Shown here piece by piece: positions 1 through 64,000 of a DNA stretch of 64,000 nucleotides. The position numbers were made by a program, and so were the translations under genes. Under the pieces are notes generated by a model. That model saw only the letters and a list, made by a program, of their open reading frames with translations. It ran no database searches and was not told the DNA's origin. Source of the DNA: Candidatus Nitrosotalea sinensis (lineage in GTDB: Archaea; Thermoproteota; Nitrososphaeria; Nitrososphaerales; Nitrosopumilaceae). The stretch spans positions 124,001 through 188,000 of the forward strand of contig NZ_FRFC01000003.1 in assembly GCF_900143675.1 (NCBI RefSeq), read 5' to 3'. The stretch's first letter is position 1, and each line of letters opens with the position of its first letter.

Positions 1-393
1 CATGAATTGTATCTTGTTATTTTTTTCCACTTGTTTTCTGATTGTGAATTCAAATAGTGTCCTACTTGAAAAATAACTGTCAAGACCTGATGAAAATCTC
101 GGTGTCCAATAACCATCTATAAAATATTGACCATTTAGTATGTAATCAAGTCCTAACGCACCAGATTCCATCATCTCTTTTTCTAATTCTGGAAAAATTT
201 CTGAAAGAACTTGTTTGCCTTTTACAAGTAGTGTGTGGATGTGATTTGCTTGTGGTGTACCATTTCGCACATCTGATGATTTTATGTCATCTTTCTCAAT
301 TATTGTTACAATCTCAAAATATTTTGCAAGTATCTGAGCAGAAACCAGCCCAGAAATACTTCCACCTATTACTAGCGCATGTTTTCTTTCCAT
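1..393 (-). CDS. FAD-dependent oxidoreductase/monooxygenase-like protein, 5' part only
   Basis: The reading frame starts at the ATG complementary to 391-393 and runs off the left edge, giving 131 N-terminal residues. The start is a dinucleotide-binding fold (VIGGSISGL, residues 8-16), followed about 20 residues later by an acidic residue ending the second strand (IIEKDD). A segment with PQ-N-H-x-H, a following Gly and then a phenylalanine-proline-glutamate (FPE) resembles FAD-dependent monooxygenase-like proteins of the geranylgeranyl-reductase/PgaE superfamily. The substrate cannot be told from this fragment; lipid hydrogenation and small-molecule hydroxylation are both possible. It is divergent from the large surface-protein gene, with 224 bases between. 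The family assignment rests on the fold motif and is fairly safe; the specific function is unknown. Confidence 0.75.
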   Translation of the reverse strand, partial: MERKHALVIGGSISGLVSAQILAKYFEIVTIIEKDDIKSSDVRNGTPQANHIHTLLVKGKQVLSEIFPELEKEMMESGALGLDYILNGQYFIDGYWTPRFSSGLDSYFSSRTLFEFTIRKQVEKNNKIQFM

Positions 394-617
394 GATGGGT
401 CCCATTTTGTGTTCAATTAAACAGTTTACACTATTGTTAAAACAGTAGCAGAAATATCTACAAGAAATACGCCACTTTTTTATTTCCAAAGTGGATCCCA
501 TTTGCAGTACATTTACCATATAGGTATTAATAATATCAGCAAAATTCCACCTTGCTTAATGATTATGTTGACAATTTGTAATATTGATGATAAATACTGC
601 CAAAACTGTTTTTTTCA
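394..617. other. Intergenic region between divergent genes
   Basis: This AT-rich spacer holds no convincing gene. It contains a short inverted repeat, CCACTTT at 472-478 and AAAGTGG at 488-494, separated by nine bases, which could be an operator or a small RNA hairpin. A short open frame starting near 502 has no family resemblance and overlaps the surface-protein gene in another frame, so I left it out. Promoters for both flanking genes should lie here. Confidence 0.4.
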
Positions 618-3600
618 TTGGAAGGGATACATTTGGATAGAAAAATCTTTGTTTTCATATTTGTATTATCAGGATTATCTCTGATTTCTTGTAGTAGTGC
701 AGTTTCGGTCATGTATAATGCTCATTATGTGAATTACAATTACTTTAACACATTTAATTTCAAAAATCCTAAGACTAATGACAAATCCTCTATAGTAAAT
801 ACTGATGAAGTCATAACTAAAAAACTAAAAAGAACTAGATTAGAACAAATATCAAATTATAACGCACAAAATACTAACGATAAATTTCTAGATACTACTG
901 GCGTAATCGCAAAAAAAATAAAACGAAATAGATTTGATGATAGTCTTAATTTTAATAATTTACATCAATCATTGGACAAATCCACCATATCATATATACA
1001 ACAATTTTTTGACAATACAGTTCTAGGTCAACAACAAAATGATATAACAAAATCATTATATGAATTAAATATCTTTACCAAAAAAATTGAAAACAATGTA
1101 TATCTATATGTTACTTCAATCTCATCTTCAAAAGATACAAATCTAACCACAATCGTTCTACTTCAACTTGCACATGAAATAGAAAACAACCAATATCTTC
1201 TATTGGTATGCTTTATACCTCTGTCAATCTATGTTTTTATACGATCTAAATCAGAAAAAATAAATTCTAAACATTTTCTTTCATTTTTCTTCATTGTTAT
1301 TTTGATATCGTCATCAACAGTAACTCCATTTTCTACATTTGGAAATTATGAATGGATGGCATTTGGGGAATCAAATCCTTCAGACAAAAATACTGGACCA
1401 TCTCATTTTTCGTCAAACTCAAATTCCACAATCTCATTCCAATTCTCTAATGCCACTAACTATATCCCATCAAATCATTCTTCCACAATCTCATTCCAAT
1501 TCTCTAATGCTACAAAATTGATACCCCAACAATCCAATTCCACAATCTCATTCCAATTCTCTAATGCCACTAACTATATCCCATCAAATCATTCTTCCAC
1601 AATCTCATTCCAATTCTCTAATGCCACAACGTCTATTATAAAAAATAACTCGCATAACAATACAACCTTCCCAATTCCTACTCAATCTTGGAATTTCACA
1701 TCTTCTATCTTGAAGACGTTATCTGTTGGGAAAACAAGAATTGATAATTCTACAAATACAACATCATTACAACTGAATGGTAATGGTTATCTAAAACAAA
1801 ATGTAATCTCTACAAAAAACCTCTCTGCTCTAACCTTATCTGCATGGGTAAAACCTGATTACAGTCATGGTTCGTCTCAATTTACTGTAATTAGTAAAGA
1901 AAATACTTTCATTTTAGCTATAAACAATGACATACCACCCTCAAAGAAAGCCATCTTTTCTATATTTGATGGAATAAAATGGAATACTGTTACATCAAAC
2001 AGCACTATTCCGGAAGACTGGACTAATCTTGTAGCCACTTATGATAATTCTTCTATCGGCATATACGTCAATGGTCTTCAAGAATCAAAGATACCACTTA
2101 CTGGAATACCCACAATTTCCATAACTGGTAAGATTGAAAATCGAACCGGAATTATTTTATCGTCTAATTCAGACGTTGCAATTGGTGCATATCTCAACTC
2201 CTTACGTTCTCAGAGCGATAACCTATTTTCTGGTTCAATTCGAGATGTAACTCTGTATACTTCTACTCTTAGCGCATCACAAATAAACAAGATCTATTTA
2301 CAAAATGCGTTTATTTTTAATCCCTCATACTCTACTAGTAATGCAACAACCATCAATACTCCTGTGATAATCAATTCACAATTAAATCACACATACATTG
2401 AGATCAATAAACCAGTAACTTGGACCCAAAATGTTACACTTTCTCAAACTGCTAATTTAGCTATACAAATTCCATCAGATGCAAAGATACTAGATGTGAA
2501 TGCAACCAAGATGGAATATACTACAGACATCTCAAAATTGCAAATACTTAATCAGACTTCTAATGCAAACACAACAATAATCTCAAACAAAGTTGTACCT
2601 ATTGCATCATTAAACCCTCAAATGATTGAATCAAACAAAACATCCAAACTTCTTGTCATAAACTATACTGCAGAACAATACCAACTCAAATTCCAGACTC
2701 CTGCACCATATACCTTAGAAACTAATGAATCTTCATCAAATCAATTTAGTAAACAAATACGAGTGTTAAACAATTCGACCCTGCATTATACTGATGTTAA
2801 ATCATACACTAATTTACCCAGAGATCTGGTCATGAAAGGGATACATTTTAAATTATTTTGGATGATAAATGGCACAAAGACTGATGTTACAAATGATCCT
2901 AGATTCCATGTTCAGTTTGTAGATACAGATAGAGATGGAATAGTAGACCAAATGCAATGGATAGTACCACATCTATCTGAACAAGATTTCCAAGTAGAAG
3001 AAGATGATAATGGAAATGATAATGGAAATGATGGCAACAATAATTGCAACAATGACGGTGAACATAATGGAAACAACAATGACGGTGAACATAATGGAAA
3101 CAACAATGACGGTGAACATAATGGAAACAACAATGACGGTGAACATAATGGAAACAACAATGACGGTGAACATAATGGAAACAACAATGACAACCATGAT
3201 TGTGGCAGCCAACAATTTTCAATACAATTATCTGAAAACATAGGATTATCAGATACTGCATCTACATCTTCAATTCACAATATCGTACTACAAGAACAGC
3301 TAGGATTATCAGATACTGCATCTACATCTTCAATTCACAATATCGTACTACAAGAACAGCTAGGATTATCAGATACTGCATCTACATCTTCAATTCACAA
3401 TATCGTACTACAAGAACAGCTAGGATTATCAGATACTGAGCCATTTCTATTGCCTCTTGCAGCAAATCAACAATTAGTAAATACACAAAAAGAAATCATA
3501 ATCAATTCTACAAAGACTGATCTAGTCATAACAAGTCCAAATGTTAATCTAACTACTATCATAGTTCCTCAAACTACTGTAGCTACTACACTGAATTATT

Positions 3601-5657
3601 CTAGCATAGTACAAACAAATTCTACATCAAGCACAGTATCAATCACTAATGGCCTGACAATCTTACAAAATACTACTAGTGCTATTCCAACAATTCAAGT
3701 AACGTTACCACCCGCACTTACAATAACTGGTAATGCTTCATGGAATGGAGTACTTAATCTACCACATGTAATATCTGCGCCATCAATACCCGTAGAAGCA
3801 AATACTGTAAACACAGTTACAAATAGTATAGAAATTGGATCCGACACTGTATCCCTCACCTTTAACAAAGCTGTACGATTAGTATTTACAGGTCAGGCGG
3901 GGCAACGCATTGGTTATTTTAATTCTATAACGCCATTTACAGAAATTACAGCAACATGCAATGACGATACACAAACAACAAACAATAACCTTCCATCCAA
4001 TGGAGCATGTAAAACTAATGTGGGTCCTGATTTGGTAGTTTGGACAAAACACTTTACTGGTTTTGCAACTTGGAGTTCAAATACCTCATCTTCTGTCTCT
4101 ACCACAGGATCTGTAAGTAGTGTAGGTGGTGGAGGAGGTACTGGAACAGGATTCGGAGTGGGAACATATGGTGCACCATCAAGCAATGGAGGAGGAGCAG
4201 GTCCTTATCTTAAGATAGAAAAGATATCTTATGAAACATGTGATAACCAGACTGCAATAATCCAGGTTGCAACAGATGTAAGTGATGTAGACCCAATGGT
4301 AATTGTCCGTACATCTGTAACTGGTGTAGTAAGTGCACAACTATTAGCAAATCAACCATATGCACAAGAAAACTCCAACTCTACTATACGTCATCTAGTA
4401 TACCAGGCATCACTTTCTCCAAAAGAGACATCATTTGAGGTAGTTGCACTAGAATCCATCAACCATAACATATTCTCAGTAGGAAAGACAGTAATTGTCA
4501 ATGGATGTGGTGAAAACCTAGACTATACACAAACTGAAATCACAATCTCACCCGTACAAGTTGATCTTTCTGCACCAAAGATATTTGATGTAAAATACCA
4601 AATTGGAAATGGTACAAAGATTTTAGCAGACAACCCATCCCAATATGTTGACAACAAGCCAATTACGGTTTATTCCATAGTGGATAGCAAGATACCAATA
4701 ACACATACTTATCTACGATCTATCAAATTTGGTCAAAATGAATCAAAATATGATCAAATTGACATGACTGCATCTCCACTCTTAATATCAAATTCAACCT
4801 ATCTAGTCTCTGGAACAATTCCTACAGACATGATATCTGCCCCTGCAATAAAATACTGGATACATGTAGAAAATCAAGATGGACAAATTGATTCACCTGA
4901 ATATGATCTTGCCATAAAACCACAATACTCTATAAATGGTAAATTAGATCTATATGTTGTATCAGATAGGGCAGAGGGCACAGTAGCCACACCAGCTGCA
5001 TTTCTTACCAACAACTCTACAGGCCCAGTTTATGGTACTATTATCCTCGTTGTAGATGGAAATCCAGTATATGTATCACCTATGCACATTTTTGGTCCAG
5101 GACTCACCAAAATAAATCTGCAATGGGATACTCTTTCAACAGGTAAAATGTTATCTCACCATCTAACTGCACAAGCTAAATTCTATGACAAAATAATCTC
5201 TAGTCCGGAATCAACCATAAACACATTCCCATCAGTAAAAACTATTCCAATCTCAAATACAATCAATATACAATCTATGATTGATGATAAAGGAAATGTC
5301 ATTGCAACTCCTGACATTCTATATTCATCACATCCACATGAAACAGGTATGTCATACAGAGTTACTGCACCAGACGGTACATGTATTATAGGAAATAATT
5401 GCCTTGTCAACAAATCTACATATGACTTGCAAGATCAAGTCATGAAAATCAATATGGGAAACCAACTTTATAATGTTCGATATTCCGGATCTGAAAGTTT
5501 ACTTGAGAGATTTACCATATCTTCAGTTGATCCAATATTAGGCCATTGGAGTGTTGATCTTGAATCAAATGAAAATCTAATACCTCAAGCTCAGGCAATG
5601 GAAAAAATACCATTAAAGATACAGTACCATACAGCAGATACATCTGGTCTTCAATGA
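618..5657 (+). CDS. Giant repeat-rich cell-surface protein with LamG-like domain
   Basis: This 1679-residue protein starts at TTG 618; a second TTG at 633 is equally possible. A hydrophobic signal segment (about residues 9-24) ends in L-I-S-C, which could be a lipobox. Two more hydrophobic stretches lie near residues 193-208 and 220-237. Four 19-residue repeats (STISFQFSNAT core) follow, then a concanavalin/LamG-like domain at about 380-560 (SAWVKPD, GIYVNGLQESK, AIGAYL). Then come an Asp/Asn/Gly repeat tract at about 813-857, three identical 20-residue repeats at about 875-935, a glycine-rich tract near 1170-1195 and beta-rich C-terminal domains. N-glycosylation sequons (NST, NAT, NHS) are abundant. 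It is probably an exposed adhesin or envelope protein; the ligand is unknown. It stands alone, unlinked to nadM downstream. Confidence 0.8.
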   Translation: MEGIHLDRKIFVFIFVLSGLSLISCSSAVSVMYNAHYVNYNYFNTFNFKNPKTNDKSSIVNTDEVITKKLKRTRLEQISNYNAQNTNDKFLDTTGVIAKKIKRNRFDDSLNFNNLHQSLDKSTISYIQQFFDNTVLGQQQNDITKSLYELNIFTKKIENNVYLYVTSISSSKDTNLTTIVLLQLAHEIENNQYLLLVCFIPLSIYVFIRSKSEKINSKHFLSFFFIVILISSSTVTPFSTFGNYEWMAFGESNPSDKNTGPSHFSSNSNSTISFQFSNATNYIPSNHSSTISFQFSNATKLIPQQSNSTISFQFSNATNYIPSNHSSTISFQFSNATTSIIKNNSHNNTTFPIPTQSWNFTSSILKTLSVGKTRIDNSTNTTSLQLNGNGYLKQNVISTKNLSALTLSAWVKPDYSHGSSQFTVISKENTFILAINNDIPPSKKAIFSIFDGIKWNTVTSNSTIPEDWTNLVATYDNSSIGIYVNGLQESKIPLTGIPTISITGKIENRTGIILSSNSDVAIGAYLNSLRSQSDNLFSGSIRDVTLYTSTLSASQINKIYLQNAFIFNPSYSTSNATTINTPVIINSQLNHTYIEINKPVTWTQNVTLSQTANLAIQIPSDAKILDVNATKMEYTTDISKLQILNQTSNANTTIISNKVVPIASLNPQMIESNKTSKLLVINYTAEQYQLKFQTPAPYTLETNESSSNQFSKQIRVLNNSTLHYTDVKSYTNLPRDLVMKGIHFKLFWMINGTKTDVTNDPRFHVQFVDTDRDGIVDQMQWIVPHLSEQDFQVEEDDNGNDNGNDGNNNCNNDGEHNGNNNDGEHNGNNNDGEHNGNNNDGEHNGNNNDGEHNGNNNDNHDCGSQQFSIQLSENIGLSDTASTSSIHNIVLQEQLGLSDTASTSSIHNIVLQEQLGLSDTASTSSIHNIVLQEQLGLSDTEPFLLPLAANQQLVNTQKEIIINSTKTDLVITSPNVNLTTIIVPQTTVATTLNYSSIVQTNSTSSTVSITNGLTILQNTTSAIPTIQVTLPPALTITGNASWNGVLNLPHVISAPSIPVEANTVNTVTNSIEIGSDTVSLTFNKAVRLVFTGQAGQRIGYFNSITPFTEITATCNDDTQTTNNNLPSNGACKTNVGPDLVVWTKHFTGFATWSSNTSSSVSTTGSVSSVGGGGGTGTGFGVGTYGAPSSNGGGAGPYLKIEKISYETCDNQTAIIQVATDVSDVDPMVIVRTSVTGVVSAQLLANQPYAQENSNSTIRHLVYQASLSPKETSFEVVALESINHNIFSVGKTVIVNGCGENLDYTQTEITISPVQVDLSAPKIFDVKYQIGNGTKILADNPSQYVDNKPITVYSIVDSKIPITHTYLRSIKFGQNESKYDQIDMTASPLLISNSTYLVSGTIPTDMISAPAIKYWIHVENQDGQIDSPEYDLAIKPQYSINGKLDLYVVSDRAEGTVATPAAFLTNNSTGPVYGTIILVVDGNPVYVSPMHIFGPGLTKINLQWDTLSTGKMLSHHLTAQAKFYDKIISSPESTINTFPSVKTIPISNTINIQSMIDDKGNVIATPDILYSSHPHETGMSYRVTAPDGTCIIGNNCLVNKSTYDLQDQVMKINMGNQLYNVRYSGSESLLERFTISSVDPILGHWSVDLESNENLIPQAQAMEKIPLKIQYHTADTSGLQ
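1426..1653 (+). repeat. Four in-frame 57-bp repeats in the surface protein
   Basis: Four consecutive units each encode STISFQFSNAT plus an eight-residue spacer. Units one and three have the same spacer (NYIPSNHS) and units two and four differ. The third-fold-divisible unit keeps the frame, and every unit carries an N-glycosylation sequon, so selection is on the protein rather than on the DNA. Confidence 0.85.
3054..3188 (+). repeat. Five perfect 27-bp tandem repeats (DGEHNGNNN)
   Basis: Five identical 27-base units begin at 3054, 3081, 3108, 3135 and 3162. Each codes for DGEHNGNNN. They follow a looser D/N/G tract and make a highly acidic, disordered linker between the LamG half and the C-terminal half of the surface protein. 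Perfect identity suggests recent copy-number change by slippage. Long open frames on the opposite strand here are shadows of the repeat. Confidence 0.9.
3241..3440 (+). repeat. Three perfect 60-bp tandem repeats plus a partial fourth
   Basis: Three identical 60-base units start at 3241, 3301 and 3361. The fourth begins at 3421 but diverges after about 19 bases. Each unit encodes 20 residues containing LGLSDTAS and HNIVLQEQ. Being identical at all synonymous sites, the copies must be recent or homogenised. Confidence 0.92.
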
Positions 5658-5737
5658 CTAAAAAGCTAACCCTTTCTTACAAAATATGAAAATCAAGATC
5701 AACTAGGTTTTTTAAAAAGCATAAACAAGATTTTGCA

Positions 5738-6235
5738 ATGGATGGATTACTAATTGGCAGATTTCAACCGTTTCACAAAGGACACCTAGAGGCAGTACAC
5801 ATTGGACTGTCCCAAGTTGACAACCTGTGGATAGGAATAGGAAGCTCAAACAAGAGCTATGAAAAAAGAAACCCATTTACCGCAGAAGAGCGAAAGGAGA
5901 TGATTCTCTCATCATTAGATCCTAAAACACTAGAACGCGTCAAGATATTTTTTGTACCAGATACAGGAGATCATGAAAAGTGGACATACCACGTTGATTC
6001 CATTGTTCCTCCATATGATGTAGTTTTTTCAAATGATGAATTCACCATCACGTTGTACAAGAAACGCAACAAGAATGTGATCGAGGTTCCCCTACTAAGA
6101 CGAGATACCATCTCTGGAACAAATATTCGAGAAATGATCGCAAGCGGGAAAGACTGGTCTGATCTTGTTCCTGAAGGTACAAGAAAGGTGCTTTTGAAAA
6201 TAGATGCAAAGAATAGGCTGCTCAAAATTCTGTAA
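5738..6235 (+). CDS. nadM: Nicotinamide-nucleotide adenylyltransferase (archaeal NadM type)
   Basis: The enzyme joins NMN and ATP to give NAD+ and pyrophosphate, the last step of NAD synthesis, in the cytoplasm. The 165-residue product has the nucleotidyltransferase signature GRFQPFHKGH at residues 7-16, with the two histidines that bind ATP phosphates, and the second signature ISGTNIRE near residue 125. Both the length and these motifs fit archaeal NadM rather than bacterial NadD. The start is the ATG at 5738, preceded by a T-rich leader. It is followed closely on the same strand by a class V aminotransferase gene, but no functional link is evident. Confidence 0.95.
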   Translation: MDGLLIGRFQPFHKGHLEAVHIGLSQVDNLWIGIGSSNKSYEKRNPFTAEERKEMILSSLDPKTLERVKIFFVPDTGDHEKWTYHVDSIVPPYDVVFSNDEFTITLYKKRNKNVIEVPLLRRDTISGTNIREMIASGKDWSDLVPEGTRKVLLKIDAKNRLLKIL

Positions 6236-6276
6236 TTATAAATAGCGGTTAACTTGCTTGCAAGTTGGAGATTTAT

Positions 6277-7419
6277 TTGGAATATCTAGTAATGTTGCCA
6301 GGACCAACAAATGTTCCGGAGAGAGTAACACGTTCAATGTTTACTCATATGATAAATCACAGAAGTAAAGATTTTGTAAAATTATACGTTGACACCATAG
6401 AAAAAAGCCAGAAAATCTTTGACACTACAAGCGATGTAGTGGCACTGAGTGCATCTGGAACCGGCGCAGTTGAAGCTTCTGTTGTCAACATGGTAAAAAA
6501 AGGCGACAAGGTCATAATACCAGTCAACGGTGAATTTAGCAGCAGACTCTCTACAATGTTAGAGTGGGCTGGCGCAAATGTTATACGACTTACAACTCCA
6601 TTTGGCCAAAATGCAACATTTGATCAAGTAAAGGAAGCATTTGACAACAACAAAGATGTCAAGGCATTCTATGTTGTATGGAACGAGACCTCCACTGGTA
6701 CAATGGTCAAATATCTCGATAAAATCAAGGATCTTACAGCAAGAAATGACTCCTTCTATGTTGTAGATGGAGTCTCAATACTTGGTGGAGAAGAATTCCA
6801 CATGGACAAGTGGGGGGTAGATGTTTGTGTCACAGGAGCACAAAAGGCACTTGCAGCACCTCCAGGAATATCTCCAATTGCAGTAAGCCAGAAAGCAAAA
6901 AAACACATGATTGCAAATCCACCGCCAACATTCTACTTTAACATGGCAAGATACTTCAAGTACTATGACGATACAAAAGAAACTCCATTTACTCCAGCAA
7001 TACCATTACTTTATGCATACAGAGAAGCACTAGATATCATTCTAGAAGAAGGAATTGAAAACAGAATACGAAGACACAGAGTTTGCTCTGATGCATTGTA
7101 CAGTGGACTAAGTACAATGGGCCTTTCTCCATTTGCAAAAGAAGATGCACGCTCTACAGTTGTAATTGCACTAAACTATTTGCAGGGACTTGATGACAAA
7201 ACATTCCGAGGAACACTATCTGAAAAATTCCGAGTTCTAGTTGCAGGTGGATTTGGTGAACTCAAAGGCAAAGTATTCCGAGTTGGATGCATGGGAGAAG
7301 TACACAAGTATCATGTAATGAGAACAATCTCTGCAATTGCATCAACACTTGATATGATGGGTTACAAGACAAACCCAGATGCAATCAAGGTAGCAGAAGA
7401 CAAACTCAGGGCACTGTAG
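6277..7419 (+). CDS. Class V aminotransferase (alanine/serine-glyoxylate type)
   Basis: This is a PLP-dependent aminotransferase of the alanine-glyoxylate/serine-glyoxylate/aspartate group. The N-terminus LPGPTNVPERV is typical of the family. Lys190, in the segment VTGAQKALAAPPG, is the expected Schiff-base lysine, and Asp168 in VVDGVSILGG should pair with the PLP pyridine nitrogen. I chose TTG 6277 because GGAG at 6267-6270 sits six bases upstream; a TTG at 6265 in the same frame would add four residues. The product is 380 residues, normal for the family. Whether it serves glyoxylate, serine or aspartate metabolism cannot be read from sequence alone. Confidence 0.88.
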   Translation: MEYLVMLPGPTNVPERVTRSMFTHMINHRSKDFVKLYVDTIEKSQKIFDTTSDVVALSASGTGAVEASVVNMVKKGDKVIIPVNGEFSSRLSTMLEWAGANVIRLTTPFGQNATFDQVKEAFDNNKDVKAFYVVWNETSTGTMVKYLDKIKDLTARNDSFYVVDGVSILGGEEFHMDKWGVDVCVTGAQKALAAPPGISPIAVSQKAKKHMIANPPPTFYFNMARYFKYYDDTKETPFTPAIPLLYAYREALDIILEEGIENRIRRHRVCSDALYSGLSTMGLSPFAKEDARSTVVIALNYLQGLDDKTFRGTLSEKFRVLVAGGFGELKGKVFRVGCMGEVHKYHVMRTISAIASTLDMMGYKTNPDAIKVAEDKLRAL

Positions 7420-7491
7420 ATCTAAAAATACTGCCCTGAAATAGTCCTTTTAGCTTTAACTTAATATTAGGAAGTTAAAGGATCGATCACG

Positions 7492-8235
7492 TTGACTTTC
7501 CAAAAAGGAACTCTGATACTGGTAGATTATACTGCCAAGGTCAAGGATTCAAATGAAGTATTTGAAACAACAAGAGAAGCTGACGCTAAATCAAGTTCTA
7601 TTCATGATCCAAATGTAAAATATCAACCAAGATTAATCTCCGTAGGAGAATCTTGGGTTCTAAAGGGACTCGATGATGCACTTGCAAATACCAAACCAGG
7701 AGACAAACTCACAGTAGAGGTTCCGCCCGAGAAAGGATTTGGAACAAGAGACTCTGGCAAAGTTCGCATGATCCCTCTCCGCAAACTTGGTGAAGATGCA
7801 GAAAAAATTTCAGTTGGCGATACAATTGAAATGGATGAAAGAACAGGAATTGTAAGATTTATCGGATCAGGCAGAGTGCAAATTGACTTTAACCACAGAT
7901 TTGCAGGAAAGACAATTGTTTATGATGTAAATGTTCTAAAATCACTAGATACCGATCAGGACAAAGTCATGGGATTGCTAAAAAGAAGATTCCCAATTGA
8001 CGAATCAAAGATAAAGTTTGAGATCAAGGCAACTGCAGTAGATGTCACAATCCCAGAAGAGGCAATGATGATGGACGGCCTCCAGATTGTCAAGCGTGCA
8101 ATTGCAAATGAGATATTCAAGTTTGTTCCAAAACTTGAGAAAGTAAACTTTGTTGATTCATACAACAAACCAAAACAAGACAAACCAGCAGAGAAACCAG
8201 CTGCTGCCAAGCCTGCACAACAAAAGACAGCCTAA
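7492..8235 (+). CDS. FKBP-type peptidyl-prolyl cis-trans isomerase, long archaeal form
   Basis: The protein isomerises peptidyl-prolyl bonds and is likely a cytoplasmic folding helper. The N-terminal 150 residues read as an FKBP domain with an inserted flap (DYTAKVKDSNEVFETT, VLKGLDDALANTKPGDK, VPPEKGFG), as in SlyD and archaeal long FKBPs. Residues of about 155-225 form an extra C-terminal domain typical of archaeal long forms. The end is a Lys/Ala/Pro-rich tail. The start is TTG 7492; no ATG fits upstream of the domain. It is convergent with the following dehydrogenase, the two stops being three bases apart. Confidence 0.92.
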   Translation: MTFQKGTLILVDYTAKVKDSNEVFETTREADAKSSSIHDPNVKYQPRLISVGESWVLKGLDDALANTKPGDKLTVEVPPEKGFGTRDSGKVRMIPLRKLGEDAEKISVGDTIEMDERTGIVRFIGSGRVQIDFNHRFAGKTIVYDVNVLKSLDTDQDKVMGLLKRRFPIDESKIKFEIKATAVDVTIPEEAMMMDGLQIVKRAIANEIFKFVPKLEKVNFVDSYNKPKQDKPAEKPAAAKPAQQKTA

Positions 8236-8237
8236 AA

Positions 8238-9278
8238 CTACAACACACCAGTACTTTTAGCAAGTTCTATTGCTTTTTGCTCATTCATGATTTTCTTGCT
8301 AAGTATCGTATATCTCTCAGGTCGCAATGACTGGGCAATAGTCAGTGCTTTTGCAAGAACACTTGGTTCTAATCCAATCTCCTTTGCCTTGGTTGGCGCA
8401 CCAACATTTTTTAGCATTTGAATTATCTTTTTCCAATCTTGTCCCTGCATCTTTGCAACAAGGATTGCACCAATGCCACACTTTTCACCATGAAGACCAA
8501 TACCTGGTTTTAGATGATCAACTGCATGAGAAAACAAATGCTCTGCACCAGAACATGGTCTACTGCTTCCCGCAATGCATGCTGCAACACCAGAGCTTAT
8601 CAAAGCCTCTACAATCATGCGAACGTCTGGCTTTTTCTTGAAATCTTTAGAATTGTCAATTACAATCTTTGCGCTCATTGATGCCAAGTTTGCAGCATAT
8701 GTACCAAAATATTCTCCAACATTGTCTCTTGCAAGCTCCCAATCTCGCACTGCTGTAACTTTTGCCATCAAGTCTCCACAACCGCTTGCCAAAAGTCTCC
8801 TTGGCGCCTTTTTCAGTATGGCAATGTCTACAAAGACTCCAAGCGGTGCAGTAGCTATAATGGAATATGGCTTGTCGCCTCGCAATGAAACAAACGGACT
8901 TGCTATTCCATCATGTGATGCAGAGGTTGGTATGCTTACAAATGACTTTTTGAGTGTAAATGCTATCATCTTTGCAATATCTACTGATCTTCCGCCCCCA
9001 ATTCCAATGATTAGATCGCTCTTGTCCTTTCTGATATCCTCTAGTGTCTTTTTTGCAGAATCTACATCATTGCTTGTGCTGCGATGCCAAACATACTTTA
9101 TCTTGGAATCTGAAAGAGATGATGATATTTTCTTGTCTGTTATCTTTCGTACCTTGTCACCTGAAACAAGTGAAACCCTCTCTGGGGCAGAAAGGCCTAC
9201 GAGGAAATCCCCAATGTCAGAAATGTTGTTCTCACCTATGAGTATCTTCCTTGGTAGCTCCATTATGTGAGAAGCCAT
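8238..9278 (-). CDS. egsA: sn-Glycerol-1-phosphate dehydrogenase
   Basis: The enzyme reduces dihydroxyacetone phosphate to sn-glycerol-1-phosphate, which sets the stereochemistry of archaeal membrane lipids. The NAD(P)-binding segment IGIGGGRSVDIAK and the following SIPTSASHDGIASP are hallmark motifs. Metal ligands are expected at the Asp of SHDGIAS and at histidines in the AEHLFSHAVDH and GLHGEKCG segments. I prefer ATG 9278 (MASHIMELPRK); GTG 9287 would add three residues. Length, about 346 residues, is standard. It lies head to head with the proteasome beta gene, about 100 bases apart. Confidence 0.95.
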   Translation of the reverse strand: MASHIMELPRKILIGENNISDIGDFLVGLSAPERVSLVSGDKVRKITDKKISSSLSDSKIKYVWHRSTSNDVDSAKKTLEDIRKDKSDLIIGIGGGRSVDIAKMIAFTLKKSFVSIPTSASHDGIASPFVSLRGDKPYSIIATAPLGVFVDIAILKKAPRRLLASGCGDLMAKVTAVRDWELARDNVGEYFGTYAANLASMSAKIVIDNSKDFKKKPDVRMIVEALISSGVAACIAGSSRPCSGAEHLFSHAVDHLKPGIGLHGEKCGIGAILVAKMQGQDWKKIIQMLKNVGAPTKAKEIGLEPSVLAKALTIAQSLRPERYTILSKKIMNEQKAIELAKSTGVL

Positions 9279-9382
9279 GGTTTTCACTTGAAAGTTGGTT
9301 ATTTATCAATATGTCATATAATACAAAGTTATTTAAGCGGGTTATATCCCACACGAAGTATCTCAAGTTAGGAGTAAGTTAT

Positions 9383-10015
9383 TTGTCAGACTATATTGAA
9401 CAACACACATACCATGGAACCACTACAGTAGGGATAACCTGTACCGATGGTGTTGTCTTGTGCGCAGATATGAGAGCAAGCGCAGGATATTTCATAGCAA
9501 ATAACAATACAATGAAGATCCAAAAAATAGATAATCATGCAGGAATGACAATCGCAGGTGGTGTCGCAGACGCACAAAACGTCACAGACATGCTCCGCTA
9601 TCATTCAAACATACATAGAATTGAAAAACAAGAGTATCTACCAATCAAGTCGCTTGCAAGACTTGCATCTTTGATATTTTTCCAAAATAGATACTATCCA
9701 TTCATTGCAGACATCCTTGTAGGGGGATATGACCAACAAGGTCCAGCATTGTACAACATTGACATGTTTGGATCACTTGACAAAAAAACATACGTAACAA
9801 CAGGAAGCGGTTCTCCAGTAGCATATGGTCTATTGGAAAGTGAATACCGCGATGGCCTTACCGTCGAAGAGGGCAAAGTAGTTGCCCTAAGAGCAGTAAA
9901 AGCTGCAATTACAAGAAACATTGGAACAGGTGACGGAATCAATGTCGCTATAATCGACAAGCAAGGGTACAGACTCTTGACCAAAGAACAGAAGAAGGCC
10001 ATAATTACGCTTTAG
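9383..10015 (+). CDS. psmB: Proteasome beta subunit, with self-cleaved propeptide
   Basis: This is the catalytic subunit of the archaeal 20S proteasome, an N-terminal threonine hydrolase. I choose TTG 9383, preceded by AGGAG at 9370-9374, over upstream in-frame codons. This gives a 12-residue propeptide ending in Gly, with cleavage exposing Thr13. Counting from that threonine, Asp17 and Lys33 fall exactly where the catalytic residues are expected (VLCAD, NTMK). The mature protein is 198 residues, normal for the family. FttA starts eight bases after the stop, so the two are probably co-transcribed. Confidence 0.95.
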   Translation: MSDYIEQHTYHGTTTVGITCTDGVVLCADMRASAGYFIANNNTMKIQKIDNHAGMTIAGGVADAQNVTDMLRYHSNIHRIEKQEYLPIKSLARLASLIFFQNRYYPFIADILVGGYDQQGPALYNIDMFGSLDKKTYVTTGSGSPVAYGLLESEYRDGLTVEEGKVVALRAVKAAITRNIGTGDGINVAIIDKQGYRLLTKEQKKAIITL

Positions 10016-10022
10016 TGATTTA

Positions 10023-11954
10023 ATGCAAAGAAAACAAGCACAACGCGAAGTATCTCCAGCCCAAAACATAATGGCAACCATACTGCAAAGTATTCCAAAA
10101 GAAGCAGATGTTACCAAGATAGACTATGAGGGTCCAAGAATTGCAATCTACACCAAGAATCCAAAATATCTCATGGAGCACAACGAAGTAATCTCTAACA
10201 TGGTAAATGTAATCAAGAAAAGAATTGTAGTAAGAACTGAAGAGTCAATCCGCAAAAATGAAGAAGAATCAAGACAAATTCTTACACAGATGCTTCCAAA
10301 GGAAGCAGAACTTGGTGGAACATTCTTTGATACTGCAACTGGAGAGATGACAGTAGATGTCAAGCGCCCATGGCTTCTTAACAACACTGACGCCTTTAAC
10401 ATGCCAGAGCTTGTATCAAAGACAGGCTGGAGGGTACGAATCAGAAAGGCAACTGCAAGCCAGTCTGCAACCATTCAAACTATCAACTATAACCTAAAGA
10501 TATCATCATCTGAGAGAAGCAAACACCTGCGACAAGTAGGTGAGCAGATATTCCGACCAAAACTATCTGAAGATGCCGAGGTGTCATTGATGACACTTGG
10601 TGGCTTTAGCCAGGTAGGAAGATCATGCATGTTGCTTACAACACATGAGAGCAAAGTCCTAATTGACTGTGGCCTCAATCCCGGTGCCAAAAACCCAATA
10701 GAGGCATACCCAAGACTTGACTGGCCAAACATCACTCTAGATGAGATAGATGCCGTAGTAATCAGTCACGCACACCTTGACCACACTGGATTTTTGCCTG
10801 TCCTTAACAAATATGGCTACAAGGGCCCCATATACTGCACAGAACCTACTTTACCAATGATGAACCTAATCCAACTTGATGCCATAAAGGTGGCAGCAGC
10901 ACAGGGACGGGTTCCACTATATTCTGAGCGTGACGTCAAGCAGGTCATGAAACAGACCATTCCTCTATCATATGGCACTGTAACAGATATCTCACCTGAC
11001 ATTAAACTGGTATTCTCAAACGCAGGCCACATCTTGGGCTCTGCAAGCTGCCACTTTCACATTGGAAACGGCAACCACAACTTTGTCTATACTGGCGATC
11101 TAAAATATGGTAAATCAATGCTATTTGAAAGCGCTTCCTGGAACTTTCCAAGAGTAGAGACCCTACTCATTGAAAGTACCTACGGTGCAAAAGAAGACAT
11201 CCAAGCATCAAGAGAAGAAGTCGAGTCCATCTTCATAAAATCTGTAAATGAGACACTACGAAACGGCGGAAAGGTACTCATTCCAATTCCTGCAGTCGGT
11301 CGTGCACAGGAACTCATGATGGTAATCGATCAATACATGAAGATGGGACAATTGATGGAAGCTCCAGTATTTACAGAAGGAATGATATCTGAAGCTACTG
11401 CAATACACGAATCATATCCTGAATATCTAGCACGAGATCTAAGACAAAAGATACTAGAAACTGATGACAATCCATTTGCTTCTGAATATTTCACAAACAT
11501 AGAGCATGCAGATGCACGAGAAGAGCCATTGCGTGAAGGTCCTGCAATAATCATGGCAACATCCGGTATGCTAGAGGGTGGTCCAGTACTTGAATATTTC
11601 AAAAACATTGCACCAGTACAAAAGAACAAAATCTTGTTTGTATCATACCAAGTGAACGGTACACTTGGCAGAAGAGTCCTTGACGGATCAAGACAAGTGT
11701 CCGTTGTTGGAAAGGATGGAAAAATTGAAGTAATCAACATAAACTGCTCCACTGAAAAACTAGATGGGTTTAGTGGACACAGTGACTATAACCAACTAAT
11801 GTCTTACATCCACAGATTAAGACCGAAACTACGACGTGTCATTGTAAACCACGGTGAACGACGCAAATCCGAAAACTTGGCAAGCTCTGTTCACAGAATG
11901 TTTAGAATTCCGACAATTTGTCCTAACGTACAAGAAGGAATAAGACTACTTTAG
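10023..11954 (+). CDS. fttA: Archaeal CPSF1-type ribonuclease / transcription terminator FttA
   Basis: This is a metallo-beta-lactamase/beta-CASP nuclease that cuts nascent RNA and terminates transcription in archaea. Residues of about 1-150 form the KH-type RNA-binding domains characteristic of aCPSF1. The zinc motif HAHLDHTG is at about 249-256, with further ligands in NAGHILGSAS (about 336) and TGDLKYG (about 358). The beta-CASP part includes ATSGMLEGGP, and the last motifs are SGHSDYNQ and VNHGE. Its 643 residues match the family. It follows psmB and overlaps the convergent sepF gene by nine bases at the 3' end. Confidence 0.95.
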   Translation: MQRKQAQREVSPAQNIMATILQSIPKEADVTKIDYEGPRIAIYTKNPKYLMEHNEVISNMVNVIKKRIVVRTEESIRKNEEESRQILTQMLPKEAELGGTFFDTATGEMTVDVKRPWLLNNTDAFNMPELVSKTGWRVRIRKATASQSATIQTINYNLKISSSERSKHLRQVGEQIFRPKLSEDAEVSLMTLGGFSQVGRSCMLLTTHESKVLIDCGLNPGAKNPIEAYPRLDWPNITLDEIDAVVISHAHLDHTGFLPVLNKYGYKGPIYCTEPTLPMMNLIQLDAIKVAAAQGRVPLYSERDVKQVMKQTIPLSYGTVTDISPDIKLVFSNAGHILGSASCHFHIGNGNHNFVYTGDLKYGKSMLFESASWNFPRVETLLIESTYGAKEDIQASREEVESIFIKSVNETLRNGGKVLIPIPAVGRAQELMMVIDQYMKMGQLMEAPVFTEGMISEATAIHESYPEYLARDLRQKILETDDNPFASEYFTNIEHADAREEPLREGPAIIMATSGMLEGGPVLEYFKNIAPVQKNKILFVSYQVNGTLGRRVLDGSRQVSVVGKDGKIEVININCSTEKLDGFSGHSDYNQLMSYIHRLRPKLRRVIVNHGERRKSENLASSVHRMFRIPTICPNVQEGIRLL

Positions 11955-12224
11955 ATCGTACTCGGCTCTCCAGATCTTTACTCCGGACGGAGTGACAATT
12001 ATTCTCTCTTCTCCAAGCCTTGCAATGTCAGCATCTGCATTTTTTGCAATGCTGTAAATTTCTTCTACTGCCTTTCTTAGCTCATCCACATTTTTCTGTG
12101 CAAGCGGGGTTACCCTAAGTACCAGGATCATTCCCTTTTTGATGTCCTCTTTTACCCCATGTATGTCACTATAATCCCTCAAAGTAATTGCCTTAAGGTA
12201 AGTGGGAGCCTTTTGCGTCTGCAT
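11946..12224 (-). CDS. sepF: SepF-like protein (DUF552), short form
   Basis: The 92-residue protein matches the SepF/YlmF core, from YLKAITLRDYSD through the beta-strand and helix region to IVTPSGVKIWRAEYD. In archaea SepF anchors FtsZ to the membrane. Here only about eight residues precede the core, too few for the usual amphipathic membrane-targeting helix. Reading back in frame from ATG 12224 gives no alternative start before a stop. It may therefore need a partner for membrane contact, or act elsewhere. Nitrososphaerota divide mainly by the Cdv system, so the role is uncertain. It overlaps the end of fttA tail to tail. Confidence 0.8.
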   Translation of the reverse strand: MQTQKAPTYLKAITLRDYSDIHGVKEDIKKGMILVLRVTPLAQKNVDELRKAVEEIYSIAKNADADIARLGEERIIVTPSGVKIWRAEYDLK

Positions 12225-12294
12225 ACTCTGTAAGCGATCAACTCCCTCAAAAAGTCTTTGCAGTCAAATGCAATTCACCGTTTAGCTTGTATGA

Positions 12295-13341
12295 CTAAAT
12301 TCTATATTGGAGATATTCTTGCTCTGGCACAAAGCCAGCAGGAATCTCTGATTTTACTTCATTTTTTTCTACAATGACAATATTCTGTGCATCTTTTGGT
12401 GCATCCGAATATCGCAAAGTTATAGATGCAGCTAGTTTCTGATTTTTCTCAGAATCATCGCCGCGCAAAATTGATACCGGACCCACATGATCCTTTGCCT
12501 CAAATAGTGTATCTCCCGGCAACGCAAGCGCCTTTATCATTTCATTTTCATCCTTGTGTCTACCAACTATTAGTTTTGTATTTTTGTCAAATCTAAAATG
12601 TCTTCCAATTTTTAACAAATCAATATCATTTGTGCTTGGTGTCTCTACATGCTGGAAGAGATCTTTTGCCCTCAATGCAAATTTTGGATCCGTAAGAAGG
12701 CATCCTCCTCCCGCATTTGGCGGATTGTCAAAACCAAATTCCTTTGCCATCTTGAGCTGCTCTTTTCTTGATCTACCTCTTATCATTCCAAGATTTTCTC
12801 TTTTGATTATTCCGTCCATCTCTGGTTTGGTCGGCGGTAACAATCCGGCAGACAACGGCCTTACAATAATTCCTTCCATGCCAGATTCTTTTTCTATTGT
12901 CTTGAGTGCAGGTGCAAACTGACTCATTGGTCTTTGACCCAGCACCTCACCTGATATGATAAACTCAGCACCAATGTCATCCATCACTTTTTTTCCTGCC
13001 TTGAACATCATGGAACGACAGTCAATGCATGGATTCATCCCGGAACCAAATCCGTGCTTTGGATGCTTTAACATCTCGATATAATCATCACCTAGGTATA
13101 CAGTTTTGAGATCCACTCCAAGAGAATCTGCAGTCTCCCTTATTTCAAAACCGCAACCTCTACCGCAATCAAAATCACAAAACGGAGTCTTGATGGCAAC
13201 AGCCGTAACATCAAATCCTTGATTCTGCATCATCTTGACAGCTAGTCTACTATCAAGTCCACCTGACAATAATGCTACAATTTTCTTCTTCTCTTCCACA
13301 AAACCAAAGGGACTGTTTCCAATATCTAAACGTTCCAGCAA
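12295..13341 (-). CDS. PP-loop ATP pyrophosphatase, MnmA/ThiI-like tRNA thiolation enzyme
   Basis: The N-terminal motif ALLSGGLDSRLAVK is a PP-loop that adenylates a base or acid. Cysteines in FCDFDCGRGCGF and in the MNPCIDCRSMM segment resemble the metal or persulfide sites of MnmA/TrmU-like and ThiI-like tRNA sulfur-transfer enzymes. A further GGGCLLTDPKF motif is conserved in the long archaeal-bacterial branch of this group. The product is 348 residues from TTG 13341. The likely role is tRNA thiolation, but which base is modified cannot be told. It is divergent from the M24 peptidase with only about 31 bases between starts. Confidence 0.7.
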   Translation of the reverse strand: MLERLDIGNSPFGFVEEKKKIVALLSGGLDSRLAVKMMQNQGFDVTAVAIKTPFCDFDCGRGCGFEIRETADSLGVDLKTVYLGDDYIEMLKHPKHGFGSGMNPCIDCRSMMFKAGKKVMDDIGAEFIISGEVLGQRPMSQFAPALKTIEKESGMEGIIVRPLSAGLLPPTKPEMDGIIKRENLGMIRGRSRKEQLKMAKEFGFDNPPNAGGGCLLTDPKFALRAKDLFQHVETPSTNDIDLLKIGRHFRFDKNTKLIVGRHKDENEMIKALALPGDTLFEAKDHVGPVSILRGDDSEKNQKLAASITLRYSDAPKDAQNIVIVEKNEVKSEIPAGFVPEQEYLQYRI

Positions 13342-13372
13342 ATGTAAAATAGCAAAGGACTCTCAAGTTATT

Positions 13373-14434
13373 TTGTTGAATCAAAGAAGAAAGAATCTTC
13401 TAAAATATTGCAATAATATGGGATGTGACACACTAGTCGCATTTGAGCCTGAAAATCTATTTTACATGACCGGGTTCTGGGGTGAAGCAGTAGGCATATT
13501 GGACAAAAATGGCTGTACCATAGTCTCTCCGGAACTTGAGATGGGCAGAGCCAAGGACGAATCTGTCGGTTGTGAAGTGGTAAAATCTGAGCGCGGCAAG
13601 GGCTCTCTTGCAACACTTTCTAAGATGCTCAAGGGCCAAGTCTGCACAGACAGTGACAGTTACAATATAGTTGAAAGCCTAAAGAGGTCTGTTCCTGGAA
13701 TAAAATCCTCAACAGATCCGTTTTACCGTGCAAGGGAAGTAAAAGATGCACAAGAAATCTCTGTACTCAAAAAAGCATCCTCTATACTTGATGAAATGTA
13801 CGAGATGTGCGTTGATGTAATGATGATAGGCCAGACAGAGGCACAGCTACAAACTATACTGATGCAGTATGCAATGGAGCGCGGCATGTTTGCAACTGGA
13901 TACAAGTCAACTCTAAATCCATTGATTATAGCTGGCGGTCCAAACGGCTCTTTGCCGCATGCCCAAGTAACTGACAGGAAATTCAAAAATGGAGACATGG
14001 TTGTAGTGGATTTGACATTACGGTACAAGGGATATGTGTCTGATGCCACACGAACATTTGGTCTTGGATCTGTTTCATCAGAAGCAAAAAAAGTCTATGA
14101 AATTGTACGGGAATCACAAGAAGCTGGACTAGAAGCAGTAAAACCAAATGTTTCCTGCAAGTCTGTTGATGATGCATGCAGAAAAGTAATTGACAAGAAA
14201 AAATACGGAAAATACTTTATCCACTCAACAGGCCACGGCATAGGTCTTGAGGTGCATGAGTTGCCAAACCTTGGTCCGTCAAGTACTACTGCACTATCAA
14301 AGAACATGGCAGTAACAGTAGAGCCTGGAATATACATTCCAAACAAGTTTGGAGTGCGCATTGAAGATTCAGTCATAGTTGGCAACAAGGTTGACGTAAT
14401 GCACAAGTTTACAAAAGAACTGGTTGTAATCTAA
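13373..14434 (+). CDS. M24B metallopeptidase, Xaa-Pro dipeptidase/aminopeptidase P-like
   Basis: The enzyme should cleave peptides before proline with a two-metal site. The five ligands of the pita-bread fold are present: Asp in VVVDLTLRYKG, Asp in VSDATRTF, His in HSTGHGIGLEVHE, Glu in VEPGIYIP and Glu in VRIEDSVIV. The N-terminal creatinase-like domain starts with MGCDTLVAFEPENLFYMTGF. The open frame extends upstream to 13235, but that part overlaps the divergent PP-loop gene. TTG 13373 or 13376 gives a normal length of about 353 residues. Substrate is unknown. Confidence 0.9.
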   Translation: MLNQRRKNLLKYCNNMGCDTLVAFEPENLFYMTGFWGEAVGILDKNGCTIVSPELEMGRAKDESVGCEVVKSERGKGSLATLSKMLKGQVCTDSDSYNIVESLKRSVPGIKSSTDPFYRAREVKDAQEISVLKKASSILDEMYEMCVDVMMIGQTEAQLQTILMQYAMERGMFATGYKSTLNPLIIAGGPNGSLPHAQVTDRKFKNGDMVVVDLTLRYKGYVSDATRTFGLGSVSSEAKKVYEIVRESQEAGLEAVKPNVSCKSVDDACRKVIDKKKYGKYFIHSTGHGIGLEVHELPNLGPSSTTALSKNMAVTVEPGIYIPNKFGVRIEDSVIVGNKVDVMHKFTKELVVI

Positions 14435-14471
14435 ATTATGGGAAATAAAACAATCTCTTACCGTACATTTG

Positions 14472-15701
14472 CTACAATCTACTTTCTATCTGTTCTCTGA
14501 TAAATCTAACAACCTGCTCTTTGCTTTTCCATCCAGATTCTCTTACAGTCTTTGAATCAACAGCTATGACATTATTATAATCTGGATTTTCTCTGTATCT
14601 TTTGGTACCAATGTCATTTGCAATTACAAGATCGCAGCTTGCCTGCACTAATTTTTCCCGTGCCCTTTCCACCAATTCTTTCTTGGATACTCCAGTCTCT
14701 GCCTTGAATCCAACAAGAAACACCCCACTCTGCATCTTTTTCACACTGTTTATCATCTTTGGAACTCTTTTTAGCTTCAAAGATACCCTAAGCAAGTCAC
14801 TGTGAATCTTTGTCTTGCTTGGATTCTCAGGCGTATAGTCTGAGGCAGCCGCTGCAAGAATTACAATATCGTATTTACTTTTGAGCTCCTTTTGCAACGC
14901 CTGGCTCATCTCAGAGCTTGTTTTGATGCGTATCACCTTGGCACCCTTTGGAGGAATCTCAGACCCTGGACCGTAAATCATAGTAACTTTGGACCCTGCA
15001 GAGACAAGCTCTGAACCAAGCAATACTCCAGTCTTGCCTGTACTCTGATTTGTTATGACCCTCACAGGATCAATATACTCTATGGTAGGCCCTGCAGTAA
15101 TAAGCACCCTTTTGCCCTTGAGTGCAGGTGATGAGCCAAACCTGTCAAGTACCAGATCCAGTATCTCTTCAGGCTCTGCAGCCTTTGCTTTGCCCTCTAT
15201 GAATTTTGGAGATACAAACTCTACCTTTTTTTCCAAAAATTCAATATTTTTGACAACTGCAGGATTCTCATACATTGCCTGATGCATTGCAAGTGCTATC
15301 ACAATTGGAATCTTGGAACCAAGCCCCACACTTAGCACCGTAGAGATTGGAGTATCATCAATCCCATTTGCAAGCTTGCCCAAGGTATTTGCAGTGCACG
15401 GATACACAACAATCAAGTCTGATTGCCTATAGTCTGCAACCTTGATGTGCTCAAGGTTTCCAGTAAGTTTTGTTATCACCTCATTTCCTGTTGCCCACTT
15501 GAAGTAGCTCGGCTTTATCAAATCCGTTGCCGCCTTGCTTGCAACACATGTAACATTTCCACCATGTCGCATAAACAACCTTGCCAACTCAATTGCCTTG
15601 TATGCAGCAACGCTTCCTGATATGCACAACACAATTTTTTTTCCAGCAAGTTCTGTGCCATCTGAATTTACTATATCCAAAGAGGGGTGCTTGTCAATCA
15701 A
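14472..15701 (-). CDS. coaBC: Bifunctional phosphopantothenoylcysteine synthetase/decarboxylase
   Basis: It condenses phosphopantothenate with cysteine and then decarboxylates the product to phosphopantetheine. The N-terminal flavoprotein decarboxylase has CISGSVAAYKAIELAR and the PCTANTLGKLANGIDDTP signature. The C-terminal ligase begins about residue 195 with KRVLITAGPTIEYIDPVR and includes the AAAASDYTPENPSKTKI segment. At 409 residues it is of normal length. It starts at TTG 15701, eight bases inside the end of panB, and is the last gene of the four-gene CoA operon. Confidence 0.95.
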   Translation of the reverse strand: MIDKHPSLDIVNSDGTELAGKKIVLCISGSVAAYKAIELARLFMRHGGNVTCVASKAATDLIKPSYFKWATGNEVITKLTGNLEHIKVADYRQSDLIVVYPCTANTLGKLANGIDDTPISTVLSVGLGSKIPIVIALAMHQAMYENPAVVKNIEFLEKKVEFVSPKFIEGKAKAAEPEEILDLVLDRFGSSPALKGKRVLITAGPTIEYIDPVRVITNQSTGKTGVLLGSELVSAGSKVTMIYGPGSEIPPKGAKVIRIKTSSEMSQALQKELKSKYDIVILAAAASDYTPENPSKTKIHSDLLRVSLKLKRVPKMINSVKKMQSGVFLVGFKAETGVSKKELVERAREKLVQASCDLVIANDIGTKRYRENPDYNNVIAVDSKTVRESGWKSKEQVVRFIREQIESRL

Positions 15702-16527
15702 CTTCTTTTTTCAACCTTTCAAGTTCAGATTTATCCATGGAAAAACAATGTTCTGTCCCAGGAAACTTGCCTGACACAACATCATTTCTGTATGATTCCA
15801 CGGCATGTATAATATCAGAAGACAATTCCAGATACCTCTTTGCAAATTTCGGCTTTATTTTTTCATACAAACCAAGCATGTCATGTACCACAAGCACCTG
15901 TCCATCACAGTCAGGTCCTGAGCCAATCCCAATTGTCGGAATTGATATCGATTCTGAAATTATCTTTGATGCTTCTCTTGTAACCATCTCAAGCACAATG
16001 CTAAATGCACCTGCATCCTCAAGCGATTTTGCAGATTCAACAAGTCTTAGGGCCGAGTCCTTGGTCTTTGCCTGCACCTTGTAGCCCTCTTGGAGAGTTG
16101 TAGTCTGGGGCTGAAACCCAATGTGGCCCATTACAGGTATGCCAATCTCAACTATTCCATGTATAGTATCTCTAATCTCAGTACCACCCTCTAGTTTTAC
16201 AGCATCAGCCCCTGCCTTTACCAATCTCCCAGCATTTTCAATTGCCTGGGACCTGCTTGCCTGGTACGACATGAACGGCATATCTGCAACAACCAGCGCA
16301 TTTTGCCTACCTCTTGCAACAGCTTCGGTAAACATACACATCTGATCCATTGTCACTGGAATCGTATTGTCATATCCTAACATGACCATACCTGCACTAT
16401 CTCCAACCAATAGCATGTCCACTCCTGCCTTGTCACAAAGCTGTGATGTGGTATAGTCATATGCAGTAATTACAGTAATTTTTTTCGAATTTTTCATGGA
16501 AAGAATATCTCGTACTGATTTAGGCAT
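15694..16527 (-). CDS. panB: 3-Methyl-2-oxobutanoate hydroxymethyltransferase
   Basis: PanB adds a hydroxymethyl group from methylenetetrahydrofolate to ketoisovalerate, making ketopantoate. The motifs TAYDYTTSQLCDKAGVDM, LLVGDSAGMV, VVADMPFMSY and AVKLEGG are all present. PTIGIGSGPDCDGQVLV, followed by HDMLG, completes the set. The length, 277 residues, is standard. It overlaps PPS upstream and coaBC downstream by eight bases each, which indicates translational coupling. Confidence 0.96.
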   Translation of the reverse strand: MPKSVRDILSMKNSKKITVITAYDYTTSQLCDKAGVDMLLVGDSAGMVMLGYDNTIPVTMDQMCMFTEAVARGRQNALVVADMPFMSYQASRSQAIENAGRLVKAGADAVKLEGGTEIRDTIHGIVEIGIPVMGHIGFQPQTTTLQEGYKVQAKTKDSALRLVESAKSLEDAGAFSIVLEMVTREASKIISESISIPTIGIGSGPDCDGQVLVVHDMLGLYEKIKPKFAKRYLELSSDIIHAVESYRNDVVSGKFPGTEHCFSMDKSELERLKKEVD

Positions 16528-17260
16528 TTGACATTCTCCTGAGATTTTCCTTTATGGTTTGAATTGACTTTGCCAAGTTTTTCTTGTTGTCAAATTTCTT
16601 CTTTGATATTTTTTTCCCTGAAATTTTCCTACATACATCAATTAAAATCGGCATTCCCCGAATTACATTGTCCACAATTGTAATATCCGCAGTCTGAGCA
16701 GTGCGAGACATTGGATTTAAATCAAATGTTATGACATTTTTTCCAAATTTTTTCAATGCAATTGTCCTGTCCCCATCTTCTAGCGGCACAAGAACTACAT
16801 CTGCAGAAAATATTCCCCGCTTGTCCACAATCCTTCTTGCACTGTCAAGCTTTGGAATCCTTGTTGCAAATTTAGAATCTACTCCAAGTATCTCTTTTGC
16901 ACCATGTCTTTTGAGCTCATTTGCAATGGCCTTTTTGCGCTTTTCGCTTGCATAAAACAAATTTACCTCAATTTTTGCGCCAGTAACCTCTGACAGCTTG
17001 ACAATCTCTTTTGGGCACAATGCTGCAAAGTTGCCATTTACAGATATGACTGGATATTTTGCATGCACCATCTCCCAGGCCGCAGCCCTTATTGCCTCAT
17101 GGGATACCTTGCTGGTCTTTTCCCCTAGTAGATAATCAAACATCTCACCTCTCCCATGCGCCAAAAGGCCCTCTTCTACCACAAGTCCCTCCCTAAATCC
17201 TCCCACCAATTTCTCCCTGATGTACAACGATACTGCCCGAGGATGTGATTTTGGGATCAA
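16520..17260 (-). CDS. 4-Phosphopantoate--beta-alanine ligase (archaeal PPS)
   Basis: The archaeal phosphopantothenate synthetase joins 4-phosphopantoate to beta-alanine and replaces bacterial PanC. The product of 246 residues starts with IPKSHPRAVSLYIREKLV and contains GLLAHGRGEMFDYLLGE, ISVNGNFAALCP and DLNPMSRTAQTADITIVDN, all of which fit the family. It begins at TTG 17260, three bases after the pantoate kinase stop, and overlaps panB. The position between these two genes strongly supports the assignment. Confidence 0.94.
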   Translation of the reverse strand: MIPKSHPRAVSLYIREKLVGGFREGLVVEEGLLAHGRGEMFDYLLGEKTSKVSHEAIRAAAWEMVHAKYPVISVNGNFAALCPKEIVKLSEVTGAKIEVNLFYASEKRKKAIANELKRHGAKEILGVDSKFATRIPKLDSARRIVDKRGIFSADVVLVPLEDGDRTIALKKFGKNVITFDLNPMSRTAQTADITIVDNVIRGMPILIDVCRKISGKKISKKKFDNKKNLAKSIQTIKENLRRMSNA

Positions 17261-17263
17261 GGT

Positions 17264-18148
17264 CTAGGAAACTCTAGCTCCGCTCTTGTCTATCTCTGTC
17301 TTGATTACCATAGCGTTGTATTTTTCCAAAATCCTAACAACCTGAGATTCTTTAGATTTTGGAACAAGTGTAAATATTGTCTCCCCAAACATTGCAACTC
17401 CTGATTTGAATCCATGATGTGCCAAATCATCAATTACCTGCTGCATCTTTGGGGTGATTACATGCACATATTTTGCAAATTCTAGTGACATGTCTAAAAA
17501 TTCCATTTGGTCCCTTGATTCTAGCAATCTAGTAACCATCTTTCCACCCAATCCATTTATTTTTGAAAGTTCACTCTTGATGAACTGCTTTGTAGATATC
17601 GGTGAAAAGCAAATCACTATGGCAGAATAGTCTGTATGAATTTTTTGCAAACTTCCAATTCCAGGGGCCCCATGCTTTGTTCTTATCTCAAATCCTCCAT
17701 GATATGATGATAATACAGTACCAAGTCCTGTCTTGCAATGAATCTCTGCATTGTGTGCAATCTGTCCTATCTTTGTCCTGGACAAGTTGGTTCCAAGTGC
17801 CTTATTTAGGGCAAACGCCAAACTCAATGCAACAGCTCCACTGGAACCCAATCCATATCCAACCGGTATGGTGGTCTTGTGTTCAATGTCCAAAAAATAA
17901 TTCTCCTTTACAATCTTGAAAAATTCCCTTACTACAAATTCGGAAACCTGAGTATTGTCTGATTTGTACCCTGATACTGTTATCTTGAATTCAGGCCTGT
18001 CAGAACTAGTTATTTTTACCTTCGTGGTAACCCCTTCCTTAATGCAAAATCCTGCACCAATTGACCCCTTGTGCTCTGGATCTTTTGGGCCCACTTCTGC
18101 CTTGAAAAATCCTGTTATGTGTCCTGGCGCAAAGGCTACTGCCTGCAT
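17264..18148 (-). CDS. Pantoate kinase, GHMP family
   Basis: Archaeal pantoate kinase phosphorylates pantoate before beta-alanine is added. The N-terminus AVAFAPGHITGFF carries the GHMP substrate-binding motif, and the ATP-binding loop is PVGYGLGSSGAVALSLA. The C-terminal motif appears as KSGVAMFGETIF. I use ATG 18148 because homologous proteins begin at this beta-strand; an upstream ATG at 18187 would add 13 residues unlike the family. It is the first gene of the CoA operon and is divergent from the AbrB-PhoU gene, 62 bases away. Confidence 0.93.
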   Translation of the reverse strand: MQAVAFAPGHITGFFKAEVGPKDPEHKGSIGAGFCIKEGVTTKVKITSSDRPEFKITVSGYKSDNTQVSEFVVREFFKIVKENYFLDIEHKTTIPVGYGLGSSGAVALSLAFALNKALGTNLSRTKIGQIAHNAEIHCKTGLGTVLSSYHGGFEIRTKHGAPGIGSLQKIHTDYSAIVICFSPISTKQFIKSELSKINGLGGKMVTRLLESRDQMEFLDMSLEFAKYVHVITPKMQQVIDDLAHHGFKSGVAMFGETIFTLVPKSKESQVVRILEKYNAMVIKTEIDKSGARVS

Positions 18149-18210
18149 ATTTAGCTTAAATTTGCCAGAAAATATAAAAATGATCATTAAATAATATAAA
18201 TTGATTTAAA

Positions 18211-19194
18211 TTGACTAAATTTATTCGACGCCTGCAGAGAATAGGAAGCAGCATCTTGGTATCACTTCCAATAGAGTGGGTAGAGGCAAACAAGCTTGAA
18301 AAAAGTGACGAGGTAGAAATTGAGACCGGTGCTAACAGCATTTCAATTACACCAACAGGCGGAAGCAAGCCCCCAAATGAAATTGTAATAGAATATCCAG
18401 TATCAAAGCAAGAAAACATTAGTGCCTATGTTACAGGTGCATATCTTCTTGGATATGACGTCATCAAGATAAAGGGACGATCCACAATATCTGGAGAAGA
18501 CAGAGAAAAAATTCGCGGACTGATGCGAAGACTTGTCGGCATGGAAATTGTGGAAGAGGATTCATCAAATGTCAATGTTCAGTTCCTGCTTGATGCAACG
18601 ACACTAAGCCCTGATAAAATACTAAAAAGAATGAGCTCCATTGTTCACGGAATGTTTCGCGATACAATATCTTGTCTTGCATCTGATGACAAGTCCGTAT
18701 TGCAAACAATGTCCAGCAGAGATGACGAAATAGACAGACAATATTTCTTGCTTGTGCGATTGATTCGAAGCGCAATGGTAGACAAGAAGCTTGCAACTGC
18801 ACTAAACTTAGGAAACATTGACATCCTAGATTACAGGGTTGCAGCAAACTTGCTCGAGTCTGCAGGTGATGTCATTACCGATCTTGCTCATTCCATATCT
18901 GATCTTTTGATATCAAAGTCTGATGCAAAAAAACTATACGATATTGCATCCGAGATTGAAGATGTACACGAAAAATCAATTACCTCCTTTATTGAAAACA
19001 ATAGAAAACTTGCAATAGAGGCAATTACACTGCACCGAAACTATCAAAAAAAGATCTCAGGACTGGGCTCTTTGCTTGACCCAAAAAAACAAGGCTCTGT
19101 CCAGTTGTTAAATTTGGTATTTACATTTGAAAAGCTGTCAAGATGCTGGGCAGACGTGGCAGACCTAGTCAAGCCAGTATACACCGAGTCGTAG
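18211..19194 (+). CDS. AbrB-PhoU domain protein, probable phosphate-related regulator
   Basis: Residues 1-50 form a SpoVT/AbrB-like swapped-hairpin DNA-binding domain (RRLQRIGSSILVSLPIEWVEANKL). Residues of about 110-325 are helical and contain two PhoU-like bundles, including SRDDEIDRQYFLLVRLIRS and HEKSITSFIENN. PhoU proteins modulate phosphate uptake; in archaea the AbrB fusion is probably a transcriptional form. Start TTG 18211 has an AT-rich TATA-like stretch at about 18186-18197, consistent with a leaderless transcript. No pst genes are close by. Confidence 0.88.
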   Translation: MTKFIRRLQRIGSSILVSLPIEWVEANKLEKSDEVEIETGANSISITPTGGSKPPNEIVIEYPVSKQENISAYVTGAYLLGYDVIKIKGRSTISGEDREKIRGLMRRLVGMEIVEEDSSNVNVQFLLDATTLSPDKILKRMSSIVHGMFRDTISCLASDDKSVLQTMSSRDDEIDRQYFLLVRLIRSAMVDKKLATALNLGNIDILDYRVAANLLESAGDVITDLAHSISDLLISKSDAKKLYDIASEIEDVHEKSITSFIENNRKLAIEAITLHRNYQKKISGLGSLLDPKKQGSVQLLNLVFTFEKLSRCWADVADLVKPVYTES

Positions 19195-19242
19195 GATTCA
19201 TTCCACATACTTTTAAGGCGTGGTCATGTCATCACGAGTAAA

Positions 19243-19923
19243 ATGAAATACGTTGCAATTGCTGCACTCGCACTAATACTTGGAGCTTGGCTTCCAAACG
19301 CATTCTCTGATGACACTGGCAAAATCCAGTATACGTTGGGCTCTAGCACAGCAATAGCCACTTCACAAGGACTAGTAATTCAACTTGAAAATGTAACTGA
19401 TTCTAGGTGCCCAAGTGATGTTGCATGCATCTGGGCAGGACAAGTAAATGTAACACTTACAATCCAAAGCCCAACATCAAAGGGTGCCATCTCACTTGTC
19501 AAGTCTGCCGGACAAAACTCTACCACACCATTTGATAACTATGTATTACAACTAGTAGATGTCAAACCCTATCCAAAGAGCGGACAGTCAATATCACTTT
19601 CAGATTATATTGTTACCTTGAATGTATCTCAAGCATCTGAACAAAAAATACGTCTAGTCTCTGACAGTAAACTCTGCCTTGCCGGAGTTGATACATGTGT
19701 CATGGCAAAAAAACTTCATCTTGCACCGCTAAAACAAATTCGCGTAGGACTAGGAGCACTTGATGTCTCCTGCAAGGATGGATATCAACTAGTGCTAAAA
19801 TCAACAAACAATATGCCATCATGTGTAAAACCATCTACTGCCGATGAGCTTGTAAAAAGAGGATGGGCACTAGCATCTGATGAAATCACAAAACTGCGCT
19901 CCCTGTACGAATCTGCAAGTTAG
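19243..19923 (+). CDS. Secreted protein of unknown function with DSRCPSDVACIWAG motif
   Basis: A signal peptide covers about residues 1-22 (MKYVAIAALALILGAWLPNAFS). The mature part of about 204 residues is predicted to be mainly beta strands. It includes DSRCPSDVACIWAGQVNVTL, a cysteine pair motif also seen in small bacterial secreted or lipoproteins of unknown function. Three later cysteine sites (KLCLAGVDTCVMAKK, VSCKDGYQ, MPSCVKP) suggest disulfides. I do not recognise an enzymatic function. It follows the AbrB-PhoU gene by 48 bases and is convergent with the NUDIX gene. Confidence 0.7.
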   Translation: MKYVAIAALALILGAWLPNAFSDDTGKIQYTLGSSTAIATSQGLVIQLENVTDSRCPSDVACIWAGQVNVTLTIQSPTSKGAISLVKSAGQNSTTPFDNYVLQLVDVKPYPKSGQSISLSDYIVTLNVSQASEQKIRLVSDSKLCLAGVDTCVMAKKLHLAPLKQIRVGLGALDVSCKDGYQLVLKSTNNMPSCVKPSTADELVKRGWALASDEITKLRSLYESAS

Positions 19924-19924
19924 A

Positions 19925-20431
19925 TTATTTTCTTGATTTTGTCTTGTATGCAAGAACTGCACAAATTGTCTTGGAATCTGTAATTTTTCCTGACAAAATT
20001 AGCTTTACAACTTTGGCAAAATCCATCTTTACAACTGACATTATCTCATCATGATCAAGCTGAAGGTCCCCTGCTTTTTTCAATCCCGATGCCAAATAGC
20101 AATGAATAATCTCTGTGTTGTACCCAATAGACGGATAGTACTTTATCAGCGGAACCATCTTTTTTGCAGTATGTCCTGTCTCTTCGCGAAGTTCCCTGTG
20201 TGCACACTTTAACGGCTTTTCACCCTTTTCCAGCGTACCTGCTGGTATCTCAAGCACATACCCGTGAGGAAACCTATGCTGTCTTACAAGCAAAACCTTG
20301 CCATCTTCTATAGCAAGAATTGCAGCAGCACCAGGGTGCTCTATTACTTCACGCGTAACTTTACGCTTGTTTACAGGTATTGTATACAAGCTAAGTGACA
20401 ACACTCGACCCTTGAAGATATTTTTACGCAT
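19925..20431 (-). CDS. NUDIX hydrolase, ADP-ribose pyrophosphatase-like
   Basis: The NUDIX box is present as GTLEKGEKPLKCAHRELREE plus TGH, with the metal-binding REXXEE core. The preceding segment (GKVLLVRQHRFPHGYVLEIPAG) matches ADP-ribose pyrophosphatases, which hydrolyse ADP-ribose to AMP and ribose-5-phosphate. The length, 168 residues, fits. Other nucleoside diphosphate substrates are possible. It is 24 bases downstream of the tandem Lrp-type regulator on the same strand, so the two may be co-transcribed. Confidence 0.88.
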   Translation of the reverse strand: MRKNIFKGRVLSLSLYTIPVNKRKVTREVIEHPGAAAILAIEDGKVLLVRQHRFPHGYVLEIPAGTLEKGEKPLKCAHRELREETGHTAKKMVPLIKYYPSIGYNTEIIHCYLASGLKKAGDLQLDHDEIMSVVKMDFAKVVKLILSGKITDSKTICAVLAYKTKSRK

Positions 20432-20455
20432 TTGAAAAAATTTCTCTAGTTATTT

Positions 20456-21361
20456 TTATGAATGTATCTCAGGTGCTAAGTGCAACCTCTTTGATTTTTT
20501 AGCCTGTATTATTGCATCATGGACCCACTTGTGTAAAAATGTGGCCTTTTTTGGTATGAACAAGTCTATCGAATCTATGCCATCTATATCGCTTACACGG
20601 TCTGATGTATCATCCATCTTGTAGATATTGTCTGTATGCATAAACAATACAATCTGGTTCATGTGCACAAACGGATTTTGCAAAAATGATCCAGAAAATT
20701 CCTTGTCAAGCCTTGCTAATGTTCTTTTTACATCTCCTCTTACCCCAACAAGTATTGCAAATGGAATAACATCTCCCATCTCTTTTGGATTGTATATTGC
20801 AGTAAACTGGATTGCTTCATCATTTTGCAGTTTTTCAAGTGACCTTGCAACAGTCTTTGTAGAAAATCCAGACTGTCTTGCAATCTCTTCAATTTTCTGG
20901 CGAGGATCTTTTAATAAAATATCAATTATCTCAATGTCTGTCTTTGTCAAGTCAGATCGTATCTCCGGATTTTTTGCTTCAAATATGCTCAACACCCTAA
21001 CATCACGCAACAAGTTTTTTGCATGCTCCATCTTTTTTGAAGGATCTTCTTTTACAACTATGCTGCATACAGTTATTCCACCCACACATGGAACAACAAA
21101 AAACGGCTCTCCTACCAATCTAATTTTATCAAGTATGTCATCAGAGTCTTTTCCTGTAACAACAAAGTACAGTACACTATATCCCAAAACATGGGGCTCT
21201 ATCTTTAACGCAAATTCCTGGATTATTTTTTTATCAATCATCTTTTGAATTCTTGACTTTACCGCAACACCTGAAATGCCAATCTCCGAGCCAATCTGCC
21301 TATCAGGTTTTCTGCAGTTGTTAAGAAGCTGTGATAAAATCTGTATGTCTAATTTGTCCAC
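20456..21361 (-). CDS. Tandem Lrp/AsnC-type transcriptional regulator
   Basis: The 301-residue protein contains two winged-helix units of the Lrp/AsnC type. The first is at residues 1-50 (DKLDIQILSQLLNNCRKPDR, then IGSEIGISGVAVKSRIQKM) and the second at about 138-185 (KTDIEIIDILLKDPRQKIEE, then IARQSGFSTKTVARSLEKL). Each is followed by a region of about 80-100 residues with the alpha-beta pattern of a RAM-like effector domain. It looks like an internal duplication with divergence. The start is GTG 21361. Ligand and targets are not visible. It is divergent from the ABC permease. Confidence 0.82.
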   Translation of the reverse strand: MDKLDIQILSQLLNNCRKPDRQIGSEIGISGVAVKSRIQKMIDKKIIQEFALKIEPHVLGYSVLYFVVTGKDSDDILDKIRLVGEPFFVVPCVGGITVCSIVVKEDPSKKMEHAKNLLRDVRVLSIFEAKNPEIRSDLTKTDIEIIDILLKDPRQKIEEIARQSGFSTKTVARSLEKLQNDEAIQFTAIYNPKEMGDVIPFAILVGVRGDVKRTLARLDKEFSGSFLQNPFVHMNQIVLFMHTDNIYKMDDTSDRVSDIDGIDSIDLFIPKKATFLHKWVHDAIIQAKKSKRLHLAPEIHS

Positions 21362-21467
21362 GATATCTGCACCCCATGTAGGGAACCATCCATACTATAT
21401 ATAATTGTCTGATATGCTAATTATAATCTAAAAAAACATTAAATATCAGACTAATTCTTGATCGTCT

Positions 21468-22661
21468 GTGGATTATCGGGCTCAGATTGGTATTAGGTTT
21501 ATCACAAGAAGAAAGGGAAGCCTCATTGCAGCAAGCCTTGCTGTTGCAATTGCAATACTTGTGGTTCAGGTAAATTCTGTAATATTCCAAGGTCTCTATG
21601 ACGCAATTGTACGCGACCAGATAAACTATCGATTTGGTCATGTCTACATTACAAGGGAAGAAGACTTTATCACAAAATCTGATTTTGTCTTGGTAAACTG
21701 GCTTGAAAGAATTCCATATGTCCAGGCAGCAGCACCCAGAATTGACTCGTCTGCATCAATTAATGCAACAATTGACGGAAAAATAATTCGGGATTATGCA
21801 GTCCCAGTAATAGGAGTCGATCCAGTGCTTGACAGGGAGGCATCAACGATGGCCCAGACAGTAGGAGATGGAGAATATGTGTCATATAGAAATTCCGTAG
21901 TCCTTGGAGCAATTGTTGACAGGGATCTTGGAGGACCACAAGTAGGTGACACCATCAAGTTAAAGTTCAAGGATCAGCACGGAAATGATGTACTGCGAAG
22001 ACTTACAGTAGTTGGAATAACATCCACTGCAGGATCTGTAGGATTGGATAATTCTGTCATAATGAACATTGATACATTGCGTGAAATAATTGACAGACCT
22101 CATCAAACACAATCAATAATTGTCCGATTAAATGATCCCACAAAAGACAAGGATGTAAAGGACTTGTTCCTAGCTGCATTTCCATCAAATGCCGACAAAT
22201 TCAAGGCCCAGACAATAGAAGAGTCCGCAGAGACAACACTGCGTGGATTCAGGTCTGGTATTGCACTAATTAATCTAGTAGGGTATTTTGGAATGATGTC
22301 CTCTGCTTTTGCAGTTGTAACTATACAAATGATGCAAGTTACAAGCAAGACTCGTGACATTGGAGTAATGAGAGCAATTGGCTCCAAGAGAAAGGATGTT
22401 CTGCTTGTGTTTATATTCCAAGGCATGGTAATTGGCGCAATAGGGGCAGGGCTTGGAACTGCGATGGGCGTTGCATATACCGCATATGCCAAGGAGACTC
22501 ACATGACATTCCAGGGAAGCTTACCACTTGAGGTAAAATACAATTGGACAAGCATAATCCAGACTGATATCATGGCATTTGTACTTGCAATTGTTGCATC
22601 CATTTATCCTGCATACAAGGCAACCAAGCTTGAACCTGTGGAGGCAATGAGAGTTGGCTGA
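21468..22661 (+). CDS. ABC transporter permease, FtsX/MacB type
   Basis: The 397-residue protein has an N-terminal transmembrane helix (about 22-42), a periplasm-facing domain of about 200 residues of the MacB_PCD type, and three C-terminal helices with FtsX features (SKTRDIGVMRAIGSKRKDVL, then IASIYPAYKATKLEPVEAM). Such permeases work as mechanotransmitters or lipoprotein/peptide exporters rather than classical channels. It starts at GTG 21468. The stop overlaps the TTG start of the ATPase gene by eight bases. Confidence 0.9.
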   Translation: MDYRAQIGIRFITRRKGSLIAASLAVAIAILVVQVNSVIFQGLYDAIVRDQINYRFGHVYITREEDFITKSDFVLVNWLERIPYVQAAAPRIDSSASINATIDGKIIRDYAVPVIGVDPVLDREASTMAQTVGDGEYVSYRNSVVLGAIVDRDLGGPQVGDTIKLKFKDQHGNDVLRRLTVVGITSTAGSVGLDNSVIMNIDTLREIIDRPHQTQSIIVRLNDPTKDKDVKDLFLAAFPSNADKFKAQTIEESAETTLRGFRSGIALINLVGYFGMMSSAFAVVTIQMMQVTSKTRDIGVMRAIGSKRKDVLLVFIFQGMVIGAIGAGLGTAMGVAYTAYAKETHMTFQGSLPLEVKYNWTSIIQTDIMAFVLAIVASIYPAYKATKLEPVEAMRVG

Positions 22662-23352
22662 TTACGTACTTGAGGTCAAAAACGTGGACAAGGTCTACGG
22701 TCATGGAGAAACAGAGGTATACGCTCTGAGAAACCTCTCATTTAGCGTCAAGCGGGGCGAGTTTATGTTAATTGTAGGAAGTTCAGGGTCTGGCAAATCT
22801 ACACTGCTTAACATGATTGGCTTACTAGACAGACCAACACACGGCAAGATAATAATTGATGGAGTAGACACATCAGAGCTAAACGACAATCAACTTTCCA
22901 CCTTTAGAAACTCTAAACTAGGATTCATCTTCCAATTCTCTAATCTCTTATCTGATCTTACAGTTCTTGAAAATGTAACACTACCAAGAAAGATCCAGGG
23001 TACGGTTCACAATTCTTCAGAGGAGGCAAAAACACTTCTCAAAACAGTAGGACTTGAGACACAAATGAACAAGTTTGCAAACCAAATATCTGGTGGACAA
23101 GCCCAGAGAGTAGCAATCACAAGGGCACTTATCAACAAGCCGTCAGTTGTTCTTGCAGATGAACCAACTGGAAACCTTGATTCCATATCTGCAGAGACTA
23201 CAGTACAGCTACTCAAGTCACTAAACCGTAAATTGTATCAGACTTTTATTATAGTCACACACGATAGACACCAGTTTGGAGATGTGGACAAAGTGGTAAC
23301 AATAAAAGATGGAAGAATTCTCAAAGAAGAAGTGGAGGCAAAGATGCAATGA
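22654..23352 (+). CDS. ABC transporter ATPase, MacB/LolD type
   Basis: This 232-residue ATPase pairs with the preceding permease. Walker A is GSSGSGKST, the signature is ISGGQAQRVAITRAL and Walker B is VVLADEPTGNLDS. The LADEPTGNLD form is typical of the MacB/LolD/FtsE group. It begins at TTG 22654, within the 3' end of the permease gene, and its stop overlaps the start of the surface protein gene (ATGA). Confidence 0.95.
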   Translation: MADYVLEVKNVDKVYGHGETEVYALRNLSFSVKRGEFMLIVGSSGSGKSTLLNMIGLLDRPTHGKIIIDGVDTSELNDNQLSTFRNSKLGFIFQFSNLLSDLTVLENVTLPRKIQGTVHNSSEEAKTLLKTVGLETQMNKFANQISGGQAQRVAITRALINKPSVVLADEPTGNLDSISAETTVQLLKSLNRKLYQTFIIVTHDRHQFGDVDKVVTIKDGRILKEEVEAKMQ

Positions 23353-25019
23353 TTAACGCAAGACTAGTCCTATCTGTTGCACTAATTGTAGTGCTGGTTG
23401 TATCACCAGATGTGATATCATCAAGCTATGCCCAAACTCCAGAAATTCTGACGCCAAGCCAGTCACCATTTGAGCACGGATTCAATGATGTTAAATTCCT
23501 AGACGCCTATTTTGGACCCGCTGGGCAGAAAATTGAGGTAGAGCCAGGCGATAAGAACATTCCATTTACAGTGGTGTTATCAAACGTAGGAACTGAGGAT
23601 ATCACAGGAATTCAAGGAACACTCAGCTTACCAACTGGATTTTCAGGAGCAGTTACAGGAAATGGATTAATCCAGGCAGATAACACACAGACTGCTACTG
23701 CAGGCCAGTCATTTACACTGACATTTTTTATAAATGTGGACAAGTCGATAAACATCCATGATTACTCAGGAACCATCAAGGTATCGTATTCCAGAGTAAG
23801 AGAAAATGGTGAGCGTACGGCTTATCTTGACTTCAACTTTAAGGTGACAGGCAAGGGAGTGGTAAACTTGAAGGCACAAAACCCCTTCCTAAATCCTGCA
23901 TCCAACAATGACATTACAATACAAATCTCTGATGCTGGAACTGCACCACTTAATGATGTTGATGTTGTAATACAAAGAGATCAGAGTACAAGTACAACAG
24001 GTACAACAAACAGTCTTCAGGGAATAGTACTTGACCAAAACCACTGGAAAGTAGGAACTGTACATCCTGATTCATCAAACACATTTGCAATACATGCCTT
24101 TATTCCACAAAATGTAGCAGGTCAGACAATACATGCACCATTTACAGTAACATATTTTGACGGTCAAGGAAACCAAGTAACAACAACAAGAACTGTAGAC
24201 TTTATTGTAGGTCCAACAAGTACTGTTTCCATAATAAAACTCTCATCGCCACCCTATATCATGACAGGAATCATGCAAAATCTCACACTTGGAATTGAAA
24301 ACTTGTCTCCCTCACAAATATCTGATATCTCAATATCAATCACACCAAATTCAAGCAACTTGAAGATACTACAAGACAACAAGTGGTTTGTTCAAGACAT
24401 AGGACCTCTTGAAAAAACTGACCTTGTAATTCCAGTCTTTGCAGATTCAAGCATCGAGGGCCAGGCAGTAGACTATGAAGTTGATATCCAATACACAAAA
24501 GATGGCGCAACTGTAATTGAAAAACAAAACTTTGCTACATATCTTAGAGGAGTAATTGATATCTCAGTTCATGACATTGGAGTAACACAGATTGCAGGAA
24601 AACAAATGATAATTGGAAACGTGTTAAACCAAGGAAATGTCAAGGCAGTCTTTGGACAGGTAACTGTACTTCCAGTTGATAATTCTGTAATTAAAAAGTC
24701 AACCCAGTATATTGGAGATATAGACATTGATGCACCAGTACCATTTAACATTCCGATAAATTCAGACAGTCCTCCAACAGGCGACCAAAAAATCCAGGTG
24801 ACACTCACTTGGAAGGATACACTACTGCAGCAGCACACTCTAACAGAAGTTGATACTGTGTCGTTTGGAACACCTGCAGTCCAGTCAAGTTCAAACCCAA
24901 GCTTTAACCAGTTACAAGTTGTAATACTTGTTGCAATTGCAGCAGGAATAGGCGGAATTGTATTCAAGGCAAGAAAGAAGAAAGTTGTACTGGAAAAGAA
25001 AGTGGAACAATCAAGCTAA
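23349..25019 (+). CDS. Membrane-anchored surface protein (COG1361-like) linked to the ABC system
   Basis: The protein of 556 residues has a signal peptide (about 1-28, ending SSYAQ), several beta-sandwich domains of the COG1361 S-layer/NEW1-like kind (VEPGDKNIPFTVVLSNVG) and a single C-terminal membrane helix followed by a basic tail (VVILVAIAAGIGGIVF, then KARKKK). Its start codon overlaps the ATPase stop, so it is produced with the transporter. An external part tethered by the tail is a plausible adaptor for a MacB-like machine in a cell without an outer membrane. Substrate is unknown. Confidence 0.85.
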   Translation: MINARLVLSVALIVVLVVSPDVISSSYAQTPEILTPSQSPFEHGFNDVKFLDAYFGPAGQKIEVEPGDKNIPFTVVLSNVGTEDITGIQGTLSLPTGFSGAVTGNGLIQADNTQTATAGQSFTLTFFINVDKSINIHDYSGTIKVSYSRVRENGERTAYLDFNFKVTGKGVVNLKAQNPFLNPASNNDITIQISDAGTAPLNDVDVVIQRDQSTSTTGTTNSLQGIVLDQNHWKVGTVHPDSSNTFAIHAFIPQNVAGQTIHAPFTVTYFDGQGNQVTTTRTVDFIVGPTSTVSIIKLSSPPYIMTGIMQNLTLGIENLSPSQISDISISITPNSSNLKILQDNKWFVQDIGPLEKTDLVIPVFADSSIEGQAVDYEVDIQYTKDGATVIEKQNFATYLRGVIDISVHDIGVTQIAGKQMIIGNVLNQGNVKAVFGQVTVLPVDNSVIKKSTQYIGDIDIDAPVPFNIPINSDSPPTGDQKIQVTLTWKDTLLQQHTLTEVDTVSFGTPAVQSSSNPSFNQLQVVILVAIAAGIGGIVFKARKKKVVLEKKVEQSS

Positions 25020-25052
25020 GGGTATATTTACTGTAAAGGCGCTTTTCTAGGC

Positions 25053-25445
25053 ATGATATGGGATGAAATTGAGATCCCAAAAGAAATTCGCCAGTTTATG
25101 CCTGATGGTGCAGAAGAGACAGCATTGGGGCAAAAAAATGGCGCAAAAAAACAATATCGCTATGGTAATCTGCACATACGAGAATATGACGACAAATATC
25201 TTGTGCATATGGATAAGGTAGATCCAAGAAAAGATCCTCTAGGCCATCTTGTACAGGATGCACCGGAATTTCTAGTTGGCATAACAAGTGCAGTGATTGC
25301 AGGAAATAAAGTTTCATCAGGTCTTTACAAGTTACAAAAAAATGTACCTTTTGCAAAGAGCACATCCATCTTTGCGGGTCTTGTGGTTTCTGCTGTTGCA
25401 GGGTATGCAGTATATGCAATTACAAAAAAACTCAAAGATCTCTAG
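25053..25445 (+). CDS. Small membrane protein of unknown function
   Basis: The 130-residue product has no family I recognise. It opens with a polar section (MIWDEIEIPKEIRQFMPDG), continues with basic and aromatic residues and ends with one or two hydrophobic helices, near residues 73-90 and 106-125 (SIFAGLVVSAVAGYAVYAI). It lies 33 bases after the surface-protein gene and 55 bases before a UbiB-like kinase that also ends in two membrane helices. A link to the kinase is possible but unproven. Confidence 0.6.
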   Translation: MIWDEIEIPKEIRQFMPDGAEETALGQKNGAKKQYRYGNLHIREYDDKYLVHMDKVDPRKDPLGHLVQDAPEFLVGITSAVIAGNKVSSGLYKLQKNVPFAKSTSIFAGLVVSAVAGYAVYAITKKLKDL

Positions 25446-25500
25446 GAGAGAGTGAAGAACCATTTCTAAAACTAGAACTATTCAAACCTTCATCAAATTA

Positions 25501-27012
25501 GTGCCTCTTGTTATTGCATTACGAAAAGACAGAAGGGAATGGGTCAAAAAGCAGGGAAAAAATGTAGATATACCAAGATACAAAAAAAATGCACAAAAGG
25601 CACTCAAAACATTTCTTTCTCTTGGTCCGGTTTACATCAAACTTGGTCAGTGGCTCTCATCAAGAGCTGACATATTGCCACAGCCATATCTTGAAGAGCT
25701 CGCAAAACTCCAGGATGAAGTACCAGCAGAATCATTTGACAAGGTACGACCAATAATAGAACAAGACCTAGGTCCAATGGAAAAAAGTTTTGACTTTATT
25801 GATACTAACGTAATATCCGGTGCATCACTTGGTCAAGTCTACAAGGCACGATTGCGCGGTCAGGATGTGATAGTCAAGGTAAAAAGGCCTGGAATTGAAC
25901 AGGTTGTTGAAGAAGATATTCGTGTATTGAAAAGAATAATTCCATTTGCAATGAGATTTGTTGATTCGAATCTCCGATATTCTGCAGAGGCAATGCTATC
26001 ACAATTTATTGAAACCATGAATGAAGAGATGGACTATCGAATAGAATCACAAAATCTCAAGGCAATAAAACATAACATGCAGAACTACAAAAAACTGATA
26101 ATTCCTTCTGTTATTGACGACAGGTCAAGCAAGAATATACTTACCATGGAATATCTTCCTGGAATAAAAATAACAAATGTCAAAGCACTTGACGAGGCAG
26201 GAATTGACAGAGAACAGCTTGTAGTACGTGCCCATCGCGTGTTTTTTACAATGTTACTCAAGCATGATTTGTTTCACGCAGATCCTCATCCTGGAAATAT
26301 CTCTGTCACAAAGGATGGTTCGCTTATACTGTATGACTTTGGAATGGTGGGAAGACTAGATAACAAGACTCGACTAAAATTAATCAGATTGTATCTTTCT
26401 CTTGTTGAAAGAGACCCAACAAGAACTGTCTCTGCAATGGATGACCTTGGAATGCTAATGCCAGGATATGACAGATCAATTATAGAAAAAGGTTTGGCAT
26501 TATCCATTCAAGCATTTCATGGCACAAAGGTGGACAGGATGGAAGTACGAGCACTTATGGATCTTGCAAACAAGACAATGAGTAGATTTCCATTCAAGCT
26601 TCCAAAACATCTTGCGCTATACATGAGAATGGCATCAATACTTGAAGGAGTCTATCTTACACACAAGGTAAATTTCCGATTCATCAATGTATTGCAAACC
26701 ATACTTGAAGAAGAAAATATTGTACGTGATGCCTATGTTGAGGAAATAAAACTATCATTTGGAAGATTTGTAAAATCAATAGATTCTGCAATTGCAGTGG
26801 TGCCAGAGATTAGACAATTTATAGAACAAAGCAAAAATATGCAACTTAACAAACCAAAACCAAGAAACATACTTCTTTCCGGTACCATTCTTGCAGCTGC
26901 AGTCTTTGTAGGTTCTACCATTTTGTATTCCAGCAATGGTGTGATAGGTGAAATTGGGATGGCAGGATCTGCTGTTATAATGGCGCTTGCTATGTTGTTA
27001 AAGGAAAAATAG
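25501..27012 (+). CDS. ABC1/AarF/UbiB family atypical protein kinase-like protein
   Basis: The family marker KLGQWLSSRADILPQPY (KxGQ motif) is near residue 48, the alanine-rich loop GASLGQVYKARL near 115, the catalytic segment HADPHPGN near 260 and the metal-binding DFGM near 278. These fit ABC1/UbiB kinases, which support quinone or isoprenoid lipid metabolism. Two hydrophobic helices close the protein (ILLSGTILAAAVFVGSTI and GMAGSAVIMALAMLL). The start is GTG 25501. In-frame sequence upstream reads like more of the family N-terminus but offers only an ATT codon before a stop, so the true start might be slightly upstream. Confidence 0.9.
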   Translation: MPLVIALRKDRREWVKKQGKNVDIPRYKKNAQKALKTFLSLGPVYIKLGQWLSSRADILPQPYLEELAKLQDEVPAESFDKVRPIIEQDLGPMEKSFDFIDTNVISGASLGQVYKARLRGQDVIVKVKRPGIEQVVEEDIRVLKRIIPFAMRFVDSNLRYSAEAMLSQFIETMNEEMDYRIESQNLKAIKHNMQNYKKLIIPSVIDDRSSKNILTMEYLPGIKITNVKALDEAGIDREQLVVRAHRVFFTMLLKHDLFHADPHPGNISVTKDGSLILYDFGMVGRLDNKTRLKLIRLYLSLVERDPTRTVSAMDDLGMLMPGYDRSIIEKGLALSIQAFHGTKVDRMEVRALMDLANKTMSRFPFKLPKHLALYMRMASILEGVYLTHKVNFRFINVLQTILEEENIVRDAYVEEIKLSFGRFVKSIDSAIAVVPEIRQFIEQSKNMQLNKPKPRNILLSGTILAAAVFVGSTILYSSNGVIGEIGMAGSAVIMALAMLLKEK

Positions 27013-27014
27013 TT

Positions 27015-27398
27015 CTATTCTACTGTGATATTCTTTCCAGTCTTTGCCGGTATAGTAAATGTAAGAACACCATCACGGTATTTTGCAGATGCTGCAGGAT
27101 TTTCATCATCTTTTACTGCAATTGGCAATCTGATTTTCTTGTCAATAGAGCGTGGTCTTTGTCTCCATATTGCAGTACCTTCTGTCTCTTCTTCTCTTGT
27201 CGCATTGATTGAAAGTATGTTGCCGTTTAATCGCAGTTTGATATCTTTCTTGTCAAAACCAGGCATGTCTATTGTTACTATTAGGCTGTCATTTTGTAGA
27301 ACCATGTCTACAGGAGGAAGAATAAACTCGTAAAATTCACGTGACTTGTTGCCTATCTCTCGCATGACTTCTTTTGCCATATAGTGACCTATACCCAT
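27015..27398 (-). CDS. Small heat-shock protein, Hsp20/alpha-crystallin family
   Basis: The product of 127 residues binds unfolding proteins without ATP. The alpha-crystallin domain covers about residues 33-120 (DSLIVTIDMPGFDKKDIKLR, then GNILSINATREEE and GVLTFTIPAK). The N-terminal arm of about 30 residues is short, and the C-terminal I-x-V/I motif appears as ITV. It is convergent with the UbiB-like gene, with the stops two bases apart. The upstream region to 27480 must hold promoters for this gene and tmk. Confidence 0.92.
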   Translation of the reverse strand: MGIGHYMAKEVMREIGNKSREFYEFILPPVDMVLQNDSLIVTIDMPGFDKKDIKLRLNGNILSINATREEETEGTAIWRQRPRSIDKKIRLPIAVKDDENPAASAKYRDGVLTFTIPAKTGKNITVE

Positions 27399-27480
27399 TT
27401 GATATCATTTAGCACTTTTTTGATTATTAAACCTTAGTCAGATTCACAATTTATCTACTGCTCTATTCAATAGGATTTCA

Positions 27481-28059
27481 ATGATTATTGTTATAGAGGG
27501 ATTTGACCAGGCAGGAAAAAAAACCCAGTCGCAGATGCTATCAGATTTTCTAAAAACTAGACACAGAAAATCAGTGATATTTAGTTTTCCTGATTATGAT
27601 ACTCCTATAGGAAAGGAGATCAAAGGTTTTCTTGGAGGGAAGCGCAAGTTTGCCCCGCAAGTAATACATTGCCTTCTTGCAGCAAACAGGTGGGAAAAGG
27701 CAAATGAAATCAAGGCTACACTTGACAAAAATTATGTTGTAATAATGAACCGATATTATCAGTCAAATCTGGTATATGGAACAGTAAATGGACTTGATCT
27801 TAAATGGCTTGAAAATCTAGATAAGGGATTACCAAAAGAAAATGTTGTCATATTGCTTGATGTTAAAGTATCTGATTCATTTTCAAGAAAAAAACAAAGA
27901 CGTGACAGGTTTGAAAAAAATAAGGCATTTGCACTAGAAATTGCATCCACATACAGAAAGCTTGGAAAGAAATATGGCTGGCACATTGTTAACGCATCTC
28001 AAGAAAGATCCCAAGTACATGAGCAAATAAAAAAAATTGTACAAAAATATATCAGATGA
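27481..28059 (+). CDS. tmk: Thymidylate kinase
   Basis: The enzyme phosphorylates dTMP to dTDP. The P-loop has the unusual form EGFDQAGKKTQ, as in eukaryote/archaeal-type TMP kinases. The DR-x motif region appears as NRYYQSNLVYG, and the basic LID region as KKQRRDRFEKN. The product is 192 residues from ATG 27481. It is followed after seven bases by the HD phosphohydrolase and then by UMP kinase, giving a nucleotide-metabolism cluster. Confidence 0.92.
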   Translation: MIIVIEGFDQAGKKTQSQMLSDFLKTRHRKSVIFSFPDYDTPIGKEIKGFLGGKRKFAPQVIHCLLAANRWEKANEIKATLDKNYVVIMNRYYQSNLVYGTVNGLDLKWLENLDKGLPKENVVILLDVKVSDSFSRKKQRRDRFEKNKAFALEIASTYRKLGKKYGWHIVNASQERSQVHEQIKKIVQKYIR

Positions 28060-28066
28060 AAGACAC

Positions 28067-29311
28067 ATGGCAAAAAAATACGTCCAAATTGTAGACCCGA
28101 TTCATGATTTTATTACTGTATATTCTCATGAACTTGGGCTTGTCGATTCTCCAATATTTCAAAGGTTAAGGAGGATACGCCAACTTGCAGGTGCACATCT
28201 TGTATATCCTGGTGCACAACACTCTAGGTTTGAGCATTCGCTTGGAACAATGCATGTTGCAGGCCAAGCAGCATCTATACTAAAAGAAAAAGGATACCTA
28301 AGCTCTGATGATTATGAAAACATCAGAATGGCTGCACTTCTCCATGATATAGGCCATGGTCCATTCTCACATCTATTCGAAGAGGTATTGCAAAAAAATA
28401 AAACAATATCGCATGAAGAGATTGGAAAAAAAATAATACTTGAATCTGAGATTGGGGATATAATTAACAAGTCAGGATTTGACAAGAAATTTCTTAGCAA
28501 CCTGGCATTTGGAAATTCCAAATACCAATTCATGAATGAAATCATCTCTGGCGGTCTTAGTGCAGATATGATGGATTATCTCTTGCGTGATGGATACTTT
28601 ACAGGTGCAGAGCATGCAAAAATAGACTTTATGAGAATAATCCACTCACTTGATGTGCACGAAAAAAAACTCTCCCTTGCCAAATCTGCATTATACTCAT
28701 TTGAATCAATGATGATATCACGATACCAAATGTTCAAGGCAGTCTATTTCCACAAGACTGTGCGCTCTGCGGAAGTCATGCTTATTCAATCAATGCTTCT
28801 TGCCGATAAGGAACTTGAGCTGGCTACAGATGACATCAAAAAATATGTCCAGATGACAGATGAATTTGTAATCTCAAAACTTGTATCCCTTGAACCAAAG
28901 GATGCAGATTTGAAAAGAGCTCGTCAGCTTGCAATAGAATACCAAGAAAGAAAACTTCTCAAGTGTGTATATGAAAAAATATTTACTCGCCCTAGAATGA
29001 ATCAAGTAAATACAGATGAATTACAAAACAGGATTGCAAAAAAAGCACAAGTAAACAAGTGTGAGGTCTTTATAGACATATCAAAGACTCCATCAATTCC
29101 ACTCTCACCTTCCAAGACAGAATCCAAATCAATCATACTTGCAACAAAAAAAGGAGAAGGCCCAAAGGAATCTTATGAGCTTCCAATATCTGAAATTCCA
29201 TTGGTATCGGCAATATCTGGCTTTATGGATATGCTTAGGGTCTATACCAGACAGCAGTTTAGAAAAAAGGTTGAAATTGCAGCAAACGTCATTCTTGGTG
29301 AAAATATATGA
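28067..29311 (+). CDS. HD-domain phosphohydrolase, SAMHD1/dNTPase-like
   Basis: The domain begins with [16 protein letters not shown] and carries the four metal ligands of the HD superfamily: His in [13 protein letters not shown], His-Asp in [12 protein letters not shown] and a later Asp in [15 protein letters not shown]. This arrangement is typical of SAMHD1-like dNTP triphosphohydrolases, which hydrolyse dNTPs to nucleosides. I use ATG 28067, which begins MAKKYVQ, as an upstream codon at 28037 overlaps tmk. The last codon overlaps pyrH (ATGA). Its place between two nucleotide kinases supports a pool-control role. Confidence 0.88.
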
Positions 29312-29985
29312 AAAAAAGAATTGTGGTAAAATTATCTGGAAGTCTTTTTGGATTTGAAGATACCAAGACATTAAAACAATATGCAGAATTTTTTGTCAAA
29401 ATGAGTAAGATCTGCCAACCAATTATAATTGCAGGAGGTGGAAAAATTGCAAGACACTATATCTCTCATGCAAGATCATCTGGTGCTGATGAATCAACAC
29501 TTGATGAGCTTGGAATTGAGGTCTCTCGCCTTAATGCAAAACTTTTGATCTATGCACTACAGGACAAAGCGTATCCTCATCCTCCTGTCAACCTAAAAGA
29601 AGTTGCAACTGCTGCAGACTCTGGCCTGATTGTAGTTACTGGCGGTCTGCACCCTGGACAGAGTACAAATGCAACTGCTGCACTCATTGCAGAGAAGGTA
29701 AGAGCTAGTGCATTTTTCAACGCAACAGATGTGGATGGGGTCTATGATTCTGATCCCAACAAGAACAAGAATGCAAGCAAATTCAAGAAGATTCCAATAA
29801 AACAACTTCGTTCAATGCTTGTACACCAAGACGCTGTTGCAGGGGGTTATGATTTGATGGACATAGTAGCTTTAAAGGTGATAGAGCGCTCCAAGTTAAA
29901 GACAAGAATACTCAAGTCTGATCCAAAGGTACTAGAAAAAGCAATCAAAGGAAGCCCTGAGGGTACTGAAATTATACTAACCTGA
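29308..29985 (+). CDS. pyrH: UMP kinase (archaeal type)
   Basis: The enzyme makes UDP from UMP, using the amino-acid-kinase fold. Motifs are [10 protein letters not shown] at the start, [12 protein letters not shown] at about residue 42, [15 protein letters not shown] at about 110 and [16 protein letters not shown] at about 136. The 225-residue length fits archaeal PyrH. Its ATG overlaps the stop of the HD gene by four bases, indicating translational coupling. The 3' end overlaps a convergent small gene by 14 bases. Confidence 0.95.
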
Positions 29986-30289
29986 CTTGGCCCAAATATT
30001 GGGGTATTCCTGCACTTGTAGCTTTGTTTAGAATTTCTTTTGCATCATTTTCTGCAAGGACTTTGGATTGGGATTTTGCATACCCTTCTTCATCAACTAT
30101 TACAACAAGCCAACCTTCTCCTGGCTTTTCAGCCATTGCAACAAGCTCTTGTTCTCCAACAGGGACAAATACTCCTTGTGATTTTTTTACAGTCAACGTA
30201 AGCATGGCAAAACCTGCATGAGAGAATAAGGTCATCTGTGATTTTCTTGATCTTTCTTGACCTATTCTTACTGCCTGATGATATTGCAT
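29972..30289 (-). CDS. Conserved-looking small protein of unknown function
   Basis: This 105-residue protein has an amphipathic N-terminal part and a compact alpha-beta C-terminal half ([20 protein letters not shown]). I see no catalytic motif, membrane helix or cysteine cluster. The regular charge pattern and Lys/Glu content suggest a folded cytoplasmic protein, so the frame is likely real despite the 14-base overlap with the end of pyrH. The upstream 76 bases separate it from a divergent secreted protein gene. Confidence 0.6.
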
Positions 30290-30365
30290 AAATGCATTTT
30301 TCCAACTTTTACTATAAGCGTTTTCAACTCAACGTTTAAGAATTGAACAAATAGTAAAAACATCC

Positions 30366-30923
30366 TTGGAAAAGAAAATTCTTGTTTATGTCGCAATAGG
30401 AGCAATTATAGCAATGCTTGGAGTTGTTGTGGTTCTTCCAAATTCGGGAATTCTCAAAAACCATTTTACTCCAAACGCAAACACACCTTCTGCTCTAACA
30501 TCTGTGTTGACTGAGGTAAAACCAGTTGACATACAATACAATGGATCGTCTATCTTATCAGTAGGAGATAGAGATGCAACAATAGAGACAAAACTTGTTC
30601 TAACAAATCCCAACGATAACACCTTGATAATAGAAATGGTAGGGTATGACATCTATGCAGACGGAGTAATGATTGGCCATGGACAATATGGTCAACGATA
30701 TGATGGAACCTGGGAGAGTTCATACTATTTACCGTTAACACAACACAACAATGAAACAATCACAGTTGACGCAAAGATAACAAATGATGGAAACAATCCT
30801 CAAGTCTGGTCCGCATTACAAAATCATACTGCAAAACTCAAGTTTGCAGGAACTGCATACTATTCAACACACTCTGCATTCTCTGGTCAGAGTTATTCAA
30901 AAGATTTTGAATTTTCGCAATAA
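30366..30923 (+). CDS. Membrane-anchored LEA14/WHy-like domain protein
   Basis: An N-terminal hydrophobic helix (about residues 4-26, ILVYVAIGAIIAMLGVVVVL) is followed by a 150-residue beta-sandwich resembling the LEA type 2/WHy fold (TKLVLTNPNDNTLIIEMVGY, then DIYADGVMIGHG). Such domains in archaeal and bacterial envelope proteins are usually thought to interact with membranes or stress-damaged proteins. Three N-glycosylation sequons fit an exterior location. The start is TTG 30366; convergent with the next gene, three bases apart. Confidence 0.78.
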   Translation: MEKKILVYVAIGAIIAMLGVVVVLPNSGILKNHFTPNANTPSALTSVLTEVKPVDIQYNGSSILSVGDRDATIETKLVLTNPNDNTLIIEMVGYDIYADGVMIGHGQYGQRYDGTWESSYYLPLTQHNNETITVDAKITNDGNNPQVWSALQNHTAKLKFAGTAYYSTHSAFSGQSYSKDFEFSQ

Positions 30924-30925
30924 AT

Positions 30926-31492
30926 CTAATGCTTGGCAGGATTGTATCTTGATCTGATGAACTTTATCAGATACACAAATCCAAGTATTATCCATGTTAA
31001 TATCATTGTTCCAAATGTCAAAGTAACAATTCTTGGTATCGTAAGGTTGAGCTGATATACATAGTTGAGATATTCTGCTGGAATTATTTTGTCAAGCATA
31101 TACATAGGTAAAAGATATGGATTTACATCCTGAATGTTGATTATGGATTTTTTGGCAAGCAGTGTTATGATTGAATGCCATCCGAAGAAAAATGTCACAA
31201 AGAAAAATGCTGCTTTTCTTCCCACTGGTTTTCTATAACCTCGTTTTTCAAATTTCTCTAATCTCTCCTTAACTTGGGATAGCTCTGACCTTAACTCTTC
31301 TACGGACTTGTGATCACCTGATCTCTTTTTTGTACCAATGTATGTCTCTATGAGCGAATCAAGATACTTTTTATCAGAATTGTATAGTGTCTTACCATCC
31401 TGAAGGGCACCTAGAATATAGTTAAGCCTGCCTGCATCTCCCTTCTTTGTATCTATCAAATGAACAACATAATCGATTAACTCGTCTGCCAT
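30926..31492 (-). CDS. Membrane protein with N-terminal helical domain, unknown function
   Basis: Of the 188 residues, the first 95 are soluble and helical, with a probable coiled coil (SVEELRSELSQVKERLEKFE, about 63-82). Two hydrophobic segments lie near 96-112 (AAFFFVTFFFGWHSIITLL) and 156-178 (TLTFGTMILTWIILGFVYLI), the second followed by basic residues. The N-terminal segment with repeated YLxxLI patterns (GRLNYILGALQDGKTLYNSD) resembles short archaeal multimerisation domains, but I cannot name the family. Confidence 0.65.
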   Translation of the reverse strand: MADELIDYVVHLIDTKKGDAGRLNYILGALQDGKTLYNSDKKYLDSLIETYIGTKKRSGDHKSVEELRSELSQVKERLEKFEKRGYRKPVGRKAAFFFVTFFFGWHSIITLLAKKSIINIQDVNPYLLPMYMLDKIIPAEYLNYVYQLNLTIPRIVTLTFGTMILTWIILGFVYLIKFIRSRYNPAKH

Positions 31493-31592
31493 TATTCGTA
31501 TACCATGCCTGAGTTGCCAAAAGTGGCTTTAGATAACATTATCAACATTATCAAGCTCTTTTGGGAAGGGATTTTAATTATCTATAAGGAAT

Positions 31593-32270
31593 TTAGCCTA
31601 TTTTTTTGAAGAGATTGATGACAGGTTCCTTGTCTGAATTTGATAGGGATGAAAAACCCTCTAAAAGTTCCCTCTGAACATGTAGAGTATCATCAAGAGC
31701 CTTTCTGATATATTCTGAATTAAGCGGTACAAGTTTATCGATTATTCCATTACTGTATGATTCGATATATCTTCTCAATAATAGCATGACAAAATTTGGC
31801 GCAACATCAAGTAGTAGTATGATTGCTCTCTTGAGATCTTTTTCTTTCACATTGGTCTCTTTTTCAAAAAATGCATTCATTATTCTAGTCCTGTCTTTTT
31901 GAGTATCTAACACTGATGCAGCAACAAGTAGACCACTGTCTGTCAAATTATAATATGGAACACCTTGTTCTTGGAGAGCTTTTGGACCTCGCTTTATTGG
32001 AAGTCTTCCTGCCTCCTTTACAAGTTCCAGGGGAAGTAGAATTTCATCTAAATCTCTGAAAATTCCAGAGTAGATATTCTGCCAAGTAGTTCCATTTTGT
32101 TCTGCAAGTTTGTGTGCTATGGCAGTACGAGTTTTTCTTGTGGGAAGAGTTTCAGTTGAAAGGTGAATTATGATTCCGCGTTGACGCATTGCTTCTCCTG
32201 TAAACTCTTTTCCTTTTGTCTTAAATGTTTGAAAAACTGATAACTTTGGAGTCTGTTTTTTTGATTTCAT
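31593..32270 (-). CDS. Protein of unknown function, possible wHTH-containing
   Basis: The 225-residue protein begins with a basic segment (MKSKKQTPKLSVFQTFKTKG) and has a region GVPYYNLTDSGLLVAASV that reads like the strand-helix turn at the end of a winged-helix domain. The rest is helical (RAIILLLDVAPNFVMLLLRR, then a leucine-rich tail). No membrane helix is convincing. DNA binding is only a guess. It is separated from neighbours by AT-rich spacers on both sides and looks like a single-gene transcription unit. Confidence 0.6.
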   Translation of the reverse strand: MKSKKQTPKLSVFQTFKTKGKEFTGEAMRQRGIIIHLSTETLPTRKTRTAIAHKLAEQNGTTWQNIYSGIFRDLDEILLPLELVKEAGRLPIKRGPKALQEQGVPYYNLTDSGLLVAASVLDTQKDRTRIMNAFFEKETNVKEKDLKRAIILLLDVAPNFVMLLLRRYIESYSNGIIDKLVPLNSEYIRKALDDTLHVQRELLEGFSSLSNSDKEPVINLFKKIG

Positions 32271-32496
32271 GTTTACTCACAAAATGATGATTCTTGTTTT
32301 GTAAAATATTCTACTTTTATAGTTTGATAACCTAAAATATTCATTTTATGATATTATCATATTTTCTCTATGATATAAGAATTTATGAATAATTTATTTT
32401 TCTTTAAAGTGTCACCGCATTTTTCAAAATCTAGTATGCATTACATCTAATTGTAATAAAATGGATTTACATTACCCTCCAGTACAATGATAACAT
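32271..32496. other. AT-rich spacer between divergent genes, with a perfect palindrome
   Basis: The 226 bases contain no open frame of note. A perfect 6+1+6 palindrome, ATGATATTATCAT, lies at 32348-32360, and related ATGATA or TTATCA words recur nearby. It could be an operator used by the divergent genes, or chance in a very AT-rich region. Confidence 0.4.
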
Positions 32497-33282
32497 ATGC
32501 TAATTTCACATGATGATCTTTTGAAAAAAATTGACACTGCAGATCTCCTACTTGTTGATTGCAGATCATACAAGGACTATCTGGAAGGACATATTCCTGG
32601 AGCAATTAATTTTGATTTTTTCTATTATCATTGGTCTGATACTTCCAAAGATGGAATAGAGGCATTTGAGAAGCAAACACAAAATCTCCTGTCTTTTCTT
32701 GGCGTAACAAACGAAAAAACAGTTGTTTTCTATGATGATGTATCTGGTATGAGTGCAGCAAGAGGAGTTTGGACATTGATGTACTTTTCTCACAAAAATG
32801 TATTCATGTTAGATGGGGGATTCAAAAAGTGGAAGAGTCTTGGGCTTGTAATGGAAACAACTACCAATGGATTCAAACCCACAAAATTTTCAGGCAAGAT
32901 AAACAAGGAAATACTGGCAGGATACGAATACGTCAACAAAAAAATTGGTACAGCAAAACTGCTTGATGCAAGAAGCAAAGATGAGTATGATGGAATCACA
33001 ATACGAGCAGCAAGAAGAGGTCATATTCCAACTGCTGTAAATATTGATTGGGCATTAAATGTAAATGATGACGGTACAATGAAATCAAACAATGATCTTG
33101 ATAAAATGTATAATTTCTCAAAAGATGATGAAATTATAACATATTGTCAAGGAGGATATCGGGCAGCAAATTCTTTTTTAGCACTCAAAATATTGGGTTT
33201 CAAAAATGTAAAGGTCTACATTGGTTCGTGGGGAGAATGGGGAAATAAACTAGAATTACCAGTTACTCTGGAAAAAAACTAG
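32497..33282 (+). CDS. Sulfurtransferase with two rhodanese domains
   Basis: It transfers sulfane sulfur, for example from thiosulfate or 3-mercaptopyruvate. The inactive N-terminal rhodanese domain begins LLVDCRSYKDYLEGHIPGAI; the C-terminal domain has LLDARSKDEYDG, then RRGHIPTAVNIDW, and the active loop TYCQGGYRAA with the catalytic Cys near residue 217. At the corresponding place in the first domain there is FYDDVSGMSAAR, with Asp in place of Cys. The product of 261 residues is normal. Start ATG 32497 follows the AT-rich spacer. Confidence 0.92.
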   Translation: MLISHDDLLKKIDTADLLLVDCRSYKDYLEGHIPGAINFDFFYYHWSDTSKDGIEAFEKQTQNLLSFLGVTNEKTVVFYDDVSGMSAARGVWTLMYFSHKNVFMLDGGFKKWKSLGLVMETTTNGFKPTKFSGKINKEILAGYEYVNKKIGTAKLLDARSKDEYDGITIRAARRGHIPTAVNIDWALNVNDDGTMKSNNDLDKMYNFSKDDEIITYCQGGYRAANSFLALKILGFKNVKVYIGSWGEWGNKLELPVTLEKN

Positions 33283-33297
33283 AAATCTTTTGCAATA

Positions 33298-33328
33298 CAA
33301 CAATGTGTACGATGATCGCATGTTGTTG
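33298..33328 (+). terminator. Hairpin after the rhodanese gene
   Basis: CAACAATGTGT (33298-33308) can pair with GCATGTTGTTG (33318-33328), six standard pairs at the base then a mix of G-U and standard pairs, with a nine-base loop, followed by TTTCT. It lies between the rhodanese stop and the ATP synthase promoter. Archaeal termination depends mainly on T tracts, so it may instead be an mRNA 3'-end hairpin. Confidence 0.4.
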
Positions 33329-33360
33329 TTTCTAAAAATTGAAAATACATTTGCAAGAAT

Positions 33361-33374
33361 TAGATTAATATAGC
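33361..33374 (+). promoter_or_regulatory. TATA-like box of the A-type ATP synthase operon
   Basis: The stretch TAGATTAATATAGC places an AT-rich TATA-like centre about 25 bases before the start-codon cluster at 33391-33397. This is the spacing expected of a leaderless archaeal promoter. Confidence 0.5.
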
Positions 33375-33390
33375 CTCTTTAAATGAGCCT

Positions 33391-33741
33391 TTGATGATGG
33401 TGCTTAACAAGCGTTCAAAATTATCGCTTTTAGTTATCGCTGCAGGATTGACAATCGCACTATCTACATTTGTGTCAACAACTCCTGCTTTTGCAGCAGA
33501 AAGTTCTGCTACTAGCAGCGGATTAACAAAACCACTTTTGGCTATTGCAGCAGCAATTGCAATCGCTGGTGGTCTTATTGGTACTGGTAATGCACAGCAA
33601 GGTATTGGTGCAGCTGGTATGGGTATTATTGCAGAGAAGCCAGAGAAGTTTGGTCAAGTGCTATTCTTCTTTGTGATTCCAGAAACTCTATGGATCATTG
33701 GATTCGTGTTAGGAATCATATTGCTACTGGGCATACTATAG
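33391..33741 (+). CDS. atpK: A-type ATP synthase subunit K (proteolipid ring)
   Basis: Subunit K forms the membrane ring that carries ions. A signal-peptide-like start (LSLLVIAAGLTIALSTFVST, ending TTPAFA before AESS) precedes two transmembrane helices. Helix one is LLAIAAAIAIAGGLIGTG. Helix two is FFFVIPETLWIIGFVLGI, whose glutamate should be the ion-binding carboxylate. A Gln in the first helix region, typical of sodium-binding rings, is not obvious, so proton use is favoured. Candidate starts are TTG 33391 and ATG 33394 or 33397; the promoter spacing suggests 33394. First gene of the operon. Confidence 0.93.
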   Translation: MMMVLNKRSKLSLLVIAAGLTIALSTFVSTTPAFAAESSATSSGLTKPLLAIAAAIAIAGGLIGTGNAQQGIGAAGMGIIAEKPEKFGQVLFFFVIPETLWIIGFVLGIILLLGIL

Positions 33742-33753
33742 TGGTTTTCGGTA

Positions 33754-34308
33754 ATGAGCATTGAAACGTTCATTCAAGAAATAGAGTCTAGAAAGAGAAA
33801 GGAGATTGCAACTCTTGAAAAGGATCTTCAAGAGAGCAAATCTAGGCTTGACGCAGAGATGAATCACACATTAAAGGAGATTCAAGAACGTTTCTCAACT
33901 GAAGCTAAAATTAAGTCTGAAAGAGAACAAGCAAGAATAATTGAAGCCTCAAAACTACAAGCAAAGAAGATAATATTTGATGCAGTAAATGCTAACATGC
34001 AGTCTGCTTTTGCAGTAATCTACAAAGAGATTGAAACTTACACAAAGAGTCCACAATACAAGAAATCTCTTGAAACCATGGTTAACAATGCCAAAAAGAA
34101 ACTTGGTCAAAATATTATAGTTCATTGCCGAGAAGAAGACAAATCAATTCTCAAAGAACTTGGTGTATCCACAGACAAGTCAATTAAGACTCTAGGTGGA
34201 ATTGTAGCGGAAAACAAAGAAGGAACAAGGGAATTGGACCTTACCTTTGAAGAATTACTTAGAACTAATGAAGACCAAGTAAAGAGCTTCCTCTCGGAGA
34301 AAATGTAA
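33754..34308 (+). CDS. atpE: A-type ATP synthase subunit E
   Basis: Subunit E is part of the peripheral stalk. The product of 184 residues starts with a long charged helix (about 1-85, with RKRKEIATLEKDLQESKSRL) that pairs with subunit H, and ends in the globular C-terminal domain containing KTLGGIVAENKEG and RELDLTFEELLR. Length and pattern are normal. It begins at ATG 33754, and its stop overlaps the start of subunit C by one base. Confidence 0.93.
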   Translation: MSIETFIQEIESRKRKEIATLEKDLQESKSRLDAEMNHTLKEIQERFSTEAKIKSEREQARIIEASKLQAKKIIFDAVNANMQSAFAVIYKEIETYTKSPQYKKSLETMVNNAKKKLGQNIIVHCREEDKSILKELGVSTDKSIKTLGGIVAENKEGTRELDLTFEELLRTNEDQVKSFLSEKM

Positions 34309-35375
34309 TGCCAACATCACAATATGCATCATCATTTGGAAGACTTCAGGCAATCTCGCTCAATCTTTTATCAAAAGAACAAATGCAAAACCTGATGAAA
34401 GCAAAAGATGAAACTGAGATGATAAAAACACTTGGATCTACATGGTATCAGCCAGAAATTGAAAAAGCCGCATCGCTCTTTAAAGAATCAGAACTACTTG
34501 AAGTAGCGTTAAACAGACATCTTGTATATATTAATAAAATTGCACTGGAAGCAACGCCGTTTAATGGCAAATCAGCTGTCAGAGCATATCTTTCAAAGTG
34601 GGATATTTACAATATTGAACTAATTCTTTCTGCAAAGAGTATGGGCAGACCAATTTCAGAGACAGAATCATTTCTTGTCTCAAGTAGAAATGTTCCAGCA
34701 GGAATATCTGCAGGAAATATCTCGCACGATGAAATGAAAATAATCCTGTCACAAACTGGAGTTGATGGTGTTGTAAATCAACTGGTAAAATACAATTATG
34801 GCCCAATTCTCATGCAACACCTTGAGACATACCAGAAGACAGGAGATCTGGGGCCAATGATGTCTGCACTTCAAACATTCTATTATCATAATTTGTTCGA
34901 GTCACTCAAATTCTTCCAAGGCGATGAGGGACTCATTAGAGATTACATACGAGCAGAGATTGACAAGAAAAATGTACTAAGTATTCTCAAAGCAAAGGAA
35001 TCTAATCTTGATAAAGATCTAGTAGCCAAGCATATAATCGAAGGTGGTAAGATGACCAAAAATGAACTACTTGACGTCTATAATGCAAAAGATGTGCCAG
35101 AAATTGTAGGTAGAATAGAGAATAGATTCATGCTAGTTAATGCACTAGCACAATACAAAAAATCAAACAGCCTTATTGACTTTGAGGTAGCTTTGGATAA
35201 ATTCATAAATTCCGAATATGTGAAAAAATTGAAAAATATTGCACTCTCTATTGGTACCATATTCTACTTTATCATTAACACAGAACATGAGCGTGAAAAC
35301 ATCAAAAGAATTGCTTATGGTAAACGCTATAACCTCTCTGCAGACTACATCAACTCGTTATTGTTAATAGAATAG
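34308..35375 (+). CDS. atpC: A-type ATP synthase subunit C (d-type central-stalk adaptor)
   Basis: The C subunit couples the central stalk to the membrane ring. It is 355 residues, all helical, with the repeated three-part architecture of the vacuolar d-subunit family. Typical segments include PFNGKSAVRAYLSKWDIYNI and the C-terminal TIFYFIINTEHERENIKRIA. It is translationally coupled to subunit E by a one-base overlap and is followed by subunit F two bases after its stop. Confidence 0.93.
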   Translation: MPTSQYASSFGRLQAISLNLLSKEQMQNLMKAKDETEMIKTLGSTWYQPEIEKAASLFKESELLEVALNRHLVYINKIALEATPFNGKSAVRAYLSKWDIYNIELILSAKSMGRPISETESFLVSSRNVPAGISAGNISHDEMKIILSQTGVDGVVNQLVKYNYGPILMQHLETYQKTGDLGPMMSALQTFYYHNLFESLKFFQGDEGLIRDYIRAEIDKKNVLSILKAKESNLDKDLVAKHIIEGGKMTKNELLDVYNAKDVPEIVGRIENRFMLVNALAQYKKSNSLIDFEVALDKFINSEYVKKLKNIALSIGTIFYFIINTEHERENIKRIAYGKRYNLSADYINSLLLIE

Positions 35376-35377
35376 AT

Positions 35378-35713
35378 ATGTCACAACAAAAATCCACCAC
35401 TGGAAAAATAGCGGTAGTAGGAGAGCGTGAGCTAGCCATAGGGTATAATCTATTAGGAATAGAAGATACCTTCATTACAAGTGGAGAAGAGGCAAGCAAG
35501 ACGATACAGGATCTATTTTCATCAGGTAGCTATAGCCTAATTATAATAAGTGACGCAGTAAGAGCAAGCCTTCCTGCAATATTTCGAAAGAAGATCGAGG
35601 CTTCCATCGAACCTCTAGTCATATTTATGCCTGCTTTAGAAGGAAATATTCAAGAAGAGTCTATATCTGTTCTAGCAAAGAGAGTGTTAGGAATAAGTAT
35701 CCCCTCGAGTTGA
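35378..35713 (+). CDS. atpF: A-type ATP synthase subunit F
   Basis: A 111-residue central-stalk regulator with the Rossmann-like alpha-beta fold: GKIAVVGERELAIGYNLLGI, then LIIISDAVRASLP. The F-family signature, a beta strand beginning with the G-E motif near residue 16 followed by a G-x-x-L-x-G helix, is visible. It sits between subunits C and A in the standard order. Confidence 0.92.
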   Translation: MSQQKSTTGKIAVVGERELAIGYNLLGIEDTFITSGEEASKTIQDLFSSGSYSLIIISDAVRASLPAIFRKKIEASIEPLVIFMPALEGNIQEESISVLAKRVLGISIPSS

Positions 35714-35722
35714 TGATGATAA

Positions 35723-37486
35723 ATGGCTGATGGAATAATTTCAAGAGTTTCGGGTCCTGTAGTGATCGCAAGTGGTCTAGAGGGCGCTCAAATGTTCGAT
35801 GTAGTCCGTATTGGTGATATGGGACTAGTAGGAGAAATAATTCGTCTTGAAGGCAACAAGGCAACAGTTCAAGTTTATGAAGATACAACAGGTCTCCGAC
35901 CAGGTGAGAAGGTTATCAATACAAAACGACCTCTCTCAATGCAACTTGGTCCTGGTTTGTTGACATCAATTTATGATGGTATTCAAAGACCACTGGATGT
36001 TCTACGTGAACAAAGTGGTGACTTTATTAGCAGAGGAAAAGTCATTCCTGCACTTGATCAAACCAAAAAATGGGAATTTGTTCCATTAAAGAAAAAAGGA
36101 GATCAAGTTTCTCCTGGAGAAATAATTGGTGAAGTTCAAGAAACTCCGCTCATTATGCACAAGATAATGGTCCCTCATAACGTCAAGGGTACTCTTACTG
36201 ATATCTCAGAAGGTAAGTACACAGTTAATGATATTGTAGCTTCAGTACAAAATGGAACCAAAGCAGACATTGGATTATCAAGCTGGTGGACTGTTAGAAC
36301 TCCAAGACCAGTTCTTCGCAAATTAGCACCAGAAGAACCATTACTTACCGGACAAAGAGTACTGGATACATTCTTCCCAGTTGCAAAGGGAGGCACAGCT
36401 GCAATTCCAGGTCCATTTGGAAGTGGAAAGACAGTAACTCAGCAGCAACTTGCCAAGTGGGCAGACAGTAATGTGATTGTCTATGTAGGTTGTGGAGAAC
36501 GAGGAAATGAAATGACCGAAGTCCTTACAACATTCCCAAAACTAGAAGATCCCAAATCAAAGAGACCATTGATGGAACGTACAATTCTTGTTGCTAATAC
36601 ATCTAACATGCCAGTAGCTGCTCGTGAAGCAAGTATCTATACTGGTATCACAATGGGTGAATACTATCGTGATATGGGATATGGTGTTGCATTGATGGCA
36701 GACAGTACGTCAAGATGGGCAGAGGCATTAAGAGAAATTTCTGGTAGACTTGAAGAAATGCCAGGTGAAGAAGGTTATCCAGCTTATCTTGGAAGAAGAC
36801 TAGCAGAATTCTATGAAAGAGGAGGCAAAGCAGTTGTTATATCTCCTGAAGAACGTGTAGGATCTCTTACTCTAGTAGGTGCAGTATCACCACCCGGAGG
36901 TGACTTTTCAGAACCAGTATCACAAAACACACTAAGAGTTACTAGAGTCTTCTGGGCACTTGATGCAAGCTTGGCATCAAGAAGACACTTCCCATCAATT
37001 AACTGGCTTACAAGTTATTCATTATATGCTGATGGTATGGGAGATTGGTATAAGAACAACGTAGCAACATCTTGGATTGCAGCCAGAAAAGAGGCACTTG
37101 AAATTTTACAGAAAGAATCTGAGTTACAAGAAATTGTTCAGCTTGTAGGATATGATGCACTTCCAGAACCGGAAAAAGGTGTACTGGACACTGCAAGATC
37201 AATCAGAGAAGATTATCTACAACAGAGCGCATATGATGATGTTGATACATATACTTCCATCAGAAAGCAATTCTTGATGCTTTCAACAATACTTGAATTT
37301 GGTAAGATGGAAGCAGACGCAATTAAGAAAGGAATTACATCTGTCAAGATAGGACAATTAGAGTCAAGAAAGATGATATCAAAAATTAAATGGACAAAAG
37401 AAGACCAAGTAGAACAATTGGTAAAGGATACAAAAAGCAAAATGCAACAAGAATTTACAACTCTAATGACGGAGGCATCAAGATAA
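35723..37486 (+). CDS. atpA: A-type ATP synthase catalytic subunit A
   Basis: Subunit A hydrolyses or makes ATP. The P-loop [17 protein letters not shown] is near residue 232. A nonhomologous insert of about 90 residues upstream of it (about 110-200) is the hallmark of archaeal/vacuolar A subunits. [26 protein letters not shown] and [18 protein letters not shown] are also family motifs. The 587-residue length is normal. It has no intein. The stop and the start of subunit B share one base. Confidence 0.97.
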
Positions 37487-38874
37487 TGTCAGGAATATCA
37501 TACAAGACACTTTCAAAGATTGCGGGACCTCTAATGTTTGTAGAGGGAGTAGAAAATGCTGCATACGGTGAAATGGTTGAGATCAAGCTACAAAATGGCG
37601 AAAGAAGACAAGGTCAAGTCCTTGATACAAGACAAGGTCTTGCAGTTGTTCAAGTCTTTGGTGCAACATTAGGTCTTAACATTGGTAGTACATCTACAAA
37701 ATTCCTAGGTGAAACTGCACAGCTTGCAGTGTCTGATGAAATGTTAGGGCGTGTCTTTGACGGCCTTGGTAATCCGAGAGATAATGGTCCAAAAATTGTA
37801 TCAAAAACAAAGGTTGACTTGGTAGGTTCTGGTATAAATCCATATTCAAGAGAAGAACCGTCTGAATTTATTCAAACTGGAATGTCAAACATTGATGGAA
37901 TGAATACTCTAGTCAGAGGTCAGAAACTTCCAATATTCTCAGGCGCAGGTCTTCCACATAACTTACTTGCAGCACAAATTGCAAGACAAGCAAAAGTACT
38001 TGGAGGATCAGAAAACTTTTCAGTAGTATTTGCAGCAATGGGAATTACAAGTGAAGAAGCAAACTTCTTTGTAAAACAATTTGAAGAAAGTGGTGCATTG
38101 GGAAGAACTGCTTTGTTCCTCAACCTTTCATCTGATCCTTCTATGGAGCGTTTACTTACTCCAAGACTTGCATTAACCACTGCAGAATATCTTGCATATG
38201 AACGAGACATGCATGTGCTTGTAATCATGACTGATATGACTAACTACTGTGAAGCATTAAGAGAAATTTCTGCTGCAAGAGAAGAAGTACCGGGAAGAAG
38301 AGGTTATCCTGGTTACATGTATACTGACTTGTCATCATTATATGAAAGAGCAGGAAAAATAAAGGGACGAAACGGTTCTGTAACACAGATTCCAATTCTA
38401 ACCATGCCTGCAGATGATATTACTCACCCAATTCCAGACCTTACTGGTTATATCACAGAAGGACAGATTGTCATGAGTAGAGATCTGCACAGAGCAGACA
38501 TACACCCACCAGTAGATGTGCTTACTAGTCTTTCACGTTTGATGAATCAAGGTATCGGTAAAGGCAGTACAAGAGAAGATCATAGAAGCCTTGCAGACCA
38601 ACTATACTCATCTTATGCACAAGGTAAGGATGCAAGATCACTTGCTGCAATAGTGGGTGAAGAAGCACTCAGCGACCTTGATAGAAAATTCATGAAAGTA
38701 GCAAATGACTTTGAAAGAAAGTTTGTCAATCAAGGAATGGATGAGAATCGCTCTATAGAACAGACCTTAAACATTGGTTGGGAATTATTAAGCGAATTAT
38801 CAGACTCTGAACTTAATCGTATCAAGCCAGAATTTATCGAGAAATACAGAAAGAGATCTGGTACAGGTGCATAA
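37486..38874 (+). CDS. atpB: A-type ATP synthase regulatory subunit B
   Basis: Subunit B forms the hexamer with subunit A but lacks a true P-loop: the corresponding segment is [20 protein letters not shown]. The N-terminus [20 protein letters not shown] is characteristic. The start is ATG 37486; a longer open frame from 37390 overlaps subunit A and should be ignored. The product is 462 residues. Subunit D begins two bases after the stop. Confidence 0.96.
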
Positions 38875-38876
38875 GA

Positions 38877-39545
38877 TTGCCATCAGTAATTAATATCAGA
38901 CCAACTCGTCTTGAATACATCCGTACTAAACGAAGAATCATCGTTGCAAAAAAAGGTCTAAAATTACTAAAATTAAAAAGACAAGCATTAATTCTAGAAT
39001 TTTTTAATGCAAGCAAAACTGTTGCATCACTTAGAAGTGGTCTTCAAGCAGAACTTGTAAAAGGATACCAAGCAATTCGAATGGCAGAAATGCTTGCAGG
39101 TGCAATGAGACTAGAAAACGAGGCAATGAAGATTCCACAACTAAACAAATTGCAGATAACTCCAAAAAATGTTATGGGTGTGCGAATTCCAAAGATAGAA
39201 GGCGGTAAAAACGATCAAGCTCTTACAGAACACCTCTTAGAATTACCACCCTCAATCAACGAAGCAATCAAAGCATTTCATAATGTACACAAGATGGTAC
39301 TTGATGTTGCAGAAAAAGAAACAACACTTCGTAAATTATTACTTGAAATTGAAAAAACAAAAAGAAAGTCCAATGCAATTGAAAATGTATTCATTCCACG
39401 ACTACAAGCCGCAATCAAATTTATTATATTTAGACTCGATGAAATGGAGCGAGATACTTTCATGATGCTCAAAACTGTAAAACGAAAGATGGGAGAAAGA
39501 GAACAGGAATCCCTAAAACAAAAGGAGCGAGAATTAGTTGCCTAA
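38877..39545 (+). CDS. atpD: A-type ATP synthase subunit D (central shaft)
   Basis: The product of 222 residues is the coiled-coil rotor shaft. The N-terminal helix NIRPTRLEYIRTKRRIIVAKKGLKLLKLKR and the C-terminal helix (AIENVFIPRLQAAIKFIIFR) pair as in other D subunits; here I give them in part only. It starts at TTG 38877, two bases after the end of subunit B. In many archaea the operon ends here; in this genome three more genes follow. Confidence 0.93.
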   Translation: MPSVINIRPTRLEYIRTKRRIIVAKKGLKLLKLKRQALILEFFNASKTVASLRSGLQAELVKGYQAIRMAEMLAGAMRLENEAMKIPQLNKLQITPKNVMGVRIPKIEGGKNDQALTEHLLELPPSINEAIKAFHNVHKMVLDVAEKETTLRKLLLEIEKTKRKSNAIENVFIPRLQAAIKFIIFRLDEMERDTFMMLKTVKRKMGEREQESLKQKERELVA

Positions 39546-39576
39546 CTTTGTTAATCAAGAACAAAAGAGGTTCTTT

Positions 39577-39663
39577 ATGATAGTTCGTGCATTTAAGCTT
39601 GGAAACATACTTGCCACTGTAGCCTTGGCACTGTATGCAGGCAAACACTTTTTCGGAGTTTAA
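39577..39663 (+). CDS. 28-residue single-helix membrane peptide in the ATP synthase operon
   Basis: A small frame starts at ATG 39577 and stops at TAA 39661-39663. It is preceded by the ribosome-binding-like AAAGAGG at 39563-39569, seven bases upstream. The peptide opens with basic residues (MIVRAFKLGN), continues with one hydrophobic helix (ILATVALALYAG) and ends KHFFGV. It fills the gap between subunits D and H almost exactly, and the ATG of subunit H starts one base after the stop. I know no named archaeal subunit of this size at this spot. It could be an accessory subunit of the membrane sector. Confidence 0.65.
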   Translation: MIVRAFKLGNILATVALALYAGKHFFGV

Positions 39664-39664
39664 A

Positions 39665-39985
39665 ATGTCTGCAGAAAAATACGTACATTCACTCAAGCAA
39701 ATAAAAGAAGCTGAAGAGAGATCACAAAAAGAGATAGACGAACAAAAGAAAAAAGTCGCAGAAGAACTTCGAAACTTTGAGTCTAATGCTAAACAATCTA
39801 TTACCGCAGCAAAAGCAGATGGAGAAAAACTAGTCGAGTCTTCTATAGATCAGGCAAGAAAGAAAGCAAATGCTGAAACTACAAAGATTATAGAAGAAGC
39901 AAATAACAAGGCCAAGACAATTTCCTCAAGAATTGACTCACAAACAGTCAAAGAAATAATCGATATCTTACTCAAAGAGGTATAG
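39665..39985 (+). CDS. atpH: A-type ATP synthase subunit H (peripheral stalk)
   Basis: The product of 106 residues is almost wholly alpha helical and charged (KQIKEAEERSQKEIDEQKKK, then AADGEK-like heptads and IIEEANNKAKTISSR). It should form a right-handed coiled coil with subunit E to make the peripheral stalk. I choose ATG 39665; the frame extends to 39635 but that overlaps the small peptide gene. Most archaeal operons place H first, together with I, but here H and I come last. Confidence 0.88.
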   Translation: MSAEKYVHSLKQIKEAEERSQKEIDEQKKKVAEELRNFESNAKQSITAAKADGEKLVESSIDQARKKANAETTKIIEEANNKAKTISSRIDSQTVKEIIDILLKEV

Positions 39986-39989
39986 ATCT

Positions 39990-42005
39990 TTGGTTCTCAA
40001 ACCAGTACCAATGGGAAAAATTGCAGTGCTTGGGCTGAGAAATGAAAGACAAACAGTAGTATCGATTCTACACGACCTTAATGTAGTACAATTAGAACCA
40101 TTGTCAAAAGATATTGCATCTCTTGTACGAAATGAACGGGACGGAGAAATGTTCAGACAAGTATCTGATCAGCTTCTTAGGATGAAAGCCTTCAAAACTG
40201 TTCTTCCACCAACTGAGGTTACACAATGTCAAAGATTTACTTCTATAGACCAAATAATGAGTGCTGCCAAGAACATTAACGTAGATGACAAGGTTAGTGC
40301 ATTAGAAAAAGAAAAAGAACATCTTTTGACACAGCTAAAAGAGACTGAAAATCACATAAAATTAGTTGAAGATTTTTCTTTCTTCCCAGAAGACTTTAAC
40401 GTTCTCCAATTAAAAATGGCACATTCTTACTTTGGTAAGGTAGATTCTAAGAATTATCCTGCCTTCAAAAAAGCACTTGATGTAAACAGCCAGGATGTCT
40501 TCCTTTATCCAAAGGAAGGAAAAGAATCAACAAATCTGGTTCTTGTTACATTTCCAAACTTCCCGCCACATGCACTTGCAACCGTGGTTCAAGAATATGA
40601 CGTAAAATTAGAAGCTGTTCCAAAACTAGAGGGTAAGGCAGATCAATTATTACAAAATCTCAAATCAAAACAGACCGATATATCACACAAGTTACAAGAA
40701 ATTGATAGGCAATTAAGTGATATCTCAAAAACTCATTATGTAAACATTGTATGCATAGAAGAACAGCTTGAGATTGAAAATAAAAAACTCGAAGTAATTG
40801 ATAATCTTGGAGTTACTTCTGATTCCTTTGCACTGGAAGGATGGATTCCAAAATCAAAGATAGGTCAACTACGTGGCATATTTGAAAAAAATACCAAAGG
40901 TACCATGTTATTTGAGCTTGAAACTCATGAGAACCCTCCTACACAGTTTGACAACCCCAAGAGATTCAAATTGTTTGAAGCCTTTATCAGGTTCTATTCT
41001 TTACCAGAAGGCAAAGAATTCGATCCAACACTAATCTTCGGTATCTTTTTCCCCATATTCTATGGTATGATGGTTGGAGATGCAGGATATGGACTATTCA
41101 TACTTCTAGTATGTCGATGGGTTATTCGAAGAATTGAGGGTGGAAAGAGAGACATTAACATCATGCCTAGTATGTTGAGTAAATTTGCATTGAATATACT
41201 AAAGAGACGACAGATGGTAAAACTTGCAAAATCAATGACACCCGGTGCTATCATTGCAATAGGATTGGGATTTGTGTTTAACCTCTATTTTGGATTCCAT
41301 CTTAACGGTTATCTATTTGGTTTTCTTAATACTAATCTGGGTTTACATCTACCTGCAGATGGAACAATATTCAGTCCAATTACTAGTCTAAGAAAACTAT
41401 TGCTAATAGCTGGATACATTGGCCTTGGAATGGTAACATTTGGTCTAATCCTTGGTATCTTGAATAGTATGCGTGAGGGTCTCAAAAAACATGCTATTGG
41501 CAAAATGGGTTGGTTGCTCTTTGGTTGGGGTGTAGTACTCTTTGGACTTGCACTAATGCATCACCAACACGTCAACCCGGTTCATAGTACAACAGGTGCT
41601 GCTTACATAGGCTTGATGATTGGTGGAATTGGCTTGATGTTTGTAGGAGAAGGCCCAAGGGCGATCATGGAGTTGCCGTCCATTGTTAGCCATATATTGT
41701 CATACACCAGACTCATTGGAATTCTTTTGGCATCCGTTATTTTGGCTGATGTGATTGACTTTATCTTTTTCAAAACATTACATCATGGAATTCCTTTTAT
41801 TGTTCTTGGAACGATGATACTCTTCATAGGTCACATATTCAATATTATAATTGGTGTCTTTGAGCCAGGAATTCAGGGAGCAAGATTAATCTATGTTGAA
41901 TTCTTTTCAAAGTTCTATCACGGCAATGGTAGAGCCTTTAGACCATTTGGTACTACGAGAAAATATACCTATGACCAATATGAGCTACAGGCAGAAAAGA
42001 AATAG
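39990..42005 (+). CDS. atpI: A-type ATP synthase subunit I (membrane stator, a-subunit)
   Basis: Subunit I makes the ion half-channels next to the K ring. The N-terminal 350 residues are cytosolic and include coiled coil; the C-terminal half has seven or eight transmembrane helices beginning with PTLIFGIFFPIFYGMMVGDA. The conserved stator arginine region is probably SHILSYTRLIGILLASV, where the arginine of SYTRL lies opposite the ring carboxylate. The length, 671 residues, is normal. The start is TTG 39990, just after subunit H. Last gene of the operon. Confidence 0.93.
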   Translation: MVLKPVPMGKIAVLGLRNERQTVVSILHDLNVVQLEPLSKDIASLVRNERDGEMFRQVSDQLLRMKAFKTVLPPTEVTQCQRFTSIDQIMSAAKNINVDDKVSALEKEKEHLLTQLKETENHIKLVEDFSFFPEDFNVLQLKMAHSYFGKVDSKNYPAFKKALDVNSQDVFLYPKEGKESTNLVLVTFPNFPPHALATVVQEYDVKLEAVPKLEGKADQLLQNLKSKQTDISHKLQEIDRQLSDISKTHYVNIVCIEEQLEIENKKLEVIDNLGVTSDSFALEGWIPKSKIGQLRGIFEKNTKGTMLFELETHENPPTQFDNPKRFKLFEAFIRFYSLPEGKEFDPTLIFGIFFPIFYGMMVGDAGYGLFILLVCRWVIRRIEGGKRDINIMPSMLSKFALNILKRRQMVKLAKSMTPGAIIAIGLGFVFNLYFGFHLNGYLFGFLNTNLGLHLPADGTIFSPITSLRKLLLIAGYIGLGMVTFGLILGILNSMREGLKKHAIGKMGWLLFGWGVVLFGLALMHHQHVNPVHSTTGAAYIGLMIGGIGLMFVGEGPRAIMELPSIVSHILSYTRLIGILLASVILADVIDFIFFKTLHHGIPFIVLGTMILFIGHIFNIIIGVFEPGIQGARLIYVEFFSKFYHGNGRAFRPFGTTRKYTYDQYELQAEKK

Positions 42006-42008
42006 AAT

Positions 42009-42470
42009 CTAATAATATTTTAGTTCATTAACATCTAAAATTCTTGTACAATATCTGCATCTTAATACAAGACCTGTTTTATCAACTACATCCATGATTG
42101 GTTGTATCTCTTCTCCACTGTTTGTTATGCAATCTGGGTTTGAGCATCGAAAAATTCTTTCAATTTGATTTGGTAAAGCAACACGTCTCTTTTCAACTAG
42201 TTTGTAATCCTGAATTATATTGACAGTAGCTTTTGGGGCGATGAGTGCAAGCTTGTTAGTATCTGTATCTTGTAAAAACTTGTTTTCAACTTTTATGATA
42301 TCTTTTTTTGCAACTTTTGAACTGGGAACATTTAATGCAATTGTGATAACATTTCCATCTCTTCCGTCTATTCCCAATGCATTTAGAACCTTCAAGCCCT
42401 TTCCAGATTCTATATGATCTATCACTGTTCCATTCTTTATTCTTCGTACAATAAGATCAGACTCTGACAT
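42009..42470 (-). CDS. pyrI: Aspartate carbamoyltransferase regulatory chain
   Basis: PyrI binds nucleotides and modulates PyrB. The N-terminal allosteric domain has RRIKNGTVIDHI and GLKVLNALGI; the C-terminal zinc domain has four cysteines in CSNPDC and CRYC. I choose ATG 42470 because the protein then begins exactly like the 153-residue classic PyrI, and a TATATAAT box (minus strand, about 42493-42500) lies about 27 bases upstream, the leaderless spacing. ATG 42494 and 42521 are longer alternatives. It is divergent from pyrB and convergent with the ATP synthase operon. Confidence 0.93.
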   Translation of the reverse strand: MSESDLIVRRIKNGTVIDHIESGKGLKVLNALGIDGRDGNVITIALNVPSSKVAKKDIIKVENKFLQDTDTNKLALIAPKATVNIIQDYKLVEKRRVALPNQIERIFRCSNPDCITNSGEEIQPIMDVVDKTGLVLRCRYCTRILDVNELKYY

Positions 42471-42482
42471 TGGAATAGTTTG

Positions 42483-42500
42483 TATACTACTCATATATAA
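42483..42500. promoter_or_regulatory. Shared promoter region of divergent pyrI and pyrB
   Basis: The sequence contains a TATATAAT element at about 42493-42500, well placed for pyrI on the minus strand, and TATACTA at 42483-42489, about 27 bases before the pyrB ATG on the plus strand. The two promoters must interleave, and the pyrB box lies inside the longer pyrI open frames, which supports the shorter pyrI start. Confidence 0.5.
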
Positions 42501-42513
42501 TAGTGAATTGCTA

Positions 42514-43446
42514 ATGAGCAATTCTTTTTTCCAAAAAGATATTGTCTCAGTGCGAGATTTTGATAAACAAAAGTTTGAGACTGTTTTTCAGGCCACTGAT
42601 AAAATAATTGGAATGAATCAAAATGAGAGAAGAGAGATTGTGCGAGGAAAGACTCTTGGATATCTGTTCTTTGAACCTAGCACCAGAACTAGATTAAGCT
42701 TTGAGGCTGCTATGGCCTCAATAGGTGGTACTTCTCTTGGTATAGCAGATGCCTCATCCTCGTCTGCAAGAAAAGGTGAAAGTCTTGCGGACACTGTAAA
42801 AATCATGTCCCTTTACTCTGACGTGCTGGTTCTTAGACACCAACTTGATGGCTCTAGTAGGTTTGCAGCAGAAATATCTGAAAAACCATTGATAAATGCT
42901 GGTAGTGGAACCGAGGAGCATCCAACACAGGCAATACTTGATCTCTATACTATACGAAAAGAAAAAAAGAAGATAGACGGCCTCAAAATAGGAATTGTAG
43001 GAGACCTCAAGTACGGACGAACTGTGTATTCACTTCTATATGCTCTTAGCAACTATAATGTTGATGTAAAATTAATATCTCCACCTTCGCTCAAAATAAG
43101 ATCTGATTCAACATATGAAATAAGAAAAAAACTCCAATATTCAGAAACTAGTGATTTGGAAGAAAACCTAGATGATCTCGATGTAATCTATGTTACAAGA
43201 ATACAAAAGGAAAGATTTGCTGACCTTGAAGAATATGTAAAAGTTAAGGGAAGCTACAAGATTGGTCCAGAATTAGTAAAGAAGATGAAAGATGATGCTA
43301 TCATAATGCATCCATTGCCACGTCTTGATGAGATCTCACATGAGATTGATTCTACAAAACAAGCCAAATACTTTAAACAAGCACAATATGGAAAAGATAC
43401 GCGTGCAGCACTTCTTGCATTGATTCTAAATGAAAATGGAATATGA
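42514..43446 (+). CDS. pyrB: Aspartate carbamoyltransferase catalytic chain
   Basis: PyrB makes N-carbamoyl-aspartate in pyrimidine synthesis. The carbamoyl-phosphate site FEPSTRTRLSFE is near residue 50, with SSSARKGESLADT at about 78, the HPTQAILDLYTI segment near 130 and HPLPRLDEI near 265. The length, 310 residues, is normal. I use ATG 42514; TTG 42508 would add two residues. It is divergent from pyrI rather than in an operon with it. Confidence 0.96.
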   Translation: MSNSFFQKDIVSVRDFDKQKFETVFQATDKIIGMNQNERREIVRGKTLGYLFFEPSTRTRLSFEAAMASIGGTSLGIADASSSSARKGESLADTVKIMSLYSDVLVLRHQLDGSSRFAAEISEKPLINAGSGTEEHPTQAILDLYTIRKEKKKIDGLKIGIVGDLKYGRTVYSLLYALSNYNVDVKLISPPSLKIRSDSTYEIRKKLQYSETSDLEENLDDLDVIYVTRIQKERFADLEEYVKVKGSYKIGPELVKKMKDDAIIMHPLPRLDEISHEIDSTKQAKYFKQAQYGKDTRAALLALILNENGI

Positions 43447-43461
43447 TATATAGAAAATTAT

Positions 43462-43845
43462 TTACATTGTTACTAATTTTACATTATCCATTTTCTTGTT
43501 TGTCTGAAAGTCTCGTGTCATGACACTTATCTTTTCAGCATCTCCGTGTAACAAGAAAAGTTCCATACACTTGTTTCCATCCACTTTACTGTGAAGATGT
43601 GTTCCAATTAGATCCTCGTAATTATGTTTAATTCCTGTCACAACTTGTTCTGATTCTTCATCATGAACAATCATCAAAATTGCATGAATCAATCCTGATA
43701 ACATGCTCTGCTGTTTTTCTTCAGCTACCAAATTTCTTATTCCTGCGCGAATAATTTCGGATCTGCCAGTAAACCCCATTGTTTTCTGTATTCTATCTAA
43801 TTCTAAAAGTATCTCATCATTGAGTGATATGGAAATTATTGGCAT
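43462..43845 (-). CDS. NikR-like ribbon-helix-helix metalloregulator
   Basis: Residues 1-45 are a CopG/NikR ribbon-helix-helix domain (ISISLNDEILLELDRIQKTM, then GFTGRSEIIRAGIRNL). The rest is an ACT-like metal-binding domain with His74, His83, His85 and Cys93, the set used by NikR for nickel, though here seven residues separate the last His from Cys, two more than in E. coli NikR. It is divergent from a Znu-type transporter, which it probably controls. The metal could be nickel, zinc, manganese or cobalt. Length 127. Confidence 0.83.
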   Translation of the reverse strand: MPIISISLNDEILLELDRIQKTMGFTGRSEIIRAGIRNLVAEEKQQSMLSGLIHAILMIVHDEESEQVVTGIKHNYEDLIGTHLHSKVDGNKCMELFLLHGDAEKISVMTRDFQTNKKMDNVKLVTM

Positions 43846-43933
43846 GATTCCATTATTATTAACTATCTTATAAGTTTAGCAATAATAATTATTAATATTT
43901 TGTAAATTTATTAATAACATAAAAATAGATTGG
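43846..43933. promoter_or_regulatory. Probable operator/promoter region of the NikR-like gene and znu operon
   Basis: The 88-base divergent spacer is almost pure A and T and contains the perfect palindrome AATAATTATT at 43884-43893 within a longer near-palindrome, plus TTATTAATAAC at about 43909. Ribbon-helix-helix regulators bind inverted repeats, so this is a plausible operator, although AT content makes palindromes likely by chance. Confidence 0.45.
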
Positions 43934-44845
43934 ATGTTGAATATTGGTGTCAAGACTGCAATATTGTCTATTATTGTTGTTATACCTCTATCAGGGTATG
44001 TATTGTGGTTATCTGAACAAAACAGGGAAAACATTCAACAAGTCTCAGAACATCATGAAATTTTAGTTACATTTTATCCCATTTACAAATTTACCAAAGC
44101 CGTGGGTGGAGACAAAGTTGATGTCTCAGTAATAATACCGTCCGGAGTAGAGCCACATGATTGGGAACCAACAGTACAAGATATTGAACACCTCAAAAAA
44201 GCAAACATGATAATCATAAATGGTGCTGGACTTGAACCATGGATATCTAAACTTGTTTCTGAAAACCCAAATATCACTATAATTGATTCTAGTAAAAATA
44301 TTCATCTGTTAGAAAACAATGAAAATACGAATATGATAGATCCTCACATATGGCTTGATCCAATACTTGCCAAGATACAGGTACAAAATATCGCAGATGG
44401 TTTAATCAACATTGATCCAACAAATGCAGATTATTACCAACAAAATGCAAATCAATACAAAGCAAAACTAGATTTACTTGACAATCAAATTAGGACAGAA
44501 CTTGGAACTTGTAATAAAAAAGACTTTCTTGCGTTTCATGATGCATTTTCTTACTTTTCTAAAGAATATGGATTAAATCAAAATACAATTGTTGGTGGAC
44601 TGAATCCTGAAGCAGAACCAACTGCACAAACACTTCAAGAGATAGTCAATAAGGCACATGATCTTGGAATTCATGTGATCTTTACAGAAGAAGCAGTTAA
44701 TCCACAAATATCTAAAGTAATAGCTGACGAAATACATGGTAAAGTTCTAGTTCTCAGCCCACTTGAAGTTACCAATACCCATGATGACTATGTGGAAAAA
44801 ATGCAAGATAATCTATCAAATCTCAAAGAGGCACTTTGTTCATGA
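43934..44845 (+). CDS. znuA: Metal ABC transporter substrate-binding protein (ZnuA-like, cluster 9)
   Basis: The N-terminal hydrophobic helix (about 7-26, ILSIIVVIPLSGYVLW) anchors or exports the protein. Metal ligands of the A-1 family are visible as His in SGVEPHDWEP, His in DPHIWLDP, His in FHDAFSYF and an acidic residue in TEEAV. The histidine-rich loop of many ZnuA proteins is absent. The product of 303 residues from ATG 43934 has normal length. Its gene overlaps the ATPase by four bases if the latter starts at ATG 44842. Zinc or manganese is likely. Confidence 0.9.
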   Translation: MLNIGVKTAILSIIVVIPLSGYVLWLSEQNRENIQQVSEHHEILVTFYPIYKFTKAVGGDKVDVSVIIPSGVEPHDWEPTVQDIEHLKKANMIIINGAGLEPWISKLVSENPNITIIDSSKNIHLLENNENTNMIDPHIWLDPILAKIQVQNIADGLINIDPTNADYYQQNANQYKAKLDLLDNQIRTELGTCNKKDFLAFHDAFSYFSKEYGLNQNTIVGGLNPEAEPTAQTLQEIVNKAHDLGIHVIFTEEAVNPQISKVIADEIHGKVLVLSPLEVTNTHDDYVEKMQDNLSNLKEALCS

Positions 44846-45564
44846 AACTGGTAGAGATTGACAATCTAACAGTTTCATATGAAGGAGTATCAGCACTTCA
44901 TAACGTTACATTTTCAGTAGAAGAGAAAGATTTTCTTGGCATTATAGGACCAAATGGTGCAGGCAAAACTACTCTTTTCAGTTGTATGCTTGGGTTAATT
45001 ACTAATTATCAAGGTACGATCAAATTTTTTGGTAAAGATATACGAAAATCCGTACAGCATTTAAAAAAAATAGGTTATGTACCACAAAAACCTGTATTTG
45101 AAAAAAACTTTCCTGCTACCGTAGAGGAAATAGTAGGAATGAGTCTTGACACTGACGATACTGATAAGGTAAGCAAATCTCTTCAAAAGGTATGGCTTCA
45201 TGAACTTGGTAAACGCAGAATTGGTGATTTATCAGGTGGACAACAACAACGAGTCTTTATTGCAAAAGCTCTGGTAAATGATCCTCAAATATTAATTCTC
45301 GACGAACCTGTCACGGGAATTGATTCACAGAGCATGGATTTTTTTTATCATATTCTGACTGATCTAAATAAAAAAGAAGGAATTACAATTATCTGGTCTT
45401 CTCATGATCTTGATGCAGTAGCACGACTTGCGACAAAAGTTGCATGTCTTAACAGAACTTTGGCTTTTCATGGTGTATCTGAGGAATTTTTCCATAATGC
45501 AGATTTGTTGAAAATGTATTCTGAATCATCAATGCAGTTGCATATGCATAAACACGAGGATTAA
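44842..45564 (+). CDS. znuC: Metal ABC transporter ATPase (ZnuC-like)
   Basis: Walker A is GPNGAGKTT, the signature is LSGGQQQRVFIAKAL and Walker B is ILILDEPVTGID, with the family-specific VTGIDSQS. A conserved His follows in SSHDLDAVA. The protein ends in a small His-containing tail (MQLHMHKHED) that could bind metal. I use ATG 44842; TTG 44836 would add two residues. It pairs with the neighbouring permease, whose gene starts one base after this stop. Confidence 0.93.
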   Translation: MKLVEIDNLTVSYEGVSALHNVTFSVEEKDFLGIIGPNGAGKTTLFSCMLGLITNYQGTIKFFGKDIRKSVQHLKKIGYVPQKPVFEKNFPATVEEIVGMSLDTDDTDKVSKSLQKVWLHELGKRRIGDLSGGQQQRVFIAKALVNDPQILILDEPVTGIDSQSMDFFYHILTDLNKKEGITIIWSSHDLDAVARLATKVACLNRTLAFHGVSEEFFHNADLLKMYSESSMQLHMHKHED

Positions 45565-45565
45565 A

Positions 45566-46423
45566 ATGAATTTTGAAATATTCTCATATGCATTTATGCA
45601 AAGAGCTCTGGTATCAGGAATAGCAATTTCTTTGATGTGTTCTGTAATTGGATTATTTCTGGTTTTACGAAAACAATCTCTTTTTGGTGATGCACTTGCT
45701 CATGCAGCATTTGGAGGGATTGCAGCCGGACTTTATCTTAATATCTATCCATTATGGGCAGCATTTACGGTATCTGTCTCAAGTGCACTAGCTCTCGCAA
45801 AAATAAAACAAAAATTTCAGATCTCAAGTGATGCAACTGTTGCAATATTGCTGTCATCTGGTCTTGCAATGGGAGTAATTTTGATAAGTTTGGCAAAAGG
45901 ATTCACTGTTGATATTTTCAGCTTTCTTTTTGGCAGTATACTTCTTGTAAGTTTACAAAATACTCTCCTTATTTTAGGGCTGTGTGGCACAATACTTATA
46001 ATAATTTTATTACTGTACAAAAAATTTGTATATGTTACATTTAGTGAAGAGCAAGCAAAGGTAAGTGGGATACCTGTAGAGAAACTTAATTATCTATTTG
46101 TTACAATTACAGCCATTGTTGTAGTAAGCTCTATGCAACTTGTTGGCATATTACTTACATCATCTCTTATAGTGGTGCCAAATGTTACAGCCATACTATT
46201 CTCTAAGGGTTTTAAACAAACAGCAATAATTTCTATGAGTTTTTCAGTATTTTCATCCATATCTGGCATACTGCTTTCATATGTATTCAATGTGGCTCCC
46301 GGTGGAATGATAGTTTTAATCTCTATTATCATATTTGGCATTTCACTTGGAATAAAATCATTGAGAACCAGTAACAAATTCATCAGAAAGGCAGTAAATA
46401 TAAGTAATAATGTGTCAAACTAG
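45566..46423 (+). CDS. znuB: Metal ABC transporter permease (ZnuB-like)
   Basis: The 285-residue protein has seven to nine hydrophobic helices and the family pattern GDALAHAAFGGIAAGLYL near residue 40, which forms the ATPase contact. It starts at ATG 45566, right after znuC. No later gene is attached, so the operon is znuABC. Confidence 0.92.
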   Translation: MNFEIFSYAFMQRALVSGIAISLMCSVIGLFLVLRKQSLFGDALAHAAFGGIAAGLYLNIYPLWAAFTVSVSSALALAKIKQKFQISSDATVAILLSSGLAMGVILISLAKGFTVDIFSFLFGSILLVSLQNTLLILGLCGTILIIILLLYKKFVYVTFSEEQAKVSGIPVEKLNYLFVTITAIVVVSSMQLVGILLTSSLIVVPNVTAILFSKGFKQTAIISMSFSVFSSISGILLSYVFNVAPGGMIVLISIIIFGISLGIKSLRTSNKFIRKAVNISNNVSN

Positions 46424-46475
46424 GCTAGTTACATAAAATGATATTTTATAACACAATAACTGCTAAACTAGATCA

Positions 46476-46487
46476 TATTTTTATAAG
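46476..46487 (+). promoter_or_regulatory. TATA-like box of first plastocyanin gene
   Basis: The sequence ATTTTTATAAGA is centred about 26 bases before ATG 46509. This is the leaderless archaeal spacing, and a similar element is found before the duplicate gene. Confidence 0.6.
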
Positions 46488-46497
46488 ATCTAAGGTA

Positions 46498-46906
46498 CAC
46501 ACAAAACAATGAAGTCAAAACCATTTGGCGCACTATTTGGTCTTTTGGCTCTAGTTGCTATCTTAGGTGTAGCACCAGCATTTGGACAAACAGCAAATGA
46601 AATTGATATTGCAAAAGGTGCAGGCGGCAGCGCACAAGCAGCCTGTGTATCAACAAACAACTGCTTTAATCCAAATCCATTGACTGTTGCACCAGGAACA
46701 ACGGTAACTTGGAAGAACACTGATACAACAATGCATGTAATATGCAGCGGTAAAGTCACAGATGATGAATGTGGCAAAGTGTTCGAAGATGACACTCTAA
46801 AACCAGGAACAACATTCCAATTTACCTTTGCAAATGCAGGTACATTTGATTACTTTTGCTCTGTGCATCCATGGATGACAGGTCAAGTAATTGTAGGAGC
46901 AGGTAG
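46498..46906 (+). repeat. 409-bp direct repeat, first copy (5' part of plastocyanin gene)
   Basis: Bases 46498-46906 read identically to 47509-47917. The unit begins 11 bases before the start codon and ends at codons after the copper domain. Identity extends through synonymous sites. Confidence 0.92.
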
Positions 46907-47399
46907 TACAACAAATACGAATTCTACTAATACATCCAGTACAATGAATGGAATGACAATACTAACAGCAAAGGCATCTGACGGTACAACTGTAACAATA
47001 AATACTTCTGGTCCTGTTAGTGGACAACCTTTGTCATTATCTATCTCGTTTACAGATGCAAGTGGAAACAAAGTACATCATCAGAACTATGCAATCACTG
47101 CTGTACAAGATGGTAATACTATATTGTCAAACTCAGCTGGACATACGCACACAGGCGATGACACACAAACAACTGCTGCAAATCTGTCATCTGCCGATCC
47201 AGTAGACATACAAGTAACTCTCAATGGTATTGGATTACCTACAGTGGATCCATCTACGTGGACAGGTGTTAAAGGTGAAGTACTAAGCTTTACACATGTT
47301 GTACCAGAATTTGGTCCAGTAGCATCAATAGTTCTTGCAATTGCTGTAATGAGCATGGTAGTATTTGTAGCAAAGACTAGAGGAATTCCAAAATTCTAA
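46509..47399 (+). CDS. Plastocyanin-like blue copper protein with extra domain and PEFG-CTERM anchor
   Basis: The protein of 296 residues has a signal peptide (about 1-26, ending APAFGQ), a cupredoxin domain (about 28-130) and an unrecognised beta-rich domain of about 130 residues, then a Pro-Glu-Phe-Gly segment and a final hydrophobic helix (SIVLAIAVMSMVVFVAKTRG). Copper ligands are His in TTMHVICSG, Cys in YFCSVHPWM, and the His and Met of that motif. Such PEFG tails are sorting signals in this phylum. It is likely an outer-surface electron carrier. A near-twin follows. Confidence 0.9.
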   Translation: MKSKPFGALFGLLALVAILGVAPAFGQTANEIDIAKGAGGSAQAACVSTNNCFNPNPLTVAPGTTVTWKNTDTTMHVICSGKVTDDECGKVFEDDTLKPGTTFQFTFANAGTFDYFCSVHPWMTGQVIVGAGSTTNTNSTNTSSTMNGMTILTAKASDGTTVTINTSGPVSGQPLSLSISFTDASGNKVHHQNYAITAVQDGNTILSNSAGHTHTGDDTQTTAANLSSADPVDIQVTLNGIGLPTVDPSTWTGVKGEVLSFTHVVPEFGPVASIVLAIAVMSMVVFVAKTRGIPKF

Positions 47400-47422
47400 A
47401 CTCTAACTTTCTCTTTTTTATT
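47300..47422 (+). repeat. 123-bp direct repeat, first copy (3' end and downstream T tract)
   Basis: Bases 47300-47422 read the same as 48020-48142. They cover the PEFG anchor codons, the stop and the downstream T-rich tract CTCTTTTTTATT, which resembles an archaeal terminator. Confidence 0.9.
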
Positions 47423-47489
47423 GTAAATAGATCTTATCGAATCCCAGACTGTGTGCATCGAACATATTTAGGAGAACCATCTGAGAGAT

Positions 47490-47500
47490 TTTTATAGTAG
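47490..47500 (+). promoter_or_regulatory. TATA-like box of second plastocyanin gene
   Basis: TTTTATAGTAG-like sequence at about 47490-47500 is centred about 25 bases before ATG 47520, equivalent to the box before the first copy. The upstream sequences of the two genes differ otherwise, so the promoters are independent. Confidence 0.55.
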
Positions 47501-47508
47501 CACTATAT

Positions 47509-47917
47509 CACACAAAACAATGAAGTCAAAACCATTTGGCGCACTATTTGGTCTTTTGGCTCTAGTTGCTATCTTAGGTGTAGCACCAGCATTTGGACAA
47601 ACAGCAAATGAAATTGATATTGCAAAAGGTGCAGGCGGCAGCGCACAAGCAGCCTGTGTATCAACAAACAACTGCTTTAATCCAAATCCATTGACTGTTG
47701 CACCAGGAACAACGGTAACTTGGAAGAACACTGATACAACAATGCATGTAATATGCAGCGGTAAAGTCACAGATGATGAATGTGGCAAAGTGTTCGAAGA
47801 TGACACTCTAAAACCAGGAACAACATTCCAATTTACCTTTGCAAATGCAGGTACATTTGATTACTTTTGCTCTGTGCATCCATGGATGACAGGTCAAGTA
47901 ATTGTAGGAGCAGGTAG
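47509..47917 (+). repeat. 409-bp direct repeat, second copy
   Basis: Second copy of the repeat 46498-46906, spaced by 1011 bases. The identity stops after the codons for VGAGS. Confidence 0.92.
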
Positions 47918-48119
47918 CGGTACACCAAGTACAACAACTACTCCAGCAAATGTAACAACTACAACAACTACTCCCGCAACAACACCAAATGCAACAACTA
48001 CACAGGATAATACAACTGCTGTACCAGAATTTGGTCCAGTAGCATCAATAGTTCTTGCAATTGCTGTAATGAGCATGGTAGTATTTGTAGCAAAGACTAG
48101 AGGAATTCCAAAATTCTAA
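47520..48119 (+). CDS. Plastocyanin-like blue copper protein, short paralog
   Basis: The first 132 residues equal those of the upstream gene: signal peptide and cupredoxin domain with all copper ligands. Instead of the extra domain it has a threonine/proline-rich linker of about 34 residues (STTTTPANVTTTTTTPATTP), then the same PEFG anchor and membrane helix. The two proteins thus carry identical redox domains at different distances from the membrane. Gene length, 199 residues, with a TATA box 25 bases before ATG. Confidence 0.9.
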   Translation: MKSKPFGALFGLLALVAILGVAPAFGQTANEIDIAKGAGGSAQAACVSTNNCFNPNPLTVAPGTTVTWKNTDTTMHVICSGKVTDDECGKVFEDDTLKPGTTFQFTFANAGTFDYFCSVHPWMTGQVIVGAGSGTPSTTTTPANVTTTTTTPATTPNATTTQDNTTAVPEFGPVASIVLAIAVMSMVVFVAKTRGIPKF

Positions 48120-48142
48120 ACTCTAACTTTCTCTTTTTTATT
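48020..48142 (+). repeat. 123-bp direct repeat, second copy
   Basis: Second copy of 47300-47422, spaced by 720 bases, ending in the T-rich tract downstream of the short plastocyanin. Confidence 0.9.
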
Positions 48143-48148
48143 ATTTTT

Positions 48149-49270
48149 CTAAGACCCTAACTGTGGGTTTATTGTAGATAATGAAATAGCATGATCATCA
48201 TGTAATACTCCTACTCCTATTGAAACATCTTTTATTCTGATTACAATTTTTGCCAAATCTTCATCTGAAAGAGAATATTGTTTGGCAAGAGCATCTTTGA
48301 CTTTCTTTTCAGTGTCTGATATTTGATTTAATCCAGATGGGATGGATATATCAAGAGTTTTTCTAAACATACTTACTGGAATCTTTCCACTGTCATCTTG
48401 TATTATGTAAAATGAAATCTTGTCTACAATTACTTCGTGGGGTAGAGTGTCTAATGCATTTGCAGTATAAAATGCCTGAACATTTAATACGTTAATATCA
48501 TTTGATGGTTGATCTGTCATAGTCATTCCTCCACCAAATGTGGAGTCTAAAGGTACAGTGATTATGGTGAATCCCTCTATGAAATTTTCATTATTATTTC
48601 CAAGTGAAGTTCTGATGTCTTGGCATGTTATACTTTTTGATGTTTCAGAGTCCATTTTGAATAAAACTGCATTTGAACTGGGGCCATTGTTTACTACTGC
48701 ATTCCAAAAAACTTGTGTTTGAAAACTCTGTTTATTAAACAGACTAATGTCAGTATCATAGTGTCCTGGTCTTAGTGGGCCTTCTCCTGCGTATATTGAA
48801 CCACATTCAAACTTGGTTGTATATGTAATACTTCTTGAGGACGAGGATGATGATTGTACTGGAGAATTACTAGGTATGTTTGTAAAAGTAACAACAGTTT
48901 GAGAATTATTTACTTGCGTGGTTTTTTGAATCTGATCAACATTGTATCCAGATACCGTATTTGTCTGAATTATGACATAATTTCCATTCTTAATTCCTGA
49001 CAAAGTAATAACTCCATCCTTGTCTTTGTCAGTATCGTCTGAAGAATTATCTTTTATTGTATAATTTCCCGTTCCAGTAAATGGATTTGGTGATATTGAA
49101 AATTGGCTTCCTCCAATGAGTTTGTTGTCACTTGAGAGTGAAATTATAGTAAGTGACGAGCTTTGAGCAAATACTGGATTTTGATGTGTTCCCAAACCTG
49201 ATATTATGAGCATAATTGATGCAACTAATATAACAAAAACCAATAGAAGTATCTTTGATTCTTTTTTCAT
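48149..49270 (-). CDS. Secreted protein with SpaA/prealbumin-like domain, unknown function
   Basis: A signal peptide or anchor (about 6-28) is followed by a 90-residue domain resembling the Cna-B/SpaA or prealbumin-like fold (ISPNPFTGTGNYTIKDNSSD, then GVITLSGIKNGNYVIIQT). The remaining 230 residues are beta-rich and unrecognised, with a serine-rich linker (QSSSSSSRSI). Two cysteines in KFECGSIY and ITCQD could pair. Surface interaction is probable, but the partner is unknown. It is convergent with the short plastocyanin. Confidence 0.7.
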   Translation of the reverse strand: MKKESKILLLVFVILVASIMLIISGLGTHQNPVFAQSSSLTIISLSSDNKLIGGSQFSISPNPFTGTGNYTIKDNSSDDTDKDKDGVITLSGIKNGNYVIIQTNTVSGYNVDQIQKTTQVNNSQTVVTFTNIPSNSPVQSSSSSSRSITYTTKFECGSIYAGEGPLRPGHYDTDISLFNKQSFQTQVFWNAVVNNGPSSNAVLFKMDSETSKSITCQDIRTSLGNNNENFIEGFTIITVPLDSTFGGGMTMTDQPSNDINVLNVQAFYTANALDTLPHEVIVDKISFYIIQDDSGKIPVSMFRKTLDISIPSGLNQISDTEKKVKDALAKQYSLSDEDLAKIVIRIKDVSIGVGVLHDDHAISLSTINPQLGS

Positions 49271-49360
49271 TTTCTAGTTCTATGCTGTCTTGTTAATAAT
49301 TTTATGTTAAGCACCAATGATGCTCAAGAATTAAATAGGTTGCAAGGTTTTTTTTAATTT

Positions 49361-51061
49361 ATGCGACTTTACGCCAAGAGTATATTATCACTTGTTTTTG
49401 CCTTGATAATTTTATCCTCATCAGTTCCATTCATTCCTCAAAAAGCATACGGCGATGGTTTTACTCAAGAAAATGTTCAAGCAAACATTGGAAATCGAGT
49501 GATCACAGCTTTTATCAAATTAAACCCCCCGATAATAACTTCAGATAGTTCTGAAGACAAATATTTACAGTTTAGATTTTTTGATGCAAATACCAATACT
49601 ACGATAAACAATGTCTCATTTTTCATTAATGCTACAAAAGGCGACAAAGTCTTAATGCATGAATTATTTTATACCCATTCTGGATATCTTACCATAAAGT
49701 TCCAACCTGGTGGTAGCGATGGAACATACACTGTATACGGTGATACTGATCCTGTTCTGGGTGGATGGATGTCACAAACAGATGAAGTGACAGTTGCAGG
49801 ACCAATACTTTCTGAAGGAGGCCTTTATCATTTTCATATGGAACTATTAGCTCTTGACTATGCTAATACAATAATAGATAGATCAAATCCTCCAACCTTT
49901 GACTCTTATCTTAGTGTAGGAGATGTATCTACACAAGATGTAACATATCAAAATAATCAATATAACACAACTTTGATATCTTACTACGATAAGACATCAG
50001 ACTTCAACTTTGATCAATCAACTAAACAATTTTCATGGAAAATGCCATTCAACTGGGATGTAAGCAGATTCCAAGATAGACCAATATTTATCCATGAAGA
50101 GTTACGAGTACCAAAATCTTTAACTGCATTTTCAGATACGCCAACATATTCTGCAAGTGCTGAAGGGTATGGTCTTACTGGAAGAAGAATAATTGTTGAT
50201 CCATATACAATTGGTGACTACATGATAGTACATTTGTTCCTTAACAAAGCTGACTTGGTAAATATGGCAAAGACGGTACCTAGTGGAGCTAATGGTATTG
50301 ATTTCACAGTGGCACCGGAAAAACCAAACGTACAATCATCAGCTTCTTTGCTAACAGACTTTGGTGGTTGGCACATAAAACTAGGATGGAATCCAACTAC
50401 TTTATCCGCAAATTCACAAAATAAACTAAACATTAGTTTCTATGATTCATTTACAGAAAATCAAGTAAACGGTGATGTACATTATGATATACAACTACTT
50501 GATAAAGATCAAAGTGTATTATGGTCAAAGAATGATGCCGTTGCACAAAATGGTGTTGATACTCAAACAATAAACTTACCCAGTAATGGTATCTACAGTA
50601 TTACTGTAAAAGTAAACTCGATTGTCAGTAATGGTGTTCCTGACACAACCAGAATTGGATTGGGTAGAGGAAACGTCGTGATACCTTCTACTGTAACAGA
50701 AAGTGATTCCCTGACACAAACAACCACTACATCTGATAACCAAACTCAATCAACTACATCTGATAACCAAACCCAGACTTCAAATGATACTGGAATTGTA
50801 ATTCCAAAATGGATTAAAAATACTGCAGACTGGTGGTCCACTGATAAAATTGATGATCAAACTTTCATATCTGCAATTCAGTATCTTGTAAAGAATGGGA
50901 TAATTCATCTTCCACCTACAACTGCAGCTAATACTCAAAGTTCTGTAATACCATCATGGGTCAAAAAGAATGCCGGATTCTGGGCTGCTGGTCAGATTGA
51001 TGACAAAACATTTGCATCAGGAATCCAATATCTGATCAGCATTGGAATAATTACAGTATAA
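49361..51061 (+). CDS. Secreted protein with tandem Trp-motif C-terminal module
   Basis: A signal peptide of about 32 residues (ends QKAYGDG) precedes about 420 residues of beta-rich sequence that I cannot assign. It includes a His-rich segment LYHFHMELLALDY and PIFIHEELRVPK, possible metal sites. After a Gln/Thr/Ser-rich linker come two copies of a 36-residue motif (IPKWIKNTADWW, then IPSWVKKNAGFW, each followed by an I-D-D-x-x-F and an IQYL strand). The same pair ends the HELLH protein at 61.5 kb. Three NXT sequons support export. Confidence 0.75.
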   Translation: MRLYAKSILSLVFALIILSSSVPFIPQKAYGDGFTQENVQANIGNRVITAFIKLNPPIITSDSSEDKYLQFRFFDANTNTTINNVSFFINATKGDKVLMHELFYTHSGYLTIKFQPGGSDGTYTVYGDTDPVLGGWMSQTDEVTVAGPILSEGGLYHFHMELLALDYANTIIDRSNPPTFDSYLSVGDVSTQDVTYQNNQYNTTLISYYDKTSDFNFDQSTKQFSWKMPFNWDVSRFQDRPIFIHEELRVPKSLTAFSDTPTYSASAEGYGLTGRRIIVDPYTIGDYMIVHLFLNKADLVNMAKTVPSGANGIDFTVAPEKPNVQSSASLLTDFGGWHIKLGWNPTTLSANSQNKLNISFYDSFTENQVNGDVHYDIQLLDKDQSVLWSKNDAVAQNGVDTQTINLPSNGIYSITVKVNSIVSNGVPDTTRIGLGRGNVVIPSTVTESDSLTQTTTTSDNQTQSTTSDNQTQTSNDTGIVIPKWIKNTADWWSTDKIDDQTFISAIQYLVKNGIIHLPPTTAANTQSSVIPSWVKKNAGFWAAGQIDDKTFASGIQYLISIGIITV

Positions 51062-51107
51062 TTCACAAAATGCTATTATAGAAATTACAAAGTGAATTCA
51101 ATATTCA

Positions 51108-51854
51108 ATGTTACCTATAAGAGACGAGAACCCAAAACCCGTAGGGTATAGGCCATATGTTACATACACATTAATCGCAATTAATATTCTAGTCTTTTTT
51201 TGGGAAATATCTGTAACACATCAATTCTGGGAATTTACAAATCAACATGCAGAGAATATGTTATTGAGTTACGGTACAATCCCAAGTAATATTGTAAATG
51301 TATTGGAAAATCACAACTATACTGCATTTACTTCTGTCTTTAGTTCCATGTTTCTTCATGCAGGTATAATACACATTGGAGGCAACATGCTATTTCTCTG
51401 GATATTTGGAGATAATGTGGAATACAAATTTGGAAGAGGTAAATACCTCATACTTTATCTTTTTTGGGGTGTAATTGCAGATTTTTTCCATATATTATCA
51501 GATCCATCTAGTACAGTTCCTGCACTAGGCGCATCAGGTGCGATATCTGGAGTATTAGGTGCATACCTTATCATGTTTCCAAATGCAAAAGTAGTGACAC
51601 TGTTACTATTTGGTTTTTTCACTAGGTTGCAACGTATATCTGCGAAATGGTATTTACCATTCTGGTTTATTTTTCAAAATGTATTTCCTGCCTTAATTGG
51701 TTCAAGTGGTTCTGGGGTTGCATTTTTTGCTCATATTGGAGGATTTCTAGTAGGATTGTTTATTGGATTTATTTACAAAAAAACTCATGGCTCGGAATAT
51801 ATGTATGGTACACGATATGGGTGGAAAGGCGGTGGTACCAATTGGGGAAGGTAA
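51108..51854 (+). CDS. Rhomboid-family intramembrane serine protease
   Basis: The 248-residue protein has six membrane helices. The catalytic serine is Ser143 in GASGAISG and the histidine is His209 in FFAHIGGFLVG. HAGIIHIGGNMLFLWIFGDN is the family L1/TM2 motif, with His and Asn stabilising the oxyanion. The substrate is unknown. The end is basic and glycine-rich. It starts at ATG 51108, 46 bases after the previous gene. Confidence 0.93.
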   Translation: MLPIRDENPKPVGYRPYVTYTLIAINILVFFWEISVTHQFWEFTNQHAENMLLSYGTIPSNIVNVLENHNYTAFTSVFSSMFLHAGIIHIGGNMLFLWIFGDNVEYKFGRGKYLILYLFWGVIADFFHILSDPSSTVPALGASGAISGVLGAYLIMFPNAKVVTLLLFGFFTRLQRISAKWYLPFWFIFQNVFPALIGSSGSGVAFFAHIGGFLVGLFIGFIYKKTHGSEYMYGTRYGWKGGGTNWGR

Positions 51855-51932
51855 ATTCCATTCTCAAATCATACTTGGAATTCAAATCAGGACATTATTA
51901 AGAAATAAATTCTATGTGTTTGTCATTTGAGC

Positions 51933-52109
51933 ATGCCTATAATAACAATCTCCATGTATCCAGGCAGAACTGAAAAACAGAAAGAGGAATTTGCGAAAGC
52001 CATAACAAAATCAGCAGTAGATATTCTCAAAACAAAAGAAAGTCATGTCATTGTAGTCTTTGAGGAAAATCCTAAAGAAAACTGGTATATGGCTGGCAGT
52101 CCTCTCTAA
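51933..52109 (+). CDS. 4-Oxalocrotonate tautomerase-like protein
   Basis: The mature protein begins with Pro2 (MPIITISMYPGR), the catalytic base of the tautomerase superfamily, and is 58 residues long, typical of the small single-domain form. ATG 51933 puts the proline next to the start; ATG 51927 would bury it and is unlikely. The conserved arginine (PGRTEKQKEEF) follows. The natural substrate is not evident. The nitrilase-like gene follows after 25 bases. Confidence 0.9.
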   Translation: MPIITISMYPGRTEKQKEEFAKAITKSAVDILKTKESHVIVVFEENPKENWYMAGSPL

Positions 52110-52134
52110 ACACATTTTTATTTTATTCTAATTG

Positions 52135-52953
52135 ATGAACCTCGTGACAAAAATTGCTCTAATTCAAATGCGAGCTGAAACTAGTAAAAATCAAAATTTA
52201 AAAAAAATTTTGCGTTATATATCACAAGCAACACATAGGGGTTCCAAACTTTGTGCATTTCCAGAATTCATGATGTGTTACACTCCATCATCACAATCTC
52301 CATCTGAACTTTCTACAATTGCTGAACAAATAAACGGAGAGTTTGTTTCATCGATTGCTGAAGCAGCAAAACAAAATTCAATGCAAGTTGTCGGTACCAT
52401 GTATGAAAAAAGCCCACAGCCAAATAGAGTATATGACACATCATTTCTTATAGATAATAAAGGAAAAGTAATTTCAAAATATAGAAAAATCCATCTCTAT
52501 GATGCACTTGGCTTTAAAGAGTCTGCAAAACTTTACCCTGGCTCAGCAATAACAAAACCAATCAAAACAATTGCAGGAAAAATGGGGATGATGATTTGTT
52601 ATGATCTAAGATTTCCAGAAATGTCGCGAATCCTAGCATCATCAGGATCTGAGATTCTTGTAGTGCCATCAGCCTGGGTGCAAGGAAAAATGAAAGAAGA
52701 ACATTGGATCACTATAAACAAGACAAGAGCTATTGAGAATGGATGTTACGTTGTATCACCAGATCAAGTAGGCAACATCTATTGTGGAAGAAGTTTGGTA
52801 GTTGATCCATATGGAAAAATACTTCTTGATATGAAAAAAAGAGAGGGTATTGGAATTGTTGATATCTCATTAGATGAGGTAAAACAAGTAAGAAAAAAGC
52901 TTCCACTTTTACAAAATAGGCGTACTGATATCTACACTAATCTCAAGATCTGA
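52135..52953 (+). CDS. Carbon-nitrogen hydrolase (nitrilase/omega-amidase-like)
   Basis: The Glu-Lys-Cys triad is visible: Glu in CAFPEFMM, Lys in SKYRKIHLYD and Cys155 in MMICYDLRFPE. The sequence is closest in style to omega-amidase/Nit2 proteins, which hydrolyse amides of dicarboxylic acids, or to deaminated-glutathione amidase. The 272-residue length fits. I use ATG 52135; TTG 52132 is an alternative. Its 3' end overlaps the convergent zinc-finger gene by 11 bases. Confidence 0.92.
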   Translation: MNLVTKIALIQMRAETSKNQNLKKILRYISQATHRGSKLCAFPEFMMCYTPSSQSPSELSTIAEQINGEFVSSIAEAAKQNSMQVVGTMYEKSPQPNRVYDTSFLIDNKGKVISKYRKIHLYDALGFKESAKLYPGSAITKPIKTIAGKMGMMICYDLRFPEMSRILASSGSEILVVPSAWVQGKMKEEHWITINKTRAIENGCYVVSPDQVGNIYCGRSLVVDPYGKILLDMKKREGIGIVDISLDEVKQVRKKLPLLQNRRTDIYTNLKI

Positions 52954-53404
52954 TCCTGCTCGTGCATTTGATGTTAGCACATTGTCTAGTCCATTTTTGT
53001 TTTCTGGAATATCTCTGCAAAATAATTGGCCAAAAACAAATCTCACATGAGATTTTTGTTGCACAAATCATTCCTCTTTGAACAAGCGGTGATGATGCTC
53101 TACATCCATTGTAATAATTTGAACAACCGATGAATCGTTTTTTTGTCTGACGAGATCTAATTACTAGAAGTTTTCCTATGTGACAAACTGGGCATTCCAC
53201 AAGACCATTAACAGGCACATTTGTACCAAGTATGACATATTTCCTTTTTTTCTCCGACCATGAAAGGTATCCGTTTTTATCATAATATTGCCTAATCTCA
53301 CTTTGAATCTTACCGATCTTTTTCTTTGTTATCCTAACAGAATTTCTGGAATCTGGATGTCTTCTAACTATAACCTGAGTAACCCGATCTTTCAATGATT
53401 TCAT
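52943..53404 (-). CDS. Topoisomerase-IA-type zinc-finger protein
   Basis: The protein of 153 residues contains a C4 zinc finger of the topoisomerase I C-terminal type (CPVCHIGKLLVIRSRQ, then FIGCSNYYNGCRASSPL) and a second, partial cysteine group (MICATKISCEICFWPI, then CANIKC). The N-terminus is basic. It lacks topoisomerase catalytic domains, so it may bind single-stranded or damaged DNA or assist recombination. ATG at 53404. No operon partner. Confidence 0.78.
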   Translation of the reverse strand: MKSLKDRVTQVIVRRHPDSRNSVRITKKKIGKIQSEIRQYYDKNGYLSWSEKKRKYVILGTNVPVNGLVECPVCHIGKLLVIRSRQTKKRFIGCSNYYNGCRASSPLVQRGMICATKISCEICFWPIILQRYSRKQKWTRQCANIKCTSRIRS

Positions 53405-53467
53405 AATGTATGTTCCACTAAAGAAACTACTGAAGAATTTTTATATGGAATCCAGTCAGCGAGATTT

Positions 53468-54622
53468 GTGGAAAAAGTCTGTCTTATTGGTGCTGGTAGT
53501 ACAAAATATGGCAAATTGGAAGATAGTATTACAGATATTGCACTTCAGGCATCTGTAGATGCCATAGAAAGCGCAGGAATAAGTCCTAAGGAAATACAGG
53601 CCGGATACATCTCAAACGTGTTTGGTATAGCCGATAAACAAGTGCACTTGGGTCCTGTTATAATGAGTAATTTGGGTATACCGGAAGTTCCTTCACTATC
53701 TATAGAATCTGCATGCGGTAGTGGATCAGTTTCATTTAGAGAAGCATATGCAAATGTTGCTGCAGGCTTTTATGATGTTATCTTAGCAACAGGTGTGGAA
53801 AAAGTAACTCACACAGGTACTGAATGGACTACAACATATTTCTCATATTGCTCTGATTTCTTTTATGAAGGTGGAGCAGGTGCATCATTTCCTGGATTAT
53901 TTGCATCCATGGCACGAGCATATCTTTCTGAATTCAAAGCAACTGAAGAAGATCTTGCAAAAGTTGCAGTAAAAAATCATGATAATGGTCTCTTAAATCC
54001 AAAAGCACATCTTAGAAAAAAAATATCTGTAGACGATGTTTTAAAATCAGCTGTAGTCGCAAGTCCTCTAAAATTGTATGACTGTTGTCCTTTCTCCGAT
54101 GGAGCAAGTGCAGTAATACTATGCAGTGAAAAATTTGCAAAAGCTCACACTAAAAATTATGTTGAAGTCATTGGTTCAGGCAGGGGTGGATCACCTGCTG
54201 CACTGCAAGGAAGAGATCACATTACTACTATACCAAGCACAAAAATTGCGGCACAAGCTGCTTACAAGATGGCAGGAATAACAGCAAAAGATGTTGATTT
54301 TGCTGAAGTTCATGATTGCTTCACAATTGCAGAACTGGTTGATACTGAAGACCTAGGATTCTTCGAGAAAGGAAAAGCTGTAGAAGCTGTAAGAGAAGGA
54401 CGAACAAAACTCAACGGAGATATCTCAATCAATCCTTCTGGAGGTCTAAAATCAAAAGGTCATCCAATAGGTGCTACTGGAATAGGTCAAGTGGCAGAAG
54501 TATTTGATCAATTAACAGGAAAAGCAGGTGAAAGAACTGTAAAAGATGCCAAAATAGGATTAACACATAATTTTGGTGCCACAGGCGCCAGTTGTGCCGT
54601 ACATATATTCAGAAGTGTATAG
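53468..54622 (+). CDS. Thiolase / acetyl-CoA acetyltransferase-family protein (archaeal type)
   Basis: Cys83 in IESACGSGS is the acyl-binding nucleophile; His in EVHDCFT and the later KGHPIGATG give the catalytic histidine; the last motif is HNFGATGASCAVH. The 384-residue length fits archaeal thiolases that work with a DUF35 partner in acetoacetyl-CoA and HMG-CoA synthesis. It might also serve the 3-hydroxypropionate/4-hydroxybutyrate cycle. It starts at GTG 53468 and the DUF35 gene follows within three bases. Confidence 0.92.
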   Translation: MEKVCLIGAGSTKYGKLEDSITDIALQASVDAIESAGISPKEIQAGYISNVFGIADKQVHLGPVIMSNLGIPEVPSLSIESACGSGSVSFREAYANVAAGFYDVILATGVEKVTHTGTEWTTTYFSYCSDFFYEGGAGASFPGLFASMARAYLSEFKATEEDLAKVAVKNHDNGLLNPKAHLRKKISVDDVLKSAVVASPLKLYDCCPFSDGASAVILCSEKFAKAHTKNYVEVIGSGRGGSPAALQGRDHITTIPSTKIAAQAAYKMAGITAKDVDFAEVHDCFTIAELVDTEDLGFFEKGKAVEAVREGRTKLNGDISINPSGGLKSKGHPIGATGIGQVAEVFDQLTGKAGERTVKDAKIGLTHNFGATGASCAVHIFRSV

Positions 54623-54624
54623 AC

Positions 54625-54990
54625 TTGCTTACAAAAGAAGAATTTGCTATAAATGCCAAATCTGGCAAAATTATGACCAGGAAATGCACCAAATGTGGTC
54701 ATCATCATCTTGTAACAACATATTTCTGCCAAAATTGTGGGAATAAGGGGTTTGTAAATGATATAGTGGAGGGGAAGGGTTCTATTGTGACTTATACTAT
54801 AATTACTGTACCTCCAGATGGCTATGAAGAATATGTGCCATATGCGTGGGTGGTCATGAAAATAGACAATTCTGAATTGCGAATTTCTGGTTTTATGGCA
54901 GGTATTAAATCCCCTGCAGATCTTCCACTTGGAACAAGAGCTCGAGTTACTGGTTATGATCAACGTGGAATCATAATTGAAAAACAGTAA
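54625..54990 (+). CDS. DUF35 OB-fold/zinc-ribbon partner of thiolase
   Basis: The protein of 121 residues has a rubredoxin-like zinc ribbon (KCTKCGHHHLVTTYFCQNCG) followed by an OB-fold strand set (GKGSIVTYTIITVPPDGYE). Such DUF35 proteins bridge thiolase and HMG-CoA synthase in archaea and channel CoA. TTG 54625 is the first in-frame start after the thiolase stop; the open frame reaches back to 54592 inside the thiolase and should be ignored. The adjacency confirms the pairing. Confidence 0.9.
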   Translation: MLTKEEFAINAKSGKIMTRKCTKCGHHHLVTTYFCQNCGNKGFVNDIVEGKGSIVTYTIITVPPDGYEEYVPYAWVVMKIDNSELRISGFMAGIKSPADLPLGTRARVTGYDQRGIIIEKQ

Positions 54991-55063
54991 ACCAAATTTA
55001 TTAAACTGATTAAAAAAATTCAAAAAATCTTTTTTATAATATTCTAATTAATGGTTGATTATA

Positions 55064-55225
55064 ATGTCTGTTGATGTTGTTTGCGGAAGATGCGGAGCTA
55101 GAATTGCAAATATGAGAATGCTGAAATCAATAAAGGATGTGATGCGACCATATAACAGTAAATGTCCATCCTGCGGTCAGACATTGTCTCAATCTGAATT
55201 TAGTGTAGACGTACAGAAAAACTGA
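55064..55225 (+). CDS. 53-residue zinc-ribbon protein
   Basis: ATG 55064 to TGA 55223-55225. The peptide has CGRCG near the N-terminus and CPSCG near residue 38, so a single zinc ribbon (CxxC ... CxxC) with a basic helix between (ARIANMRMLKSIKDVMRPYN). I see no other domain. Such small ribbons often bind nucleic acid or work as subunits of RNA polymerase or chaperone-like complexes. It sits 73 bases after the DUF35 gene and 50 before the ATP-cone regulator, same strand. Confidence 0.75.
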   Translation: MSVDVVCGRCGARIANMRMLKSIKDVMRPYNSKCPSCGQTLSQSEFSVDVQKN

Positions 55226-55275
55226 TCTAAAAAGCTTACTTTTACGATCAAATCAGTCAAAAATCTTAATTACTG

Positions 55276-57390
55276 ATGCACTCTAGACATCCCATGGAAC
55301 TAAGCGAAGACTTTGGAGATCCAAAACGTGGTGGAATTCTACAATCTGCATCAAAACGTGTAAGAATGATCTTCTCTGTTATGGCAAGTCCAAACAGAAT
55401 AGATATTTTGCGTATACTAAATTCAAAAGGACCTCTTACCTATTCTGAACTCAAATCACTTGCTGGTTTCAAGTCAAAAAAAGAAAGTGGTAAATTTGCA
55501 TATCATTTGAGAAAATTACTTAGACAATCTCTTGTAGCACTTAACAAATCTGAAAGAAGATACACCATTACTAACTTGGGAAAACTCGTCCTAAGTCTTG
55601 CTAGGCAGATTGAGGAAAGATCTATTATTGAAAGTGGTAAGATGTACGTCAGGACTTCTCATGAGTCAATAGAAGAATTCAATTCTCATAAGATTATTCA
55701 ATCTCTTGTTCGTGAAGGTAGCCTTCCACTAGAACTGGCTCAAAAAATAACTGAAGAAGTAGAAAACCGAATATACAAATTCCAAACATCGTATCTTACA
55801 TCCTCGCTTATACGTGAAATGGTTAACTCTGTTCTTTTGGAACAAGGTCATGAAGATTACAGGCACAAACTAGCTAGATTTGGACTTCCTGGCTATGATA
55901 TACGTGAAATGTTAACTAATGTAGATGGGATTCATAATGGAGTAGAAGGCCTAATATCTAAAACAGGCCAAAGCGTATTTGGAGAATATCTTGTACTGAA
56001 TACTCTACCAAAAGATGTTGCTGATTCTCATCTCTCCGGTGATCTTCATATAACTAATGCTGGTTTATGGTCACTTTTACCTGATACTGTATTTGTAAAC
56101 ATAAAGGAACTCATTGAAGAAGGCGTTGACCTGAGAGGAAAATTCTTAAGTGTAACTAGAACTCCTTCTCCAAATTCATTGGATAGTCTATTTACTTCCC
56201 TGTCTATACTGACATCTCTACTCATCAAAGAAGCATCTCAAGAAGTAGTAATGGATGGTTTAGTTACTGTATTACAAAAATATGCCAAGAATTTGCCTGA
56301 GATTGAAGAAAAGCTTGCAAGCTGTTTTGCAAAAATATCTACAGGATCAAAATATGGAAAGAATGGAACTCTTGCTTCATTTAGAATTTCAATAAACACA
56401 GAACCAAAACTAGTTGGAACAATCCTTCAAGCATACAAAAAATATGTCAAAGTAACACCTCTTCCTTCAATAGGATTGATTGTTGATTATGAAAAAGCCA
56501 AGATAAGTGACTATTCTGAAGTATTGTCTGACATTATCGCATTAGGAGGACATATTATGTTCTCTAGAGGATTGGTGTCTAACAAGGGACTCTCACGTGG
56601 AGATACAAAAAATATTGGAACAACCTCAATCAATTTAGAATCATTGTCTATTAACATGCCACGACTTGCCTTTGAATCTAATAAAGATGAAACCTATTTC
56701 AGAGCACGACTTGCACTATTGATGAAACCAGCACTAGCAGCTATGTCTTTAAGAAAGAAAGAGATCTCTGATCTAACAAGACGAGGCCTAAACCCTATCC
56801 TTGCAAACAATACGCAATACATGCAAAAAGGTTCAGTTACGCTAGTTGTTAATCTGATTGGACTCAAAGAAGCAGTATATGGTATATTGGGATATGAAAA
56901 TAATAAGACTGGGCATGAAATAATATCCAAAGTAATAAACACTGCCATAGAAGTAGCTGCCAAGAAAGGAAAGGAAATGGGAGATAATGTCATAGTTACC
57001 ATGACTGAGAGTGATGCAGCCAGCCGTTTCTCGTCCCTTGATGGTGAAAAATATGGTAAGATGTCAATTAGTCATCATGTAGTAGGAGAATCATATTCCG
57101 AGGGAGTAATTCTTGATGCTGCTGAAATGGCAGAAATGAGTCCAAAAAATGAAAAAATTATAGAATCAAACTACTTTTCAAAAGTACTCAATGGTGGTTT
57201 ATTGGTACAGTTAAAGATCCCTGACACGATGGATTCTTCAGAAATAAAGAAGGCTATAGAAAAAGCAGGAGATCTACTAGTGTCATTCAGACCGATCAAA
57301 AAAGTGCCTATTTGTAGTAACTGTGGTCTCAAAGAAGAAAAGATCGCTGAGAAATGCTCTGTATGTAAGTCACCATACATACTCGCATAA
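55276..57390 (+). CDS. Winged-helix/ATP-cone/NrdD-like fusion: probable nucleotide-sensing regulator, not a reductase
   Basis: Residues 25-110 form an ArsR-like winged helix (MASPNRIDILRILNSKGPLT, then YHLRKLLRQSLV). Residues 120-212 are an ATP-cone (FNSHKIIQSLV, IREMVNSVLLEQ), the allosteric domain that binds ATP or dATP. Residues 213-675 resemble the NrdD (anaerobic reductase) body, followed by a zinc site Cys680, 683, 694, 697; the protein ends seven residues later. NrdD needs a glycyl radical loop after that site and radical-chain cysteines; the former is missing and the only other cysteine is in LASCFAK. Hence it cannot be a normal reductase. It precedes nrdJ by 229 bases. I infer a transcription regulator sensing dNTPs. 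Confidence 0.75.
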   Translation: MHSRHPMELSEDFGDPKRGGILQSASKRVRMIFSVMASPNRIDILRILNSKGPLTYSELKSLAGFKSKKESGKFAYHLRKLLRQSLVALNKSERRYTITNLGKLVLSLARQIEERSIIESGKMYVRTSHESIEEFNSHKIIQSLVREGSLPLELAQKITEEVENRIYKFQTSYLTSSLIREMVNSVLLEQGHEDYRHKLARFGLPGYDIREMLTNVDGIHNGVEGLISKTGQSVFGEYLVLNTLPKDVADSHLSGDLHITNAGLWSLLPDTVFVNIKELIEEGVDLRGKFLSVTRTPSPNSLDSLFTSLSILTSLLIKEASQEVVMDGLVTVLQKYAKNLPEIEEKLASCFAKISTGSKYGKNGTLASFRISINTEPKLVGTILQAYKKYVKVTPLPSIGLIVDYEKAKISDYSEVLSDIIALGGHIMFSRGLVSNKGLSRGDTKNIGTTSINLESLSINMPRLAFESNKDETYFRARLALLMKPALAAMSLRKKEISDLTRRGLNPILANNTQYMQKGSVTLVVNLIGLKEAVYGILGYENNKTGHEIISKVINTAIEVAAKKGKEMGDNVIVTMTESDAASRFSSLDGEKYGKMSISHHVVGESYSEGVILDAAEMAEMSPKNEKIIESNYFSKVLNGGLLVQLKIPDTMDSSEIKKAIEKAGDLLVSFRPIKKVPICSNCGLKEEKIAEKCSVCKSPYILA

Positions 57391-57619
57391 CTTTCACCTT
57401 AGGAAAGATGAAATAATTAAAGAGGAAAACAATCTAAATTAATCTAAAATTTATACTGAATTTTCAATGAATCCTCAAAATTTATTTTATCTCGAGACGA
57501 TCTAATACCATGAAAATCGTAACGGTGTCAACAAAATTGATCCAAAGTTTAGCTTTAGAAAATTATTTTTTGCCGCAGTGTTTATTTAACTCCCATTTGA
57601 TAGGTTGGAGGGGAGTAAT
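57391..57619 (+). promoter_or_regulatory. Promoter region of the class II ribonucleotide reductase, with direct repeats
   Basis: Two adjoining ten-base units, AATCTAAATT at 57431-57440 and AATCTAAAAT at 57441-57450, form a direct repeat, and the core ATCTAAA recurs upstream of the ATP-cone regulator (55225-55232). A TATA-like TTTATTTAA lies at about 57582-57590 and a strong Shine-Dalgarno GGAGGGG at 57608-57614. The rest has no gene. Confidence 0.45.
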
Positions 57620-60277
57620 TTGACAGATTTTTCACAAATAGAAAATTCAATCATTCAAGTAAAAAAGCGAGATGGTCGAGTATCTGATTTCCAAAAAGAT
57701 AAAATTTCAAATGCAATATACAAGGCACTTGTTGCATGCGGTAGATCCGATCATGGGCTTGCAGATAAACTAGCAGGTCATGTACTTGTAAAACTTGTTA
57801 ATAGAGGATTTTCTGGTTCTGACGCACCAAGTGTAGAGGATGTACAAGATATGGTAGAATCTACTTTGATTGAAGAGGGCCTGGGAGAGATCGCAAAGGC
57901 CTACATCCTATATAGACATGAACGACGACGAGTTAGAGAAGAAAAGATGAAGGTTCTTGAATCTAAATCCCTTGATAGCGTCGCAAAAAGATTTGATCTA
58001 AACTGTTTGAGAGTTTTAGCATCTAGATATCTTCTACGTAACAACAAGGGCCAAATCACAGAAAGTCCAGGTGAAATGTTTGAAAGGGTTGCTATTCTTG
58101 TAGGTATTGCAGATATACTACGAGATCCATCTGTATTTCAAATTGAAAGTGGTACCATTCAAAATACTGAAGAAGCCACAAGATATTTGGACAAACTTGA
58201 CGATTTCAACTATAAATTCAAGGTAGGAAAATACTATCTTAACAAATATCATTTTAGATCTCTTATCAATGCTTATATTGATTTGGCAAAACGTGGCCAA
58301 ATGAAAGTAAGCTTTAGAGAATTGTTGACCATGTTAGCTGCAAACAAGTTTGAACAATATGCTGAGAGAATAAAAGAATCATCTGACCTGATGGTTGCTC
58401 AAGACTTTCTGCCTAATTCTCCAACCATGATGAATGCAGGAGCACGATTAGGCCAACTTTCTGCATGCTTTGTGCTTGCAATGGAAGATGACATGGAAAA
58501 AATAATGAAATCGTCATCAGATGCTGCATTGATATTCAAATCAGGCGGAGGTGTTGGAATCAACTACTCTGATCTGAGACAGGAGGGAGATATGGTAGCA
58601 TCAACATCTGGAGTAGCTTCAGGACCAGTGTCTTTCATGAATATAATCAATACTGTTACTGAGGTAGTCAAACAGGGTGGAAAACGAAGAGGCGCAAACA
58701 TGGGAATCATTGAAGCATGGCATCCTGATATTGAAAAATTCATTACTGCTAAAACAAAACCAGGTGTTTTGGAAAACTTTAACGTGAGTGTTGGCGTGTG
58801 GGAAGACTTTTGGGATGCACTTGTAAATTCACCAGATGGAAAATTTGTCCTTCGAAGTCCACGTGAAAGAGATCCTGTTCGAGAAATAAATGCACATCAC
58901 CTAATTGACCTAATTGCATTATCTGCATGGAAGAGTGGTGAACCAGGATTGATCTTCTTTGATATTATAAACAAATACAATGTATTTGCTAAAGCAAGAG
59001 GAGGACCAATAAGAGCAACAAATCCATGTGGAGAACAAAGTCTCTATCCATACGAATCTTGTAACCTCGGTTCAATCAATCTCTCAAACTTTGTAAAAAG
59101 AAAAGCTGATGGTCAATACGAGTTTGATTGGCAGAGATATGAAGAAGCAATAAGAAAGACAACAAGGTTCCTTGACAATGTTATTGATGTAAACACATAT
59201 CCTATCCCAGAAATTGACAAAGCATCAAAAGACTCTAGAAGAATTGGACTTGGAGTCATGGGAGTAGCTGATCTGTTATTCAAGTTACGAATTCCATATA
59301 ACTCTCAGGAGGGGTATGAGTTCCAAGAGAAACTTGCCGAAGCACTCTCTTACTATTCCATGGAGGAAAGTGTAGCACTTGCAAAAGCGCGCGGGTCATT
59401 CCCATTGTGTTCAAAAACAGAGTTCCCAGAAGGTAAGATACCTATTGCTGGATACTATGAAAAACCAAAGAATGGACGAACTTATGATTGGGATGCATTG
59501 ATTGCCAAGATTCAGAAACATGGTATCAGAAATGTTCTTACAACTACTGTGGCTCCTACTGGCACATTGTCAATGATATCTGACTGCTCAAACGGAATGG
59601 AACCAATGTTTGCTCTAGTATTTGAAAAGAGAGTAACAGTAGGTAGATTCTTCTACACTAACAAAATCTTTGAAGCAGTACTCAAAGAACATGGTCTATA
59701 CAATGACCAGATTCTTGAGAAAATTGCAAATAACTATGGTTCAGTAAAAGGAATTCCGGAAATTCCAGAATGGATGCAGAAAATATTTGTCACTGCTATG
59801 GACATTCACTGGGCAGACCACTTGATGGCTCAGGGAGTATGGCAACGCTGGATAGGAAATGCCATTGCAAAGACAATCAATATGCCAAATGATGTATCAT
59901 CTGATGATGTCAAGGCTGCATATCTACTAGCACATGATCTTGGTCTAAAGGGAATAACTGTATTCAGAGATGGTTCAAGACATGAACAAGTATTACACAT
60001 GACTGGAAATAACGTACAAAAGAACTTCCAAGTAACTCCTAGTACATATGTAACAGATTATATCGCAAAGAATGTCACAAACTCATATCTAAAAACTGAG
60101 ATAGAAAGAGCACTTCAGATAAAAATGCCAGAAAGTGTAACATCTACTCCCACACCAGCACTTACACCAGAACAAATGGAAGAAAGATTATGCCCTACAT
60201 GTAAAAACAACTTGGTATTTGCAGAAGGATGTAGTGTATGCATTGAATGTGGATATAGCGGTTGCACATCTGGATAG
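57620..60277 (+). CDS. nrdJ: Ribonucleoside-diphosphate reductase, adenosylcobalamin-dependent (class II)
   Basis: The enzyme makes dNTP precursors using B12. An N-terminal ATP-cone (VKKRDGRVSDFQKDKIS, about 15-105) precedes the barrel. Catalytic cysteines are in LGQLSACFV, in NPCGEQSLYPYESCNLGS and in the C-terminal CPTCKNNLVFAEGC, then CIECGYSGC, that regenerates the active site. The TTG at 57620 has GGAGGGG five bases before; TTG 57605 would add five residues and lacks this signal. The 885-residue product is normal for class II. It follows the NrdD-like regulator. Confidence 0.95.
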   Translation: MTDFSQIENSIIQVKKRDGRVSDFQKDKISNAIYKALVACGRSDHGLADKLAGHVLVKLVNRGFSGSDAPSVEDVQDMVESTLIEEGLGEIAKAYILYRHERRRVREEKMKVLESKSLDSVAKRFDLNCLRVLASRYLLRNNKGQITESPGEMFERVAILVGIADILRDPSVFQIESGTIQNTEEATRYLDKLDDFNYKFKVGKYYLNKYHFRSLINAYIDLAKRGQMKVSFRELLTMLAANKFEQYAERIKESSDLMVAQDFLPNSPTMMNAGARLGQLSACFVLAMEDDMEKIMKSSSDAALIFKSGGGVGINYSDLRQEGDMVASTSGVASGPVSFMNIINTVTEVVKQGGKRRGANMGIIEAWHPDIEKFITAKTKPGVLENFNVSVGVWEDFWDALVNSPDGKFVLRSPRERDPVREINAHHLIDLIALSAWKSGEPGLIFFDIINKYNVFAKARGGPIRATNPCGEQSLYPYESCNLGSINLSNFVKRKADGQYEFDWQRYEEAIRKTTRFLDNVIDVNTYPIPEIDKASKDSRRIGLGVMGVADLLFKLRIPYNSQEGYEFQEKLAEALSYYSMEESVALAKARGSFPLCSKTEFPEGKIPIAGYYEKPKNGRTYDWDALIAKIQKHGIRNVLTTTVAPTGTLSMISDCSNGMEPMFALVFEKRVTVGRFFYTNKIFEAVLKEHGLYNDQILEKIANNYGSVKGIPEIPEWMQKIFVTAMDIHWADHLMAQGVWQRWIGNAIAKTINMPNDVSSDDVKAAYLLAHDLGLKGITVFRDGSRHEQVLHMTGNNVQKNFQVTPSTYVTDYIAKNVTNSYLKTEIERALQIKMPESVTSTPTPALTPEQMEERLCPTCKNNLVFAEGCSVCIECGYSGCTSG

Positions 60278-60325
60278 GTTCTACAATCAAAACTCTTTTA
60301 GTATCTTTAATTCTTCAGGGTAATA

Positions 60326-61441
60326 TTGAATAAAAAAATCCTAAGTGCATCAATTGGTGGAGGAACTGCAATAGCAGCTGTTGTTGTACTCTTTGTGTTA
60401 ATCCCTTTGTTGCAATCAGGACCAACTCCGCCAGCTAATATTCAACATAATTCAAAACTTGGACTTGTCATAATGCCACCAACACAAAAACCTACATTAG
60501 ATGAAATCAAAAGTGCATACTCTCAAGCAGCATCAATAGGTATAGGACGAAGTAATGTCTACCTCTCTTGGCCATTAATGGAGCCAAAACAAGGCGAATA
60601 CAACTGGGGTTATTCTGATATTCTTATGGGATTAAATCGAGAACAAAATCTCAATGTTACACTCTACTTTTCAGTAATTAACAACCAAATCCTAGGCCCA
60701 TTTCCAAACTGGATGGGAAAACCTCAACTAGACAAAAAGCTTCAAGATCAAACAGTAACTACGCTTGATGCGATACTCTCAAGATATTACATAGTAGACT
60801 ATGTAATAATAGGTGGAAACGTAGATAGCTACTTTAGAGAACATCCAAGTGAGATTCCTCAGTATGTAGACTTTTTCAATGGGGTTTACAGCCAACTGAA
60901 AGCAAAACATCCTAACGTAAAATTTGGAAACTGGTTCTCATTAAATGATGTATCCAATCATTATGAAGGAGATCTTGTAGGAAAACTAAACCAAGGAGAT
61001 TTTGTAGCGTATTCTTACGCACCAGTAGATCTATTGTATTATGAAAATAATGGTACACAGCAAGAGGGAGCTAATTTACACAAAATGATTGATTATGCAA
61101 AGGGTAAAAAAATAGCATTAATGGAGGTTGGTTGGAGCACCGATAAATCAATTAACGGAACAAAAGAAAACCAACAAAAATTCGTCCAAGTTGTATATGA
61201 TTTCTATAAAAAGAACCAAAATGACTTTGAGTTTTTGACTTGGTACAGGCAATATGATAGACCTGTTGATACATGTTATAGTTCATTGAATCAAGATAGT
61301 AGTTCTATATTTGGTAATGATATAGTATTGAATAATACTGCCGCATATCTATGTGGGACAGGTTTGTTTGATGTAGATCAAAATCCAAAACCTGCTTGGG
61401 ATGAATTAAAACATCAGATACAATCCATCATTAACTCTTAA
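60326..61441 (+). CDS. Secreted (beta/alpha)8-barrel protein, glycoside-hydrolase-like
   Basis: A membrane anchor or signal (about 12-32, GTAIAAVVVLFVLIPLL) precedes 335 residues with a barrel pattern resembling GH-A clan enzymes: LSWPLMEPKQGEYNWGYSD, then YFSVINNQ and IALMEVGWSTDK near residue 270. The latter Glu would be the nucleophile. The usual acid/base Asn-Glu pair appears as VIIGGNVDSYF, with Val in place of Glu after Asn. It may be a non-catalytic or altered enzyme. Starts at TTG 60326. Two cysteines could form a disulfide. Confidence 0.7.
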   Translation: MNKKILSASIGGGTAIAAVVVLFVLIPLLQSGPTPPANIQHNSKLGLVIMPPTQKPTLDEIKSAYSQAASIGIGRSNVYLSWPLMEPKQGEYNWGYSDILMGLNREQNLNVTLYFSVINNQILGPFPNWMGKPQLDKKLQDQTVTTLDAILSRYYIVDYVIIGGNVDSYFREHPSEIPQYVDFFNGVYSQLKAKHPNVKFGNWFSLNDVSNHYEGDLVGKLNQGDFVAYSYAPVDLLYYENNGTQQEGANLHKMIDYAKGKKIALMEVGWSTDKSINGTKENQQKFVQVVYDFYKKNQNDFEFLTWYRQYDRPVDTCYSSLNQDSSSIFGNDIVLNNTAAYLCGTGLFDVDQNPKPAWDELKHQIQSIINS

Positions 61442-61467
61442 TTATATAACTACAAGTCATTTCATTA

Positions 61468-62610
61468 TTGAAATATGTTGTAATCTGTAGTGTAATTCTG
61501 TTAATTGTACACATTATTCCTGTACACGCTGTGTATGAACCTCCCACAAATGAAGAAAAAACATTATTTGATCAACTTTTATCTCAATTTCAAACAGTAA
61601 ACGCACCAAAAAAGGATGTATCTGATGTGATAGATACGCTTCAAAAAACAATGCTAATTACTTTTTCATGTAGTCAGGGTGATGTCCATAGTAAAATTAT
61701 GACATTTGTAAATACTAAATTAGCAAAATTTGATGAAAACACCGTTCATCAGGATCTAGTTACTGGAGGATCTTATACTTGGCATTGTTCTGAAGATATA
61801 CAAGCTGGAAAAGGATCATTGGTCTGTAACAATGAAATTAGAATTAATCCTAAAGTGATATCAAATGATACTCAAGTAGATACAAGATTACACAATATTG
61901 AAAATTTAGTTATATTGTATCATGAATTACTTCATGGACAACTAATGATTGATGCGATAAAGGGCTCTACATTGTGGCAGAAAGAAACCTGTAATTCTCA
62001 ATCTGGAAGTGATATTGATTATTCTTTTGCTGATCCTGATCACAAAATAATCAACTATCTACAAACACAATTTGCATCTGAACTTGTAGATCAACAAGGT
62101 GGAAAAATGATAACCAAAGAAATATCTCCTGATATGACAAATAATGGTACATTTACTATCAAAGTGCTTAGCTTTACAGACTATCCCTCATTTGGAAGTG
62201 GTACAAAGATAACTCTTAGAACAAATAACATATCTGAAGATTCATTCTTTCAGATAAAAAATGATGTATTTCTTAGTGGATATCTCAAAGATATAACAAA
62301 ATCAGGAATTGCATGGTTCTACATCTTTAATTCTGAGAAAACACATGATACGCCAGAGCCTGTTCCTGTCTGGGTAAAACGAATTGCTGGTTTGTGGTCA
62401 AGTCAACAGGGACATGATGGTGATTTTAATGCTGCACTAAATTATATGATTGAACATAATATTGTAAATACCGATAATGGAAAAAATACCATATCTACAG
62501 TACCCCATTGGTTACAAAAGAATGCCCACTTGTGGTTTACTGATGAGATTGGGGATAGCGTATTTGTTAATTCCATACAATATCTAATTACTAAAGGAAT
62601 AATTTCTTAA
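61468..62610 (+). CDS. Secreted HELLH protein with tandem Trp-motif C-terminal module
   Basis: A signal peptide (about 1-22, CSVILLIVHIIPVHAVYEP) leads into about 250 residues with the zinc-peptidase-like motif YHELLHGQLM near residue 152. HExxH suggests a metallopeptidase, but a third ligand is not clear and the sequence resembles no family I can name. A cysteine-rich part precedes it (FSCSQGD, TWHCSED, SLVCNNE). The last 85 residues are two copies of the Trp-motif (VPVWVKRIAGLW, VPHWLQKNAHLW) also found at the end of the secreted protein at 49.4 kb. Starts at TTG 61468. Confidence 0.7.
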   Translation: MKYVVICSVILLIVHIIPVHAVYEPPTNEEKTLFDQLLSQFQTVNAPKKDVSDVIDTLQKTMLITFSCSQGDVHSKIMTFVNTKLAKFDENTVHQDLVTGGSYTWHCSEDIQAGKGSLVCNNEIRINPKVISNDTQVDTRLHNIENLVILYHELLHGQLMIDAIKGSTLWQKETCNSQSGSDIDYSFADPDHKIINYLQTQFASELVDQQGGKMITKEISPDMTNNGTFTIKVLSFTDYPSFGSGTKITLRTNNISEDSFFQIKNDVFLSGYLKDITKSGIAWFYIFNSEKTHDTPEPVPVWVKRIAGLWSSQQGHDGDFNAALNYMIEHNIVNTDNGKNTISTVPHWLQKNAHLWFTDEIGDSVFVNSIQYLITKGIIS

Positions 62611-62617
62611 AATAAGA

Positions 62618-62691
62618 TGCGGTCGCCGGGATTTGAACCCGGGTAACGGGCTTGGAAGGCCAGTGTACTAACCAAACTATACTACGACCGC
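62618..62691 (-). tRNA. tRNA-Gly (UCC)
   Basis: The minus strand folds as a tRNA: acceptor GCGGTCG with CGACCGC and discriminator A; D arm GTAT/GTAC with a ten-base loop; anticodon loop CTTCCAA, anticodon TCC; T arm CCGGG-TTCAAAT-CCCGG. No CCA is encoded and no intron is seen. In the anticodon stem CTGGC/GCCCG the second pair is U-C, a mismatch where most glycine tRNAs have U-A. It is followed by a T-rich tract. Confidence 0.95.
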
Positions 62692-62711
62692 TCACTCTGC
62701 CAATCTTAGAC

Positions 62712-63380
62712 CTACATAATAATTCTTTTTTCATACTCATAAAGTACACGTGAAATTATGATATGGGCTTCAAGAGCCATCTTGTCAACTGATAGAACTT
62801 TATCAAAATACTGTGCATTATTTTCGAAAAATTGACCTTTAGGAAATCCTCCAACCACAATACATGTATCATCACACATTTCTTCTGATAATTTTTGATA
62901 TGAACTTTTGATGCCTTTGCTTGATAATGCAATTGTTTTTGTAGGATTGATTTTTTTAACGAGACTACCAAAATTCATACTTTCTATTTCAAGAAGTGTA
63001 TTTTCATTTTCTATTATTTTTCCAGTTGCATACAATTTTTCAACGAGTCCTGTGAATCTATGATATGATTTTGGTAGCCGTACATTTTGTCCCAATGTAA
63101 TCACTTTATCATCAATTGTATGAACAAACACATTCAATTTGTTCTCAAAATATAGGGGTATACTACAAGCTTCAAGAAGAGAAAAATGAATCAGATCTGG
63201 CCTGCCACGTTTTATCTCATTTTTGATTCCCTTCATTGCCGCAAAATGCCATGAAATATCAAGCAAAATCTCTGCTGGTCTTTTTCCAATTCTTCTGGCA
63301 TGTGATATTACTGAATTATGTCTCTGTAATTCTACAGGCACTAACTCTAGTGCAGCTTCAATTATTACAAGTGATAGCAA
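62712..63380 (-). CDS. nep1: 16S rRNA pseudouridine N1-methyltransferase Nep1
   Basis: Nep1 (Emg1) methylates a pseudouridine in the small rRNA and helps 40S/30S assembly. The SPOUT-fold markers are the EAALELVPVEL segment at residue 8, RGRPDLIHFSLLEACSIPLY near 60, LGQNVRLPKSYHRFTGLVEK near 96 and VGGFPKGQF near 176. The start is TTG 63380 and the length of 222 is normal. It is divergent from rnp4 and next to rps19e, a ribosome-linked context. Confidence 0.93.
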   Translation of the reverse strand: MLSLVIIEAALELVPVELQRHNSVISHARRIGKRPAEILLDISWHFAAMKGIKNEIKRGRPDLIHFSLLEACSIPLYFENKLNVFVHTIDDKVITLGQNVRLPKSYHRFTGLVEKLYATGKIIENENTLLEIESMNFGSLVKKINPTKTIALSSKGIKSSYQKLSEEMCDDTCIVVGGFPKGQFFENNAQYFDKVLSVDKMALEAHIIISRVLYEYEKRIIM

Positions 63381-63414
63381 GATTGTAATTTAAGAGTGGG
63401 AATTATTAAACAAC

Positions 63415-63723
63415 ATGAAACCTGTCATTAAGGCCCTTTTAATAGAGAGAATGGGAATTCTAATTAAAAATGCTACTAGTAACGCAAGAGTTCATCCAGA
63501 ATTAGCACAAAGACAAGCCATGCTTGCAAAAAGACTTTCTACAAAATATCGTATTAGAATGCCATATGAATTACGAATTCACTACTGTAAGAGATGCAAA
63601 CAATTCATAGTACCAGGATTTACAGCAAGAATTAGAATAGGACGAAGTAATGTAAAATCAATACGTATTACCTGTAATTTCTGCAATCATACATATAGAA
63701 AGATAATAAAAAACAAATTCTAA
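63415..63723 (+). CDS. rnp4: Ribonuclease P protein component 4
   Basis: The product of 102 residues is the Rpp21-type RNase P subunit that helps bind pre-tRNA. The zinc ligands are Cys58, Cys61, Cys87 and Cys90, and the N-terminal helices (IERMGILIKNATSNARVHPE) contact the Rpp29 partner. It starts at ATG 63415 and is followed by rps19e after 42 bases, probably the same operon. Confidence 0.93.
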   Translation: MKPVIKALLIERMGILIKNATSNARVHPELAQRQAMLAKRLSTKYRIRMPYELRIHYCKRCKQFIVPGFTARIRIGRSNVKSIRITCNFCNHTYRKIIKNKF

Positions 63724-63765
63724 TAGGTCAATGATTTATAAGACGAACTTTGAATTTTGGTTTTT

Positions 63766-64000
63766 ATGGCAAAGGCATATGATGTACCAGCCGATTTACT
63801 GATTAGTAAATTAACCGAGACTCTGAAAAACGAGGATATAGTACAACCAAGCTGGATTCCATTTGTTAAGACTGGAGCTCATGCAGTAAAACCTCCACAA
63901 CAGAGTGATTGGTATTATACAAGATGTGCCTCCCTCTTAAGAAAAATTTACTTACACGGACCTATAGGCATAAATGATTTACGATCAATGTATGGAAGTA
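63766..64000 (+). CDS. rps19e: Small ribosomal subunit protein eS19, 5' part only
   Basis: ATG 63766 begins a frame of 78 codons cut by the window edge. The sequence AYDVPADLLISKL and the later SDWYYTRCASLLRKIYLHGP are hallmarks of S19e, which occurs in archaea and eukaryotes only. It follows rnp4 in the usual archaeal arrangement. Confidence 0.93.
   Translation, partial: MAKAYDVPADLLISKLTETLKNEDIVQPSWIPFVKTGAHAVKPPQQSDWYYTRCASLLRKIYLHGPIGINDLRSMYGS

Follow-up and report, generated by a model that had tools for sequence, protein, structure and literature searches.

Proteins in which a metabolic enzyme fold is joined to a DNA-binding domain and controls its own pathway include PutA, BirA and NadR; to our knowledge, these three keep their catalysis and none of them is built from a ribonucleotide reductase (RNR). 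Among proteins linked to the control of RNR genes, the bacterial repressor NrdR has about 150 amino acids; it contacts DNA through its N-terminal zinc ribbon and binds dATP/ATP as well as palindromic boxes that precede nrd genes. NrdR senses nucleotides via its ATP-cone, setting the precedent for an ATP-cone that drives a DNA-binding module, and it is rare in archaea (PMC9110341). In active class III enzymes, the ATP-cones are likewise reported to read ATP versus dATP (PMC11226230, PMC12662201).

The window analysed here, a stretch of 64,000 nucleotides of Candidatus Nitrosotalea sinensis DNA, carries a gene next to nrdJ whose product, like NrdR, combines a putative DNA-binding module with an ATP-cone in a single protein that has a link to RNR control. 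It differs in that this module is a winged helix of the ArsR type in place of the N-terminal zinc ribbon, and in the complete but dead NrdD body that follows; the nucleotide binding and nrd boxes of NrdR have their possible counterparts in the ATP-cone and in a candidate palindromic element, both recognized from sequence. With hmmscan, no match to the NrdR model TIGR00244 (cut-off 124.65 bits) was obtained, and the architecture is a different one. The protein is most likely functionally like NrdR and related to it through the ATP-cone only. No description of the family was found in the literature searched, which included few subscription papers or preprints, and the RNR-family papers examined do not mention a helix-turn-helix or winged helix.

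Domain architecture and catalytic residues

An earlier sequence-only reading had described a 704-residue protein consisting of a winged helix, an ATP-cone and an NrdD-like body, ending seven residues past the zinc site and with a single cysteine outside it. All three domains score over their Pfam cut-offs, and the position of the C-terminal end (seven residues past C697, the last zinc cysteine) and the cysteine count were both borne out. The matches extend over residues 32-106 for HTH_20/DUF7347 and 123-195 for the ATP-cone (PF03477, 40 bits against a cut-off of 25.8), and the NRDD match reaches residue 699. The coordinates of all features are given in Table 1.

Table 1. Features of the putative regulator gene and of nrdJ (window coordinates)
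Feature	Position	Strand	Basis or remark
Promoter-like element of the putative regulator gene, GTCAnAAATCTTAWTTA	55256..55273	+	Kept across the family in upstream alignments
Gene for the winged helix–ATP-cone–pseudo-NrdD protein	55276..57390	+	704 codons, intact ORF
Winged helix-turn-helix, residues 30-112 (HTH_20 / DUF7347)	55363..55611	+	Pfam, over cut-off
ATP-cone, residues 120-205	55633..55890	+	Pfam E 6e-10, residue counts
NrdD-like body, residues 206-675	55891..57300	+	Pfam NRDD, Foldseek, catalytic columns
Zinc ribbon CxxC...CxxC (C680, C683, C694, C697)	57313..57366	+	Cysteine counts in 148 homologs
Candidate operator, two imperfect palindromes about 20 bp apart	57506..57540	+	Conserved upstream of nrdJ in Nitrosopumilaceae
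TATA-like TTTATTTA of nrdJ, putative function	57581..57588	+	Sequence; 32-39 bases before TTG 57620
nrdJ, class II adenosylcobalamin-dependent RNR with its own ATP-cone	57620..60277	+	NCBIfam NrdJ_Z, 731 bits

The gene probably starts at ATG 55294 (698 amino acids) rather than at 55276. Close relatives begin with MELSED, the ATG farther upstream shows no in-frame conservation, and a TATA-like CTTAATTA precedes ATG 55294 by 22-29 bases. This box (55265-55272) falls within the promoter-like element, which would act as the promoter of a leaderless-type start. At the 3' end, a frameshift or assembly error was considered and rejected, as the C-terminal end is shared by relatives from dozens of genomes. 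One member of the Nitrosopumilaceae (G307:C1:1756001-1758078) has the gene broken by an in-frame stop and a change of frame, possibly through decay or sequencing error. Directly upstream in the window and on the same strand, there is a 53-codon zinc-ribbon ORF at 55065-55224 that is conserved in Nitrosopumilaceae.

The AlphaFold2 model of the whole protein has a pLDDT of 85.1 and a pTM of 0.75, with pLDDT values of 76-92 for the winged helix (blocks of ten, residues 31-110), and its PDB matches at ranks 1-34 by Foldseek are all class III RNR chains. The protein thus shares with NrdD (PF13597, TIGR02487) a homologous body, the barrel fold and the zinc ribbon, but it has the extra winged helix and lacks the radical glycine, the N-strand cysteine and both finger-loop cysteines, and its TIGR02487 score is 81 against a cut-off of 326. 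After the zinc ribbon, the glycyl-radical loop of NrdD is missing. These differences are not peculiar to the window protein. The alignment to NrdD proposed in the sequence-only reading, comparing 148 family members with 21 neighbouring canonical NrdD proteins, revealed that the catalytic elements are missing family-wide, apart from the second finger-loop cysteine, which is kept in 22 of the 148 members. The N-strand cysteine and the first finger-loop cysteine are kept in none of them, and neither the R-x-x-G-Y glycyl-radical motif nor a full set of radical-chain cysteines was found in any, whereas the radical glycine and the cysteines are present in all 21 NrdD proteins. Each zinc cysteine is kept in 145-146 members and the Asn of the NLP motif in 147. 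Of 83 body positions invariant in NrdD, 17 are kept at 80% or more in the family, including the NLP motif and the zinc site. In a phylogenetic tree, the family and NrdD fall on the two sides of one branch (SH-aLRT 99). Judged from these residues, the protein is best described as a derivative of the class III reductase NrdD that has lost its catalytic elements.

The N-terminal domain matches HTH_20 and HTH_5, in which it resembles the ArsR/SmtB winged-helix repressors. It falls short of the ArsR/SmtB family itself, with 23.4 bits for HTH_metalloreg (NF033788) against a cut-off of 55 and PDB matches to SmtB/ArsR that are not significant (E ~0.3), and it differs from that family in being one domain of a 700-residue protein. 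The ATP-cone belongs to PF03477, but the phosphate-contact motif KRDG reads V-R-T-S, a change in two basic residues expected at the phosphates that calls for caution on nucleotide binding. Since several active NrdDs have VRTS as well, the protein may nevertheless bind nucleotides. The family signature of the cone is VRTS...EEF[DN]..[KR]I, with R126 of VRTS invariant, and YLT..L.R, E189 and R196 are conserved as well.

DUF7347, ATP-cone and NRDD were found together in all 66 aligned members scanned (ATP-cone at E <= 0.001). Against 15 same-family relatives, the winged helix showed 0 amino-acid changes in 1245 codon comparisons, compared with differences of 8% in the ATP-cone and 38% in the body, while four-fold sites differed by 54-63% in all three domains (54% in the winged helix). 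The lack of changes despite diverged four-fold sites indicates that the putative DNA-binding domain is under the strongest purifying selection. Within the protein's own order, conservation is highest in the winged helix. In the wider family (Bathyarchaeia), it is highest in the ATP-cone (55% identity), followed by the winged helix (34%) and the body (about 20%).

The sequence-only reading, which took the protein for a pseudoenzyme regulator, had named three observations that would speak against it, i.e., homologs with an intact glycyl-radical loop or radical-chain cysteines, a frameshift or assembly error at the 3' end, and a winged helix that homologs do not conserve. None of the three was encountered, which supports that reading, with binding and control as its predicted parts.

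Family distribution and linkage to reductase genes

Searches for the distribution of the family covered genomes within the phylum. At E <= 0.001, protein searches gave matches in 282 of 398 genomes, including all 74 of the same-order genomes listed, although some weak matches (about 57 above 1e-20) may reflect the ATP-cone alone. A denser sample of the order contained the family in 183 of 201 genomes, and in 126 of the 130 of good quality. Scanning of genome contigs confirmed at least 525 relatives; the 80 kept from these were nearly all labelled Bathyarchaeota. The family is therefore not confined to the Nitrososphaeria and is widespread in Bathyarchaeia too.

The start of nrdJ is TTG 57620, which aligns with the conserved ATG of relatives (M-TDFSQIE), rather than the mechanical ORF start at 57605, and it confirms the gap of 229 bases between the two genes given in the sequence-only reading. 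The adjacency, for which that reading had proposed a check across relatives, holds in 104 of the 116 genomes of the order in which both genes were located: nrdJ directly follows in the same orientation, with gaps of at most 742 bases. In 11 of the remaining 12, the two genes fall on separate contigs, often close to the contig ends, and in one they are truly apart. Two genomes (G061:C6:6546-10283 and G493:C122:8183-12001) have an insert, probably an intein, that interrupts nrdJ in frame at about residue 472-476; the open frames there have 1266 and 1278 amino acids.

In Bathyarchaeia, an active nrdD is found downstream of the putative regulator gene in 21 loci. The partners of the family comprise NrdJ with an ATP-cone, NrdJ without one by Pfam (L038, L067) and several types of NrdD. 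The putative regulators of loci L045 and L071 are 83% identical, yet the NrdDs downstream differ in type, and the same is true of L110 and L119, where they are sisters in the tree. At both pairs of loci, the reductase has been exchanged while the putative regulator stayed. Replacement of the neighbour with persistence of the association argues for a functional tie rather than inherited gene order alone; gene linkage by itself fits either a transcription regulator or a protein partner. Two Bathyarchaeial loci have a small ORF between the putative regulator and nrdD on the minus strand (L045:6227-6550 and L063:4685-4990), and the one in L045, a glutaredoxin by Pfam, is probably an NrdH-like reductant.

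The genome of Ca. N. sinensis has one RNR, with nrdJ as the single PF02867 match; a hidden NrdD or second RNR was rejected, as no other NRDD protein is present. NrdR was not found in this genome and, over cut-off, is absent from the order; it occurs over cut-off in 35 of the 398 phylum genomes, all in two families. Three proteins of the genome contain an ATP-cone, namely NrdJ, the putative regulator and a third at G000:C3:372985-373170 (open frame of 278 amino acids).

At many Bathyarchaeial loci (within L044-L150, e.g., L046:8256-9182 and L045:3046-3966), pyrB, encoding aspartate carbamoyltransferase, follows right after the putative regulator gene in convergent orientation, often within 5-50 bases, and pyrI is divergent from pyrB in many Bathyarchaeial genomes. 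One Bathyarchaeial family (f5; G184, G190, G231, G255, G281) also carries a true NrdR. At the five loci read from it (L056, L048, L052, L050, L066), the putative regulator adjoins pyrB and an RNR gene is not adjacent, a pattern that may be a lineage effect only.

Candidate operator and alternative readings

Upstream of nrdJ, the candidate operator is an element of about 35 bp made up of the palindromes TAccATGAAAATcgTA (57506-57521) and TCAAcaaaaTTGA (57528-57540). Its exact pattern occurs once in the genome, and its palindromicity reaches p ~0.03 against column shuffles, in an alignment anchored post hoc on part of the element. Conservation was seen in Nitrosopumilaceae only, and the element was not seen at the putative regulator's own promoter. 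We regard it as a candidate operator only, and a statistically weak one. Its location upstream of the nrdJ-proximal TATA-like box would fit activation, but there is another TATA-like stretch farther upstream, which would fit repression. A genome-wide regulon was not supported, with 14 sites for GGTGTMAANANNNTTGA at one mismatch against 9 for the reversed control, and the sites checked other than that at nrdJ lie mostly within coding sequence of unrelated genes. Rfam gave no match in the region at E <= 1, indicating no known riboswitch there. A short ORF (57510-57619) beginning with ATGAAAATCGTAACGGTG overlaps the candidate operator, and relatives have MKFIVxV-like starts at this leader ORF, with lengths varying from 7 to 37 codons.

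Considering the domain architecture and the gene neighbourhood together, we think it likely that this NrdD-derived pseudoenzyme with a winged helix senses nucleotides and regulates transcription of the reductase gene next to it. The many Bathyarchaeial copies that adjoin pyrB without an adjacent RNR gene count against this. They are instead in line with a DNA-binding regulator of a wider nucleotide set, comprising RNR and pyrimidine synthesis and possibly sensing pyrimidine plus adenine nucleotides: in 72 of 148 loci, including some that lack an adjacent RNR gene, pyrB (identified by Pfam like pyrI) adjoins the putative regulator gene or lies just past the RNR gene, and pyrI does so in 31 of 148. 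We consider this wider role unlikely, since pyrB is usually convergent with the putative regulator gene, which leaves no shared promoter, and the conserved gene order may simply be an ancestral one; moreover, the flanks read in the window's own family contained no pyrB beside the gene, and a shared operator was not found.

The tight linkage to RNR genes would also fit a partner at the protein level, in which the dead reductase binds the active NrdJ or NrdD and tunes it allosterically, the winged helix being a protein-binding module. A partner NrdJ without its own ATP-cone by Pfam (L038, L067) could then be supplied with one, and the invariance of the winged helix at every position within the same family exceeds the needs of DNA contacts alone. 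Yet the NrdJ of the window carries its own ATP-cone, winged helices of the ArsR type normally bind DNA, and a partner that changes class and type while the putative regulator stays is difficult to reconcile with conservation of a protein interface, making such a role rather improbable in our view. We regard it as very improbable that the protein is catalytically active, as an unusual reductase with a different radical route. The NrdD fold of the body, the nearly universal NLP Asn and the finger-loop cysteine retained in some members would agree with activity, but the radical glycine motif and the N-strand cysteine are lost throughout, the window member has neither finger-loop cysteine, 66 of the 83 NrdD-invariant positions are not kept at 80%, and an intact RNR gene lies right beside the putative regulator in most loci.

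Proposed mechanism and its meaning for archaeal dNTP supply

For the nucleotide-sensing regulator that we favour, we infer DNA binding, ligand binding and control of transcription, whether by activation or repression, from sequence features. We hypothesize that a class III reductase lost catalysis and gained a DNA-binding winged helix. The protein would form an NrdD-like dimer, in which the ATP-cone would bind ATP or dATP; the body has empty pockets, for substrate or for specificity, which might possibly do so as well. The bound nucleotide state would then alter the placement or oligomerisation of the winged helices, which would bind an operator upstream of nrdJ or nrdD, so that RNR transcription would follow the dATP/ATP ratio. 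With somewhat less assurance, we lean towards extending this to the whole phylum, i.e., to archaeal transcription factors derived from a dead RNR whose ATP-cone reads dATP/ATP and which control the adjacent class II or III RNR, as a counterpart of NrdR with an independent origin.

These results also give a warning for annotation, as PF13597 matches in these archaea, perhaps named anaerobic ribonucleoside-triphosphate reductase, are not all reductases. The transcriptional control of dNTP supply in most archaea is largely open. If the proposed role is true, the family would fill this gap for the ammonia-oxidising archaea and the Bathyarchaeia, which are among the most abundant archaea, and an enzyme would have been recycled as a sensor of its own product.
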